Origin: Boletus sp. NGJ
Lineage: Eukaryota; Basidiomycota; Agaricomycetes; Boletales; Boletaceae
Reading direction: 5' to 3'
DNA: 64,000 bases
NCBI GenBank assembly: GCA_019096195.1
Contig: JAGTXK010000055.1
Location: 1,922,001 to 1,986,000, forward strand
In this document: piece after piece, positions 1-64,000 of the stretch
Numbering within the stretch: position 1 is the stretch's first letter
Layout of the letters: every line of letters begins with the position of its first letter
Made by a program: the position numbers and the translations under genes
The notes under the pieces: generated by a model
The model's database searches: none
What the model was told of the DNA's origin: nothing
The model's input: the letters and a program-made list of their open reading frames with translations, nothing else

Positions 1-1669
1 ACCAAGAAGTCCCAAAGTGGGTGCGTGTTGATACCGGTTTTGTGTAACTGATCCAGTTTGGCTTGGACAGCCATTCTGAACAACGCTCCCTTCAGACCTG
101 GTACATTGCCAGCAGCCATGGCTGATTGGTATACTCGGTTGAGAACACGTGGGACAGCTGGGAAGAAATGGGGCTTTAGGAATTGTGCATCTTCAAGAAG
201 TCTCAGGGGATCGCCAGTGAAATATCCGATACAACCACCGATAGCGATGCATGTTAATTCTACTTCTCGCTGAGAAAAAAAAAGGGAATTCATGAGACAG
301 AGGCTAGTGTAAAAAGCACTGTAACAACCTCGTATATGTGGGCCAAGGGAAGATATGATAGAAGGCAGTAATTCTGAGGGTAGGGAATGCCGACCACGTT
401 TGAATAAGCCGAGGTCGCGAGGTTTCCATGAGTGAGAATCGCTCCTGCCAGGATATTCAAGAAGCAGAACAAAATACCGAGAAGATGTACTACCTTTGGG
501 ACGGTTTGTAGTTCCCTGGTAAAGTCAAAGGGTCACCCTGAGATCACATGGGCGGTGGGGAAAGGCATACAGAAGTGTAGCACAAGGTTGCAATCTGGTC
601 GGTCGACACGGGCAGAGGGTCTATGAGATGTGCTTCGCCGAAGCTTTCGACTGAGGACCGAGCATTAAGTGATCGAAAGCTAAGTAACAGGAAAAGCGCA
701 CTTTCGCTCAGGTCCTTTATTTGGACGCCAACAGTTTCGGCCCAGGAGACAAGCGCGTGGCGTACTTGCTTGTCTAGGGGGTCAAACGAGATGATCATCT
801 TCAAAACCGGGATTTTTGAAGACATCTTGAGAAGTGTTGGTATATGGTCGAGGGTCGTGAACACGACGGAGAGTGCAGAGTGGTTGATGCTATAGTACGG
901 GTCAGTTCAGTGAGAGTCAATCTTCTAGATCGCCGTACATGAAGTCTATGAACGATAAGCCTATGAAACACATTCTTCAACGAATTCTATTCTTACCAAC
1001 TGAATCCTTTCCCAGGGTATCATACAGGCTGACGCCGACTTTACCGTATGCATGCAGAGCAAGTTCAACGATTTGCCACTCTGATTTCGTCAGTGTACCA
1101 TTGTTCGTGGGCACACGCTTACCACTCACCTGGTCTGTTCTGTGCCCAAATGCCGACCGTTTCCAGATCCTCTGTCTTGAGGATTCCCGACTTGAAGAGT
1201 TGATGCAACGCACTACCGACCTTGCGTCTCCTGACATCTACTTGCTTGTAGGTCTGCCATGCGTAGGGTCCAAACTTCAATGGCTGTGTGGAAATGACGG
1301 GTCTGTGGCCAAGAAGTCTGGCGTCTGGATTGTAGCTACAACCATTGTCAAAAATTTCGGGCAGAGTCTTGAAAACCTCTGGTGTGTTGACATCGAGCAA
1401 TCCGAACAAGGCTACGAATTCGTCAGACAGTGAATCTTCTGATACTATCGTGGGAGTAATAGTCACCGCTCCGATAGTGCGCTGTATATGGGGGGATTGA
1501 GCGAAAGTACTTGAGAAAGAAGCCGCAGAGAAGGAAGCGCACCAGTCTGGCCGGGCCGTTTGGTTCCAGCGACAGGCACGGACTGGGTGGTGTAGTCGAT
1601 TTTGTCTGGCAAAGGAATTGGTGTAACGACCATGTTGCTCGCGCGAGGGTGCTGTAGAAAGGAAAGCAT
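1..1669 (-). CDS. Long-chain acyl-CoA synthetase (fatty acid-CoA ligase), 3' part cut off by window edge
   Basis: The protein activates long-chain fatty acids to acyl-CoA through an acyl-AMP intermediate, for lipid synthesis, beta-oxidation or fatty-acid uptake. ATG at 1669 (a second in-frame ATG at 1633) opens MLSFLQHPRAS. The next exons carry the family N-terminal segment FGPYAWQTYKQVDVRRRKVG and VGIWAQNRPGEW (about 1119-1290). Then follow DQIATLCYTS (about 560), the ATP-binding P-loop on a 22-nt exon at 494-515, and AILTHGNLATSAYSNVVGIP with LSYLPLAHIYE (about 310-450). The exon before the edge (1-270) reads GGCIGYFTGDPLRLLEDAQFLKP and FFPAVPRVLNRVYQ, typical of Faa1/Faa4-type ligases. The rest of the adenylation domain lies outside the window. 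The P-loop reads SGTTNRPKG where SGTTGxPKG is usual. The family is clear; which paralogue (cytosolic or peroxisomal) is not. Confidence 0.93.
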
Positions 1670-1925
1670 GGGAACTAAGAGCGAGGGTCTCCGAAAGTTT
1701 CCACCCGCAGTATGTCCAATGGCATTTTTTATTAATTGATCACATCACCGGCGACAAAAGTGAACCGGATTAGCCGTGAGACAGACTGCCAGCTCATCGT
1801 CCAAGTGGAAGAGACGCTCGTTAATCCTACAAGTCTACTTTATCGTCTCTCCTCCAACTTTGACCCTCACCCAACTTTTGATGTGCACTTTGCAAAGGAA
1901 ATAGAAAGCACGTGAAAAGAGATCT

Positions 1926-3185
1926 ATGAAAACGCGATCACGTGATAGGCTTCCATCACCACGACGCGCACCTCGCCGTAACCTAATGGAACCTCCCACA
2001 GACCCAGTCAGTCCACGTTCTCAAATCGCCAATCTTCAGGCAGAGCTCGACTCACTCCGTGCTCGGTACGACACCCTCCTGGAAACCAAGAACCGCGCCG
2101 CAGAGCGCTACAAGGCCGACTACAAGAAATGGCGAGACTTCAAGCGGTGGCTCTGTCGAGAGGGCGAGACAGACGACCACACAAAGTCCTTTCTCGAAGA
2201 TGGCGAATTAGTTGTGTATACCCGGGCATCAGCGCTTGGAAAGCGAAAGCAGTTTGAAGAGCTTGGACAGAATCTAGAGCATGCAGCGGAAGGCGACCAT
2301 GAAACAAACGGTCATACACACGAATCTACTCTTCATTCCTCTCCGGTAGCAGCAGCATCCAGGCAACAGCGTAGAAAGTCGTATCACGGTGGACCCTCGC
2401 ACAAGCGTCTTTCGCTGTCTCCCAGCGGCAACAAAGATCCGTTTGCGGCGCCGCAGTCTACCAATCATGATGATAAATCCTCAGTACTTGTTAACAATAT
2501 GGGTGGGTTGTCTTTCGTCTTGTTGAAGCCCCTTGGAATCTTGAACCGTCCTCAGAGATACCGTGTAAATTAGAACCCTCTCGGTCGGTTCCATCGACCG
2601 AGCCTCGCAAAGGCAGAGGAAGATACGCGCAAACGTGCGTGTTTCATGGGAAATCTACTTGCATATCATGACACCATCCATACCTTTAGGTCAGGAATGG
2701 AGACAATCAACTCCAGGTTTTCTATCCAGAAAGACAGAAATGATGGCGTGGACTTTCAGTACGATGCTGTCGTTCGCAATCGGGAAGAACGAAAGCATAT
2801 GCTTGGAAGCGATTGTGAATGCTGTCGTGAGGTAAGTGGCGATGGCGCTGGTGAGGTCCCTCTGCCGACTAAATCTCCTGCGTACCAGTACTATGAAGCT
2901 GTTGGCCCATTACCGTCTTCGCGACAACCGCTCTGGCGGACGCCAACAAAGCGCAAAACACCTTACAACCCCCGCGCGTCGGACAACGACAAGGAAAATG
3001 CCGACGAGGCAAAGGAACATAAACAACTGATCTCACGACACCGCCATCACTGGCACAGACCAAAGACCCCACCTGGTTATTGGGACATCGGATTCCCGGA
3101 CACACAGGAAGTTTTGGATATCAATCGGCGCGCGGCGGAGATGCATACGCGCAAGCTCGTCGAAGTGGAAGCAGAGGCAAAGTAA
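1926..3185 (+). CDS. CTP1: Ctp1/Sae2/CtIP-family DNA-end resection factor
   Basis: This nuclear protein stimulates the Mre11-Rad50-Nbs1 nuclease to start resection of DNA double-strand breaks in mitosis and meiosis. Four exons can be read: 1926-2502, 2556-2634, 2690-2831 and 2889-3185; the phases join cleanly. The N-terminal third is a short coiled coil (QIANLQAELDSLRARYDTLLE) followed by RYKADYKKWRDFKRWL. The middle is low-complexity and Ser/Pro-rich. The C-terminal third is the Sae2 domain: the zinc-type motif DCECC, then YYEAVGPLP, the RHRHHW motif, and the hallmark TPPGYWDIGFPDTQE close to the end. About 364 residues are predicted, within the range of fungal Ctp1. The third intron (2832-2888, 57 nt) has no in-frame stop. 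The gene is divergent from the acyl-CoA synthetase, 256 bp apart. The domain assignment is strong; activity is inferred from the family. Confidence 0.93.
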
Positions 3186-3287
3186 GCGTCCCAGTGGATG
3201 TAACAGAGGGCTCTTCCTGACATCACGACTAGGAATAACAACGGCAGATACGTAGAACGTGCGCCAAGGACCCCTTGATCAACACCG

Positions 3288-5576
3288 TCAATGATCCAAT
3301 GGCGGATCTGTAGATGCTTGGGGGAACGTGTCCAGCACTTGCCCTTGTAGGAGCCTCTTGCCAAGGCGAATCGGATGGTAATGTCGTGCGAGTCGCCGCC
3401 AGAGGTCCGCTACCCCACATGTCAGTTGTATGTCAGAGAGGAATTCAATATACCTACCATACTGTGCAAAGACAATTGCATATGGAAGTGGGTGACTCTG
3501 CGAAGATCAACAAGACGTGTGTCAACAAAGAGTTAATTCGTACCTCAACCGTGACTGTACAACCGAGAGCAGTGTGGTTTACCTGCAGGTATGTATCCCC
3601 TGGATTCCTGATCGTCAGACCGTGGTACAAGAGTGGGTGCCACCTAGTTTACGTACCAGGCAGTCTTTGGGGGTCTTTACTCCTCAACATGAGGGCAAAC
3701 AGCGGAAAATGATTCATGAAAGCCAGTAACGTCTCGCAGCTGGCATACAAGCTAATTGTTCCAAGCCGCATCTGATCCAAAACGCTCGGGATTGCGCCGT
3801 GATAGTGACATAGGAAAAGACCTTACCAGTGCGAAAAGTATGTAATAAACTAAAATCGTCGGGAAAAGGTGGGCGGCGAGCGTGAACAAGATCGTTCCGA
3901 GCAGCAGTTGATCGACGTCGTAATCCCAAGGATCCGTACGGTTTCGCAGGATGTTGTATCGTCTGCCTACAATTTGGGGTCCACATCGAGTGAGTCGTCG
4001 CAGAAAGTATGTCCAAGGCGAGAGTCGCACCTCTAAAGAGGTTCCACAACGAACCGACCAGCAAAAGTATATGTCGATAGATTGCTGAGGAGATGAAGTA
4101 ACAGGCATGTAGGTGAGCAGTAAGAACACTGATTAAATCTAGGGACAATGATAGAGTCATCGTCATGCCGAGAAGGCTGGTGGTCTCTATGACGAAACTG
4201 ATGGCGGGCAGCAGTGATAGGCTATGGTGAAGGAGTTCTGTGGTGCAAGTAAGCCAACCACGAGTAAAGAATAGGCTCAATACTCACTCGTCCATCGTGT
4301 TATCAGGCCTATGAACCCATGCGAATACAGTCTGCTCAGCTCCGTGTTAAGTTTCAAACCTGCGGGCCAGCTGTCTAGCCACAATAACACCCGTTGAACG
4401 CGAACGGCGAGGGTACTCTATCAGGGGATGATGAGCAAGCGGGGGGGTTAGCCTTGGATCCCGTACCTCGAGACCATCAGCTACCATGGCGTTAAGAGCG
4501 TCACGATTCTGACAGAGGAACTGGCGGAATGCCAGACCGAGGATCAAATCGTTCAAAATTACCCAGATGCTGTTATAATGCCTTCATGGGGTCACACAAG
4601 GTTGGAAGTGCTGACACTTGACTGAAATACCTGTTATACGCGAAACTTGAGAGTGCTTTGTACTCATTCGGTTGGAGGTGCCGCCGTTGGGTTAGCTGAT
4701 ACAGCATCATCGCTCGCCCTTCTGTCTGTCGCACTAGGGTAGGATTAAGTACCTCATTTGCTCGTCGATGAGATACACAAACCCGCGAAACTAAATTCTC
4801 TCGATTGTGACAAAAAGTCGTATTTCCCCCCAACACCGGGGAGTGACGGGGATGCTATGCGTTGTGGTCGTTCAGATTTTTTGTCTACATTTCGACTCGA
4901 GTCGCGCTTTGAAGACTGAGCTCGACTGCTTTCAACAGCTTCCTCGAGTGACTTTGCCGAGTTCCACTATGTGCTGGCGTTCGGAATGGTGCATGAAAAG
5001 CTAGACACCACTCACCAGATTGACCACGAGTTGGTATTCGGGAACATTGAGTTTTGAATCCCTCCTCCGCGTAAAGTCATGGGCAAGCGACACCTCCATT
5101 GGTGTCTTCACTTCGTTGAGAATGGGAGCAACACTCGGTGTATCAACTTCGGCGGCATAGAACCTCATAGAGCTTTTAGCATGACGGTGGTAGCATATGA
5201 AACGGAGTGGGTTTATTCTGAAGATTTTGTCAATCTTTGTAAAGTGTGAGGTATGGGATTGGGAGTACAGTGACGCATCATGATCATGTATGTTCGGGAC
5301 AATCGATGAGTGGGCCGACGAGAAAGTGGCATATCCGAGGACGGTAGGCGTCCCGCACGAAGCAAGAAGAGCTGGGAAACCATTCGATCGAATTGTGTTC
5401 GCTAGAGTTGCGTCCGCGTCGGCTCGCTGGCTGGATGAGTAGAACGATTCGGTCTGAATGGTTCAGCTCACCGTATTCGTGTCGAGGACGCCAGCCACAC
5501 ACACAGTGTGATGTTTAACCCAGCCATAGCAGTAACCGTCATAAAGGACATCACGCGGCCAGAAAATTGTGGACAT
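3288..5576 (-). CDS. GPI1: GPI1/PIG-Q, subunit of the GPI N-acetylglucosaminyltransferase
   Basis: GPI1 is a membrane subunit of the ER complex that transfers GlcNAc from UDP-GlcNAc to phosphatidylinositol, the first step of GPI-anchor synthesis. The ATG at 5576 opens MSTIFWPRDVLYDGYCYGWV and CVAGVL, as in fungal homologues. Further exons give NDLILGLAFRQFLCQNRDAL (about 4500), WLDSWPAGLKLNTELSRLY (about 4330-4370), a hydrophobic stretch around 4100-4280, and the family signature RYNILRNRTDPWDYDVDQLL followed by GTILFTLAAHLFPTILVYY (about 3830-3960). FALMLRSKDPQRLPG follows near 3690, then a 25-nt exon at 3583-3607. The likely stop is at 3288-3290. At least six introns are present. The last two exons are the least certain part. 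The gene is tail-to-tail with CTP1, about 100 bp apart. Confidence 0.92.
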
Positions 5577-5846
5577 AGACCCTGTATGTTTTGTCCAACC
5601 ACTCTCATTTACCGCGTCACAACAGCGGGGCCGGTCGGGCCGGAACCTGAGGTGACTGTCTCATACATTCAAGAGTACAGAACTCCTTAAAGTCTCTCCG
5701 TGAAACTTCGAAGGATCGTCAACATAGTCTAAATCAGTTGGGGATAGACATGCAAGAAACCTTGCAAGCAAGGGTAGGGTAGTGCAAGGAAACTCCAACA
5801 AAGGTTGCAGTAGACATCCTAGGATCGATCTGTCCAAGTCGAACTA
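5577..5846. other. Intergenic stretch between two minus-strand genes
   Basis: The 270 bp lie upstream of GPI1 and downstream of the PFK-2/FBPase-2 gene. I see no convincing coding signal, RNA gene or repeat here. It must hold the GPI1 promoter and the 3' end of the neighbouring transcript. Confidence 0.5.
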
Positions 5847-8051
<2,205 letters not shown>

Positions 8052-8208
8052 ATCGTCGAGAATTCCGAATGACTACGCGGGAACCTGGAAAACGAGCGAT
8101 TGTGATCTTCCAGGTGTTCGGTAAAGGGTCGGTACTGTCTAGCAAGCGAACCAAACCTTCCACGTGCGTGAATTCACATACCCTAATGTAAGCTCTTCGT
8201 TGTACTTG

Positions 8209-8909
8209 ATGTCCTCGACAGTGATCTCGCATTCCCTCCAACCGCACCGTGGATTTCACTCGACTCTGTCCACAAGAATTGCATTGGACACTCCTGATTA
8301 TGACTGCTCTTTCTTTGCACTATATACATTTTCCCAAAACATCATCATCGACAGATATGAACTCATAGACCGCTGTCTTTCCTTTGAGTTCTGGGGCGAA
8401 TCAAACCTGGAGCTCCCCGTGTTCGCTCTTGATCAAACTGCCAACTCCTTGTTACTCATAAATGCCACTCCTACGGATGCTCGCTCAAAACAAGTCACTG
8501 TAGACATTCCTGTCCACGCGCGGTATGGCGAACCAAGTATGGTTCGGACTCCCCAGTCAATCACAATATCTTCCCCCGCATGCTTCTGGGCGTGTCCTCT
8601 CTCTGGTGTGTATGCTGTACAGAGTGTTACCCCCCACGTTCTGATGTCACCTCAGCAAGCGTACCCTCTGCGTATTCCTCCGAGTCACCGCTAGCAAATT
8701 CGACCATGCTCAGTTCGTTGGCACATTTCTCTGTACCGAGTGCGCCGTCGTATCACGCGTTACTTCAAGTCCCTGTGGCTTCTAAGCGTGACTTGTTTCC
8801 TGTCGAGATCGGGACTGCAACTCTTATCCTCGTAGCGTTCCTATGGTTAGCATATCGCTCCTGGAGAGTTGCGACCGCGATCCAGTCCTCTCATCTTAAA
8901 GAACAATAA
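8209..8909 (+). CDS. PBN1: PIG-X/PBN1-like ER membrane protein (GPI mannosyltransferase I subunit)
   Basis: PIG-X/Pbn1 partners the first GPI mannosyltransferase (PIG-M/Gpi14) in the ER membrane. The ATG at 8209 begins MSSTVISHSL; an open frame upstream has only GTG, so 8209 is preferred. Conserved PIG-X features are HRGFHSTLSTRI, QNIIIDRYEL, FWGESNLELPVFA, VDIPVHARYGEPS and the CFWACPLS segment. One intron (8606-8655, 50 nt, phase 1) leads to the second exon, which ends in a membrane segment (VEIGTATLILVAFLWLAY) and a short basic/polar tail, as expected for a lumenal domain with one C-terminal anchor. Predicted length is about 216 residues. The family is recognised from these motifs; the enzyme partner lies elsewhere. 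GPI1, in the same pathway, sits 2.6 kb away. Confidence 0.85.
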
Positions 8910-9029
8910 AGTTGTTCATGGATGTGCATTTCTATGAACATGACAAGGATGCAATAGCAACAAAGATCTGTACGTACAAATACTCTAAGCATTCAACTGG
9001 TGCGGCAATTCTGAGCGTACGCCATCGAG

Positions 9030-9815
9030 CTAGATAACTACACAACGCCGTTGCTTTACCATCTTTCCCCAACGGCCCTTCATGCTTTCCTTGAGGGCAA
9101 GGTGGAAGACATCCTGGACACCAGTGCCAGTCTTTGCTGAGCATTCAACGTACTTGGCCCCAATCTCCTTCGCCACATTAGCGCCTTGCTCGGCCGACAC
9201 TGGCACCTGCCCCTGCGCACTGAGCATACGTCGTGTTTGCTCGTCTCGTCGTAGGTCAGTCTTGGTGCCGACCAATATGAGGGGCGTGCCTTCGCAGAAA
9301 TGTGCTACCTCGGGATACCACTTGAAACCGTAGTTCAGGGTGTAAAGTATCGTAGGAAGTGGGCTGAAATGCAAACCTTGTCTTGGACATTTCCGAGGCT
9401 AACCGGGAAGTCGATTGAAAAGACGATGAGAATCACGTCGCTCTCCGGGTAACTCAGCGGTCGTAATCGGTCGTATTCTTCTTGTCCCGCGGTGTCCCAA
9501 AGTGCCAGTTCCACCAGCTTTCCCTCAAACTGAATCTGCGTCACGTAATTCTCGAATACTGTTGGTATATAGGACTGCCCAGTAGCTGCTCTCTGAGCCT
9601 CGGAACGGGGGATGGGTGTGGATGTATGCGCACCTCTGGGAACCTGTTTTCCGCGTATACGATGAGGAGACACGTCTTTCCGCACCCACCTTAGTATGAT
9701 ATCATTGAATGATGTTGCAAAGGACGAACAAACTATCCCGCGCACCATCACCCACTACGACAAGTTTCTTCTTCACGTCCGGTCGGCGAACACCAGCTTG
9801 ATATGATGGTTCCAT
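9030..9815 (-). CDS. Rho-family small GTPase
   Basis: Rho GTPases switch actin organisation, polarised growth and cell-wall synthesis. The ATG at 9815 opens [18 protein letters not shown] and VVVGDG; after an intron comes [18 protein letters not shown] (P-loop). Then follow the effector loop [10 protein letters not shown], switch [21 protein letters not shown], the G4 motif as VGTKTDLR, the Rho insert region ([17 protein letters not shown]), and the G5 motif YVECSAKTG. The C-terminus is a basic stretch ([11 protein letters not shown]), a CAAX box ending in Ile that suggests prenylation. Three introns are apparent. The sequence fits the Rho1/Rho2 group better than Cdc42 or Rac, but I cannot fix the subfamily. 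It is divergent from YPT1 across 544 bp. Confidence 0.93.
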
Positions 9816-10359
9816 GGTCCAAGAACTGCTCAAACGTCCACGAACGGTGCGCTGGGCTCAAAGGGGGGTAAAAATACGAGGGAGGGTATAGAGCTGCGAT
9901 GGCGTTGTTGAAGCTGCCGTCGTATAGTGGTCACGTGGCACGTGTCATCGACAAGATCTTCACTATCGTCTAACAGACCGAGAAACTCTTGGAAAGACAA
10001 AATGAATGTCCCAGTGTTGGTGATGCTCGCCGAACTGTCAGGCCTTCGCCTCAGGGATGAAACAGAGATCCGAACAATAGTATTTATGACAACAGCATCT
10101 TTCCTCCAAAGCCCAAAAGGATGTGATTGACCACATAGTATTTATAATGTCAGACCAGCAACTAAAAATCAGTGACCCTCGGGCTGGCTTGCAGCAGCGA
10201 AGATGGCAGAAAATGAGCGGAAACCTGTTTGAGGAGGGGTGTGGCGGTACAGCACTTGTTTCAATTTGTCGGCAAAGTCACGCCTGGCCACGCGTCACGC
10301 AGTACACAGTAACCACCGACCCCAACGGCAACTTTGGCTTTTCGTCTTCAACGCTCACC
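9816..10359. promoter_or_regulatory. Shared upstream region of the Rho GTPase and YPT1
   Basis: The 544 bp separate two divergent GTPase genes. Open frames here are short and show no family signature. The region must hold both promoters and 5' UTRs. I could not identify a clear TATA box or a repeated element. Confidence 0.5.
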
Positions 10360-11374
10360 ATGCATACCAGCGAGTACGACTACCTTTTCAAGCTTCTCCT
10401 CATCGGCGACTCTGGTGTTGGAAAGGTTTGTTTTGCCCTGTAGCAAGCCATGTCAATTTGCTCAAACGGCATCTACCCCAGTCCTGTTTGCTTCTTCGGT
10501 TTGCAGATGATACATACACGGAGAGCTATATCAGTACCATTGGCGTAGATTTTAAGATTCGTACCATCGAGCTCGAGGGAAAGACTGTGAAGCTCCAGAT
10601 TGTGAGTCCTTCTCTCAGCTTTTTTTTGTCTCGGGGCTCGTTCGGTCGTTCCCCGTATGCTACAACATTATCCATGAGCCATCCGACTTGCAATTCCACA
10701 TCATGCCTCTCAGAATTTACTGACTCCGTTCTACGCGCGTTCCAGTGGGACACTGCCGGTAAGTCTTTCTAGCCCGCTACACACTCTTGCTTACAACTGT
10801 GAAATAGGTCAGGAACGTTTCCGCACGATCACATCATCCTACTACAGAGGTGCTCATGGCATCATCGTCGTTTACGATGTCACGGACAATGGTGAGACTT
10901 GATCGTCTCTGTTCAGTGATGGGTACTAACCGGATCCCATAGACACTTTCACGAATGTCAAGCAATGGCTTCAGGAAATTGACCGATACGCGTCGGAAGG
11001 TGTTAACAAGCTGTTGGTAGGGAACAAGTCTGACCTTACAAGCAAGAAAGTGGTCGAGTACAGCGTGGCAAAGGTAATCGGCTCTTGTGTCATATGCCCC
11101 TGCCCGCCCTTATCTTTGTTTCAGGAATTTGCCGATCAACTGACCATCCCTTTCTTGGAGACCTCGGCCAAGAATTCAACGAACGTGGAACAAGCGTTCT
11201 TGACCATGGCCAAGCAGATCAAAGATAGGTAGGTGATCCCGCAACGCATCATGACGAGATACCGAAAGTTCTTGCAGAATGGGATCCACGTCAACACCCG
11301 CCGGTGGCGCCAAGTCTTCGACCGTGACTCCTGGACAATCTGTACAGCAGCAGCAGTCCGGCGGATGCTGCTGA
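10360..11374 (+). CDS. YPT1: Rab1-type GTPase YPT1
   Basis: Ypt1/Rab1 controls ER-to-Golgi vesicle tethering and autophagy. The ATG at 10360 opens [20 protein letters not shown] with GK ending exon 1 at 10425. Exon 2 (from 10482) gives [20 protein letters not shown] and [20 protein letters not shown], the Rab1 effector region. Switch II is split: WDTAG is on a 13-nt exon (10746-10758) and [20 protein letters not shown] on the next. Then come [39 protein letters not shown] and a last exon with a Gln/Ser-rich linker ending SGGCC, the double-cysteine geranylgeranylation signal. The stop is at 11372-11374. All five G motifs are present. The BET4 gene, whose product prenylates such Rabs, is also in this window. 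Confidence 0.96.
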
Positions 11375-11808
11375 ATGGGAACACCTGTGGTATGCTGGCA
11401 GAGCTTCATTACGTCTGTTTGGCGTCAACTTGATTCGAGGATATCGTTAGCATTACGCATGCGGTACAATAGGAGCGATATTCTTTCATTTACATATTAC
11501 CTTCGACTCTCCGGAGTACTGCTAAAGTGTAGTTGGACATGTGTTGATTTCCATTTAAAGCTGGCCTCGGTCTGTTGCTCGTCCTTTTTAATGCTAGTCT
11601 TTTGCTATGCCGTGAAGTGAGACGGTGGGACAAATCAGGCGGCCAGTGACTCACGAGTCCTAGTCGGTATGCGGACACGAGACGATCAGCATCTACGCGA
11701 CTGCTTCCTTCTTATCGATCTTCACGCTGGCGAGTACCACATAAAGCTCGCCCTTCGCCCTCTTATCAGTGACCGTTTCACTTCTCTTAATTGTGCTTCA
11801 TCTGTCCA
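11375..11808. other. Region between YPT1 and Argonaute
   Basis: These 434 bp contain only short open frames without recognisable motifs. They should hold the YPT1 3' UTR and the Argonaute promoter. No RNA gene or repeat was seen. Confidence 0.5.
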
Positions 11809-14800
11809 ATGTCTCGTCCCGGCGGCCCACCGCAAGGCGCACGGCGTCTTCAGGTCGTCACCAACTCGTTCAAGATCACTGGTCTTCCCAGGAAAGTGTA
11901 TTATCAGTATGACGGTCAGTTCCACTCGCACGTCCTTACCACGCGCCAATATTGATCATTCCAATCACTTCTTGGCGTGCAGTATGTGAGTACTGCAGTG
12001 TCGTCTGTCACGTTCACTCATGCGTGTTTTCCAGCATTCGGGGACGAAAAGGTGTCAAAGGATTCGCGTCGGCGCATCGAGGTCATCGAGAGACTTCAAA
12101 ACCACACCCAACCGGGCCTTTTCAGTCCCAAGGTCATCTATGACAGCGATGCGATCGCGTACTCTTCCGCTGTGCTCTCCTTTGGAAATGCAGCTACGGT
12201 AACTCGGTCAATGAGTCACACGGAACGTGTACGTACTGACCACGCAACCTGACAGTTTGATGTCAACATGACGGACCGTCCCCCTAGAGAGGGCGCCCCG
12301 GGTCAAATGCGCGGTGTCATCCAGGTTGCGTTGAAGCGCGTCGACGCGGCCCCTATCACATTTGAGTAAGCAAGGCTTTCATACAACTAGCTATTCATTC
12401 ATGTCGTGTCAGAGATCTCCAACAGCTCGTCGATGGCCGCACGGCGCAGCTCAGCCCTCGCGCAGCTGTCGCAATAAATTTGATTCAACTCATCGTGCGT
12501 CAGGGCCCAAATCTGTGAGTCTTCCCCCGAATCGGACGCACGTTCAAATTGCTGATGTTCACCATCGTCTAGCAAATACCCCAACAACGTGAAAGCTTTC
12601 TTCTGTCGAGAGGCCGGCAGCAGGGCTCTCGGGGGTGGCCTTGAGATTTTGAAAGGGTATTACCAGTAAGTCTATCTCTGAATTTCGATGATGAACACGG
12701 GCGCTGATCGCCATGGGTGCGTAGGAGTGTTCGCCCCACGCTCCGAACGCTTCTGGTAAACATCGACACGTCGTGCGGCATCATGTAAGCCCCTTCCACG
12801 ATCCCAGAAGCTTGCTGATCGCCTGCTCCAGCTACCAAGAAGGTCCCATGCCCGAGGTTGCTCTTGGTTTCTTGGGGACAACTCACCCCCGTGCACTCAA
12901 CTTGAACGAAGGACCCGAGCTTTCGAAGCTCAGGAAATTTTTCAAAGGCATTTTCATCACGTTTACGCACCGGAAGGGCAAGAAGAAGATCGAGTCGATC
13001 GTCCCTCGCGGTGGATTCGAACAATTTGAATGGAATAAAGACAAGTCCGAAGGCGTCGTGCAGAGCACGACAGTTCAGGTACATTCCACGTCGTATCTGT
13101 TTCTTTGCATTCATTGATTATTGTGAATAGGCGTATTTCAGAGAAGCATACAATATTACGCTCAGGTATCCGGACGCCGTTGGTGTCAGGATTGGAGGCG
13201 GTAGCATAGTACCCATCGAATTATGCGTCGTCGCGCCCAATCAGCGATTTACTCGTAGGTTGCCGCCTGAATTGACCAAGAAGATGGTCGAATTCACTTC
13301 TGACAAACCCAAGGCCCGGCTTGATGCCATCCGCCGCGGAGTTGCAGGAGCGGTAAGCAATGATGTTAGACATGTCGTTCCTCCCTAATTCCTGGATGTT
13401 TCTGCGAGGCCTTGGACTATGCCTCGTCACCTTACGTGAGAGATGCCGGGTTGCAGGTGTCTACGACGCCGACTATCATTGACGGCAAGGTTCTTCCCAC
13501 TCCCCCCATGAAGTACAATGGTCCCGTGCCAATGGTGTTTTTTTTTTTTTTTCAAAAACGAATGTCGTTGCTTATTGTACTTCAGACCCCAAAGTTTGGA
13601 GCTTGGAATGTTGTGAATCAGCAGTTCAAAGAACCCAAAAACATCAGTTCCTGGGCAGTTGTTGATTACAGTCCCAATCCTTCCAGGGATAGGCCTGCAA
13701 ATGAGAGGTTCGTGAGGATGATTGCAGAAAATTGCCAGAAGCTAGGTATATGAAATTCAATGTTTACTGTCCTCCATATCTCATCACTCGATCTTGCTAG
13801 GGATGTGTAAGTTCTCTCAGTTTTGCTGCAGGTAGGCATGTCTTGAATTCTAGAAGCAATCGCTCCTCTCCAGGTCTACATCAATGGCAATGGTGGCAAT
13901 GTAACTCAAGTCGGTATTTGCCTATTTAAGACTATTATTATGGCTCATGTGTTACATATATAGGATTTAATGCAGGCTGCTCGACAAGCCACTGCTAGCA
14001 ATAATGCTCCCCAGCCTGACATGATCTTGGTCATTCTTCCACCATCTGCCCCGGAAATTCGATTCCAAGTGAAGCGTCATGGGGATGTTCAGGAAGGGGT
14101 ACGTGATTCAATGTCTCGCATTTAGGAATGTCAATGAATCTCTTATAGGTTATCACACAATGTGTTGTAAGTCTAGGCATTGTAGTTACTCATTCGGATT
14201 CCCTTGACTCTGTTCAGCGTGTGGACAAGGTTTCTCGGGCCAACGACCAGTACTGCAACAATGTGGCTATGAAGTAAGTATCGAGTTTTTCTCCTTCAAC
14301 AAGTCTCTAATATTCCTATCCGAAGGATCAATGCAAAACTGGGTGGTGTCAATGCAGTACCCCAGTCCAAGGTACTGATGGATCTCGCTCGACGACCCTT
14401 CATCATCATGGGTGACTTGAAACTTTCAGCCTTGAGTATTGAAAAAATAGCTGACTGAAAACAGGGGCTGATGTGGGTCACCCAGCACCGGGTGTGAATG
14501 ACCAACCTTCTGTTGCTGCCCTTGTGGCTTCTTATGACTGCCAAGCGATGAAATATAACGCCTACACGACCATTCAGCCACCACGATTGGAGACAATAGA
14601 TCAGCTGCAATACATGGTGCAAGTGAGTGTGTCTCCAACTTCTCCAGACGAGTTTGACGGAAATCACCGAATTGCCGATCAGAGGGCACTCGATGACTTT
14701 GGCAAAGAGAATCGCGCTGGCGCCGAAAGACTTGTCTTTTTCCGTGATGGGCTGTCCGAGGGCGAATATGTAAAGGTTGCAGAGAAGGAGATCCAGGACA

Positions 14801-15694
14801 TTAAAGGTTGGTTCCACCTCGTGCTCAAAGTATGCTTAATCAATTCCTTGCCAAGCTGCCGTTGACGAGGTTTGGAGAGTGAGAAAGCCACGCGAGTCGA
14901 AGCCCACTGTGACTTTTATCGTCGTCGGCAAACGGTCAGTATTTTAATCTTTGCGTCCGAGTCGTCTGAATGCATGTTTTCCAGTCACCACGTTCGGTTC
15001 TTCCCACAAAACGAGTAAGTTACCATATGAGCTTTGTTTCGCGTTGAAATCACGGTCGTGTAGGCGGGATGCAGACAGATCTGGGAACTGCCCGGCAGGA
15101 TTCGTAGCTGACCAGGGCATCGGAAACCCCATCGCCAAGGATTACTACCTGCAATCCCATGGCGGTTTGTTGGGAAGTAAGTGACTTGCCAGTAAATTTT
15201 TGTGTGCGTTCCGCATCTGTGATCACCTTCCAGCCAGCAGGCCTTCCCACTATATTGTCATCCAGGACGAAAACTTTTTGAACAACATAGACAGGTGAGT
15301 TCTAACAAGGGAGATAGACGTGGTGACCGAATTTCGCTCTAGTTTGCAGGAACTCTCCTTTGCCTTGTGCCATTCGTATGCTCGAGCAACCCGGTCCGTC
15401 TCCATTCCCGCACCCGTGTATTGTAAGTGAGCCTGGAAAGTGATGTTGATCCGTACTCACCTTTGATGATCCCCTAGATGCTGATGTATGTGAATTCAAT
15501 GGGGGCGTTCCAGTGCGCTGACTTTGAAACAGCTTGTTTGCGGTCGTGCGAGCTTTCACTTCCCCCCTGAGCTCAAGTACGATGATAGTTCTGCGTCGGT
15601 CACATCTGGTAAAAGCAGCTTCGACCTCGAACGATGGAAATCTGGCTTCCAGGGAGCCCACAAGAACATGTTGAAGAAGATGTTTTATATGTGA
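11809..15694 (+). CDS. AGO: Argonaute, with intact slicer tetrad
   Basis: Argonaute binds small RNAs and silences matching transcripts (quelling or meiotic silencing in fungi). The ATG at 11809 opens MSRPGGPPQGARRLQVVTNS. The N domain follows (GLPRKVYYQYD; FGDEKVSKDSRRRIEVIERL). Linker 1 has SVRPTLRTLLVNIDTSCGIM. The PAZ region runs about 13130-13350 (AYFREAYNITLRYPDAVGVR, VVAPNQRFTRRLPPELTKKM), the MID region about 13590-14240 (TPKFGAWNVVNQQFKEPKN, MILVILPP), and PIWI to the end. The slicer residues are visible as D in GADVGHP (14470-14472), E in RLETIDQL (14590-14592), D in FFRDGLSEGEY (14746-14748) and D in YYADLV (15483-15485), a DEDD set. There are at least 15 introns, among them two flanking an 8-nt exon and one with a run of about 14 T near 13540. 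The stop is at 15692-15694, 24 bp from the converging PDX1 stop. Confidence 0.95.
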
Positions 15695-15718
15695 TCTAGT
15701 TCTTACATATAACCTCGT

Positions 15719-17315
15719 TTACCACCCCCTTTCCGCAAGTCGTCCGCCTTTGATGTTGGCATCACTGTACAATGTAGTGAAAAATGTAGTATGCGTTGCT
15801 TGGCAATATGTGGGACTCACATTGTGAGACCAACCATGGCCTTGCCAAGATTCTCCGAGACCTGTGGAGAACGTGTCAAGTTTTGTCGATCTGTCTTGTC
15901 CATGTTCCATACCTCTGCAAGAAGTTTTGGATTGTTGTAGTGTGTGACCTGGGGTTTCGGGGTCAGCAGGTATGGTGCGTGGAAATGCGGAAAGCGTACA
16001 GCTTGGACGATAGCCCTCGCTCTCTTTGCTGGGTCGCCAGACTTGGATGATGGAGCCGATTAGCTAGGTTTCAGGCGGAACGAGGAACGAAGGACATACG
16101 CGGAAAATACCGGATCCGACGAACACTTTGATAGACCTCATTAGTACTGTATGCGACGTCCTTGTCAGCGAAGCCTCCACTTGCCTCCGTCACAGCCGAG
16201 CTGCATCATAAGCGCAGCGTCCGCTGTCAAAAGGCCTCAGATAGATTCAGATACCCGTGGGTGGCCGTGTACATACCGGGGGTTGCGATACCGCCAGCGG
16301 CAAAGTTGACGACGGGGAGCCGCTTCAGGCGAGCAGCCTCCTTTAATAGATGGAATGGGGCTTGTATGTCCTTTGCGTAGGCATAGAGTTCCTCTTCGTT
16401 CATGACGCTTGCCTTGCGAATGTCGCTTGTGACGGTGCGCTGGTGACGCACGGCTTCGACGACGTTGCCCGTGCCAGCCTCACCCTTTGTCCTGATGAAC
16501 GCAGCGCCCTCGGAGATACGCCGTAATGCCTCGCCTAAGTTGCGGGCGCCACAGACGAACGGAATTTTGAAGCTGTGTTTGTTGATGTGGTGTTCTTCGT
16601 CCGCGGGTGTCAAGACCTCCGATTCGTCGATATAGTCGACACCGACTGCTTGAAGGATCTATGTCCGAGGGTTGCAAAGATGAGACATGAACGCGAGTGG
16701 ACGGATGTGAGTCGGCACCTGGGCTTCGACAAAGTGGCCGATGCGAACTTTTGCCATGACGGGGATGGTGACGGCGCTGATGATGTCCTTGATCATCGCG
16801 GGGTCGCTCTGCGATGTGGGTGAGGTGGGCGGACACGGACGCGGATGACACGTGACGTTATATACCATTCGCGAGACACCCCCTTCTGCTCTGATATCGG
16901 CGGGAACGCGCTCGAGTGCCATGACGGCGCAGGCACCTGCCTCTTCTGCGATGCGAGCCTAGGGGTGGTAGGTGGACGAGTATGTGGTAGTGGAGTCACG
17001 GAACGTTACCTGCTCGGCATTGACGACGTCCATGATGACGCCTCCCTGGCAGATGAGCCAGTTGTGGACCAAGCGTCACGTAGAGGTTTGCACGCACCTT
17101 GAGCATCTGTGCCAAACCAGACTTGACCTATGGAACGTGAGGAGGGTGCACGAGGAAGACGGATGGATACGTACTCCAAAAGTACCTAGGCTGGTGTTTC
17201 CGCCATCACGCTGGGTGGAGCGGGCGGGTGCGGGTGCGGGTGCGGGTGCTGATGTGGGACCAGGGGTTGTACCGAGTGGGGGTGCAGAAGGGGTCGGGAG
17301 CACAGGGGCGGCCAT
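15719..17315 (-). CDS. PDX1: Pyridoxal 5'-phosphate synthase PDX1/SNZ (PdxS subunit)
   Basis: PdxS condenses ribose 5-phosphate, glyceraldehyde 3-phosphate and PdxT-derived ammonia to pyridoxal phosphate. The ATG at 17315 opens [15 protein letters not shown] and a Pro/Ala repeat (from a GGGTGC repeat at 17222-17250), an extension many fungal SNZ proteins share. The barrel core reads [60 protein letters not shown] (first active-site Lys), [35 protein letters not shown] and [18 protein letters not shown] (second Lys). [14 protein letters not shown] follows. The C-terminus is GGRLAERGW, the usual PdxS end. Several introns are present. The PdxT partner is not in the window. Converges on Argonaute. 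Confidence 0.95.
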
Positions 17316-17636
17316 GGTGAAGACGATAGCGAAAGGATAGGCGAGACAGATGTAATGTGGAGTTTGAAACAGTGAAAAGGCATCGATGAGTCCGTGCGTG
17401 AAAAATAAATAAAATATTTAGGAGTACGGTATGAGTTGATCTGTGCACGAGAGCCAGGCGAGGCGAGGAAGCGTGCCATCACGAGACGGGTGCGATAACG
17501 GGACGTGTCTCAATCCAGTTGTCTTGGACGTTCTGACGTGGGTGTGGGATCAAGCGTTGGTTTTTTTTTATTTAATGACAAGTACAGTGAAAGGTGCTAA
17601 GCGGGGATTGCTGTGGCATGGCAGACAGGACGTTTT
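17316..17636. promoter_or_regulatory. PDX1 upstream region and mL49 3' flank
   Basis: This 321-bp spacer lies between two minus-strand genes. An A/T-only run at 17402-17420 reads, on the minus strand, as a TATA-like stretch about 90 bp upstream of the PDX1 start. No gene is visible. Confidence 0.45.
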
Positions 17637-17981
17637 TTAGAAACCCTTGGCTGTGAGCCACGCCATGACGTCTCTTTTGAAGCGTCCACCAGCGAGGGTG
17701 ACGTGTCTTTCGCGGTGGACCTTGACGGCGAGACGCTTGGCCTGTGGAGAGTCGGGGTCGAAGAGGGACTCCCTGAGGTCCTGTGCGAGAGACTGGGGCG
17801 GGTGAGGAGGAGAAACGGGCGAACAGAATGGGCTCACGTTGGCGCGACCGTCTACGTTTCTGATCTGTACGAGGTAGCGTGTGCCCGCGTTGCGAACGTC
17901 GGAATATACGGGCAGAGCGCCACGTGAATTGCGACGGACGAAGTAGGGATGGGCGAGCACGTGCTTGGTGATGGACGCCAT
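17637..17981 (-). CDS. IMG2: Mitochondrial ribosomal protein mL49 (Img2 family)
   Basis: mL49 is a component of the large subunit of the mitochondrial ribosome. The ATG at 17981 opens MASITKHVLAHPYFVRRNSR and GALPVYSDVRNAGTRYLVQI, the conserved core of the family. After one intron (about 17793-17838) the second exon reads SLAQDLRESLFDP and RLAVKVHRERHVTLAGGRFK and ends VMAWLTAKGF, also typical. The product is about 100 residues. Further in-frame ATGs at 18017 and 18023 would extend the protein into a TATA-like sequence, so 17981 is preferred. The N-terminus is basic, as expected for mitochondrial import. Confidence 0.9.
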   Translation of the reverse strand: MASITKHVLAHPYFVRRNSRGALPVYSDVRNAGTRYLVQIRNVDGRANVSPFCSPVSPPHPPQSLAQDLRESLFDPDSPQAKRLAVKVHRERHVTLAGGRFKRDVMAWLTAKGF

Positions 17982-18025
17982 GGAACGAAAGAGAGCAAGG
18001 AACGGATTTACGTCCATCGTCATCG

Positions 18026-18032
18026 TATATAA
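18026..18032. promoter_or_regulatory. TATA-like element between divergent starts
   Basis: TATATAA lies 45 bp upstream of the mL49 start on the minus strand and 39 bp upstream of the ATG at 18071 on the plus strand. Its position suits either promoter. This is inferred from sequence only. Confidence 0.35.
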
Positions 18033-18070
18033 CCGTCCCGCGAAATGACTCGCCCTCTCACATCCCCCCC

Positions 18071-18379
18071 ATGAACGACCATCCTCTCCTCTCCCCGTCC
18101 CCCTCAGACTCCTCCTCCCCTCCACCAGGCGCAGTCCGTGTCGTCTGCGACGTCCCTCTCCTCGCACCACGTCCCCTCCCCTACCACTCCCCGACGTTCC
18201 TCCAATTCGATCTCCCGGACACCGACGAGGACCTCTCCCACCCCCCCTACACCCACCGTCCCTCTAAGCGGAAACGCGACATCCACGACGAACCCCAGCC
18301 ACAATCAAAGTGTCGCCCCGGTGTCCACCGTCGCATATCTCGTCCCCGTCCCTGGGATCACCATCGCTCCCGCCCATAG
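18071..18379 (+). CDS. Doubtful Pro/Ser-rich gene start, product unknown
   Basis: An ATG at 18071 opens an unbroken frame of 102 codons (MNDHPLLSPSPSDSSSPPPG, then DLPDTDEDL and a basic PSKRKRDI patch that could be a nuclear signal). It starts 39 bp after a TATA-like element and faces mL49. The frame then runs into low-complexity sequence, and a real gene would need introns into other frames up to about 18780. Base composition is C-rich on this strand, which lengthens random open frames in all three registers. I recognise no family. It may be a lineage-specific gene or no gene. Confidence 0.3.
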   Translation: MNDHPLLSPSPSDSSSPPPGAVRVVCDVPLLAPRPLPYHSPTFLQFDLPDTDEDLSHPPYTHRPSKRKRDIHDEPQPQSKCRPGVHRRISRPRPWDHHRSRP

Positions 18380-18833
18380 TATCTCCCCTTTCACAAAGGT
18401 CTCTCGGCGTTCTTGTCACCCATGCCACCCACAGCGGTCTGGTGGTACCAGGTGGCGCCTCGCATACACGCCGCATGTGTACTAGCATCACACCTTACCT
18501 GTATCATACCGAGCATCATCCACGTGCATCCCGCCCTCTAGGATCTGCCACAGCCCCATACGTCATCGGGCCCTCCCGTCGAGCTGGCGGCCCCGCACCC
18601 ACACTGTACTGTGAGTTGTCATCTTCCCTCACCACTCGATCGGTCGTCTTACCACCGCGCGCCGCAGCTCACCACGGACTTGTTCGAGGCAATGCGGCGT
18701 TCCGTGTCTATCTCTGACTCATGCGTCAGTTTCAGAGCTACCATCCGATCCATCTCGGGCGCATATACATATAGTGTGTAATCAAATTTCGTGTCCGCGT
18801 TAATGTACTACATATTACGATCACGATCATTCT
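18380..18833. other. Unassigned C-rich region
   Basis: Competing open frames without recognisable motifs fill these 454 bp. Possible downstream exons of the doubtful 18071 gene include a stretch ending near 18780, but no splice model is clearly better than another. Confidence 0.4.
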
Positions 18834-20376
18834 TCACTGCACAGTCTCGGCATCTATGCCAAGCTGTCCATAATGTGCCTTTTTACGGTGTGCTTCCGCG
18901 AGTTCTCGGCGATGCTGCGCGGCACGCAGGTCCAGCGTGGTCATCTCCAGCTCGTGAATCGCTCGACGGCTGGCCTTGAAGCACCGTCGGCACTCTGCTG
19001 CCCCATGAGCGCGATGAGCTTCAAATCGGTTGTACTGAAAAAAAAAAAAATATGCCATCATGAGCCATCAATCAACCCAACCTGATCAGACAACTCGCCT
19101 CGCCCTCGTATGCGGCGCTAAACCTTGGTTTCGCTTCGTACCTGGGAATATCTGGTAGGTATGGTTGGGTAACAGCCACCTCGCTTGATTGCATTGCAAC
19201 AGTTTCGAGAGTTGCTATCAGCTCCTGCTGGCACTCCGACGGGGAACCTGTCCGTCCAGGTGATTCTCCCCTTCCAGGCGGTTCCCCATCTCGCTTATCA
19301 GAACGTTCCTTTCCTTTTGTAAGCATCTCGGCCTCCGTTTGGCCATCTAAAACAACAGCACCATCAACGGGTTCGTCTTCTCCCAAAATTGGCTCACATC
19401 CACTCGGCACATCAAGGTGGTGGAGCTGACGACCCGCTGTCTCGGGAGATGGGCGTTCAGGTACTGTCCGTGTGGGACTCGACACGGATTGTGGACATCG
19501 ACTTGGGCTAGGTCCTCCTCTGCGAGAAGATGGACTTTTTGGCCCTCGAGGAATGTCGCGAGGTGGTTGGGTGTCTACCGGCTCAGGCCGCACGCGAGAC
19601 AAGAGGGATGATCTACGAGACCTGCTCCCCGTACTTTGGGCGGAAGTCGAGCGCCTTCCTCGAGATGGACACAACGGTTGGACTCGGCGAGGGAGTGGCT
19701 GGGCTTCGTGATGATGGTCTAGCACATTATGAACACATGTGTCGATATAGAGAGCAATGGACTCACCGTGGCGCGGCGATAATGGTGCAGGTCGACAGGT
19801 CGGGGAAGCGCGACGTCTGTCATGTTCGCGATCTCTGGGCCGTTGATCGTCACGGTCCCGACTCCTCCCTCGCTCCCTGTTTCTTTCTCTTCTGTAGTCA
19901 TCCCGACCGCGCCAGTCGCTTTCCCTGGAACTATATCCTCTTCGAGCCGACGTGGGACGGTTTGGACTATACTCGTTCCGTGGTGCCCAGGCATCGTCTC
20001 GTCTATAGTATCCGCGATCCCGGTCCCGGTCCCTGTCCCTATCTCGTTCTCGATCCCAGTCCTTCCTGCGGTCGTCTCTAGCACGGGCATCATCATAGCC
20101 TCGGTACTCCCTCCCGTGATAGGGATCACGAGCACTGGAAATATAAGTGTCCACGGAACGTGGGGGGAGAGGCGACCTTTGTCCACTGGGAGTATACCGC
20201 GAGCGGGACCCGCGTTCGCGATCCCGCGCATCTCTGTCTCTGTCTCTGTCATCTCGTTGATGGGAGTACTTTTCTGGTGATGCACGCCCAGGACCACCCG
20301 GACGCCGGTCGTCGCCTGCCTCGGGCCATGCCCTCGCTGTCCTCGAGAACTCGGGTTTGGCGGGGAGATTCGACAT
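18834..20376 (-). CDS. Arg/Asp- and Arg/Ser-rich nuclear protein
   Basis: I do not recognise a named family. The preferred ATG at 20376 opens MSNLPAKPEFSRTARAWPEA; an in-frame ATG at 20448 would add 24 residues but leaves only 24 bp to cyclin L. Most of the protein is charged and repetitive (DRDRDARDRERGSRSR; repeated DRD units near 20010-20060; SRSRRSS). This resembles RS-domain splicing factors. After a probable intron inside the 19.7-kb region, the C-terminal half is Pro/Ser-rich. The last exon (18834-19035), behind an intron ending in a 13-T tract, is well ordered and alpha-helical: NRFEAHRAHGAAECRRCFKA, AIHELEMTTLDLRAAQHRRE and HYGQLGIDAETVQ. This tail is probably the conserved part. A role in pre-mRNA processing is inferred from composition and its cyclin L neighbour. 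Confidence 0.75.
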
Positions 20377-20472
20377 GCAGACAGACTTGGCCGCTAATTT
20401 GGACACAAAAGGCTTTTTGTTTGGCCGACTTTGCACAAGTTTAAGCATTACCTTCCTCCGTCACAGACTTGA

Positions 20473-21507
20473 ATGGCAGCCCCCGACCTCGTCCCTCTCG
20501 CGACGCTCGTTCAAATCGAACGCACACCGTCCCGCGAAGATGGCATCCCACCAGAGCTAGAAGAAGATCTCAGAGCGTTTGGCTGCAAACTCATACACGA
20601 AGCTGGCGTCCTTCTCAAACAGTGCGTGTCCGGACCACACACACACCGTCGACCACCCATAACGTGCCGTTCGTCCCAGAAAGCAGGTGGCCGTCGCTAC
20701 CGCTCAGATCTTGTACCAACGTTTCTGGTATACGTCCTCGATGAAGCAGTTCAGTATAGGGGTCAGGCATCGCACTTCACTCCCGTCTTCGCCTTTGATA
20801 TTCACAGAGCCCCCTCCGCTGACAGGACGTGGGAATGGGTGCGCTCTATCTCGCCTCGAAACTCGAAGAGTGTCCGCTCCGGATCCGAGACCTCATCAAC
20901 ATCTACGACCTCCTCCTCCAACGCAACACGCACGCGCTCACGCCGTCCATTGCGCGAAAGAACGCTGAACAGTTCAAGCACACACCCATGTCGTATTTCG
21001 GCAACACGTTTTATGACCTCAAAGACGCCATCGTCGTCGCCGAAATGCAGATTCTCAAACGCCTCGGATTCAATGTCCACGTCGTGTTGCCGTACGGCAC
21101 GCTCATTAATTACCTCCGCGTGCTCGGCCTCATGAATCAGAAAGACGCGTGTGCAAAGGCGTGGGGTTACTTGAATGACGCGTGCGTGATTTGACTGCAC
21201 TTTTGAGCCTTGATGCGAGCACGCGTGCAGACTGCAAACGCCGGCATACGCATTGTATGCTGTGCCAACCATCGTCAGCGCTGCGATTCTCCTTGCCGTG
21301 CGCCATCTGGGTATCTCACTTCCGTCCACGCCACCCAACTGTTGGTGGGATTTGTTTGACGCCGCCTGGGATGACGTGTGGAGTGTCTGCGGACAGATCA
21401 TGCGGCTCTATCGCGATCGCACGCAGGAGGAACGTTTCCGGGTGATGAGCCTGATGAACAAGAAGGAGGTGCGAAAATGGCTCGAAGAAAATAACCATTC
21501 GAGCTAG
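20473..21507 (+). CDS. Cyclin L-type cyclin
   Basis: L-type cyclins pair with CDK11-type kinases and act in transcription and splicing. The ATG at 20473 opens MAAPDLVPLATLVQIERTPS, then IPPELEEDLRAFGCKLIHEA. Short introns separate QVAVATAQILYQRFWYTSSM from GMGALYLASKLEECPLRIRD, the cyclin box. The next exon has SYFGNTFYDLKDAIVVAEMQ, ILKRLGFNVHVVLPYGTLIN and YLRVLGL, the block most diagnostic of cyclin L. The second cyclin fold follows (LYAVPTIVSAAILLAVRHLG, NCWWDLFDAAWDDVWSVCGQ). The protein ends KWLEENNHSS, with no RS tail, unlike animal cyclin L. The stop is at 21505-21507. An RS-rich protein is encoded divergently just upstream. Confidence 0.92.
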
Positions 21508-21633
21508 CTCCCATCATCGGAAGTTGTCGCCGCTTTATCGTGTGTAACTGTAATCAGCGACGGATGCTTTTTCGTCACACGGCCAGCAGACCCGTAAAAT
21601 GACAAGATGACAGCACCGAATACATCGAAGGGG

Positions 21634-21640
21634 AAAAAAA
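21634..21640 (-). terminator. Pol III T-tract terminator of tRNA-Asp
   Basis: Seven consecutive T on the minus strand begin five bases after the tRNA 3' end, the usual RNA polymerase III stop. Confidence 0.85.
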
Positions 21641-21645
21641 TTAGT

Positions 21646-21726
21646 CTCTCTGGCGGGGAGTCGAACCCCGCTCTCCCGCGACCATCGTATGACAGGCGGG
21701 TGTACTATCCGATATACTACCAGAGA
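21646..21726 (-). tRNA. tRNA-Asp (GTC) with a 9-nt intron
   Basis: The 81-nt gene folds into a full cloverleaf. Acceptor stem TCTCTGG pairs with CCAGAGA, with discriminator G73. The D stem is GTAT/GTAC. Anticodon stem CCCGC pairs with GCGGG, and the T arm is CGGGG-TTCGACT-CCCCG. The loop reads CTGTCA before the break, giving anticodon GTC. Nine bases (21681-21689 on the plus strand) must be removed after position 37, where eukaryotic tRNA introns lie, to close a seven-base loop. A box and B box are internal. CCA is not encoded. Confidence 0.95.
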
Positions 21727-22402
21727 CCTTGTCAAGGGCAGCGACATCATATCCAAGTGGTGGACTTGCATTTCTTAAACTGGTATGTCAACGTTGTCAG
21801 TAACGCGGTCGTCCACGAGAACTAGATCAGAGTGTACATTAGACCTCGCAATCGCGGAGACGCCCGAGTCTTTCGAAAATGAAAACAGGATCGACCCGGT
21901 TCGCCGTCCCTGCCAAGGTCTCGCCGGTTTGTTCTCTTTTTTTTTTTTTCCAATCGGAGTACTTGACTGACAGATGCGAGCTGCGCGTGAACAGACTCCC
22001 TGTGTTCGTTTCCTAGTCTATTCCCGCTATGGTCGTGGTATATATCAGAAACATTAATTTGGCTGTCAGAAAGGACTGCCACAGGTGGGCCGCACAAACA
22101 TCGTGATAATATCTTGAACCCCGTGGTTTGGATCTCACACATGCAACAGAAACCATTGACGTGTGGCACCGGTGGATTCGTCAGAGGTCGTATGTAACGT
22201 CCCCCAATCCCGTTCCTGTTCGGGGTATTCCTCACCTTGGGCTCCAGTGCGGCGTTTGCATGTCTGAAACTGGGCAGTGACCTCTGCAAGTTGAATAGAT
22301 ACACGTTCTGGGTGCGCACATGCGCAGTTTGTAACGAATCTCCATGATCGGGAACCTCACGGTATCGCAGACGCATCTCGCCGTACTAGAACGTACGGGC
22401 TG
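21727..22402. other. tRNA upstream flank and SRP receptor 3' flank
   Basis: These 676 bp separate the tRNA from the SRP receptor gene. A 184-codon minus-strand frame with ATG at 22376 crosses it, but its composition is not protein-like and it shows no motif, so I treat it as chance. A 13-base T run sits near 21938. No gene is supported. Confidence 0.45.
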
Positions 22403-25042
22403 CTAGTCGCTCAAAATAGCTTGTACCACGTTGGACACCCTCAGCTGTCTCAAATCCGTATAAGTCTGCTCATCAGCGGGTCCATCAGTCCGTTCACGTC
22501 ATATCATCTGCGTACAATCACGAACCTGACCGCAGCCCACGAAGACGATGGGCTGTCCTGTCACGTAGGTCATGGAAAGCGCAGCACCGACCTAAAAACA
22601 CAGATCAGCAGGACGGCCCCCTGATCCCCATTACGGTTGTAAACGTGCCTTGTCGTCGACCGTGTCCCACTTAGTAATCAGCATGCCGTCAATACCACGG
22701 CTCTTGCCCGTAGAGGCGCCCGAAAAATCGCGCAATGCGCGATCGAATTTGGTCAGCTGGTCGACGGCTTCGTTACCTACCAGGGCTTCTCCCACAAAGA
22801 GGATTTTATCTGGGTTGTTGACGGCGACAAGCTACGATATGTCGATGTGTCAGCGCACGCACGGCCGGGAGGGGCAGAATTACCTTGGCCAACGCCCTCA
22901 TCAGCGGCTATATGCGTATGAGTTGCCGCGAAACGAGGGTGACATGGATGAGATGACAGGTCATACCTCGTTGTCCTGCATACGACCAGCCGTGTCGATG
23001 AGTACGACATCAAAATTATTATTTTTCGCTGAGCCGGGGTGTCAGCTCAGCGTGTCAGCCCTGTCGAGAAAACTGACCGTGCGCGATTGCTTCCCTCGCG
23101 ATCCCTGCAGCGTCCTTTCCGTACCCTTTCTCGTAGAGCTCCACGCTGCCTTGGCCATTAGTAGCGCCGTCCGCCCCGAGCATGCTCAGGTTGCGCACGT
23201 GAACTCGGAGTTGTTCGACAGCACCACTCCTACAAATAACCTCAGCTCAAAGGGGAAACGAAAGGATGTATGACGACGCGTGTACTCACCGGAAAGTGTC
23301 GCAAGCAGCGATCAAGACGCGGAAGCCGTTCTGGATGAGCCAGAAACAAACCTTGGACAGGTTGGTACTCTTGCCGACGCCGTTGACGCCTACGAACACG
23401 ATGCTGTACGGAATTCGTTGTTGGGAGGAGGTAAGAGGTGAGCTGAGTTTCGTCCGGATGGACAACAATACATCGGTGGAGGTCTTGGGTGTGAGGATTC
23501 TGGTCAACGAAGTCGACAATGCCATCCGTACCGCATTGTTCGTCGCTAGATACAACTTTAGTGCAACGGTCACTCGCACACGCCAACATACGTACTTTGG
23601 AAACCGCCGACCTTCTTGCCGACGAGGTTCTCACCGACACCCTCACACACCTTGTCCGCGATTTCTTTCGCAACATTCTTTTTCATAAGATGCTGCTTCA
23701 TACCTTCCAGCACGGGTTTCAAGTCGTCCTCGGTCAGCACCTTTGAGCCCGTCAGACGTGCAAAAAGAAAACCCAATGAACCCAGAGAGCTCGTTGACTG
23801 TTTCGACGCATCCGATCGAAGTGCTCGCGCAATCACGTCATCGGTCTCGCCGTCCTTTGGACCAAAGTCCCAATCCTTGACCTCATACATCCCATCCTTG
23901 GTTCTCGTTCCCAAGGAGGCTTCGTCGACGAGACTCTGCAAGTCAAGCGTCAGACGCCCGTTGGCGCCAGAACCTGCTTTATCGACACTAAAGTCCAGCG
24001 ACGCCATGTCGGATTCGCTGGGCGTCTCGTCGCCCCACTTTCGCCCTGCCTTTGCTTTCGGTTTTCGCTTGGTAGATTCATTACTAGATGAGAGGGAGGG
24101 ATGAGATGGTGAGATGATTGAACGTGGAGGGCTCACTCTGAACCATCTCGTCCGCTTCCTGACTCGACGCGCGATATTCCTCTCCCGCCTCGCCTATTCC
24201 CACGACCACGCAACCTGTCTTTGAGCGCCTGGACACTCCTCGCTATCTGTTGCTCGTCCTGCGGCACATCCGGGGACTCGGAGGGCACTACGAGACGGAT
24301 GTGCGTCAAAAGAAAGAAAGAAATGGTCAAAGCAAGAACGCACGTGTACTGAGGTCATCTGAAGGGGGTTTAGGTGTGCTCTGTTCGACGTGCGTGATGG
24401 GCCGGAATCGGGACTTGCGTTCCTACATAGTGTATGAATATGCTGTACGGCCGCGTTCGCCTCCATTACCTGTGAAGCTTTCTCTTCGATACCCTTGAGC
24501 AGCTTGTCGAACACCTTGTCCCAGCCCTCGAACGCCTTGGCGAAATTCCAAGAGGCAGAGGGATCCCGCACAGTCGACAGTGCCTGTTTACCATTGCTCA
24601 TGGCATGCAGCGAGGCGACAAACGTGGCGAGAAAAGGTTCGAAGAGCTTGATAAAGAGCGCTCTCATGGCCGTCAGGAGGTCGTCGACATAGGTGAGTTG
24701 CAGGATGCGCTGGTACGCGACCTGTGGGAAGGGGTCAAGAGCGAGAGTCGCGCGGGAACGTAGACGAGGACGTACGACAAAGATGAGCTCGAGATCGTTT
24801 ACGAACGTCCATTTGACTGCATATCCATCCTTTTCGTATTTTTCTTCCGTGGTTCGGCCCTCGATGAGTGCATCTCGGATGAGAGAGTTGACCGGCGATG
24901 CAGGGGAGGAAGTTATGTGAGAAGCTTCGGGTGTGAACGAGCGCGACCAGAGTACGACACCCCCTGCAATCAAAGCTCGAACCTGGTCTTGAACATGGCG
25001 CAAATACGTACCTTTGTGCGAAATGGAGCAGTGATCCAACAT
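22403..25042 (-). CDS. SRP101: Signal recognition particle receptor subunit alpha
   Basis: SR-alpha docks ribosome-SRP complexes on the ER through its GTPase. The ATG at 25042 opens MLDHCSISHK, spliced to GGVVLWSRSF, matching the start of the SRX domain; AYQRILQLTYVDDLLTAMRA and KLFEPFLATFV follow. A charged linker (DRLRGRGNRRGGRG; KRKPKAKAGRKWGD) precedes the NG domain. There FARLTGSKVLTEDDLKPVLE gives the N domain and VGVNGVGKSTNLSKVCFWLI the G1 loop, followed by AACDTFR and SGAVEQLRVH. Then come NNNFDVVLIDTAGRMQDNE (G3), TKWDTVDDKVGAALSMTYVT and FVGCGQTYTDLRQL, with the end VVQAILSD at 22403. G4 appears as TKWD, where TKFD is usual. The gene looks complete, with eight or more short introns. 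Confidence 0.95.
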
Positions 25043-25180
25043 GTTCAGTCTTGTGCTACTACGTTCACCGAAACAGCCCAGCGACTGGTATGCACAGTTC
25101 TTATGTAATCATCATTTGCTTAATCGGATCGAGCACAGCAAAAGTACAGCTTCCAAACTACACAAGTCCAAGACTCTCTA

Positions 25181-26048
25181 CTAATCTGGTTGACGACGCA
25201 AGGGTTGTAACGACGTTGGTGAACGAGAAGGCTGCGTGGATGGTTCATCCAACGAAATGCATGGCGCGAAATGGGAAACGGCATCGCGCGGAGACTGGTG
25301 CACCGGCGACAACTCGCCCGACGCAATCTCTGCTTCGCTCCCCCACAGCTCCTTCCTACTCCCGACACTCGCACTTGGATGGTGTTGTGAAACAAACGAG
25401 TTGTTGACGTGTTGCGAGGAAAATCTACGAGGATGGAGCGGCGCCTCGACGCTTGGCCGCGCGGATGGGATATCTGTCATCATTGCGTCTGGGAATCGCA
25501 TGTTCTGCATCGGTGGGACTGGTATAATACGAGTCTTGCATGAATGGGAGTGGGACAGGAGGGGGAGTGGTGTGTATACCCGCCGGCCTTTTCGGGAAGC
25601 GTGGGCGTGTATTCGGCACCTGAATCTAGGCGAAGGACGGGCGTGGCGCCGGCCTTGAGGGCGTTCATGAACTCGTACGAGGGCGGTGTGCGGTTGCGTT
25701 TGCGGGCGCGGAGGTAGAGGAGGATGCCCAGAAGGGCCAATACGAGAAATACGACGCCACCAATCACGGCTCCAGCAATTGTGCCTGCATTGGACGTGGA
25801 GGAGGACGTTGTTGCAACCACGGGCGATGGGGAACCGGCAGATGCACTCGTAACAGCTTGTGCAGTGGAAGAGACGGCGGTAAAAGTGTTGGAGGAAGTA
25901 GGGTGAACCGCTGGAAGATGGAGGCACTGGCAGGCCTGTCGGTGGCGAGCTGAGGGCCCGTTGTTTCTGGCAAGGGGTCAGCAGCGTACAAAGTTCGCGA
26001 CTACGGGCTCACGGGGAAAACGACCCCAATACTTTGTCGAGTCGACAT
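25181..26048 (-). CDS. Single-pass membrane protein with Ser/Thr-rich ectodomain
   Basis: I recognise no named family. The ATG at 26048 gives MSTRQSIGVVFP, an intron, a Pro/Ser-rich segment, a probable second intron, then SPSPVVATTSSSTSNAG and one strong membrane helix (TIAGAVIGGVVFLVLALLGI and LLYL, about 25710-25770) followed by a stop-transfer RARKRNR. A further intron (about 25530-25580) joins LPEKAG to TRIIPVPPMQNMRFPDA. The cytoplasmic tail is about 110 residues, Ser/Pro-rich, ending LQPLRRQPD. This layout (Ser-rich outside, one helix, disordered tail) is common in basidiomycete Mid2/WSC-like surface sensors, but I see no cysteine-rich WSC domain and no clear signal peptide. The second donor (GTTCAC) is weak, so the N-terminus is uncertain. 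Confidence 0.6.
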
Positions 26049-26230
26049 CTGGATGATGGAGATGCAGGAGACGAAACGTTGACGAGTTTTAGCACACACA
26101 GAAATCAGCGCTGGGATGGTATCGACTTGGGAAACACCAAAATATCACAGATCACTGCAGTGCAGTGCCTCGTCCGCTCATGCGACCGCTTTTCCCCTTT
26201 CCACGTCCTTTACTCCGACACCTATCCACC

Positions 26231-27253
26231 ATGAGAGTCGTACCCGTACCCGTCAGGCAGGACAACTATGCCTATTTGATCGTCGAGGACACCTCCAGCA
26301 AGGCTGCTGCAGTCGACCCGTACGACGTCCCACTAGTACAGGCTGCCGCAGATCGCCTAGGGGTCTCCATTGTTGCTGCAATCACGACACACCATCACAA
26401 CGATCACAGTGGCGGGAACGAGGTCTGTCTCCATTTGCGCACCCCTTCCCATCATCTCACCACCTACCCGGCGACTAGATTTTCGTGGGTACTCTGCCCA
26501 CTCATCTGTAAGATGCTCATGCTTGTTGGCTAGGCTACAAACTACCCGGGCGTACCCATCTACGGTGGGAGCACGCAGGTGCTCGCTCTGTCCAAGCTCG
26601 TCAAGGACAAGGACGAGTTTGTGATCGGAGACGGGGTACACGTCAAGTATGCTGTCCCTCGCTTGCGCTGCAAAGCGTGTGTTGATGCATGGGCAGATGT
26701 CTGGCAACGCCGTGCCACACACAGGACTCCATCTGCTACTATATCACCGACCCGTCCAACGAGTCCCAGGCGGGCTGCGTCTTCACCGGTGATACCCTTT
26801 TCCAAGGTAAACAACCGACTGTTGTGCGGTGTTCACGCCGTTGACGGACAGCGAAGGGGGTTGTGGCCGCTTTTTCGAGGGCGACGGCAAACAGATGCGC
26901 GCGGCGCTGTCGTACCTGGGAACGTTGCCCGACGAGACGGTGGTTTACAATGGTCACGAGTACACTGCGAGCAACCTTGCGTTTGGGAAAGCAATTGAAC
27001 CCACTAACCCAGGACTAACTCGCCTGGCGAAACTGGTCCAGGACAACAAGGTGACGACCGGGCTGTCTACTATCGGCGACGAAAAGGAATGGAACGTATT
27101 CATGCGCCTGGATAGCGAGGCAGTCAAGTAAGTAGACGGTGCATCTCACATAAACGATGTGTGAATTCGCACTGCAGGAGCGCTACGAGCGTCACGGACG
27201 AGTCTGCCATTGTGGACAGGCTGCGAGAAATGAAGAACTCGTTCCGGGGGTGA
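26231..27253 (+). CDS. GLO2: Glyoxalase II (hydroxyacylglutathione hydrolase)
   Basis: The enzyme hydrolyses S-lactoylglutathione to lactate and glutathione, the second step of methylglyoxal detoxification. The ATG at 26231 opens [20 protein letters not shown] and the metallo-beta-lactamase fold follows: AAVDPYDVP, then the metal-binding [46 protein letters not shown] (second ligand set), [24 protein letters not shown] and [20 protein letters not shown] (third set). The C-terminal substrate-binding helices end REMKNSFRG at 27253. Introns fall after the [23 protein letters not shown] and EAVK segments. No transit peptide is visible, so a cytosolic form is likely. It is divergent from the membrane-protein gene across 182 bp. 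Confidence 0.95.
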
Positions 27254-27381
27254 GCGAGACTAGTTTATGGCATCTCTGTCGAAAAAGGCGTTTTTTGTGT
27301 AAATACAACGTGGGTGACATGTGCAACGAAACGCATTTAGCAGATTAGCAGTATCGTAAACCAGTCAAGAGGGATAGGAGT

Positions 27382-28176
27382 TCAGCCCAGCCCGACGACC
27401 TTTAATATCGCGGAGCGCGCGTATGGGATGTAAGATAGACAGTACCAGGTGTATGCAAGATACTCGACGATGACAAACACTGGAAAAGACACGTGAGATG
27501 GCAGAAAAGCGGTTCCGAGCGGGTCTTACCGATGCAGAGGATCTATGTGGGGATGAGTGTGAGCAGATGAGAGAGAGAGAGAGAGGGACAGACCTCGCTG
27601 CGAAGGACAAAGGCACCGACAAAGACGAGACCGATAGAGGCGAGAAAGAGGATGGTAGCGACGAGTCGGACGGGTTTAAACATCTTTGGGGCAGCGAGGG
27701 TGAGGTCAAGGGGCAGGGGGAGAGATACGGAATTACCAGTTTGATTTGGCTTCCAAACTGTATTTGATATCGTTCAGAGTGGAGTGGGTGTTTGGAGATA
27801 ACCGGGCTTACCCCAATGAGAAAGCCTGTCCCGGTGAGCGAGACGAGGATGCCGATGGTGTAGAGGACTGTCAAGGGTTTGGGCGATAAGACGGGGAGGG
27901 TGAGATGGACGACATGCCTGCGAAGCTGCTGAGCTGGCCTGTGAACAGCAGGATGCTGCCGAGGAGGCTGAGCGCAAAGCCGAGGACAAGACTGTGTGGA
28001 AGGTGAGTGAGCGGGTGCGAGAGGGGCAGTTGAGCTGCGGACCAGCCTACGAAGCCATAGAGACGCTGTGTGCGGGTGAGGCCAAGGAAGCTAAAGGCAG
28101 AGTCGCCCTCGAAAAAGTGATTGTCTGGTACGAGATTGCCGGCTGTTTCGAGATTGAGCCAGCCTTTGGAGGACAT
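27382..28176 (-). CDS. SFT2: SFT2-family Golgi membrane protein
   Basis: Sft2 proteins are four-helix membrane proteins that help fusion of endosome-derived vesicles with the Golgi. The ATG at 28176 opens MSSKGWLNLETAGNLVPDNH and FFEGDSAFSFLGLTRTQRLY. Short exons then give the membrane segments LVLGFALSLLGSILLFTGQL, VLYTIGILVSLTGTGFLIG, VATILFLASIGLVFVGAFVL and ILCIVFVIVEYLAYTWYCLS, the last followed by YIPYARSAILKVVGLG at 27382, a typical family end. Four or five introns separate these helices, one next to a GA-repeat at 27569-27586. It shares a 120-bp promoter region with EDC4. Confidence 0.92.
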
Positions 28177-28296
28177 GACGAGACGGGGGGAGCAGGACAA
28201 GGTTGAAGTGGCGATGCAGTCGACCTCGTGTGATCAACGAGGCAGTCGAGCGTAAAAAGTCGAGTCTAAAGTTTTCTTCGCATTCTCGTCGCAGCG

Positions 28297-31200
28297 ATGG
28301 ACCAGTTCCAAGTCTCGTCGGGCTCACCGTCTCACATCGACTCGCTCTTCCAGTCAATACAGACAATCCCGCACGGAAACAATTCCGCACCCGCAACGCC
28401 TGGAATTCCCCCTACAGACCCCCTCTCGACACCGCCCGCTCACCCTGCACCACCCTCCTCCGCCGCAGACAGGCAGAGCGCCCTCCTCTCCCTCCTCTAC
28501 CCCGCAGCCACATCCGTACCCGCACACCCTGCCTCCATCGTACCACCACCACCACCACCACCCTCTCAGCAGCAGATCCCCACCCCCCCCGCCTCCTCCT
28601 CCCAGCGCTCCGGCCAGTCCCCCTCAAACAGCAGCGAGTCGCAGGGAAAGATCCTCCTCGAGCAGCTCATGGCAGGGTAAGTATCCATCCTCGTGCACGC
28701 ATCCCCCACGCTACATATGCCTCGCCTCACCACACACACGAGGCCAGTCCTCCTCCTTTTCTTCTCATCTTTGTTCCCCTTCCTCTCTTTCCTCTCGCAC
28801 CCATGGCCTCCTGGGACTACATCGATATCTTCTTTACTGACCCTCCCGACAGTGCCGCTCCCCGATCAAACTACGCTGACCCTCCAGCCGCCTTGCCTCC
28901 CGCCGTATCCGCCCCCCTCCAGCAGCCCACACTCGACCCGTATCACCCCTCGGACCCATATGTCCCCCAGGAGCCCCCGAGAGAGCTGCCCCCGCCACCC
29001 CAGCCCATCCCTGTCTCGCACCCTCCACAACAGGCCCCTCCGTCCCCGCGCAAGTCCATGTTCGAGTTCGTCTCCCCCTTTGACGCCCTTGCGTCCAACC
29101 CGAGCACCGTAAAGAAGAAGCCCGTCCCCACTGCCACCGCCAGCACATCCAGCGGCAATGAAGACTCTTGGACCTCCGCTTCTCTCGGATCGCTCAACGA
29201 CCCAAAGCGAAAGTCGGTCGAAAACCTCATCGATCAGCTAACTCGTGGCCAGGCGCCCTATCCTCCCCCTCAGCCTCCCTCCCCTTCATACGACCCATAT
29301 AGCACCACAGACGAGTATTCCCAGTTGGATCCCAACCAATCCAACCCACAGCAGCCCCAACAGCAATCCCGTCCCATGCCTCCGCCTCCTCTTCCACCCA
29401 AGCCGGGCCGCGTCTCTCCCCCACGCGCATCCCCACCGAAGCCCCCCGTCCAGCAGCAGCCTCAACGTCCACAGGGCAGGTCTACCGAGTCTCCAGTCGG
29501 CCAACCTATTGCTCCAGTCAGAAGGGACAAGGAAGGCTCCCCAGGACCCCGCTCAAACTGGAAGAACGACCCTCGCGGCAAGCCCGTCCACAAGTCCAAG
29601 TCTCAATCGAGCCCCAGGTCCGCACACTTGTTTTCCTCACTTGTTCCACCCTCAACTTTGTCCAGCGCGCAGCCGCAAACGATCGTGTTCGACGTCTCTC
29701 AGCCTCTCGACGACGTACAGGCGGCAAGGGATGCTGTAAAGTCGACTGCCATCGCCCTCGTCAAACAAGACCCTGTCTTCTTACCCGGCACCACTATCGG
29801 GGCGACCCACTGGATTGCCTACGCCATGACCAGGGGTCGTGTTCGTGTCATCTCACGTTCCAGCGGTGACCGCACCCTCCTCCAGTTGCCTACCGTCTTT
29901 GCGCCAGCAACCCAGGTCATCGACATGGCGGTCTACGGCAACAGACTCGCGGGCGTGACCTCCGATGGTGGTTTTGTCGTTTGGGAATTGCCCGAAGTCA
30001 TCACCGATGATGTCCCGTACGTGTCCATGCGCGCCTTGGCGACTGTTCAGACTGAGATATTGTGTCTAGTGGACATCTCTTGCTGTGTATCGTACCGAGC
30101 GCGGATGCTGATCCTTTGCACTCTGTCAAGTGGCATCCCAAACAAGCTGACACCCTGGCGGTGGCTTCTGAAACAAAGATGTATTTATTAGATTTAGCGG
30201 AAGCTGCGCGTACATTCAGGGGTGAACCGCTACCCCAAGTCGAGCTCAACCGCATCTCTCAAGTTTTCTCTATCCCTTCTGTAAGCGTGTTTTACTACAG
30301 CTCGTGTCCCATCCACTGATGTACTCTGGTAGCGTCTGGTTGCGTTTGACTTTGATGTCCCTCACTTTGCGCTGGCGACCATTTCCGAGGACTCGACCCT
30401 GACGTTGTGGAACGTTCATGACAAGAGTCCATTCTGGACACACCGCGTCCGTGGAGACGATCTTCCATCCTCGTTGACCTTTATCGACGATGGCATTGTC
30501 ATCGGCCGCAGGAACGGCACTGTGTTCCAGTTGCTCTCCGTTATTACAAAGAACGTTCTCTCCACCTTCAAATTTGTCAACGGCACCAAGGAGGACCCAG
30601 ACATGTTTGGCCACGTCAACTATGACTCCAGGATCCAGACCCTGTGGGTCGCCAACAACCGCAGAGACAGTTTAATCGCGTTGAAGGTTGGGTTTGACGT
30701 CTCTGGTTCGCCATCCGGTGAACTTGTACGTGGCGGCTTCTTCGAGCAGGTGGTCGAGTTCTCCGGACCGAAGCCTACCATTCACTTTGTCATCCTCTCC
30801 GCGGACGCTGATCCCACTGGGGACGAGGCCCATGCCGCCTGTGTTGCTGCGAAAGTGCCTCCAGGTGAACTCGCCCTCGTTGCCTTCTCCGTCCATTCAA
30901 CCGGTGTCGATCAAGTTCTCATTCGCAAGGAATGGTACGAGATTGCCCTCGTGAGCGCCGTTTCCAAATTCCCTCCCTATATGCAACCCCAGGTTTCAAC
31001 GTCTGCGCCGCTGGACGTCAAACCAGTTCGCCAGATACCCCAGGCGCCTACCATCATCAGTGGATCTGCATCCGTCCCGCAGCAAGTCTCTTCTGTGCCT
31101 AGTAGATTGCGGACCCCGCCTTCCGAAGAAATTGAATCGGAGTTGACTCGTGATGAGGCACGTGGACCCGAGGCAAAAGGAAAGGGCGCCAAAGGAAAGA

Positions 31201-32900
31201 ACGTCGCCTTCAGAGATCGAGAGGATAGCAGAGACAAGGATAAGGCAAGGGCCGACTTGGGTTCCATCAGCGACTCTGGCGTCGCTCAGGTCGTCGCCAA
31301 GGAGATCAAAAAGAGCGAGGAAAACCTCCACACCCGCATTGGGCGATTGATCACCAAGGAAATGGACAAGCAGCGTAGGTGTCGTTCTAGGCGTGTTGAC
31401 GAGCAGATCCTGATTCACTGTGTGCTTATCAGAACAACGGTTCGACGAGGCCCGGGCGCAAGAGCAAGCAGAGGACATTAATCGGCAGGAGAAGATTCTG
31501 AAATTGATCTCGACGGAGCTTACAAGGAACACCACGCGCGTGGTGGAGATGGCCGTCAAGGCTGAGGTTCAAAACTCGGTTCTTCCTGCCCTAGAGCACA
31601 TCACGCGGACCGAGGTTCGGTCTGCGCTCAACGAGCATGTCGGACGAGGTCTGACAGAGTACATACAAAACGTAAGTTTCCTGGTGTTGCGCACCGGTCG
31701 ATCTGACGACACCGATCGTTAGAACCTCCCCGTTGAGATTGAGAAGTTGTTGCTCAGACCTGACATTTCAAATCACTTTGCAAGCATACTTTCGACGAAC
31801 CTGAACCCTCTGATTGAGAGATATGTCAAGGACACGGTCTCAAAGAGCTTCGTACCCGCCTACTCTCAGCAGACGTCGGCCATGCACCAAGACATTTTGC
31901 GTGAGATGAGGACAGAAATTTTGAACGTGAAAAAGGATTCCATGACATGGCAAACGGAGGCGGCGCGGAGCCAGGAGGTTCGTATCTCGCATACTGATAT
32001 CGGTCGTTTCTCCTCACACATTTCGTAGTCGCTGATAAGGGATCTCGAGCACTCTGTCAGAGTTCTCTCTGACCAAGTCAAATTCCTCAGTATGAATACG
32101 ACGAGTCTTCATTCCCGGCTGCCCAGCAACACATCTCCGATTTCCTCGATTCCTGCTCAGTCTCTTCACCGTCAAGCAAACCTCCCACCTTCCACGCAGT
32201 CGGCCTACACCTCTCAGCCTCTCAGTAGCTATGCGCAGCAGACGCAGGCACCGCCGATCCATGGCTCGTGGTACTCCTCTCCGAATATTGCTGCTCCTCA
32301 GGCTTCGCACCCTATTGCTCCGCCGCCACCGCCGCCACCTCTGTCTTCCCAGCGTTCCCCCCCAACTCAGTCTGAGGAGTGGGACGACACTTACTTGGCG
32401 GTGCTGGGCACGCAGGACCCCAAGCAGCTCCGAGAGCTGTTGGCGCGGTCCAACCCAGAGATTGTCATGCCTCTTAATGGACCTGGGCCACTGTCTCAGG
32501 CTGTTATTCTTACATTATTGCACCGCGTATGTCCAATTCGTCCTTATTACTTGCGTAGTTGTCTGATTTGTCTGTTCTTTAGCTCGCTGGCATTGTAGGA
32601 GAGACGCCGCCCGTTGACGAGGCTTTCAAGTCTGCACTGTGGTGGCTTCAGAGGGCGGCCACTGTTTTGAACATCAACGTGCGTCACTCGCTGACTAGTC
32701 GTGACGCGAAAGTATCTCAACGCGATCTCTTTCAGGAACCTCTCATCTCCCCCTACATTGCGCGGGTTGTTCCTAATGTCAAGGCTATGTTGAACACCAC
32801 GAAACAGCGTCTGGCCATTCTCCCTGGTGGAACTCAATTGATGGACTCGGCCAGAACCATCGCAGAAATACAAGAAATTCTCGTTCGCAAACAAGTCTAA
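28297..32900 (+). CDS. EDC4: EDC4/Ge-1 (Varicose) scaffold of mRNA decapping
   Basis: EDC4 is the large P-body scaffold that links Dcp1 and Dcp2. The ATG at 28297 opens MDQFQVSSGSPSHIDSLFQS. A long Pro/Gln/Ser-rich disordered region with short helical motifs follows (GKILLEQLMAG, SMFEFVSPFDAL, SVENLIDQLTRG), resembling decapping-factor binding motifs. A WD40 domain runs about 29640-30960 (HWIAYAMTRGRVRVISR, ADPLHSVKWHPKQADTLAVA, ALATISEDSTLTLWNVHDKS). Then come a charged linker with an EIKKSEENLHTRIGRLITKE coiled coil (about 31290-32090) and a Pro-rich spacer with poly-Pro. The C-terminal alpha-helical Ge-1 domain has WDDTYLAVLGTQDPKQLREL, PLSQAVILTLLHR and ALWWLQRAATVLN, and ends EIQEILVRKQV. 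Predicted length is well over 1,200 residues. Confidence 0.93.
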
Positions 32901-34015
32901 AGCCTTTTTCTTCTTTTTGTACTCACGTTGTTGACGAAGAATTCCGACACACGAGGAAAATGATAAAAAGAAAAACAGAACGACATTACCTCCCTTTTTT
33001 TTTGTTGGCCATCTCAAAGTTGACGTCCCTACACTTTTTTTTTTTCCCCCTCTTAGTTCATGCCAGGTTCATGAAGTCTGACGCGACCGATACGAATTTT
33101 CGTTTTTGATGTGTTGACATGTTTGTTGCTCTATCTTTTTCTTTCCTGTTGGTAAACGATGGATTACCACATGTAGTGGTTGGTACAATTCGCAGTGCTG
33201 CAATCAAGTTGGTCCGTTCAGATTAGTCCAGGTCTTGCGCAAAAGGCAATGTGCACTGACTGGATCTAACCGCCTTGGAGGTGTTCAAACTACCCGGATA
33301 GCGGGAGCGTCCCGATTTGTGTGGTCTCGAAGAGAATTTGACTCTCCTTCCCCGCATTGGATCATTGTAACGCCGGCAGAAGTTATCGGGAATATTTGCA
33401 AGTAAAACCGTTTATCCCTCCGACCGGGCGAATTTGCCCACCCACCCGAGAACCAAGGGTGGTAGTATTAGAAGACGGGCAACCCAAAACGGGTCGATCG
33501 CGGAAGCAATCGACCTCTTGCACGGTAAAAACGACTCACCGGCGGCGTGTACGTCGGCTCGAAAGAAAGGTAGTTCTCGGTGTATATTGTAAAACTCCAC
33601 TTACGCGATGGTGCCCCACACTTCGACCCCCCCTCGCTTGCTTTTACCGACTTTTTTTCTTCTTCTTTGGGCTCCGCTATCCTCGTCAACGAGCGCTGAG
33701 GTGGAGACGCCTGCCACCCCGCGCAAGAGTTGTTCTTCGCATCCCTCTGCAGATGCTGAGTAAAAGTTAGTTGCGGGTGCCGGCCTTGCGAGTAGGTGCG
33801 AAAGGTGTTGCTGAACGTTAACGCTGACACTCGCACCCTGTCCGGTTTCTCGGAGCTCGGTGGACGTGGGAGGATCAGACCATGCACTTGGTTGCCGCAA
33901 AAAACAAAAAAAAAGATAGCATTATCATTGCTATGCATGATTGGGAAACTTATTGGTCTCTGATCTGTTGAGCTGTTCGCCTCCCGTCGGTGTGAATATC
34001 TCCGCCAAGCGCATC
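32901..34015. other. Gene-poor 1.1-kb region
   Basis: Between EDC4 and BET4 (tail to tail) lie 1,115 bp without a recognised gene. Three T-rich runs (near 32997, 33036 and 33648) punctuate it. On the minus strand 33601-33900 is open for 99 codons; it lacks an ATG but ends in a basic KKVGKSKRGGVEVWGTIA tail. It could be an exon of a small gene or of an extended BET4 end. I recognise no homologue. Confidence 0.4.
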
Positions 34016-35368
34016 CTACGAGCACTCACCTATTTCTCGGTACCTCGATTTCCGTGGACTATCTATCTGTTCTAGCTGCTGGAGAAAGCCAAGACACTTC
34101 TGCCTGATGTCCTCGGAGTTGGGACAATAGTTCTTCAACATCAATCGGTTGTAGTACACCAACGAGTCCATGCACCCTGGGGTGCGTGTTAACGACACTG
34201 CATCAAGGCCGAGACATGGCTTACACTTGCTGTCTGGCTGCTCGCCTAACAATTCCTCGATGATATCCATCTCCTGCCGAAGCTGCTCCTCGTTCTCTCC
34301 TGTAAAGTTATTATAAATATGTAGCAAGACTATGACAACATGTACACACCCGAGCCTATTAACCACCTATGATAGATCCACGCGCTTTGATCGTCGGGAT
34401 CAGTGAATAGTGCATTGTGCACAAGATCAAACTCTTTATTTGACGCGTCAAACCCACGGAACGCTAAAGGCAGAGCATGCATATACCCTCTTCTCGAGAA
34501 TTCACCGGATCGAATTCCCCGGTGTTCCATAGCAAAGAATAAACTTTCGAACGTTGGTGCCATGCGCTGAAATTAGAGAAGCTCGCGCTAATTTTGCGCG
34601 TGGTGTATACCAGCTCGGTTGTTATAGGTCTCTGCTCTGGCATGCTTGCCAAAACATATCTCCGGTAGTTCCAGGCAAGAACTTGGAGGGTGAGAGACAT
34701 ACAAGGAACGATGTGTGCGTGTCAGGCTTACAGTTTCGTGCGTCCGCGTCGAGCATCTTCTCGACGACGGCCAGCTCTCTCTGCCAGGTTGCCTTCCGCC
34801 ATTGCAAAGATGGCTCACCATCAACCATTGGTCCATCTGGAATGTTCTCCAGGCACCATCGACGGTGATTCCATATCCAGTATACCTTGGGACGTTCTCG
34901 CAGTGCTGCCATTGTCATTGACAACTCTTCAGCGAGTATATTATTATTCTCTTCGGAGGTGCTGAGAATCGGATGATATATCAGTGGGCGAAGTAAGTGA
35001 ATGTTACTCACTTCTGAGGGAAAATCCCGTTAAGCATGATATTCCGACGATAGTTCCAGACGGTGTAGAATTCTGGATTCAACTCGAGCAAGTGTTGGGT
35101 TTGATCGAACGCCTCCCGACTCCAATCGCGTGCCTTTTTCTGTGGGACAGACAGAATGAGACAAGGACGATACAAGCCCATGGCCACGACGGGAAACATA
35201 CGCGAGAAAGGACACTGTCCGTTAGTGCCAGATACTCGGCGATCTCTGATCTTTCGCGTTCTTTCCTCTCTCGTGTTGCTTCTGGGGAATGCGAAACGCG
35301 CTTGACGTTGTGCTGCACGACACTCGCATTGACAAACGGTGCAAAAAACCAGCTCGTGGCCTTACCAT
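34016..35368 (-). CDS. BET4: Rab geranylgeranyltransferase alpha subunit
   Basis: The alpha subunit binds Rab-REP complexes and, with BET2, attaches geranylgeranyl groups to Rab C-termini. The protein starts M|HNVKRVSHSPEA: the ATG at 35366-35368 is immediately followed by a 53-nt intron (35313-35365). The prenyltransferase alpha repeats are clear: LLELNPEFYTVWNYRRNIML, KVYWIWNHRRWCLENIPDGP, VLAWNYRRYVLASMPEQR, SASFSNFSAWHQRSKVYSLL and DDQSAWIYHRWLIGSG. The end reads QQLEQIDSPRKSRYREIG then stop at 34016-34018. A GT right after REI leaves open a further exon in the gene-poor region. Its substrate class, Rab YPT1, is encoded 24 kb away. Confidence 0.93.
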
Positions 35369-35510
35369 GATCCAACACTCGCAGTGGAACAGAACAGTCG
35401 AAGTTCTGATTAGCTGTGATTGGGAGATAAGCCACTTATCCGTAAACCCATAAATAAATATTGAATGATAATTCCTGTCGATTGGCGCGACGGTTGAACC
35501 AGGCTCCAAA
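35369..35510. promoter_or_regulatory. Bidirectional promoter of BET4 and SYF1
   Basis: The 142-bp spacer separates two divergent starts. An A/T-rich block (ATAAATAAATATTGAAT, 35450-35466) lies about 50 bp upstream of the SYF1 ATG. Shared control is inferred from spacing only. Confidence 0.45.
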
Positions 35511-38500
35511 ATGCCTTCCGTCGCTGAAAAGTTGTCCAAGCTGGAGAGTCTCTCTGCTCACTTTCCTTTGACGCTGCCGGTCCCGACACCAACGACACAC
35601 TCACACCTGCTCACCGTCCAGGACATCCACCGCGAAGAAGACCTACTCCGAAATCCATCGTCTTTCCGGGCATGGCGGACGGCCATACAAAACACCAGGG
35701 ACGCGTTCAACGCGCTGCTCAAGGAAGAACGGCGCACAAACCCTTCGCTTGACGAAGGCGCCCAACTACTCGGGCCGCTCTCGACTCCGCTTGCGAGACG
35801 GTCCTTGCAATGTCTGACCTACATCTACGAAGCTGCCCTCGTCCAGTTCCCGGGATCTTTCAAGCTGTGGAAGCCATATCTGCAGATGAGGATGTCATAC
35901 GTCCTTGGCAAACTGGTGCACAAGAAACAAGCGGGAGGGAGGAAAAAGTTCCCTGAGATGAAGGAAGCATTGGAGGAGGAGCGGGAAAGCTTGGAAGAGT
36001 GGGAAGGTGGGCTCGATGGTATCGTCGGATGGGAGGAATGGAAGGCTCTCGTTGCAACGTATGAGCGCGCCTTGATGTGGTTGCCCAAGGTAGCTCGTCC
36101 GCCCGACCCGTCGTTCAGTTGCGCTAATACATTGTTTAGCTTCCGCGCCTCTGGCTCATGTATTTCTCTCTCTTCTTCCATCCAATGTGTCCTCCCGTGG
36201 TTTCGCATACCCATGCTCGGCGGACGTTCGATCGTGCATTGCGCACATTGCCACCATCCTTACATTCCCGTATCTGGATCAGATATCTACTTTGGGCTGA
36301 AGGTCGAGGTGGTACTACCACCGTCTCGGTATATCGCCGTTATCTTGCCGTAGACCCAAGCTTGACCGAGCACTACGCCTCCATCCTCCTTTCCCCCGCC
36401 GACTCTGAACCGAGACCCTTAGAGGCCGCGAAGCTTCTGCTATCCTTGGCAAGGAAAGCAGCACGAGGTGGATATGTCAGCCCAGAGGGCAAAAGTCCAT
36501 ATCAACTACTCGGAGATTTCATTGACGTCGTTGAGCGTTTCTCCGACGAGGTTGGCCTCGATGTCCCCGACACCATACAATCAAACGAGGCAAATGCTAA
36601 AGCCGATGCTGAAGCAGAAGCTCAGCACATTCGTACCCAGGAACCTGCTTCAGCTGACGGCCAGCTCATTCGCGTAGCAGGTCCAGCGAGGCCCGTCTCA
36701 GCAGACGGGAAGGTACTCCCAGCTTATGACGAGGACGAAGATCCCCTTAGCAAGCGGAGGTTGAATATAGAGCGCATAATCCACAAGGATGGTCTTGTGG
36801 TCTACAAGGACCAAGCTGGCCGGCTATGGAGTGGGATCGCGACCTATTGGATCAAGCGTGGCGAATTCGATCGTGCAAACAGCACTTTCGAAACTGGTAT
36901 CGCGTCGGTTCTTACTGTCAGGGACTTTACCCAGGTCTTCGACGCGTATGTGCAGTTCACCGAGTCACTTCTCAGCGCAATAATGGCGAGCTTGGAGGAA
37001 CCGGATGAAGAAGAGGAAGAGGAAGACGCAAAGGAGACCGAGCGCGAGCTGGATACCAAAATGAAGGAATTTGAAGCGTTGATGGATCGAAGACCATTCC
37101 TTCTCAACGATGTCCTTTTGAGGCGAAATCCAAATGACGTGCAAGAATGGGAAAAGAGGGTGGCATTATGGGGTGGAGATGACGAGCGGGTACGATGTAA
37201 TCGATCTTCCCTTGAATCCACTGACACCAATAAATTATTAGGTGGCTGAAACCTACACAAAAGCACTGGAGACTATCCAACCTCGTAAAGCTACCGCTAA
37301 CTTCCACCGCCTCTATATCAATTTTGCAAGGTTCTACGAGGAAGGAGGTGTCTCTGGCGCAGCCGAGCCTGATCTCGATAGCGCTCGCAAAATCCTCGAG
37401 AAGGCAACGAAGGTTAACTTCAAGAACGTCGAAGACCTTGCCGAGATTTGGTGCGAATGGTCAGAGATGGAACTTCGTCATGAGTGAGACCTTACTTGAC
37501 TGACATACTCGAACCGTACTGACAATACGTAGAAACTACGATGAAGCTATCCGTGTTATGCAACGAGCAGCCGCCATCCCAAAGAACATAAAAATCAATT
37601 ACCACGATCACGTATGTCAACCTTAACTACCCATCCACAGTACTGACTGGTCCTCTTAGTCACTCGTTGTCCAAACGCGACTATTCAAGTCGTTGAAACT
37701 TTGGTCATTCTATGTTGATCTGGAAGAGTCGATAGGCACTGTCGAATCAACCAAGGCAGTTTACGAGAAAATTATGGACCTCAAGATTGCGAATGCCCAG
37801 ATCATAGTCAACTACGCCGCTTTCTTAGAGGAGAACCAATATTGGGAGGACAGCTTCAAAGTGAGTCGTTATCCATGATACCTTTCCTGCAATAACCTTG
37901 ACTGGCAGATATACGAACGCGGGACGGAGCTTTTCACGTTCCCTATTTCCTTCGAAATTTGGAATATTTATCTGTCCAAATTCGTGAAACGATATGTGCG
38001 TCGACCCAGTAACTGCTTTCGAACAAACCCTGACCCTTTCCCAGGGGGGCTCAAAGCTGGAGCGGGCGCGAGACCTCTTTGAGCAGGCACTTGAGAAATG
38101 TCCACCGAAGGCCTGCAAGCCATTGTTCCTCATGTATGGCAAGCTCGAGGAAGATCATGGCTTAGCGAAGCGCGCTATGTCCATCTACGAGCGAGCCACG
38201 CAAGTCGTTGCCAGTGAAGACAAGCTCGAGGTATGCGCGTTTTTTGTCAGGGTGACGATCTTTGAATGTTAAACGACAACAGATGTTTACTGTATACATT
38301 GCCAAGGCTACGGCGAACTATGGCCTGCCAGCAACGCGACCCATATATGAACGGGCACTGGAGGTTCTACCGGACAAGCAAACCGCAGATATCTGCCTGC
38401 GGTTCGCTGCCCTCGAGCGCAAGCTTGGGGAAATCGACCGCGCTCGTGCCATCTTTGCTCATGCCTCACAATTCTGCGACCCACGGGTTAACCCCAAATT

Positions 38501-38843
38501 CTGGACAGAGTGGAACAGCTTCGAGATCGAAACCGGCTCTGAAGACACTTTCCGAGAGATGCTACGGATTAAACGGAGTGTTCAGGCTCAGTTTAACACA
38601 GAAGCATCTTACCTCGCTGCACAGACCTTGTCGGCCAAACAAAATGGAGCGTCCGCGGATCCCGCCGTTCCGCTAACTGATGCCATGGCTGCTGCTGAAC
38701 AGCAAGCTAGCGCGGTCAAAGGGCCAGCTTTCGTTGCTGCCAAAAAGACCGCGCCTCCTACACTGGAAGGAACAGAGGCGCGCCCGATTCAACAAGAAGG
38801 CAATGCGGATGAAATACAAATATCAGACGAGGAAGATTTGTAG
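35511..38843 (+). CDS. SYF1: Spliceosomal HAT-repeat protein SYF1 (XAB2)
   Basis: Syf1/XAB2 is an arch-shaped scaffold of the NineTeen complex in the spliceosome. The ATG at 35511 opens MPSVAEKLSKLESL. HAT repeats run through the protein: EEDLLRNPSSFRAWRTAIQN, LVQFPGSFKLWKPYLQMRM, TFDRALRTLPPSLHSRIWIR, IATYWIKRGEFDRANSTFET, RKILEKATKVNFKNVEDLAE, MKLWSFYVDLEESIGTVEST, YERGTELFTFPISFEIWNIY, LFEQALEKCPPKACKPLFLM and RAIFAHASQFCDPRVNPKFW. A Glu/Asp-rich run (EEEEEEDAKETE) sits near 37010-37040. The tail is disordered and ends EIQISDEEDL. About eight introns are apparent. The length, near 1,000 residues, fits the family. It converges on an unknown gene with 30 bp between stops. Confidence 0.94.
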
Positions 38844-38873
38844 GGACTGTCATACTCTCCGTCCTGTGTCGTG

Positions 38874-39746
38874 TTATTTTGCATCCCATCTTTCTATCTC
38901 GACCGCACAGAGATCTTCCCATTTAGCCTCCCACCCATCTTCGACAAGATACGGCTGCTCGACCCACTGAGAGATAGCGTCTCGAGACACCTCGAACGTG
39001 ACGGAATGACTCCGTAGTCTATCTATGATATCCTTGATGAGAGCGAGGGACCGATGATACGGTGGTTCAACCTCTGCCATAGATTTGACTGTGTAGGATC
39101 AGCTGATGGGCAATAAAACCCTGTGCTAAAATGATATCACACCGAATTTCTCAAGTGGCCACGAGATCCAAAGCGCTTCCTCCTGGCACCACCTGGCGCC
39201 TTTCGTCCTCTGAGCTTCGTGGTATAATGCTTCCAAGCTGTCTACCACGGTGCTCACGCGCCGCAATAACCTCTGCTGTAGAATATAATTACATGTCAAT
39301 GCCTCCACCACATAGAAATAGAAATGAACCTTACGAGTTTAGCAGCTACCGCGTCGAGCTGTGCTATGCTCTTATCCATAATGGCGAGCTTGGGCCCAAC
39401 AATCTCGGACCGTGGTTGACCGTCCGGGGAAAATAGAGAAAGCGTGTTGCTAGCACGACGAGGTAAAGCTTGAGGTCGCTAACTTGGAATGGATGGAGCA
39501 TACGCACTCGAGCTCTGTCCTTGCATCGACCAACGTACGGACAGCTTTCAGCCCGTCGAAAAGGACGATGTCCTCCCATGTCTGTGATATCGAACGTAGC
39601 TCTTGGAGCAGCGTCCTCAGCTTGCGATGGAACGTAGACTCGGAAAGACGAGATGGAGACGGAGGGATGACGAACTGAGTGGGTTGTAGAACGGGGGAAG
39701 ACGTAGGCGCCGATGGAGTTTTGAATGATGTGAGACGTTTGCTCAT
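38874..39746 (-). CDS. Conserved-looking helical protein, function unknown
   Basis: I do not recognise the family. The ATG at 39746 opens MSKRLTSFKTPSAPTSSPVL. Four exons in different frames read as one acidic, helix-rich protein: STFHRKLRTLLQELRSISQT with FDGLKAVRTLVDARTELE, then LSLFSPDGQPRSEIVGPKLA and MDKSIAQLDAVAAKL, then QRLLRRVSTVVDSLEALYHE with WISWPLEKF, and finally SLALIKDIIDRLRSHSVTFE and ISQWVEQPYLVEDGWEAKWE. The stop is at 38874-38876. Splice phases and amphipathic heptads support a real gene of about 240 residues, possibly a coiled-coil subunit of a complex. There is no signal peptide or membrane segment. It overlaps nothing but ends 30 bp from SYF1. Confidence 0.75.
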
Positions 39747-40030
39747 GAGTGCGGTATGACTCTCTGTCTAGCAGAAAATAGATTAGATAACCGGAACCGA
39801 CTCGGACGCGCATTGAGATCCATCAACCTGCGGGGCGTAGACAAGAGGCGACAATCAAGGCAAGCGTTTCATCCAGGGACGATAAGCAATCGGCGTTGCG
39901 TTGCTTGCGTTTGAAGCGGTCTGAATCGTACAACATAGTAAGCAGTCTTCAATTCATCACCATCCGCGCGCTGAGCACCAATCCAGCAGTTCGTTCGAAA
40001 CGACCACAACATAAACACAAAAGTACTCGT

Positions 40031-41607
40031 ATGGACGACACGGTCCTTCTCAGAGCTGAAGCAGAACTCGCGATCATCGAAGTAAGTGGCTTGTCGCACT
40101 CCACGACTCGTCCCAAAGCGTGTTACAGGCTCGCCGGCAAAAGTCAGAGAGAACAAAAACTCTCGGCCTGCCGATCCAGCTGACCGGTAAAGCCTTGGGT
40201 ATACATATCGAAGGAAATGCTGCATGGATAGCTGAAAACACGCATGTTGCCAAGAAGATTGACCTAGAGGCAAGGAGTCAAAGTCGTCTGTTGCTGAACG
40301 TTCGCCAAATCCCAACACCAGTCAGGTAAGACCATGCAAATATACAAAGGTCACACTGCGCCTGTCATTTGCCTGGCCTTCTTCAAGAGTGGTCCCGCCG
40401 CCGCCGATCGGGTGCTCATCACTGGATCCTGGGATAAGGCAAGTCGGACGCTTGCCACGTCTATCGCGTTGGCACTGAACTAACTCATAGTCAATCAAAC
40501 TATGGAACACGGTTGTGCGTAATTGTCGTTGCTCTCGCTACTGGGTTGGCATCCTGATCGTTGTAGACGAAAGGGTTGATATGTTCAACTGTTGGTCATG
40601 ACGATTTCGTAAAGTGCTTGTTTGTATTCCCCATCGCCAGACTTCTGGTGTCAAGCAGCTCGGATAAAACTGTCCGATTTTGGTAGGCGTTCATTCACAT
40701 CCGGACTCTTATCTTAATTGACCAGCGCGCAGGGACCTTACCGATGTCCAGGAGGGAAAACTGACACCTGCCGGATCCGTCTCCGCACACAGTCGTCCCG
40801 TCGAATGTTTGACTGGTGTTGCTCATTCCGAGACATCGGTCACATTGATGACTGCAGACACGATGGGCGTCATCAAGATATGGAAGCTTGAAAGAGAATC
40901 CGGACCCGACTCACGATGGCGAAGCGAGCTGCCAGAGACATTGAACTACCATCGAACAAGGGTCACCGAGATCATCTATGGAGCTGGCCAGATCTGGACG
41001 GGTAAATTCGAGCACTGATCGTGCCATACCGTGTCCTCTGATCAACCCACTCTCTAGCTTCTTCCGACGAGACGGTCCAAATTACTTCCTATCCTCCCGA
41101 CCCGACCTTGACTAGGCCAATTCCCCCACTTCACCATCCGCTCCCAGTTCGTGCCGTTCTCCCACTCTCGCTCACGCCACTTGCAGAGCCCTACGTCGTC
41201 ACAGCTTATGGGGACGTGATTCGTTTATACGACCTTTCCACCACGTCTGAACCTGAAATTCTCGGAGAGATTGATGGTCACTGGCACGACGTGACGGCCA
41301 TCAGACTCTGGATGCGGACGAGTAGAAATGAAGCTGGACAGACAAGAATCGAGCCATGGATTGTCTCTACTAGTCTAGACGGGACCATACGCAAGTGGCG
41401 CTTTAGTGGTAAGTACGATGCCTATAGCGGAAGTTCCAGTCGAATTGAATCTCATCAGAGCTCGCCACTTCCACACCCAAGCATCCCGCCGGTAGCACAG
41501 AGCCAGTCGTGATTGCCCCCGTTCCAGAACCCTCTGGAGATGCACCCGCGAGCGAATTAACAGAAGATGAAGAACGCGAACTCGCCGAATTGATGGGAGA
41601 GGATTGA
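40031..41607 (+). CDS. WD40-repeat protein
   Basis: The ATG at 40031 opens MDDTVLLRAEAELAIIE, then an intron, then ARRQKSERTKTLGLPIQLTG. WD units follow: IYKGHTAPVICLAFF with LITGSWDKSIKLWNT, GLICSTVGHDDFVKCLFV with LLVSSSSDKTVRFW, SVSAHSRPVECLTGVA with ADTMGVIKIWKL, HRTRVTEIIYGAGQIWT with SSDETVQITSYPP, an atypical blade with VVTAYGDVIRLYDL, and HWHDVTAIRLWM with IVSTSLDGTIRKWRFS. The acidic end reads ELTEDEERELAELMGED. Around seven blades fit a single propeller. Such proteins are scaffolds; I cannot name the orthologue or its complex. It converges on the DUF3445 gene with 25 bp between stops. Confidence 0.85.
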
Positions 41608-41632
41608 GGTAACATAAACATGTTCATATGTC

Positions 41633-42938
41633 CTACGCATGCATCGGGTAGTGGTCCTTCCATCCCGGATAAAATGGGTCCTCGTCTAGCGTCCTCTCTT
41701 CCCAGTCCTTCGGAACCATTCCGGATTCCTCTTGCTCTTTCGCCCATTCCTTGAGGGCAGGTATCACCTTGTGCTCAATATGCCACGTGCCCTTGTACTT
41801 CAAGATTGACTTCTTTCCTTCCAGCAATACCTTGAGGACAAGCTTGGGGATATAAGGCTCCCGCCGAAAATCTGTGATAGGCGTGAAAAGGGCTTTAAAG
41901 TTGAAAACGACGGCGCGGGACTTTGGCATGCGGCGTAATGTTTGCCAGTCGACACGCAAGTATATGCTGGAGAGTGGGATGTCAGGATCTTGTGTCTGGC
42001 GGAGATTCCACTCTGCTTCGCTCGTCTGCAAAAACAGAGGTTCGCCAACCTCGAGACCCCAAGAGCCACGTTGAATGGGTTTATCGCAGGGCATATTTAA
42101 GAAATACCTGGCGTGAGAGTGAGATGATTGGATCTGAGCGCTGAGCTATGGGTCTGCTATCACCTGTCCATTGAGAAAGCCATCTTCAACTTGTAATCAG
42201 GCACTGGCGCGTGAATCTGGTGCAACGGTTTTCCTATCTTCTGGCCGATGTTCCAGCCAACGGCCGAGCATGAAACCGCAGCTCGCAAGACGTATAAGTT
42301 AGTCTCAGGATCTTGCTCCGTGATCAAGAAGTCCTCTGGAACATGTTCGAGGAGAAACACGAGTGGATGAACAGTACTGGTGTCGACCTTGATTCCGAGG
42401 ATGTTGTTGGAGAACACGCCCGTCCAATCGTCATAGTGGAACTGGTTGGGATATCTTTTGACAAAGGTATTGGATGACCATCTCCATGCATTCCCTCGAC
42501 GATCCTCGACTTCCGGGAAGCTCGTCGATCACCAATTTGCCGTGTTCTGCGTAGAGTTTCTTGCGCTGATTGATGCGCTCCCGATAGGTGGATTCGAGTT
42601 CAATCCACCAGTCGGGCTCGAGCTTCTTGAGAGCTGCAGGCACGCTTAGTTCTGGACAAATCGTACTCCATCGACGGGAGAACTGACACATGGTCTGATG
42701 ATACTCCCATCGGAAAGGTCTGTACGGACGGGGCTTCGCACTGTCGATGTCAAACCGATGAATTGGTTTGGGAGAGGGAAAACCCGTGAGCTTTGAGTAG
42801 TCCGGCAACCTTTTCTGTCCGGCAACCTGTCCATTGAGCCATTGGCGCTGCTTTGAATTCCCCTGTGAGTAGTATAGCTGCTAAAATTCCTATGGTGACG
42901 ATAGCTACGATGAGATCAAGCTGGACGATGGTGACCAT
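41633..42938 (-). CDS. DUF3445 (HRQ-type) protein, possible haem-dependent oxidative demethylase
   Basis: The protein matches the fungal DUF3445 family, whose bacterial members include haem-dependent oxidative N-demethylases; activity in fungi is uncertain. Family motifs: KPIHRFDIDSAKPRPYRPFR and YHQTMC, LEPDWWIELESTYRERINQR, VHPLVFLLEHVPEDFLI, YVLRAAVSCSAVGWNIGQKI, FLQTSEAEWNLRQ, IYLRVDWQTLRRMPKSRAVV and FNFKALFTPI. The stop is at 41633-41635. The N-terminus is unsettled. An ATG at 42938 opens a hydrophobic MVTIVQLDLIVAIVTIGILA, which fits the membrane anchor of fungal homologues, but joining it to the domain needs an intron whose position I cannot fix. An 11-bp direct repeat (42800-42827) lies at the start of the domain. 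Confidence 0.83.
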
Positions 42939-43142
42939 CGTGTGCAACGACACTAAAAGGACTGATCCCACGAGGTCATACGACCTCCGTCGAACCCTGG
43001 TATTCTTCCCAGCGTATAGAGGATACATTTTGAGACTTCTTTGTCTCCCACACACCCCAAGTTTGTTTCAGGGCTGAAAGTAACATAAGTATACCGATAT
43101 AATACACAAATGGGACGGAGGGTTCGAGGGATGGACATTTAT

Positions 43143-44699
43143 TCATAGCTTGGCTTTCGGGACTAACAGATTCGACGCCGCTTTCAGACTCGAGACCGCT
43201 TGCGAAAGCATCTCGTCAACACTAAGGGGTCCTGTCGTCAGTTTTCGTGGATACGTATGCTTGGAGTAATTATCGTACATCGACTTCGCAGGCTTGATTT
43301 CCTATGATAAGACGGAGTTCCGTGTTAGCATGAGCCAAGCAGAACAGACGGAAGAACACCAACGTCGATAGATCCGGCGACTTTACCCATTAACCCTAAT
43401 GGAAATACAATCAGAAAATCAAGATGAAAGAGCCTCATCACCGTCTTACACATCCGTCCCTCAAGCGACCTTTCTGGGTGTTTCTCTAACTCAGCTTCGT
43501 GAGGTACTATCCCTTTGGATACGAGAGTTGATATTTCTTGTTGCCGCTGAGACTCCCATCCAGCAACATACGGTGTCTTTCGGACATTCAATGGTCGGCC
43601 AGAGTAGATAAGAGTTCGAGCGATATCATCGTATCCGGCCGTGAGCACAAGTTCTTTGTGCTTCGGAGGAGCTCCGGCCTCCTCGCTGGCAACAAAGCGT
43701 GTTCCAACCCAAATACCATCTGCTCCGTATCTTGACGATTTTGGGGTAAACTAGACCGAAAGTGATACGGAAGATACTTACGAAAGAGCTGCTGCGAGGC
43801 CGCGGCCATCCGCAATACCTCCAGCGGCAACAACAACGATAGGCTCACCCGTTAATGGGCTCCTGGCATTTTTGCATAAATCAACAACAGCAGGAATGAG
43901 GATGGAGAATGGGGTTTCTCCTGTATGACCTCCGCCTTCACCGCCTTGCGCACAAATGATGTCGACGCCTGAGAAATGAGATGTCATCCCGAATACTTTA
44001 GATAATAGATAAGCGGACACACCTTGGGCGAGTGCTTTCCTGACATGCTATTAAGGGCATGAGAGTTGTGAAAGGTGCTGTATATCACTGACGCACCTTT
44101 GGGTGCCCAACCATGCTACATTGGCGGGGTTCTTAGTACCTAGTACTCTTCCCAAAAAAAAAAGGACTTGCTTCATCACAGGTATACCAGCTGCATGCAG
44201 TTTATCCACAGCAGTTTTGGGAGGCACTCCGACTGCGCTGACGAACAATGCTGCCTTGCCATGGATGATGACGTCAAGAAGTTCGTCGAGCTGACCATTT
44301 GTATAATCATACTGCGGAAGCAAGATAAATGGGTCGTGTCCGGATGATACGATAAACCTGAACATACATTGGTTTTCCTTGCATTTCCGCCTATCTGAGG
44401 AAGAAGTAGATCGACGCCGAAAGGCGCATTCTTGTCCTCGAGGAACGACTTTAATTCGTCAATAGACTGCTGCAGCATCTTTGGACTTTGGCTAACGCCC
44501 CCGATGACGCCAATTCCTCCGGAGTTGGTTACAGTTGCTGCTAAGCGTGGGCCAGCAGCGACGTTCATCCCTGCCACGTTCGTCAAGGACCACAAGGTAG
44601 TGAGAACCGTTGACTTTACATGCCTGCGAGCATGATGGGATGGTTGATCTTGAACAACCCGGTCAGGGGAGTAGAAAAGACTGGTTCTGAAGACGGCAT
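43143..44699 (-). CDS. Nitronate monooxygenase (2-nitropropane dioxygenase family)
   Basis: This FMN enzyme oxidises alkyl nitronates such as propionate 3-nitronate. The ATG at 44699 opens MPSSEPVFSTPLTGLFKINH, PIMLAG, spliced to MNVAAGPRLAATVTNSGGIG. Then come GVDLLLPQIGGNARKTN, HGKAALFVSAVGVPPKTAVD, IPVMNMVGHPKHVRKALAQG across two tiny exons (19 and 25 nt), the FMN-phosphate loop DIICAQGGEGGGHTGETPFS, EPIVVVAAGGIADGRGLAAA, YGADGIWVGTRFVASEEAGA and YSGRPLNVRKTPYVAGWES. The end reads ASNLLVPKAKL. One intron (44116-44171) has a GC donor. The length is near 370 residues. It is divergent from the haem lyase across 158 bp. Confidence 0.95.
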
Positions 44700-44857
44700 T
44701 GTCAAGGTACCGTAGAGAGAGTAGTTAGTACAGTCCGCACCCGATGTCAGCCAACCGCCATCGCTGGGAGTTCTGGGTCAAAATTAGCCTATCGATGTTT
44801 TTTATTCCTGTGACCGGCTACAATTACATAATCTTTAAATAGCACTTCGTTGCTGCG

Positions 44858-45564
44858 ATGTCCGACAAATGTCCGGTGGACCATGGTCAACATTCGGGAG
44901 ACAACTGTCCCGTAGGACCAAGCACCCGGTCCACTTGGTCCTCTTTATTCTCGACAAAGAACCCATCGCAGTCGAACCAGTCCTCGTTGTCCATAGACCG
45001 CGAGGTCTCGTCGATCCCGCGAACACCCGACGCTAAATGGGTGTACCCTTCGGAGGCCCAGTTCTTCGCAGCCATGGCTCGGAAGAACCACAACCCCCAA
45101 GCTTCAGACATGAAGACCATCGTACCTATCCACAATGCTGTGAACGAGCGTGCTTGGTCCGAGATCTTGAAATGGGAAGCTGGTAGAGGTGGAAACAAGT
45201 GTGGTGGTCTCAAGCTCATGAGTTTCAAAGGGAGACCAGGCGACATAAGCCCAAGAGCAAGGCTGATGACGTTCCTTGGGTAGGCGTCTTTCTTAGAATC
45301 TACCAACGCCCTAGTGATTTGTCTCCCAGCTATTCAGCACCTTTTGATCGTCATGACTGGATTGTGGATCGTTGTGGCACTAAGATCCGCTATGTTATCG
45401 ACTTTTATACCGGGCGCGGCTCTGATTCTTCGAATGTTTCCTTTTATCTCGACGTACGACCTGCCTTAGATGATTGGGAAGGGGTGAAGATGAGACTAGA
45501 GAGCGCATTCGGTGGTCTATTTGGTCCTCACGCTCGAGAGAGCGGCATCGCTCCTCCCACCTAA
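44858..45564 (+). CDS. CYC3: Cytochrome c haem lyase (holocytochrome c synthase)
   Basis: The enzyme attaches haem to apocytochrome c in the mitochondrial intermembrane space. The ATG at 44858 opens MSDKCPVDHGQHSGDNCPVG, which holds two CP haem-binding motifs. The domain follows: YPSEAQFFAAMARKNHNPQA, TIVPIHNAVNERAWSEILKW (with the haem-ligand His in the IHN motif), PRARLMTFLG, and after one intron (about 45281-45330) YSAPFDRHDWIVDRCGTKIR, YVIDFYTGR and FYLDVRPALDDWEGVKMRLE. The product is about 219 residues, the normal length. A TTTAAATA box lies 17 bp before the ATG. No presequence is seen, as usual for this family. Confidence 0.95.
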
Positions 45565-45646
45565 TGAGTTCAGAGCATTGAATATCCCTCACATTCAACA
45601 CCCCTGCTCAGTGAATACATGGTAATACGTGTATCAGTACAATATA

Positions 45647-47114
45647 TCACCCCTTCAGCGAAACTTTGGTTTTCTTCAGTAGTGGTTGCACAAGCTCTTC
45701 TTCGCTTTCCTGCTCAGAATCGGTAGAACCGTCATCACTCACGTCACTGATCTCTTCCTCCTCATCCCACTCAGCATCATCCTTTCCATATTCCTCTCCG
45801 TCTCCACTACCACCCGCTCCACTACCGGAGGCGTCTTCTGGTAGGGTTTTCGATCCCCTTTGTTTTGCCTCCTTTTTTCGCCGTACATTCTCTTCCTGCT
45901 CTTCCCTTCGCTGCTTCCTCAACCTTTCTTTTGCCGCGTGTGAAGCTTTGAGCACAGCAGACTCCGCTTTCGACTTTTTGACTACAAGGGTCGTTAGAAT
46001 CGACTCGGTGATCACTCACAAGACGCTTACCGAATTCGTGGTGCATCACCGCACCCTCTTTTCCAGGGACTCCCTCCGTTATCTTGACAAGTCGAAGCTC
46101 CATTCTGGGTCCGACTTCGTCCAGCTTCACCGCTTTCTTCTGCCCTTTTTTATTGTTTCTCCCTACATAATCATCCACTAATGAGACAGCATCCGCATCG
46201 TCTCCCGCGGCACTTGATGCAGAGGAGGCAGCCGACTCGTATCCTCCTTCGCTGACAGGTCCCGGCTCTCCTCGTTTTCTGAGTAAGAAATCTGCGACAT
46301 CCTTCTCGTTTCCGAGATCGAGAACACCGGTCACAGAAGTGCCTGTGGGCTTTTTAGCCCCTTCGAGGACTCGCCGAATGCGTTTGGAAACACCGTAGGG
46401 TTTTACAGTGATCAAATAGTGTCGGAAGTCGATAGTACCCCGTTCTGCGTTGTAGGCAACAAGGACGATCCGACGTGCTCCTGAAAGAGACATTGAATTT
46501 GGTGCAAGTGGGGGAAACATGGACTGGAATGCCTTCATTAGAAGGGGTAGATGTGGGGGCGTATTTGGAGAGGGCGGAGGAAAAGATGCGAGGACAAGCT
46601 ATGAAACCAACAAGATCAGGATAAAACAAAGACGCGAATAATTGTAGGACGAACGAGCGGTGCAGTCAGAAATTCTAGGCCCTGACTTCGTGGCGAACGA
46701 GACACTTTTAGCAAGTCTTTCTTCAAGCTGTATCGCTCGATACGGAAACTAAACGTTGGCCCACTTGGTAAGCGAGCAATGCGAAGAGATGGAGCGAGGT
46801 CAGTCAGGGTGATTGCCATAAGATGAGATACTTTGAGAGCTGGGCCCATCGTTAGGAAATCTTTGAGTTTGTTGCGTTTGCGCTCCTGGAAGATTCAACA
46901 TCAAGTATACAGATGACCTGTGAAAGACAGCACGAACTCTTAGTCGGGTAGCAGTATTTGGTTCCATAACTTTTCGCAGGTCGCGGACTAGCTGACTTAG
47001 AGAGGAGCCGACCTGGCCATGTTTGATGATAAATGATTTTGGTACGTTGTCTTGTGTCTGTGAGCTTGCACCTGCGTCCTTGAGATGCGTCCGATTCTTC
47101 CGCTTGCGGGCCAT
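45647..47114 (-). CDS. SSF1: Brix-domain ribosome biogenesis factor SSF1/Peter Pan
   Basis: Ssf1/PPAN acts in nucleolar assembly of the 60S subunit. The ATG at 47114 opens MARKRKNRTHLKDAGASS, then VPKSFIIKHGQVGSSLSQLV and RDLRKVMEPNTATRLR; RKRNKLKDFLTMGPALKVSH, the Brix core, follows after an intron, then PSGPTFSFRIERYSLKKDLL. Later exons give MFPPLAPNSMSLSGARRIVL and VAYNAERGTIDFRHYLITVK, PYGVSKRIRRVLEG, then VGPRMELRLVKITEGVPGKE and GAVMHHEF, the sigma70-like motif. The C-terminus is a Lys/Arg-rich helix (AAKERLRKQRREEQEENVRR) and an acidic tail, ending KVSLKG. About 400 residues is normal. Five or so introns are present. Confidence 0.95.
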
Positions 47115-47199
47115 ATCTGACCGTAGAAATTTCGGATTCGGTTACCTTTTCAGGAGGTGTGGAAAGCGTTTGTTTGGCGGTGGCTTTGGAGTTTAACAG

Positions 47200-48130
47200 C
47201 GGTAAACAAGAGGTAAGTAGTCTAGCGTCCCTTTCTTACTTCCTCGACAGTGGGAGAACTACGCCATTGCAAGATACAGTCATCGATAAATGTGTCAGAC
47301 TCGTCTCCCAGTATCGAAACGGCGATAAAACAAAAGCCCAAGCGCTCCACGAAGCTCTTGACGGAAGCTCGTCCGGACGAGAGTTCTTTGCACAAGGGAA
47401 CACCTTTGCCGAGGGAGCTTTCGCCACATATCTGAACATGCTTTCGACCAAGTTGACTCGGAGTAGGTTAAAGCTAAACGACGCGGAAAAGCCGTTGCGA
47501 TTAGGAAATCACCTTCTAGTGACAGAGTGTCAGGGATCAGAACCCGATCTGCTTCAGAGGATGAGATCGGGCAAGAGGCGAGATCATCGAAGAAAAGGAG
47601 AACTGGCGTTGATGAGTCACTTTTCCCGTGGGGACCTTCTGCAGAGATTATCAAGTCCACCTTACCAACGGATCATCGACAAGTTCTTAGCCTCCTCGAC
47701 AAATGGGCCAACGACACTGGGCTCGTCGTCCGAAAAATTCTTCTCTCTCTAGGATGTCCCGAATTCCACACTGATCAGTGGCTCCAGATTGTCAAAGGAC
47801 TTGCTGTCGACCTCAGTCAAGTCCTAGGAGCCCACTATTCCACCGAGGTCGACCAAACGAAACCCCTCAGAACTCACGGAGAATGGCTCATCGTATTCGG
47901 TAAACGGGCGTTCGTAATCAGCTCACGAAAAACTCACAGGGTTGCTCGTTATGAGCGACCGCATCTTTGCTGGCGAATTTCTTCGCTACCTGTGTGCGAT
48001 CTCAGATCTCAGCGCGAAGTTGATTAGATTACGGTTACTAATACACAAAGGTTACCAGACCATTTTACATCACTGGGAGAAGGATCCCGAGTCTGAGTCA
48101 GGGGATGAGGGCAGTGTACCATCCTAGATC
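47200..48130 (+). mobile_element. Decayed Gag-like fragment of a retrotransposon (fossil)
   Basis: Between SSF1 and the PKA gene lie several open stretches on the plus strand that resemble, from memory, the Gag-like protein of retroelements common in Agaricomycetes. The clearest words are EARSSKKRRTGVDESLFPWG, LSLLDKWANDTGLVVRKILL, PEFHTDQWLQIVKGLAVDLS and QVLGAHYSTEVDQTKPLRTH. I see no reverse transcriptase, integrase, protease or terminal repeats, so it is a partial copy. It is broken, with at least two disruptions. The age cannot be dated, but loss of all other parts suggests it is not recent. It could instead be a host gene derived from such an element. Confidence 0.45.
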
Positions 48131-48282
48131 AAAGCTACACCACTTGGGAGAGCCGTAGAAGGATGGGGGAAAAAATGAAAAAGGAGGGTATGAGTCCAAG
48201 TGAAACAAGGAGGCATGAGCAGGACCAAACAAGATATGCTATAAAATCACCTCGCAAGAGAAGACGGACACGAGTGGGGATA

Positions 48283-49742
48283 TTAGAATTCAAGGAACTG
48301 AAATATAGTGGGTTCAAATCGTTGATGAATGGGTGGAGGGCTTTCCTCCATGACAAGGCCGGGCATATCTTCCAGGGATGGGAGGGGAAGATGAAGGAAG
48401 TGACGAGTATCGTCAAGTGAAGTAGTATGGGGGATGATTGGAGCCTGTTGTTCGTCAGTCAATCGTACTAAATCATAATGCAGGAAGAAAGTCACCTTAA
48501 TTTTGCAACATTCCAATGCATCCCAGTCCACGCCACGGAACCATGGATGATCAAGGACATCCTGCGGACCTCCAATCATGTTCCCGAGACGCTTGGTACG
48601 ATCTGGGTGCAAAAATGCCTTGATGAGCTCTTTGGAGAGCCGATCCATGGTGTGTGGCCAGTGGATGACTCCTCTCAAAATCTTCTCGTAGATACCGTAT
48701 GCAGTCTCGTGGAAAAATGGTGGGTATCCCACAAGCATTTCAAAACATAAAATTCCGCACGCCCACCAGTCCGCAGCCTTCCCATGGCCCTCTGACTGGA
48801 TAATTTCTGGGGCTAAGTACTCTGGTGTACCGCACAGGGTCCATGTGCGATCGTCGACTATTTTGGCAAACCCAAAATCTGTCAAACGAAGGTAGCCGTG
48901 TGAATCCAGGAGGAGGTTTTCTGGTTTGAGGTCACGGTATATGATGTTGAAGGAATGCAGATATTTCAGGGCAAGGATGATGTTAGCTAGATAGAACCGT
49001 GTGACGTCGGGGGTGAACTTCTGGGCCCTGCGAAGGTGAGTGAAGAGTTCACCACCGGGAACATAGGACATCAGCATGTAGATGTTCAAGCTGTCCTGGA
49101 AAGTTGCAAAGAGATCTACGACAAAGGGATGCCGAACCCGCGACAGGATGTAACGCTCAGCATTAACATGCTCGACTTGGCGGAGGCGAACAATTTCAAC
49201 TTTCCGGAGAACCTTCATGGCGAAGATGTTCTGAGATCCGGGAGTTGCGGACTTGAGACGAACTAGGAGAACGCGACCAAATGTTCCCGTACCTAGAGGA
49301 AGCAATAAGTAACACGTGAACCAAGAAGCAGCGACGAAACTTCACCTAGAGCCCCTCTCACTTCAAAATCGGTTAATTTCAAAACGCCAGGTTTTTCGAC
49401 GTGGACCTGCTCATTTTCCAGGGAACGAGCAGGCTGGGGAGGTGGAGTGAGAGGTCGCTGAGGGTCTATGGGTTGCCAGTGAGGATAAATTGCCTGCAAG
49501 GCGGGGTCTTGATGTAGTTGCGACTGGAGTCCTTGACTTGATGGTTTCTCTGGATGCGGAACTTGCTCCTGGCGTACCATCATGACACCAGCCGGGCTAG
49601 CATCTGCGCCATCCTCGCTATGACCAGGAGACACAGGAGGGGTTATGAGCACATCGTAGGCCATAGATTGACAATGGTATGGCTCCATTCCTTGCGGAAT
49701 CGATGTAGCAGACTGTGGTGTGGGTGCGTGGAAATTATCCAT
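48283..49742 (-). CDS. cAMP-dependent protein kinase (PKA) catalytic subunit
   Basis: The kinase transmits cAMP signals for growth, morphology and nutrient sensing. The ATG at 49742 opens MDNFHAPTPQSATSIPQGME and a Pro/Gln-rich N-terminal extension of about 120 residues, usual in fungal PKA. The catalytic core begins LKLTDFEVRGALG, joined by an intron to GTGTFGRVLLVRLK (Gly-rich loop). Then come FAMKVLRK (ATP-binding Lys), HVNAERYILSRVRHPFVVDL, IIYRDLKPENLLLDSHGYLR (catalytic loop), LTDFGFAKIV, TWTLCGTPEYLAPEIIQSEG (activation-loop Thr, APE) and DWWACGILCFEMLVGYPPFF. An intron near 48450-48500 leads to the C-terminal tail, ending IFQFLEF at 48283. All kinase landmarks are present. Confidence 0.95.
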
Positions 49743-50364
49743 GATTTGATGGGTTCAGTTTTGGGTGTAAAATTCCGGGGGACGTTGCAACGACGATCGA
49801 CAGGAAGGACGGAAGTGAAGAGAAAGCGCAGGAGTGATTCAGAGTTTGCCAAGAAAGACCGGAGAAATTGAATGTGTATTAGGGATTAGTTATAGAGCTA
49901 ACGGGGTGTTAATTGCGTTGATATAAGTGAACAGATGGAACGCACAGATACGCGCCAAGTTGTTTCAAGGCGCGGTAGATAGGTGGTGATGGCCTCTGAG
50001 TATAGAGACTGGTGATTCTGCCGATGGACCCGCCTAGCGGTGGTTGCTTCAGAAGCTCGCTCAACTGGGAAGATGACCACAGGGCCCTCTTTTAGCCGCC
50101 GAGGGTGATTGTTCGGCGCCAGATTTTTGTCGCTCTAGGTTTGCCCGTGATGGCTACGGGAGGAAGTGAAAGCAGGTGAAACATCACCTACGTGGATGAC
50201 TCGAATTTGACCACTCATCGCTTGGCGTGACTGAGGGGTTCGGTTCAACATTGGAGGTGTTCCTGTGCCATGTGGTTTTACAGTAACCGAAACACGTCTC
50301 AAGGTAATACCGCATCACTCATCTTAGTTTATATAAGCTGCTCTTCACCTGACTCTTTACTGCC
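49743..50364. promoter_or_regulatory. Divergent upstream region of PKA and TFB3
   Basis: These 622 bp separate two divergent genes and hold no supported gene. TATATAA at 50330-50336 sits 29 bp before the TFB3 ATG. The longer left part probably contains a long PKA 5' UTR. Confidence 0.5.
50330..50336 (+). promoter_or_regulatory. TATA-like box of TFB3
   Basis: TATATAA lies 29 bp upstream of the ATG at 50365, followed by a pyrimidine-rich stretch. With so short a distance the 5' UTR would be only a few bases, so it may not act as the core TATA element. Confidence 0.35.
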
Positions 50365-51736
50365 ATGTCTCGCGCGAGCAATGCTGGAGGATGGCTTAGA
50401 GGCACTACCGTCCGCAAGGGTGGCACCACCGCGACAAATTCTCATTCAACTCGACCCAGTACCCCTCAGGTTCAGAGTACCTCCACGACGATATTCGGTG
50501 GTGGTGTCAAGGATGCATCTGGCAGAACGTCCGAATATTTCGTGAGTCCTATGCGCGCATCATTCCTCTGCTCGTTTCGGTTTCCTGAGACAGGATCCAC
50601 GGCAGTCCATGGACGATCAATGTCCTGTGTGCAAGTCTGACCGATATCTCAACCCAAAGTTGCGATTGCTCGTAAGCGCGTGCTATCATAAGATGTACTT
50701 GCACCACGCACATTTGGTTCCAATAACTCAACCCCAACTGTACATCCAGGTGCGAATCGTGCATCGATCGGTTGTTCACGCTCGGACCTGCCCCGTGTCC
50801 GATATGTCAGAAGATCCTTCGGAAGCTAGCTTTTGCCCCGCAAACGTTCGAGGACCTCACAGTTGAAAAGGAAATCGCAGTACGGAAGCGTGTAGCAAAA
50901 GAGTAAGTCCATGTCTTACAGTTTGCGACTATCCCAATGGCGTCTCTTCCAGCTTTAACAAGCGCCGCGAAGATTTCCCAGACCTTCGGTTGTACAATGA
51001 CTACCTCGAAGAGGTCGAGGATATAAGTAAGTCCACATATGTTGGACTGTTGCTGATTTCATTTTCCAACATGAATGTAGCATTCAATCTCATTAACGAT
51101 ATCGATGTTCCGGAGACTGAGGCTAGGATAGAGAGATATCGCAAAGAGAATGCACCATTAATCGAACTCAACTTGCGGCGAGAGGAACAGTACGTCCAAG
51201 CTTTAAAGGAGCAAGAAGAACAAGAACGGTTAGAAAGAGAACAACGCGCACTTGAAGTCCGCAAGGAGGAAGAATTAGAACGCGAGGAGAAGGAAAAAGG
51301 CAGACGAGAAATCATCGATCGACTGGAGACGAGTACCAAAGATGCTGCCAAGGTTATCGCAAAATCCCGCGCAGAGGCAAACAAGCGGTTGTCTGCTCGC
51401 ACTGTTGCCACCTTGGCCAAGAGCAGTGCACAACTCCTACGCTCACGTGCGGCGCAAAGTACCACCGTTCCCGACGTGCCACACGTCCCCCTACAGGACG
51501 ATTGGTATGCGTACGAGGATCTGTATACCCTGCGGGACAACTACGAGGACGTATACAGTGAAGCCGTACGAGAAGACTCAGAAGGCATTATGAGGGCAGG
51601 GGGATACCGCGTACACGAAGCCTGGGACAGGGCTGTGAGGTCCGCAGTCACTGCGTTGTTCTTACCTCCGCTCTCTGGAGCTTCTCAATCCAATATTACA
51701 CCTGGAGCGCTTCGGAGCACCGTGGCTTATACATGA
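50365..51736 (+). CDS. TFB3: TFIIH/CAK assembly factor TFB3 (MAT1)
   Basis: MAT1/Tfb3 tethers the CDK-activating kinase to core TFIIH, serving transcription initiation and repair. The ATG at 50365 opens MSRASNAGGWLRGTTVRKGG. The RING finger is assembled across an intron: CPVCKSDRYLNPKLRLLVSA with CYHKM, then CESCIDRLFTLGPAPCPIC, followed by LAFAPQTFEDLTVEKEIAVR. FNKRREDFPDLRLYNDYLEE and FNLINDIDVPETEARIERYR follow, the conserved centre. A long Glu/Arg coiled coil (about 51160-51330) leads to the helical C-terminus ending TPGALRSTVAYT. There are six exons or so. The human protein is 309 residues; this one is somewhat longer. Confidence 0.95.
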
Positions 51737-51852
51737 TGATACAGATTCACATTCACGGTAGTCAATCTATTAATGCATGTCGTCCCTCCTTGCGAGGTGA
51801 ATGGTATTGATCCCCGCACTGGAGAGTTCTAAAGATATACAGTAAACTTGAA

Positions 51853-53716
51853 TTAGTACTCAGGGACACTGAAAACGACTTTGCGATCGTTTTGCTCTTG
51901 GTCTGAGAGTGGATCACCCATGGTGAAGTAAAGGAGTTGGTACTCTGGTTTCTGCCTGAAACATTCGCCAGATTAAATGGTAGGTCATGTGACCGAGAGT
52001 AAACTAACTTGGATCCCTTTAGCCTGAATGATTTGATGACTGTATCTGGATCCAGCGTGGACTTGAGGGCCACATCTCGACGGGCATCATCTATATCCTC
52101 GTCATCTGAGTCGCATATGCTGACTACGCCGTCGTCGGGATCCTCGTTCATACGTGATCGCTTCCTGGAAGCAGGGGATTTCGACCGTTCACGGCGTTTG
52201 CTTTTACCTAGCGAGACTGATGATGAGGATGCCCAATCCACACCAGTGGACACATTGAGAGCAGCCTGACGAAGGTCCTTATGAACTTTGCTATTCGGTT
52301 GTATCAGTTCTCAACATCCCATGGATGTCCACCAGTGGAAACTTCACCTAGAAGGATTGAACACAAGGAGGTTGTACTTGTTATTTTTCCCAAGTTCATA
52401 CCCCACGATTGTTATGGAATGGCCGTCATACTGCATTATAACAGGCATTTTTCTGGTGGCCACAACAGGCGATGCAGTACGGAGTATCTTGTTGACATCT
52501 CCTTCGGGCTTTTCGGTGAAATAATTAACAACCCACTCTGTCAGCGTATTAAATCCTGTGAGATCAAAATGAGCGGTATGTCTTCACAAGATGAAACGGT
52601 GAACCTTTGGGAGATTTCCTGAGGTCAAAATCCACAAGCATGCAGCTAAACCAATTTTCTGCTGTTATCGCATGCCAGCCACAAGTCGACATGAATCTTA
52701 CGGGATTTTGCGAGACGTGAAGGCAACATAGAGATCTGGTGGTCTGGTTGAGGAGTCAATGTCTGATTAGACTCACTACACATTACCTCCAGTCCCGAGT
52801 TTCTTTTTTGTGTTGACCAATTTATGATTGAAGTCGCGAGCACCGATGTCATCATAGCCTGCCGAACTGTGTCAGTGCCAAAAATGAACTATAATAATAT
52901 TAATGCGATGCTACCGTCTTTCCACGCGTCTTCTAACCACTTTTGTAGATTTCGTACACCAGGGGGTGACGGGGAATCAAGGTGGGCAAAATAGACGGAC
53001 TGGAATTGCTGGTCCATGAGAGCGGCACATGTCATCAGAAAGTTGCGATATCTGAAGACGCAGTGATCAATCTAGGCCACTCGTATCCAATCTTAGGTGG
53101 GCACACGTACCCACAACCCCAGCTCGAGTCAAAAGATTCATGGTAAATATGAGGCGTCCGCTCATAGCATAGAACAGCACGTTGAGTGACACCTTTCCTG
53201 TGAGATTTCTTCAGTGCCTCTTTCAAAATTGAGAGTACTCCTAACAATCTTCAAGGACTATTCCTAACGTCAGCAGAAGATGCCTTACCAGGTGTATAAT
53301 TGTCAGGTGGCGCCTTTGCCAGCGTAGGGTACCAAAAAACATCCTCTTGCGCAGCATTCTCTGCGCTCCTCCCGAACTTCATCGGCGTCGTCGTTCGCCT
53401 GGAGGTAGTCACGGGGGAGGGTTTTGGTCTTCCACGCCTAAGCCGTGACGCTGCAGACGCGTCGGGCTCAGAGGCACAGACAAAGGGATTTTTAAAAGCG
53501 CACTAGTTGTCTCGTCAGGGTAGTGTTTGCGGTAGTGTTCCTCTCGTGCCGTGGCACTCAGAGTATGCAGGTTTGTGGGGCAGAGTTGGCAGATATCGTT
53601 TGTTCCAGATTGACTTGCGACGTGTCAAGGAGAACTCTCGTGTTGGAGACAAGTATGATGGATTACCTTTTGTCTATGATATTCTTCTCCACTATTTCTA
53701 TTTCGTCGTCCGACAT
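51853..53716 (-). CDS. Zinc-finger C78-family cysteine peptidase (ZUP1/UfSP-like)
   Basis: C78 peptidases cleave ubiquitin (ZUP1, fission yeast Mug105) or UFM1. The ATG at 53716 opens MSDDEIEIVEKNIIDK; the next exon holds a C2H2-type finger, CQLCPTNLHTLSATAREEHY then RKHY. Later exons give FKNPFVCASEPDASAASRLR and a basic linker, then RAVLCYERTPHIYHESFDSS and WGCGY with the catalytic Cys. NFLMTCAALMDQQFQSVYFA and SPPGVRNLQKWLEDAWKDG follow, then MQYDGHSITIVGYELGKNNK with the catalytic His and LLVFNPSR. The C-terminus is disordered and ends KVVFSVPEY. Splicing between the finger and the linker is unresolved. Fungi mostly lack UFM1, so a deubiquitinase role is more likely. It is head-to-head with a proteasome gene. 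Confidence 0.88.
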
Positions 53717-53828
53717 GGAGATGGTGCCAGGGTGTCAGTGGTGGCAGTGCCGATGTAAGCTATTCGCTTACGTAAACGACTGGAGGATACGCCAGCTTTG
53801 GACGCGCGTCCATAACATACTCCAAACC

Positions 53829-55054
53829 ATGTCCAGGTCCTACGATCGCGGTGAGTAGCACTTCTCTGCTCCGTCCCAAATGCTGATCTTGTACTGTAGC
53901 ACTCACCGTATTCTCTCCCGACGGCCACTTGTTCCAGGTAATGCACAGACGCGTCATCTTCGATCCTCCACCTCATGAGGTATATGCAGGTCGAGTATGC
54001 ACTTGAAGCCGTTCGAAAGGGGACATGTGCGGTAATTATCTGTCTCGCACTTCCAGTAGACCTTGTCTTACTCTTACTACAAGGTCGGCGTACGAGGCAA
54101 GGATGTTGTTGTACTGGGTGTCGAGAAGAAATCTGTGCTGCAGCTTCAGGACCCTCGTACAGTCCGCAAGGTCGTAATGCTTGACGATCATATCTGCTTG
54201 GCCTTTGCTGGTAATACATTCCGTCCACGATCTATTGCTTTGGATTCATGTCTTCCAAAGGTCTCACTGCAGACGGTCGTGTCCTGATCGACAAGGCGCG
54301 TATAGAATGTCAGGGTCATCGGCTAACAGTGGAAGACCCGGTGACAGTGGAGTATATCACAAGACACATCGCAGGTATTCAACAGGTACGCATACTTTCA
54401 TGGACCCTAGCAGACTCTAAAATTCTTTTCTTTGACCAGAAATACACGCAATCGGGTGGCGTCCGTCCTTTTGGCATCTCAACACTGATCGTCGGTTTCG
54501 ATCCCCATGACACCAGACCAAGACTGTACCAGACAGAACCCAGTGGTATTTACAGCGCATGGAAGGTGGGTGGCCCTCTTTGAGTCCTCCTTGGTGGCTC
54601 CCAAACTCTTTCCAGGCAAATGCCATCGGTCGTTCATCCAAAACGGTCCGCGAGTTCTTAGAGAAGAACCACAAAGATGATATGACACGTGAAGAGAGCA
54701 TCAAGTTGACGGTCAAGAGTCTTCTTGAGGTTGTGCAAACAGGAGCGAAGAATATCGAGATCAGTGTGATGGAAAGCTATGGAAAGATCACTGTGAGCCT
54801 ATCTTCATGTCCTCAAAGTATTCTACAGTCTGAGCTAGAACATAAGAACCTGGAGCTCTCTGAAATCGAGGGGATAGTCAGTGAGATCGAGCGAGAGAAG
54901 GAGGCTGGTGCGTTAATTATCATCACATTTTTAATAGCATGCTGATGGTACTTCGGAAGAGGCCGAGCGAAAGCGTACTCGGTTGGCAGCAACTGCAGCT
55001 GGACAGGCTGCGATGGCAACGCGGGCGGACCCTGGTCAACCCTCAGGACAGTAA
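53829..55054 (+). CDS. PRE6: 20S proteasome subunit alpha4 (PSMA7/Pre6)
   Basis: Alpha4 is one of the seven subunits of the outer proteasome rings. The ATG at 53829 opens MSRSYDR, spliced to [13 protein letters not shown] and [14 protein letters not shown], the N-terminal alpha-subunit signature. Further exons read [117 protein letters not shown] and [20 protein letters not shown]. These blocks match alpha4 rather than other alpha subunits. The C-terminal helix is charged and the tail ends ADPGQPSGQ at 55054. About eight introns are present. Confidence 0.96.
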
Positions 55055-55224
55055 ATATCAGATTCATTGTATCAGTCATTACAAAATACGAACTACCTGA
55101 GCATTGTAAATGGTTGTTTGTCAAAGGCGTCTAAAATAAACAAACTCGGACAAGTACACGTACACGCCAAGTGACTCGTGAGCAATGCGCGTGAGCTTAA
55201 CCAACTTAGTGATCAACCCCAGTC

Positions 55225-58200
55225 ATGCATTCTCCATATCTCGGATCGACGCCGCGAATAGCTCAAAAGCATGTTATCCTCTCAGAGATACTTGCTGTGA
55301 CGTCGGCCATGCGAAAGAACTCGCGTTGGGCCTCTGCAGCTCATACGCTTCACGCTCGGGATTACGCGCTGGCAAGGGATCTTGGTCTTCGGAGAGCAAG
55401 CCATGGGGGCAATAACCAACGTTCTGGGAGAGTCTCGCCAGAGGCAAATCTAATGGGTGGCTTTCAGGAACTCAAACGCACCGTTCGCGGTGTTCAAGGT
55501 CGGTCTGACTTGTGCTTGAGATTCATGTCTCATGATGCTCCAGATATTCAGAGCCTACCTCTACCTGTGCTTCTCGGTCCCTTCTTCGCCCTCATCCGTT
55601 CCCCAATCTCGACGGGCCCCATTACGTCGGCGGCGCTTTCTGCCCTTCACAGCTTCTTTGCATGTGGATTGATCTCAGCCAATTCCGTTGAATTGGAGAT
55701 TGCATTGGTCGAGCTGAGCAGCACAGTGTCACACTGTAAATTCGAAGCGAGTGATTCGTCGGGCGACGAGGTCGTTCTACTCAAAATCATGGCAGTAATC
55801 CACGACTGCATGGTTGGCAGTAGCGTAGGGGGGTTCCTCGGTGACGTCGAAATCTGTGAGATGCTAGAAACGGTGTTGACGACGTGCTGTCAGATGAGGT
55901 TGAGTGGTTTGTGGCATCATCTTCCATGATTCCTTGTTTCCCTGACGAACACAACGAAGAGGTCTTGCGACGGTCTGCTGAGTCAACGATGCTTTCAATC
56001 GCTCGAACGATATTTGGGCGCCTCCACGAACTTGACCCCGCACAGGAGGAAGCAAAACTTCGCGCTCACGAAGATGAACCTCAGCACGGCGACCTTAGCC
56101 TATCGGTCCCGACCGTGGCTTCACACAGTCAAGTTATCGACAACGCAGTTTCTCCAGGTACACACGGGGAAGAGACAAAGCATACAGGTACTGTGACACC
56201 GGACCCCATACTCGATGTGGCCAATACTCCGGACAGAACCGCGCAGGGGAGCGTTCCATCTGTTGTTGTTCCCAGACCTTGTGGGTTTAAACACATGTCC
56301 CTTGAACCGTTCTCACATTTCATCCTTTGCAGATGGGCTTCCTGCCCTCTTAGAGCTCCTTCGTGTGCTTGTCAACATTCTGGATCCAAATGACCAAGTT
56401 CACACAGATTCGACGCGGTTGTCTGCTCTCACCATCTTGAACGCTACTATCGAAACCTGTGGGACCAGGATTGGAGACTACTCTTCCCTTGTTGTCCTGA
56501 TTCTAGATCACGGATGTAAAAACCTTTTCCAGCTCGCACGTTCCGACAATTCCGCTGTGTTGCAGGGTGCTCTGCGAACGATCGCTTCGTTGTTCGAGAC
56601 CATGCGATCACACCTCAAGTTGCAGCAGGAGCTCTATCTGGCTTTCAGCATCGATCGCCTGGCAGCCCCTCCTCTTCCGAGATCCTATACAACAAAAAAG
56701 CACCAAACGAGTTCACCGCGTCCTGGCACTCCCGCTACTTCGACTCCAACTCTTGGACCAGTTGACACAGAACTTGATCTAGAGAAAGGCAGTCTTGTTC
56801 CTTCCCGCCCTCCCGTGCAACCTGCCCGTGGTGACACCCGCGACTTGATGTTGGAGACATTGAGTCAGATATCCCGGCATCCTAGTTTCATGGTTGATCT
56901 TTACTCTAACTATGATTGTGACATCAATTGCGAGAATCTGTTTGAACGGCTCATAGAGTTCTTGACCAAGGTTGGTTTGGGATGTGCATCGTCTGTTCGA
57001 TACTTCATTCTCCTTTGTAGGGGGTGTATCCTTGGGAATACTCGTCTGCTTCAGAGGCGCAACAATTACATTCGCAGTACCTTTGTTTGGATATGTTGCT
57101 AGCATTCGTGAATGACATGGCAGCACGCGCACGAGGTGTAGGTGTGTCTCTTTGTGTCTCATCATATATGCTCACCTGGGATGCAGGAAAACGAAGCCTG
57201 GAAACCGGTATGTCTTACTTGCGTCCCTCGAAATGCATTCTGAAGTTGTCCCCTAGGATTTCGAGTCACCGGAGCAACTCCTGCAAAACAAGTCTAGGAA
57301 GAAGCTTGTCTTGACAGGGGCAGCCCGATTTAACTCGAAGCCCAAGCTTGGCCTCGCTTTCCTGGAGGAGTACAAACTCATATACTCGGACCTCTCTCCA
57401 GAAGTATCTCGGACAAAGAGTTTGGCGAAGTTTCTAAAAAGCTCTACTCGTCTAGATAAACGTCTGCTCGGGGATTACCTGTCCAGACCAGAGAATTTAG
57501 AGTTACTGAAAGAGTTCATGAACTTGTTCGAGTTCAAAGATGTGAATTACTTCTCTTCCTCAGATGTTCGTAACTCACCCACACATCGTCAGAAGCCGAT
57601 GGTGGATGCCATGCGGGAGATGCTCGAAACTCTCAGACTTCCCGGGGAGTCTCAGCAGATCGATCGTATCGCCGAGACATTTGCGTTGGTCTATTTTGCT
57701 TCGAAGCCAGGCAAGTATAGACATCTTTGGTGTCACTCCATTGCTGATATTTGCTTTACTGATATTTTTAGCTGAAATCAAAACTCAAGATGCTGTCTAT
57801 GTGCTGGCATACTCGATCATTATGCTTAATACTGATCTCCATAACCCTCAAGTTCGGGCAAGTGCAACCTTCTTTTTCAGCCTTCTTCTATAGCTCATAA
57901 TATACTAGAAACGGATGACAATAGAGGATTACCAACGGAATCTAAGGGGACAGAATGGTGGAGATGATTTTTCACCCGAGTTTCTAGTATGAACTATCCT
58001 GATCTTCATTTGCTCTGGCTAACTTTTTCTCCAGCAACACATTTATGACTCGATTCGCAAGCGTGAAATCATCATGCCGGAGGAGCATACTGGTCAGCTA
58101 GGGTTCGAATATGCGTGGAAAGAATTACTTGCCCGCTCACGTCAATCAGGTCCGCATAAGGCCGGACTAAAAATGTTCATGACTGACGAATATTCATAGG

Positions 58201-60787
58201 GCGTTTCATGATGTGCAACTCGGCTCTCTTTGATTTCGACATGTTCAAAACCGTCTGGAAGCCAGTCATATCTGCCATCGCCCATGCCTTTATCACCTTC
58301 GATGACGAATATGTGATCCAGCGAGCAATTTCAGGATTTCGACAATGCGCTACACTGGCAGGACACTTCAGTCTACCAGATGTGTTTGATTTCGTGGTCG
58401 TCTCGCTTTCGCAGGCCACCAGCCTTTTGTCCGAGAACCTCCCTGTTCACGTCCCCAACTACCCGGTGGTTGAAGTTGAACGACAGTCTGTGACCGTTTC
58501 CTCACTGTCTGTCAAATTTGGAACAAACTTCAAAGGACAATTAGCTGCGGTGGTCCTATTCAATATCGTCAATGGCAATGGCAATGCTCTTCGTGAAGGT
58601 TGGACACAAGTAGGATCATCTACTGACGTTGCCGCTACTTCGAGCACTAACCCCTGTGTAGATTTTCGAGATGTTCGAGAACTTGTTCATGCACTCCTTG
58701 TTGCCGACAAGGATGCTACAAATGGAGGATTTCCTTGGTGGTGTTACAATGATACCACTGCGTGGCGCTCACCCATCACGGTCAGCTCCAAGAAGTGATG
58801 GCGGTTTACTTTCCGCCCTGTCATCATACCTGATGACTCCTTATGGCGCAAGCTCCGACAACCTTGTACCCGAAGCCACTGACCAAGAGGTAGAGAGCAC
58901 GTTATGCACCATCGACTGCATAGCATCATGTCGTCTAGACGAACTTTACGCACAGATCATGTGAGTTCGTAACAGAACGAATGACGCAAATCTTTGACTG
59001 TTATTTAAAGGCAGCTAGACTCGGAGGCCCTGGTCGCTGCCATTAGAGCTCTCGAGGCACTCGCACATGAGAGAACTATTGCCAGGCTCAAGCAAGAGTC
59101 TGACGATGGCGCGAGTCCGTACAGCGGAGCATCCCAAAGTGATGGAACCTACGTTCTGCCCTATGATCCTGCTGCTGTCTTCCTGCTGGAAACGATGGCA
59201 AGCATTGCGTGCCATACGACCCAGTTTATCGAAGACCTTTGGTGAGCTTTCACCTACATATCTGCACATCCATGACTAAATTGTGCGCACTTCAGGCCCG
59301 TGATTTTCGAGCACCTATCCGCGCTCTTGTCTGCCTCGATCCACTACAGTGTACTACTTATTGAACGAGCCGTTGTTGCACTTTTGCGCCTTGCGCTGAT
59401 CCTTGCTCAAAAGGTGCGTATGTGTCCACTTTCCCCACGCTTAATGCCCATATTTTTGAAATAAAGAATACTTTGCGCGATCAACTCTATATATCACTCG
59501 ATTTGATCGCCAACCTTCCACCGTTCGTTGCCAACTCCGTTGCAGAACATGTAGTGGCAGGTGTAGGCTTGATTTTGCAACACAGACCGTCTTCTAGGTA
59601 AGCCGTCTTTCATTTCGGACAGAGTGTCTCGATTGATTGTTACTGATGATCACCCTAGCACGCAAACCGAGTGGAACATTATCTTTGCGACGCTCCGTTC
59701 AACGATCTCGAACCCCGAGGCAGCTCGATCTACGTTCAACCTTGTTGCGAGTTTTGCCTCCGAAGGACCGGGGCAACAAATCACCCCGGATACTTTTGCA
59801 GGGCTCTTGTCCACCCTGGACGATTTTGCTACTGCCGCGGGGACGTTGATACAGTTGCCACCACCAAAGCCTCGCCGGGCACGGCAGCAGCCCACTGCAG
59901 AGTAGGTCAATCGTCTTTAAGAGCTAACTCTTACCCACATTCCGTCTTAGCTTACCACCTATCGATCGCGGCCGCAAATCCATCGACCTAATTTTCGACC
60001 TGAAGAAAATTATTGCACCGGTTGCCGAGTCTGCCAAGTTGCAGCCCGAACAAGGTAACCCATCAGTTGACTCAAAACCGTGTAGGCTTGGTGCTGATAT
60101 GTTTCAAAAACAGTTTGGCAGTATTATTGCCTACCGTTGTGCTCGTCTTTGGGGAGACAGTCAACGAACCCGTGCAGGCTGGTCCGAAACACTGCCATCA
60201 ATCAGTTGCAGCGCCTCTTGCTCGGTCCTCAACTCGTCTACGACGAGGCGAACCACAGCCAGGTCGAAGAGATCTTCAACAGCGTGATTTTCCCCATCTT
60301 GGACGAGTTGTTGAAACCCCAGGTGTATCTGCTGGATCCGCAGGGCATGTCGGAGACACGACTAAGGGCGTCTGCATTACTGTGCAAGGCTTTTATGCAT
60401 TTCGAAGTGGCTCAAAACCGTCGGGATGCGGATATTAGGATTCTGTGGATCGAAATCCTGGATTTGCTTGACCGTCTGATCAGCGCGGAGAAGAGTGAAC
60501 AACTGGTACGTGCTGGCTCCTGTTGATTGCACCTGCTGGCGTTGAACGGAGCATATACCCAGTATGAAGCAGTTTCCGAATCACTCAAAAATGTGGTCTT
60601 GGTGATGAATGCTGCGAGCATCCTTGTCCCACCACCTGCAGCTGAGGACAACCGTGACGAACGACAACGCACAATGTGGACAGCAACGCATGCGAGACTG
60701 GAGCGGTTCTTACCAGGATTCTTGACCGAAGTGGTCTCCGCCCCCCAACTCGCGCCTTTAGCTGACTCGAAACATGTTTCTGGCTGA
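55225..60787 (+). CDS. GEA1: Large Sec7-domain Arf guanine-nucleotide exchange factor (GEA1/GBF1)
   Basis: Gea/GBF1 proteins activate Arf1 on early Golgi membranes and drive COPI coat recruitment. The ATG at 55225 opens MHSPYLGSTPRIAQKH and VILSEILAVTSAMRKNSRWA, the family N-terminus. DCB and HUS regions follow (LPVLLGPFFALIRSPISTGP; LLELLRVLVNILDPNDQVHT; MLETLSQISRHPSFMVDLYS). The Sec7 domain spans about 57210-58200: RFNSKPKLGLAFLEEY, KSLAKFLKSSTRLDKRLLGD, ETLRLPGESQQIDRIAETFA with the catalytic Glu finger, and YSIIMLNTDLHNPQVR. Helical HDS repeats run to the end (FDMFKTVWKPVISAIAHAFI; LPTVVLVFG near 60120), stopping at 60785-60787. At least 20 introns interrupt it, one after a 21-nt exon (57187-57207). 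Predicted length is about 1,450 residues, normal for the family. Confidence 0.94.
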
Positions 60788-60964
60788 AGGACATCGTACT
60801 GATTACATTTCTTGTACGGTCAAATAGACAATATAACAATTCCCGGGAAAGACTACGTTGGATTGCGAGAGTAATCAATAATGTTTTAGAAGAATTTCAT
60901 CTTTGATGGGCTGTTCGGTGCAGAGGCAGAGTTATATATACACTTCGCCGGGACTCTGAATCAC

Positions 60965-62026
60965 TTACCGGATACGCGAGTAAACCCCAATGAGAATGGC
61001 AAGGGGCGCAATTGTGTATGCCAGCAACTGCACGAAGGACTCGCTGTTAGTGGTTACCCAGGTAGACCAACTACCTCCTAGATGTGCTGTAAACAAAAGA
61101 GTCGGGAACAGGATATACCCTGACAACCTAACAGCCGCGTGGCGCGTGAGCTTGACTAGAATGGTGTCATGTGTCGTTCGTCACCTGTGGTACTTCCACA
61201 TCGCCTTGGCCTTCATTCCGCCACCCCAGGCGGCGCCGTTCAACCATACGGTCGAGCCCCCGATCAAGGCTTGGATGACAACCCACGCGACCGTGATAAT
61301 TCCAAACGTCTAGAAAAGTCATGAATGCACAGCAAATGCTTCAGAAACGGCAGACACGTACACCGTGCCACGTCGTGAAGTGCGGTGCACTGTGGCTATT
61401 TTTTTGGAAGAAGATGGCGAGCGCTCCTGCGAGGATGAGGGGAACACCGACGCCGATCATGGCGATCTGATGCCTTTGGAGACCTGCGGCCTTGGTGCGG
61501 GGCTGGGAGGTGGGCTGAAGGGTCAAAATACCTTTATGACAGGGACGAGGTCGGTTGAACGGGAATTACGCGGTGGAGTAGCGAAGTGCTTACCGTACGC
61601 GAAGGAGCCGATGGCTAGGCTCTGCAGCAAGGGGTGGTACGTGAACCAACCGAGGGAGGCTGGGCGGTTGCTGAGGATGATAGCCCATGTCGCTAGCGCA
61701 AAGATCTGCGAAAGGGGGATTGCCACTGGTCAGACACGACACGAAGCACATATACGAGTAGCATATATGCTCACGGAATATGAGACCTGTGGAAAAACGG
61801 ATTAAAAGATGAACGGAGGACGCAGCGCTGAACACACCCATACGAGGACACTTGCGGGGCCATCGTTCTGGCGGCCTTCTGGCTTGATGGTATCGGAACC
61901 CATAGTCGGTAAAGGGTCTGAATTGGGCTGAAGAAGAGCTAGTTGCTCCTCGCTGGTGGAATGGAGTTGGTCTTGAGAGAAGGTGGCGGGCCTCGCTTGG
62001 TTTAATAACTTGGTTGGGGAGGTCAT
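60965..62026 (-). CDS. Cytochrome b561-domain membrane protein
   Basis: b561 proteins carry electrons across membranes through two b haems bound by four histidines. The ATG at 62026 opens MTSPTKLLNQARPATFSQDQ; an in-frame ATG at 61903 (MGSDTIKPEGRQNDGPASVL) is an alternative. Membrane helices read QIFALATWAIILSNRPASLG, WFTYHPLLQSLAIGSFAYG, HQIAMIGVGVPLILAGALAI, TWHG then a segment near 61200-61310 with IQALIGGSTVWLNGAAWGGG, and LLAYTIAPLAILIGVYSRIR, with the stop at 60965-60967. Histidines in FTYHP, RHQI, TTWHG and KYHR sit where b561 haem ligands occur. No DOMON domain precedes it. Substrate and location are unknown. Confidence 0.87.
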
Positions 62027-62065
62027 CGCATAAGTCCCTGATAGCTTGGCGATATGAATCCACAC

Positions 62066-62073
62066 ATATTTAT
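62066..62073 (-). promoter_or_regulatory. TATA-like element before the b561 gene
   Basis: ATAAATAT on the minus strand lies 40 bp upstream of the ATG at 62026, which supports that start over 61903. Confidence 0.35.
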
Positions 62074-62320
62074 CCTTTTAGCCGTGTCGACTGCGGATGA
62101 CTGGACGGGGCCAATGATCATCGTCTTACCAACGGGCGTCCAGACATTCCGCAAGTTAATTAGCTGATTAAACAAAGAGTACTAGTCAGCGGGGTACAGC
62201 AAGCGTAACAACATAAACAACATGTTGGTGTCAGAACATCGCGATAGCAAGAGCAGAAAAAATGCGGATACCAAAGCCCCAAAAAACAAAACCTCCCTAG
62301 ATATTCATGCAATCACAGCG

Positions 62321-64000
62321 TCACTGCCCCTCTAGCCGCGGCCATGTCCCCTCCTCTTTCCACTTTTCTACAACCTCTCTCAGTGTCTCGTGGTTGAACA
62401 ACGGACGCTTCAGTTGATATCCAATAACACTTTTAATTTTCCCATTGTTGTATGCAAGCTTGTGTTTTGATAACGCAAACTTGTCCATATATGCGTTCAA
62501 TGGCGTCTGCGTGATTGGCGTGTCCGAATGCTGGAGCATCTCCGTCCATGTCCCCACGTGATGCTCGTTGATTTCCTCCACCAAGTCGTCTAGCTTGAGC
62601 TGACGGGCAGTTAGCATGACTACTCGCGTCACCGAGCGAACATAGGCACCGTACCTTTGCGATCGTCGTCTCGAAGTTTGAGTAGAACTCAAAAGTAGTC
62701 CCAAAATACTCCGTAATCATCGAACCTCCTTTGGCTAGTGTCATTTCCGAGTCATCCACCAAATTAAACAAGGGGGCGACCGGTTGTTCGTCGGGTGAAG
62801 CCACCCCATCCACCTCCTTGGCTTTGCTCTTTTCGTTATGAAAGGGTATCTTCTCTCCGGCCAATGCATTAGCCTGCTCGCGACCCTGCTGGTTTATCCA
62901 CACTGCACATGCCCACAATGCACCTGCCACGTCTTCGACATGTACAGTGTGCACAGGCTCCTTGCCCGGTCCCCATCTACGAATGCTTGGTCAGCTACAC
63001 CATCATCACAAATTGGGTCAAACATACATCGTCTTCATCGGTTTCTTCATATACCCGTATACCGATGCGACAGTAATGACTAGGGGATCTTTAACAACCA
63101 AGTCAGAGTCACATCACCAATAGAGCGGAATATTTCTCACAGAGGCCATATTCCACATAGGGACCGTACACAAAGCCGCAGCGCAAAATAACAAGGTTCA
63201 ACCTAGCGTGTGTCAGCTTACTCTCTCGGACCAATTTCGGACGGTTACCCCTCAATAGACGCCAACATGCGCAGTGTTTCATGCCACCAAACATCAAGTG
63301 GTTTGACGGGTTTGACATCCTCTTTCTCGTCATGGGGACCCTTGTCGGAAGATTCATAGACGGGTTGTTGTAGGCGCACATATGCATTTACTTTGCGTTT
63401 CGCGGCCTCCAGCGCGATGATGCGGGCAACTGTGAATGTCAACTTGATGGCGATCTAGGAAGAAATGTGATTAGCGACTGGAGGGAGACAAGGGGAAGTG
63501 CGACGTACGACTTCTCCGCGGTCGTGATTGACCTCTCCGGTGAGATCGAATACATACGAGTAAGGGGCCCTGCCCGGCGGTGGATCAAAGGAAGAGGCAA
63601 CAGCGACTTGTATTGTTCAGATGGACATTGTGCGCTAGAGGTGGTGACTTACTGGGGACGGTGAGGTTTGCCTGGCGGTATTCAACATCTGGCTGAGAAA
63701 GAACGTTTGGAAATTCTGCTCCAAGATAGCTACGGAGATGGGAGTAAGTCTGGTGTTGACGGTGGAGAAGAGTGCACTCACGTCGTTGGAGGAGAGACGG
63801 AAAACTTGTCGACGATGCGTAGATGCTATTATGGCATTCGAATGACGAGAATGGACGGATAGGAAAGGAAGAAAACATACGGAGACCAAACGTTCACCTC
63901 GCGGAGGGACTAGCAAGGCGGCGAGGGCGCGTGAAAAGGTGTTGAGGCCACCTGAGAGAGATCGGAGAGAAATCGGGGAGTGAGTTCAAGGATGAAAGAG
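62321..64000 (-). CDS. Rossmann-fold NAD-dependent epimerase/dehydratase-like protein, 5' end beyond window
   Basis: The gene enters from the right edge. The first visible exon (about 63898-63951) reads GLNTFSRALAALLVPPRGER, which follows a nucleotide-binding Gly motif that must lie on the exon outside. Later exons give AEFPNVLSQPDVEYRQANLT, PPPGRAPYSYVFDLTGEVNH, FTVARIIALEAAKRKVNAYV, RLQQPVYESSDKGPHDEKED, WHETLRMLASIEG, LNLVILRCGFVYGPYVEYGL, ITVASVYGYMKKPMKTMWGP and EPVHTVHVEDVAGALWACAV, the last matching the conserved late motif of extended SDR proteins. The end reads KRPLFNHETLREVVEKWKEE then GTWPRLEGQ at 62321. The usual YxxxK pair is not obvious, so this may be an atypical SDR without classical catalysis. 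Substrate unknown. Confidence 0.85.

Follow-up and report, generated by a model that had tools for sequence, protein, structure and literature searches.

Background

Work by Romfo et al. 2000 on Schizosaccharomyces pombe, a fungus with intron definition, is said to have tested by mutation a microexon of the cgs2 gene, a small exon lying between short introns. The exon with which we are concerned here resembles it in being small and placed between short introns, and differs in being predicted. Tiny exons have also been described in basidiomycete P450 genes. According to the available sections of PMC1184071, the P450ome of Phanerochaete chrysosporium contains microexons encoding 2–10 amino acids, the shortest of 6 bp, with introns often of 45–55 bp, a combination of tiny exons and short introns that is also seen in the Argonaute gene of Boletus described below; those, however, are P450 genes, for which the same source proposes alternative splicing, whereas our window shows no sign of any. 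Equal in length is an exon of CYP5141A1 of this white-rot fungus, where the available text of PMC12940212 places an 8-nt micro-exon in the highly conserved I-helix motif of the P450; length and location in a conserved enzyme motif are shared with the Argonaute exon, while the protein family is different. The same excerpt describes in CYP621A of Fusarium a 1-nt exon, supported by sequence reads and found in 20 orthologues according to the abstract or 24 genes according to the Discussion, which likewise restores the frame within a conserved motif but belongs to an ascomycete, consists of one base and is shared among orthologues (PMC12940212). In Xlr2 of Trichoderma virens, the use of a microexon differs with and without glucose, as reported in the part of PMC11121469 at hand, and decides which protein is made; this too is a fungal microexon, with regulation reported there, whereas no sequence feature suggestive of regulation was seen for the 8-nt exon of the Argonaute gene.

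A literature search on Argonautes with microexons and on Argonaute gene structure, judged by titles and the openings of abstracts, found no Argonaute microexon, which does not prove absence from print; the available sections of PMC8022950 describe none. The 8-nt exon presented here is a fresh case of a fungal microexon, of a size already in print, and its special feature is that it bears the residue at a catalytic position of a predicted RNAi slicer.

Results

The window, that is, the whole stretch of 64,000 nucleotides analysed from a contig of Boletus sp. NGJ, contains a complete Argonaute gene on the forward strand (11809-15694), modelled from sequence and homology with 26 predicted exons that encode 853 amino acids. 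All 25 predicted introns are GT-AG and measure 47–68 nt (mean 53). Gene density, gene content and the shortness of the introns point to fungal, probably basidiomycete, DNA. The gene is flanked by a Rab1/YPT1-like gene on one side and a PDX1-like pyridoxal synthase gene on the other (Table 1). The protein search against solved structures and a first Pfam search were run with an early gene model, which included a later-dropped 11-nt exon. With this model, the best solved relative in a phmmer search was human AGO2 (PDB 4OLA and others; E-value 2.2e-116), with a match that spans residues 11-848 of the query, nearly its whole length. The Pfam models ArgoN, ArgoL1, PAZ, ArgoL2, ArgoMid and Piwi follow one another in this order along the protein, giving the N, PAZ, MID and PIWI domains of a eukaryotic Argonaute; two of the six scored below their cut-offs with the first gene model, ArgoL2 (32.4 vs 33.3) and ArgoMid (24.7 vs 27.5).

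The gene model was compared with a spliced alignment that used human AGO2 as the sole reference and generic splice weights of our choosing. The two agree on the predicted exons of 3, 18 and 8 nt, and the exon of 6 nt was introduced by the alignment. The last exon receives the identical start base and an end at 15688. Boundaries in parts of exons 3-5, 13, 19 and 20 and at both ends of the gene are less certain because the spliced alignment placed them differently from the gene model. A run of 15 T (13538-13552) lies just inside an intron of the Argonaute gene, at a weak donor, GTGTTT (13535).

Table 1. Positions in the window of the modelled genes, small exons, slicer positions and exon–intron structure around the 8-nt exon
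Feature	Position	Strand	Description
Rab1/YPT1-like gene	from 10360	+	adjoins the Argonaute gene
13-nt exon, Rab1/YPT1-like gene	10746-10758	+	codes for WDTA plus the initial base of the following G codon
Argonaute exon 2	11983-11985	+	predicted, 3 nt (TAT); N domain; flanking introns of 68 and 49 nt; frame kept on skipping
Argonaute exon 12	13801-13806	+	predicted, 6 nt (GGATGT); MID region; restores LGM segment; frame kept on skipping
Argonaute exon 15	14149-14166	+	predicted, 18 nt (VITQCV); frame kept on skipping
First slicer D, D585	14470-14472	+	GADVGHP, aligned with AGO2 GADVTHP
Slicer E, E625	14590-14592	+	RLETIDQL, aligned with AGO2 RQEIIQDL
Slicer D, D657	14746-14748	+	FFRDGLSEG, aligned with AGO2 FYRDGVSEG
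Argonaute exon 24	15343-15422	+	80 nt; ends IPAPVY + T; sequence end CCCGTGTATT
Argonaute intron 24	15423-15477	+	55 nt; GTAAGT...CCCCTAG; branch-like CTCAC 18 nt from acceptor
Argonaute exon 25	15478-15485	+	predicted, 8 nt; ATGCTGAT
Fourth-position D, D800	15483-15485	+	last three bases of exon 25; aligned with AGO2 H
Argonaute intron 25	15486-15532	+	47 nt; GTATGT...AAACAG; branch-like CTGAC 11 nt from acceptor
Argonaute exon 26	15533-15694	+	162 nt; begins CTTGTTTGCGG; LVCGRA... to stop
PDX1-like pyridoxal synthase gene	17315 down to at least 16279	-	
Small exons, PDX1-like gene	17098-17127, 17010-17045	-	30 nt and 36 nt

In human AGO2, the residues D, E, D and H, with H in the fourth place, are those of the slicer. 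Aspartate is the fourth slicer residue in other Argonautes. In the alignment to AGO2, all four positions of the D-E-D-[D/H] set are filled in the predicted protein (D585, E625, D657 and D800), as in a slicer-type Argonaute: the first three are identical in the two proteins, and the fourth is H in AGO2 but D in Boletus. Slicing activity would be expected from these residues.

The fourth of them is encoded by exon 25, the 8-nt exon, which supplies the second and third bases of a Y codon followed by A and D. Joined, exons 24, 25 and 26 read V-Y-Y-A-D-L-V-C-G-R-A, a segment that phmmer pairs with 'apayyahlvafra' of AGO2, the D standing opposite the H. With canonical sites on both sides and restoration of the frame, this predicted exon has the properties of a fungal microexon (at most 30 nt). 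The two introns around it measure roughly 50 nt, as is usual for this gene, and their splice sites score inside the range of the other introns under a matrix built from the larger-exon introns of the first gene model, the introns beside its tiny exons being omitted. Skipping breaks the frame, with a computed stop after residue 809 instead of the full length of 853. An initial annotation of this DNA had proposed the exon together with its donors and acceptors, its letters and its reading, had placed the D of the fourth slicer position in it and had predicted loss of frame on skipping, and all of this was borne out. It had also held that recognition of both flanking introns would be needed, with which the structure agrees; recursive splicing, its other suggestion, is unnecessary because introns 24 and 25 are each equipped with a donor, a branch-like motif and an acceptor.

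To compare ways of splicing this region, we scored 466 paths, of which 66 contain a single intron, 399 contain two and one is unspliced, with GT-AG introns of 35–140 nt and the C-terminus of AGO2 as reference. The path through the 8-nt exon ranks first with a score of 156, the runner-up reaching 136. The spliced alignment to human AGO2 picks exactly the same eight bases unaided, and it loses 35.6 of 923.7 points when the acceptor of exon 25 is removed in silico. With exon 25, the Pfam Piwi model scores 268.1 bits over profile positions 1-298 of 302, compared with 255.4 bits over positions 1-288 for the frameshifted product of skipping, a protein that also bore the superseded 11-nt exon. The 110-nt span between exons 24 and 26 was further subjected to 20,000 dinucleotide shuffles, with the 6 bases at its start and the 3 at its end left in place. 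An equivalent exon, defined as one of 8 nt that has a YAG acceptor, a donor no weaker than the native one, flanking introns of 38 nt or more on both sides and the peptide [YF][ASGC][DH], appeared in none of them; any 8-nt exon with such sites was present in 0.035% of the shuffles and any frame-compatible exon of at most 30 nt in 0.225%. The predicted 8-nt exon is, as far as the genomic sequence tells, real.

The same gene has three further small predicted exons (Table 1), the skipping of any of which would keep the frame, as that of the 8-nt exon would not. The predicted 6-nt exon is well supported. Together with an exon at 13857-13909, it takes the place of an 11-nt exon proposed earlier (13821-13831), which was dropped because the spliced alignment chose the starts of the two replacement exons, because the replacement gives introns of usual size (55 and 50 nt) and because ArgoMid then scores 34.6 bits, compared with 26.1. 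For the 3-nt exon, the balance of the sequence evidence is in favour of a real exon, with weaker evidence than for the 8-nt exon. The gain in protein similarity is small (1.0 alignment point; ArgoN 58.2 vs 54.2 bits, a difference of 4.0 bits), and shuffling produces its internal pair of splice sites by chance in 0.025% of cases for a 3-nt exon and in 0.15% for any frame-compatible exon.

Very small exons recur across the three genes modelled, the Argonaute, YPT1-like and PDX1-like genes. In the YPT1-like gene, a 13-nt exon, preceded by an intron of 144 nt, encodes most of the WDTAG segment, the G3 motif of the GTPase.

Scans of viral contigs and a first scan of genome contigs found no relatives of the Argonaute, and no fungal relative of the gene was found among the viral and genome contigs scanned. 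A second scan of genome contigs returned one locus (L001, 1-4630), in a record titled Phycisphaerales MAG. It appears to encode an animal-like Argonaute with introns and probably represents eukaryotic contamination. Its YYAHL motif is unsplit, so the pair of introns around YYA[D/H]L is not universal.

Discussion

Very probably, the eight nucleotides form a true microexon that is included constitutively and belongs to an intact fungal Argonaute gene of the slicer type. From the genomic sequence we infer its inclusion in mRNA, its constitutive use, intron definition, the order of intron removal and its origin. Most likely, the splice sites would be paired across each short intron, that is, by intron definition, and the length of the exon would then matter little for its recognition. 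Intron-definition splicing depends on intron length rather than exon length, according to the available part of a review (PMC8624252). Introns 24 and 25 would be taken out singly, with the 8-nt exon kept as a rule, and probably one after the other, because 8 nt would hardly accommodate U2AF and U1 side by side. Failures of splicing would be expected mainly as intron retention. As to origin, the introns probably came to lie close together inside the conserved motif, which would afterwards have fixed the sequence of the microexon. In Cryptococcus, exon skipping and intron retention both occur, as the accessible portion of PMC3990503 reports, and this counts against constitutive inclusion.

Conditional skipping of the exon had been put forward in the initial annotation as a switch that would yield an 809-residue, slicer-dead Argonaute, a regulated use that we consider very unlikely, since no sequence sign of it was found and the splice sites of the exon score within the range of the other introns of the gene. 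The skipped form would read VYSCLRSCELSLPP up to a stop after residue 809, and this stop lies in the last exon, where junction-dependent NMD would not be expected to act; moreover, Trichoderma provides a reported regulated microexon, at least in the available part of the source (PMC11121469). The absence of the 56 C-terminal residues of the native protein would, however, remove part of the conserved PIWI core and probably destabilise the product. Skipping also requires an intron of 110 nt, exceeding all 25 of the Argonaute model, an argument from length that is weakened by the 144-nt intron of the YPT1-like gene. Similar stops follow from retention of either intron (799 residues with intron 24 retained and 811 with intron 25 retained, compared with 809 on skipping and 853 normally), and the early stops on skipping or retention are the ordinary consequence of splicing errors in a coding region and no sign of a switch. 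An in-frame alternative that bypasses the exon is a single 87-nt intron on the forward strand (15427-15513), with the donor GTGAGC at 15427, which would give a protein of 858 amino acids where VYCNALTLKQLVCG replaces VYYADLVCG and the fourth slicer residue is absent. Its frame is open to the native stop, it ranks sixth of the 466 paths by similarity (score 129), and under the gene-derived matrix its donor scores 8.1, above the 7.0 of the donor at 15423. We nevertheless regard its use as extremely improbable: the intron is longer than all 25 of the model, its acceptor is the weaker one (3.4 vs 5.9 with the same matrix), the branch-like CTCAC is 54 nt away from that acceptor, and an otherwise conserved motif would be disrupted. 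It is very improbable indeed that splicing sets slicing, in the sense that one gene, through changing use of the 8-nt exon or of the 87-nt intron, would make both a slicer and a guide-binding, non-cutting protein.

It is scarcely conceivable that the eight bases are a chance match in an assembly error or a decaying gene, with no functional exon behind them. Such a view could appeal to the single sequence and to an exon known here as a prediction from genomic DNA; it has against it a gene that is otherwise open over 26 predicted exons, with matches to six Pfam Argonaute models and all four slicer positions filled, as well as the absence of an equivalent exon from all 20,000 shuffles.

Contrary to the initial annotation, the small size of the 8-nt exon is no exception, in view of the predicted exons of 3, 6 and 18 nt in the same gene and the 13-nt exon in the next. 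Microexons inside conserved motifs have also been printed for other fungi, as far as the accessible sections of the papers cited above go. Exons of 3, 6 and 8 nt are easily overlooked by annotation software, and if the 8-nt exon is dropped, a complete slicer Argonaute would be miscalled as truncated or catalytically dead, a concern for studies that survey how fungi have lost RNAi. With its three predicted exons of at most 8 nt, the gene also makes a handy test of how spliceosomes adapted to short introns deal with adjacent splice sites. The 3-nt exon, if confirmed, would count as one of the smaller fungal exons proposed, an exon of 1 nt being already in print.

Elsewhere in the window, Rfam gave no matches and ARAGORN a single doubtful tRNA (21646-21726). 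Open reading frames that match the splicing factor Syf1 through Pfam HAT_Syf1 models lie at 35472-37246, some 20 kb away from the Argonaute gene, a proximity that is probably a coincidence.
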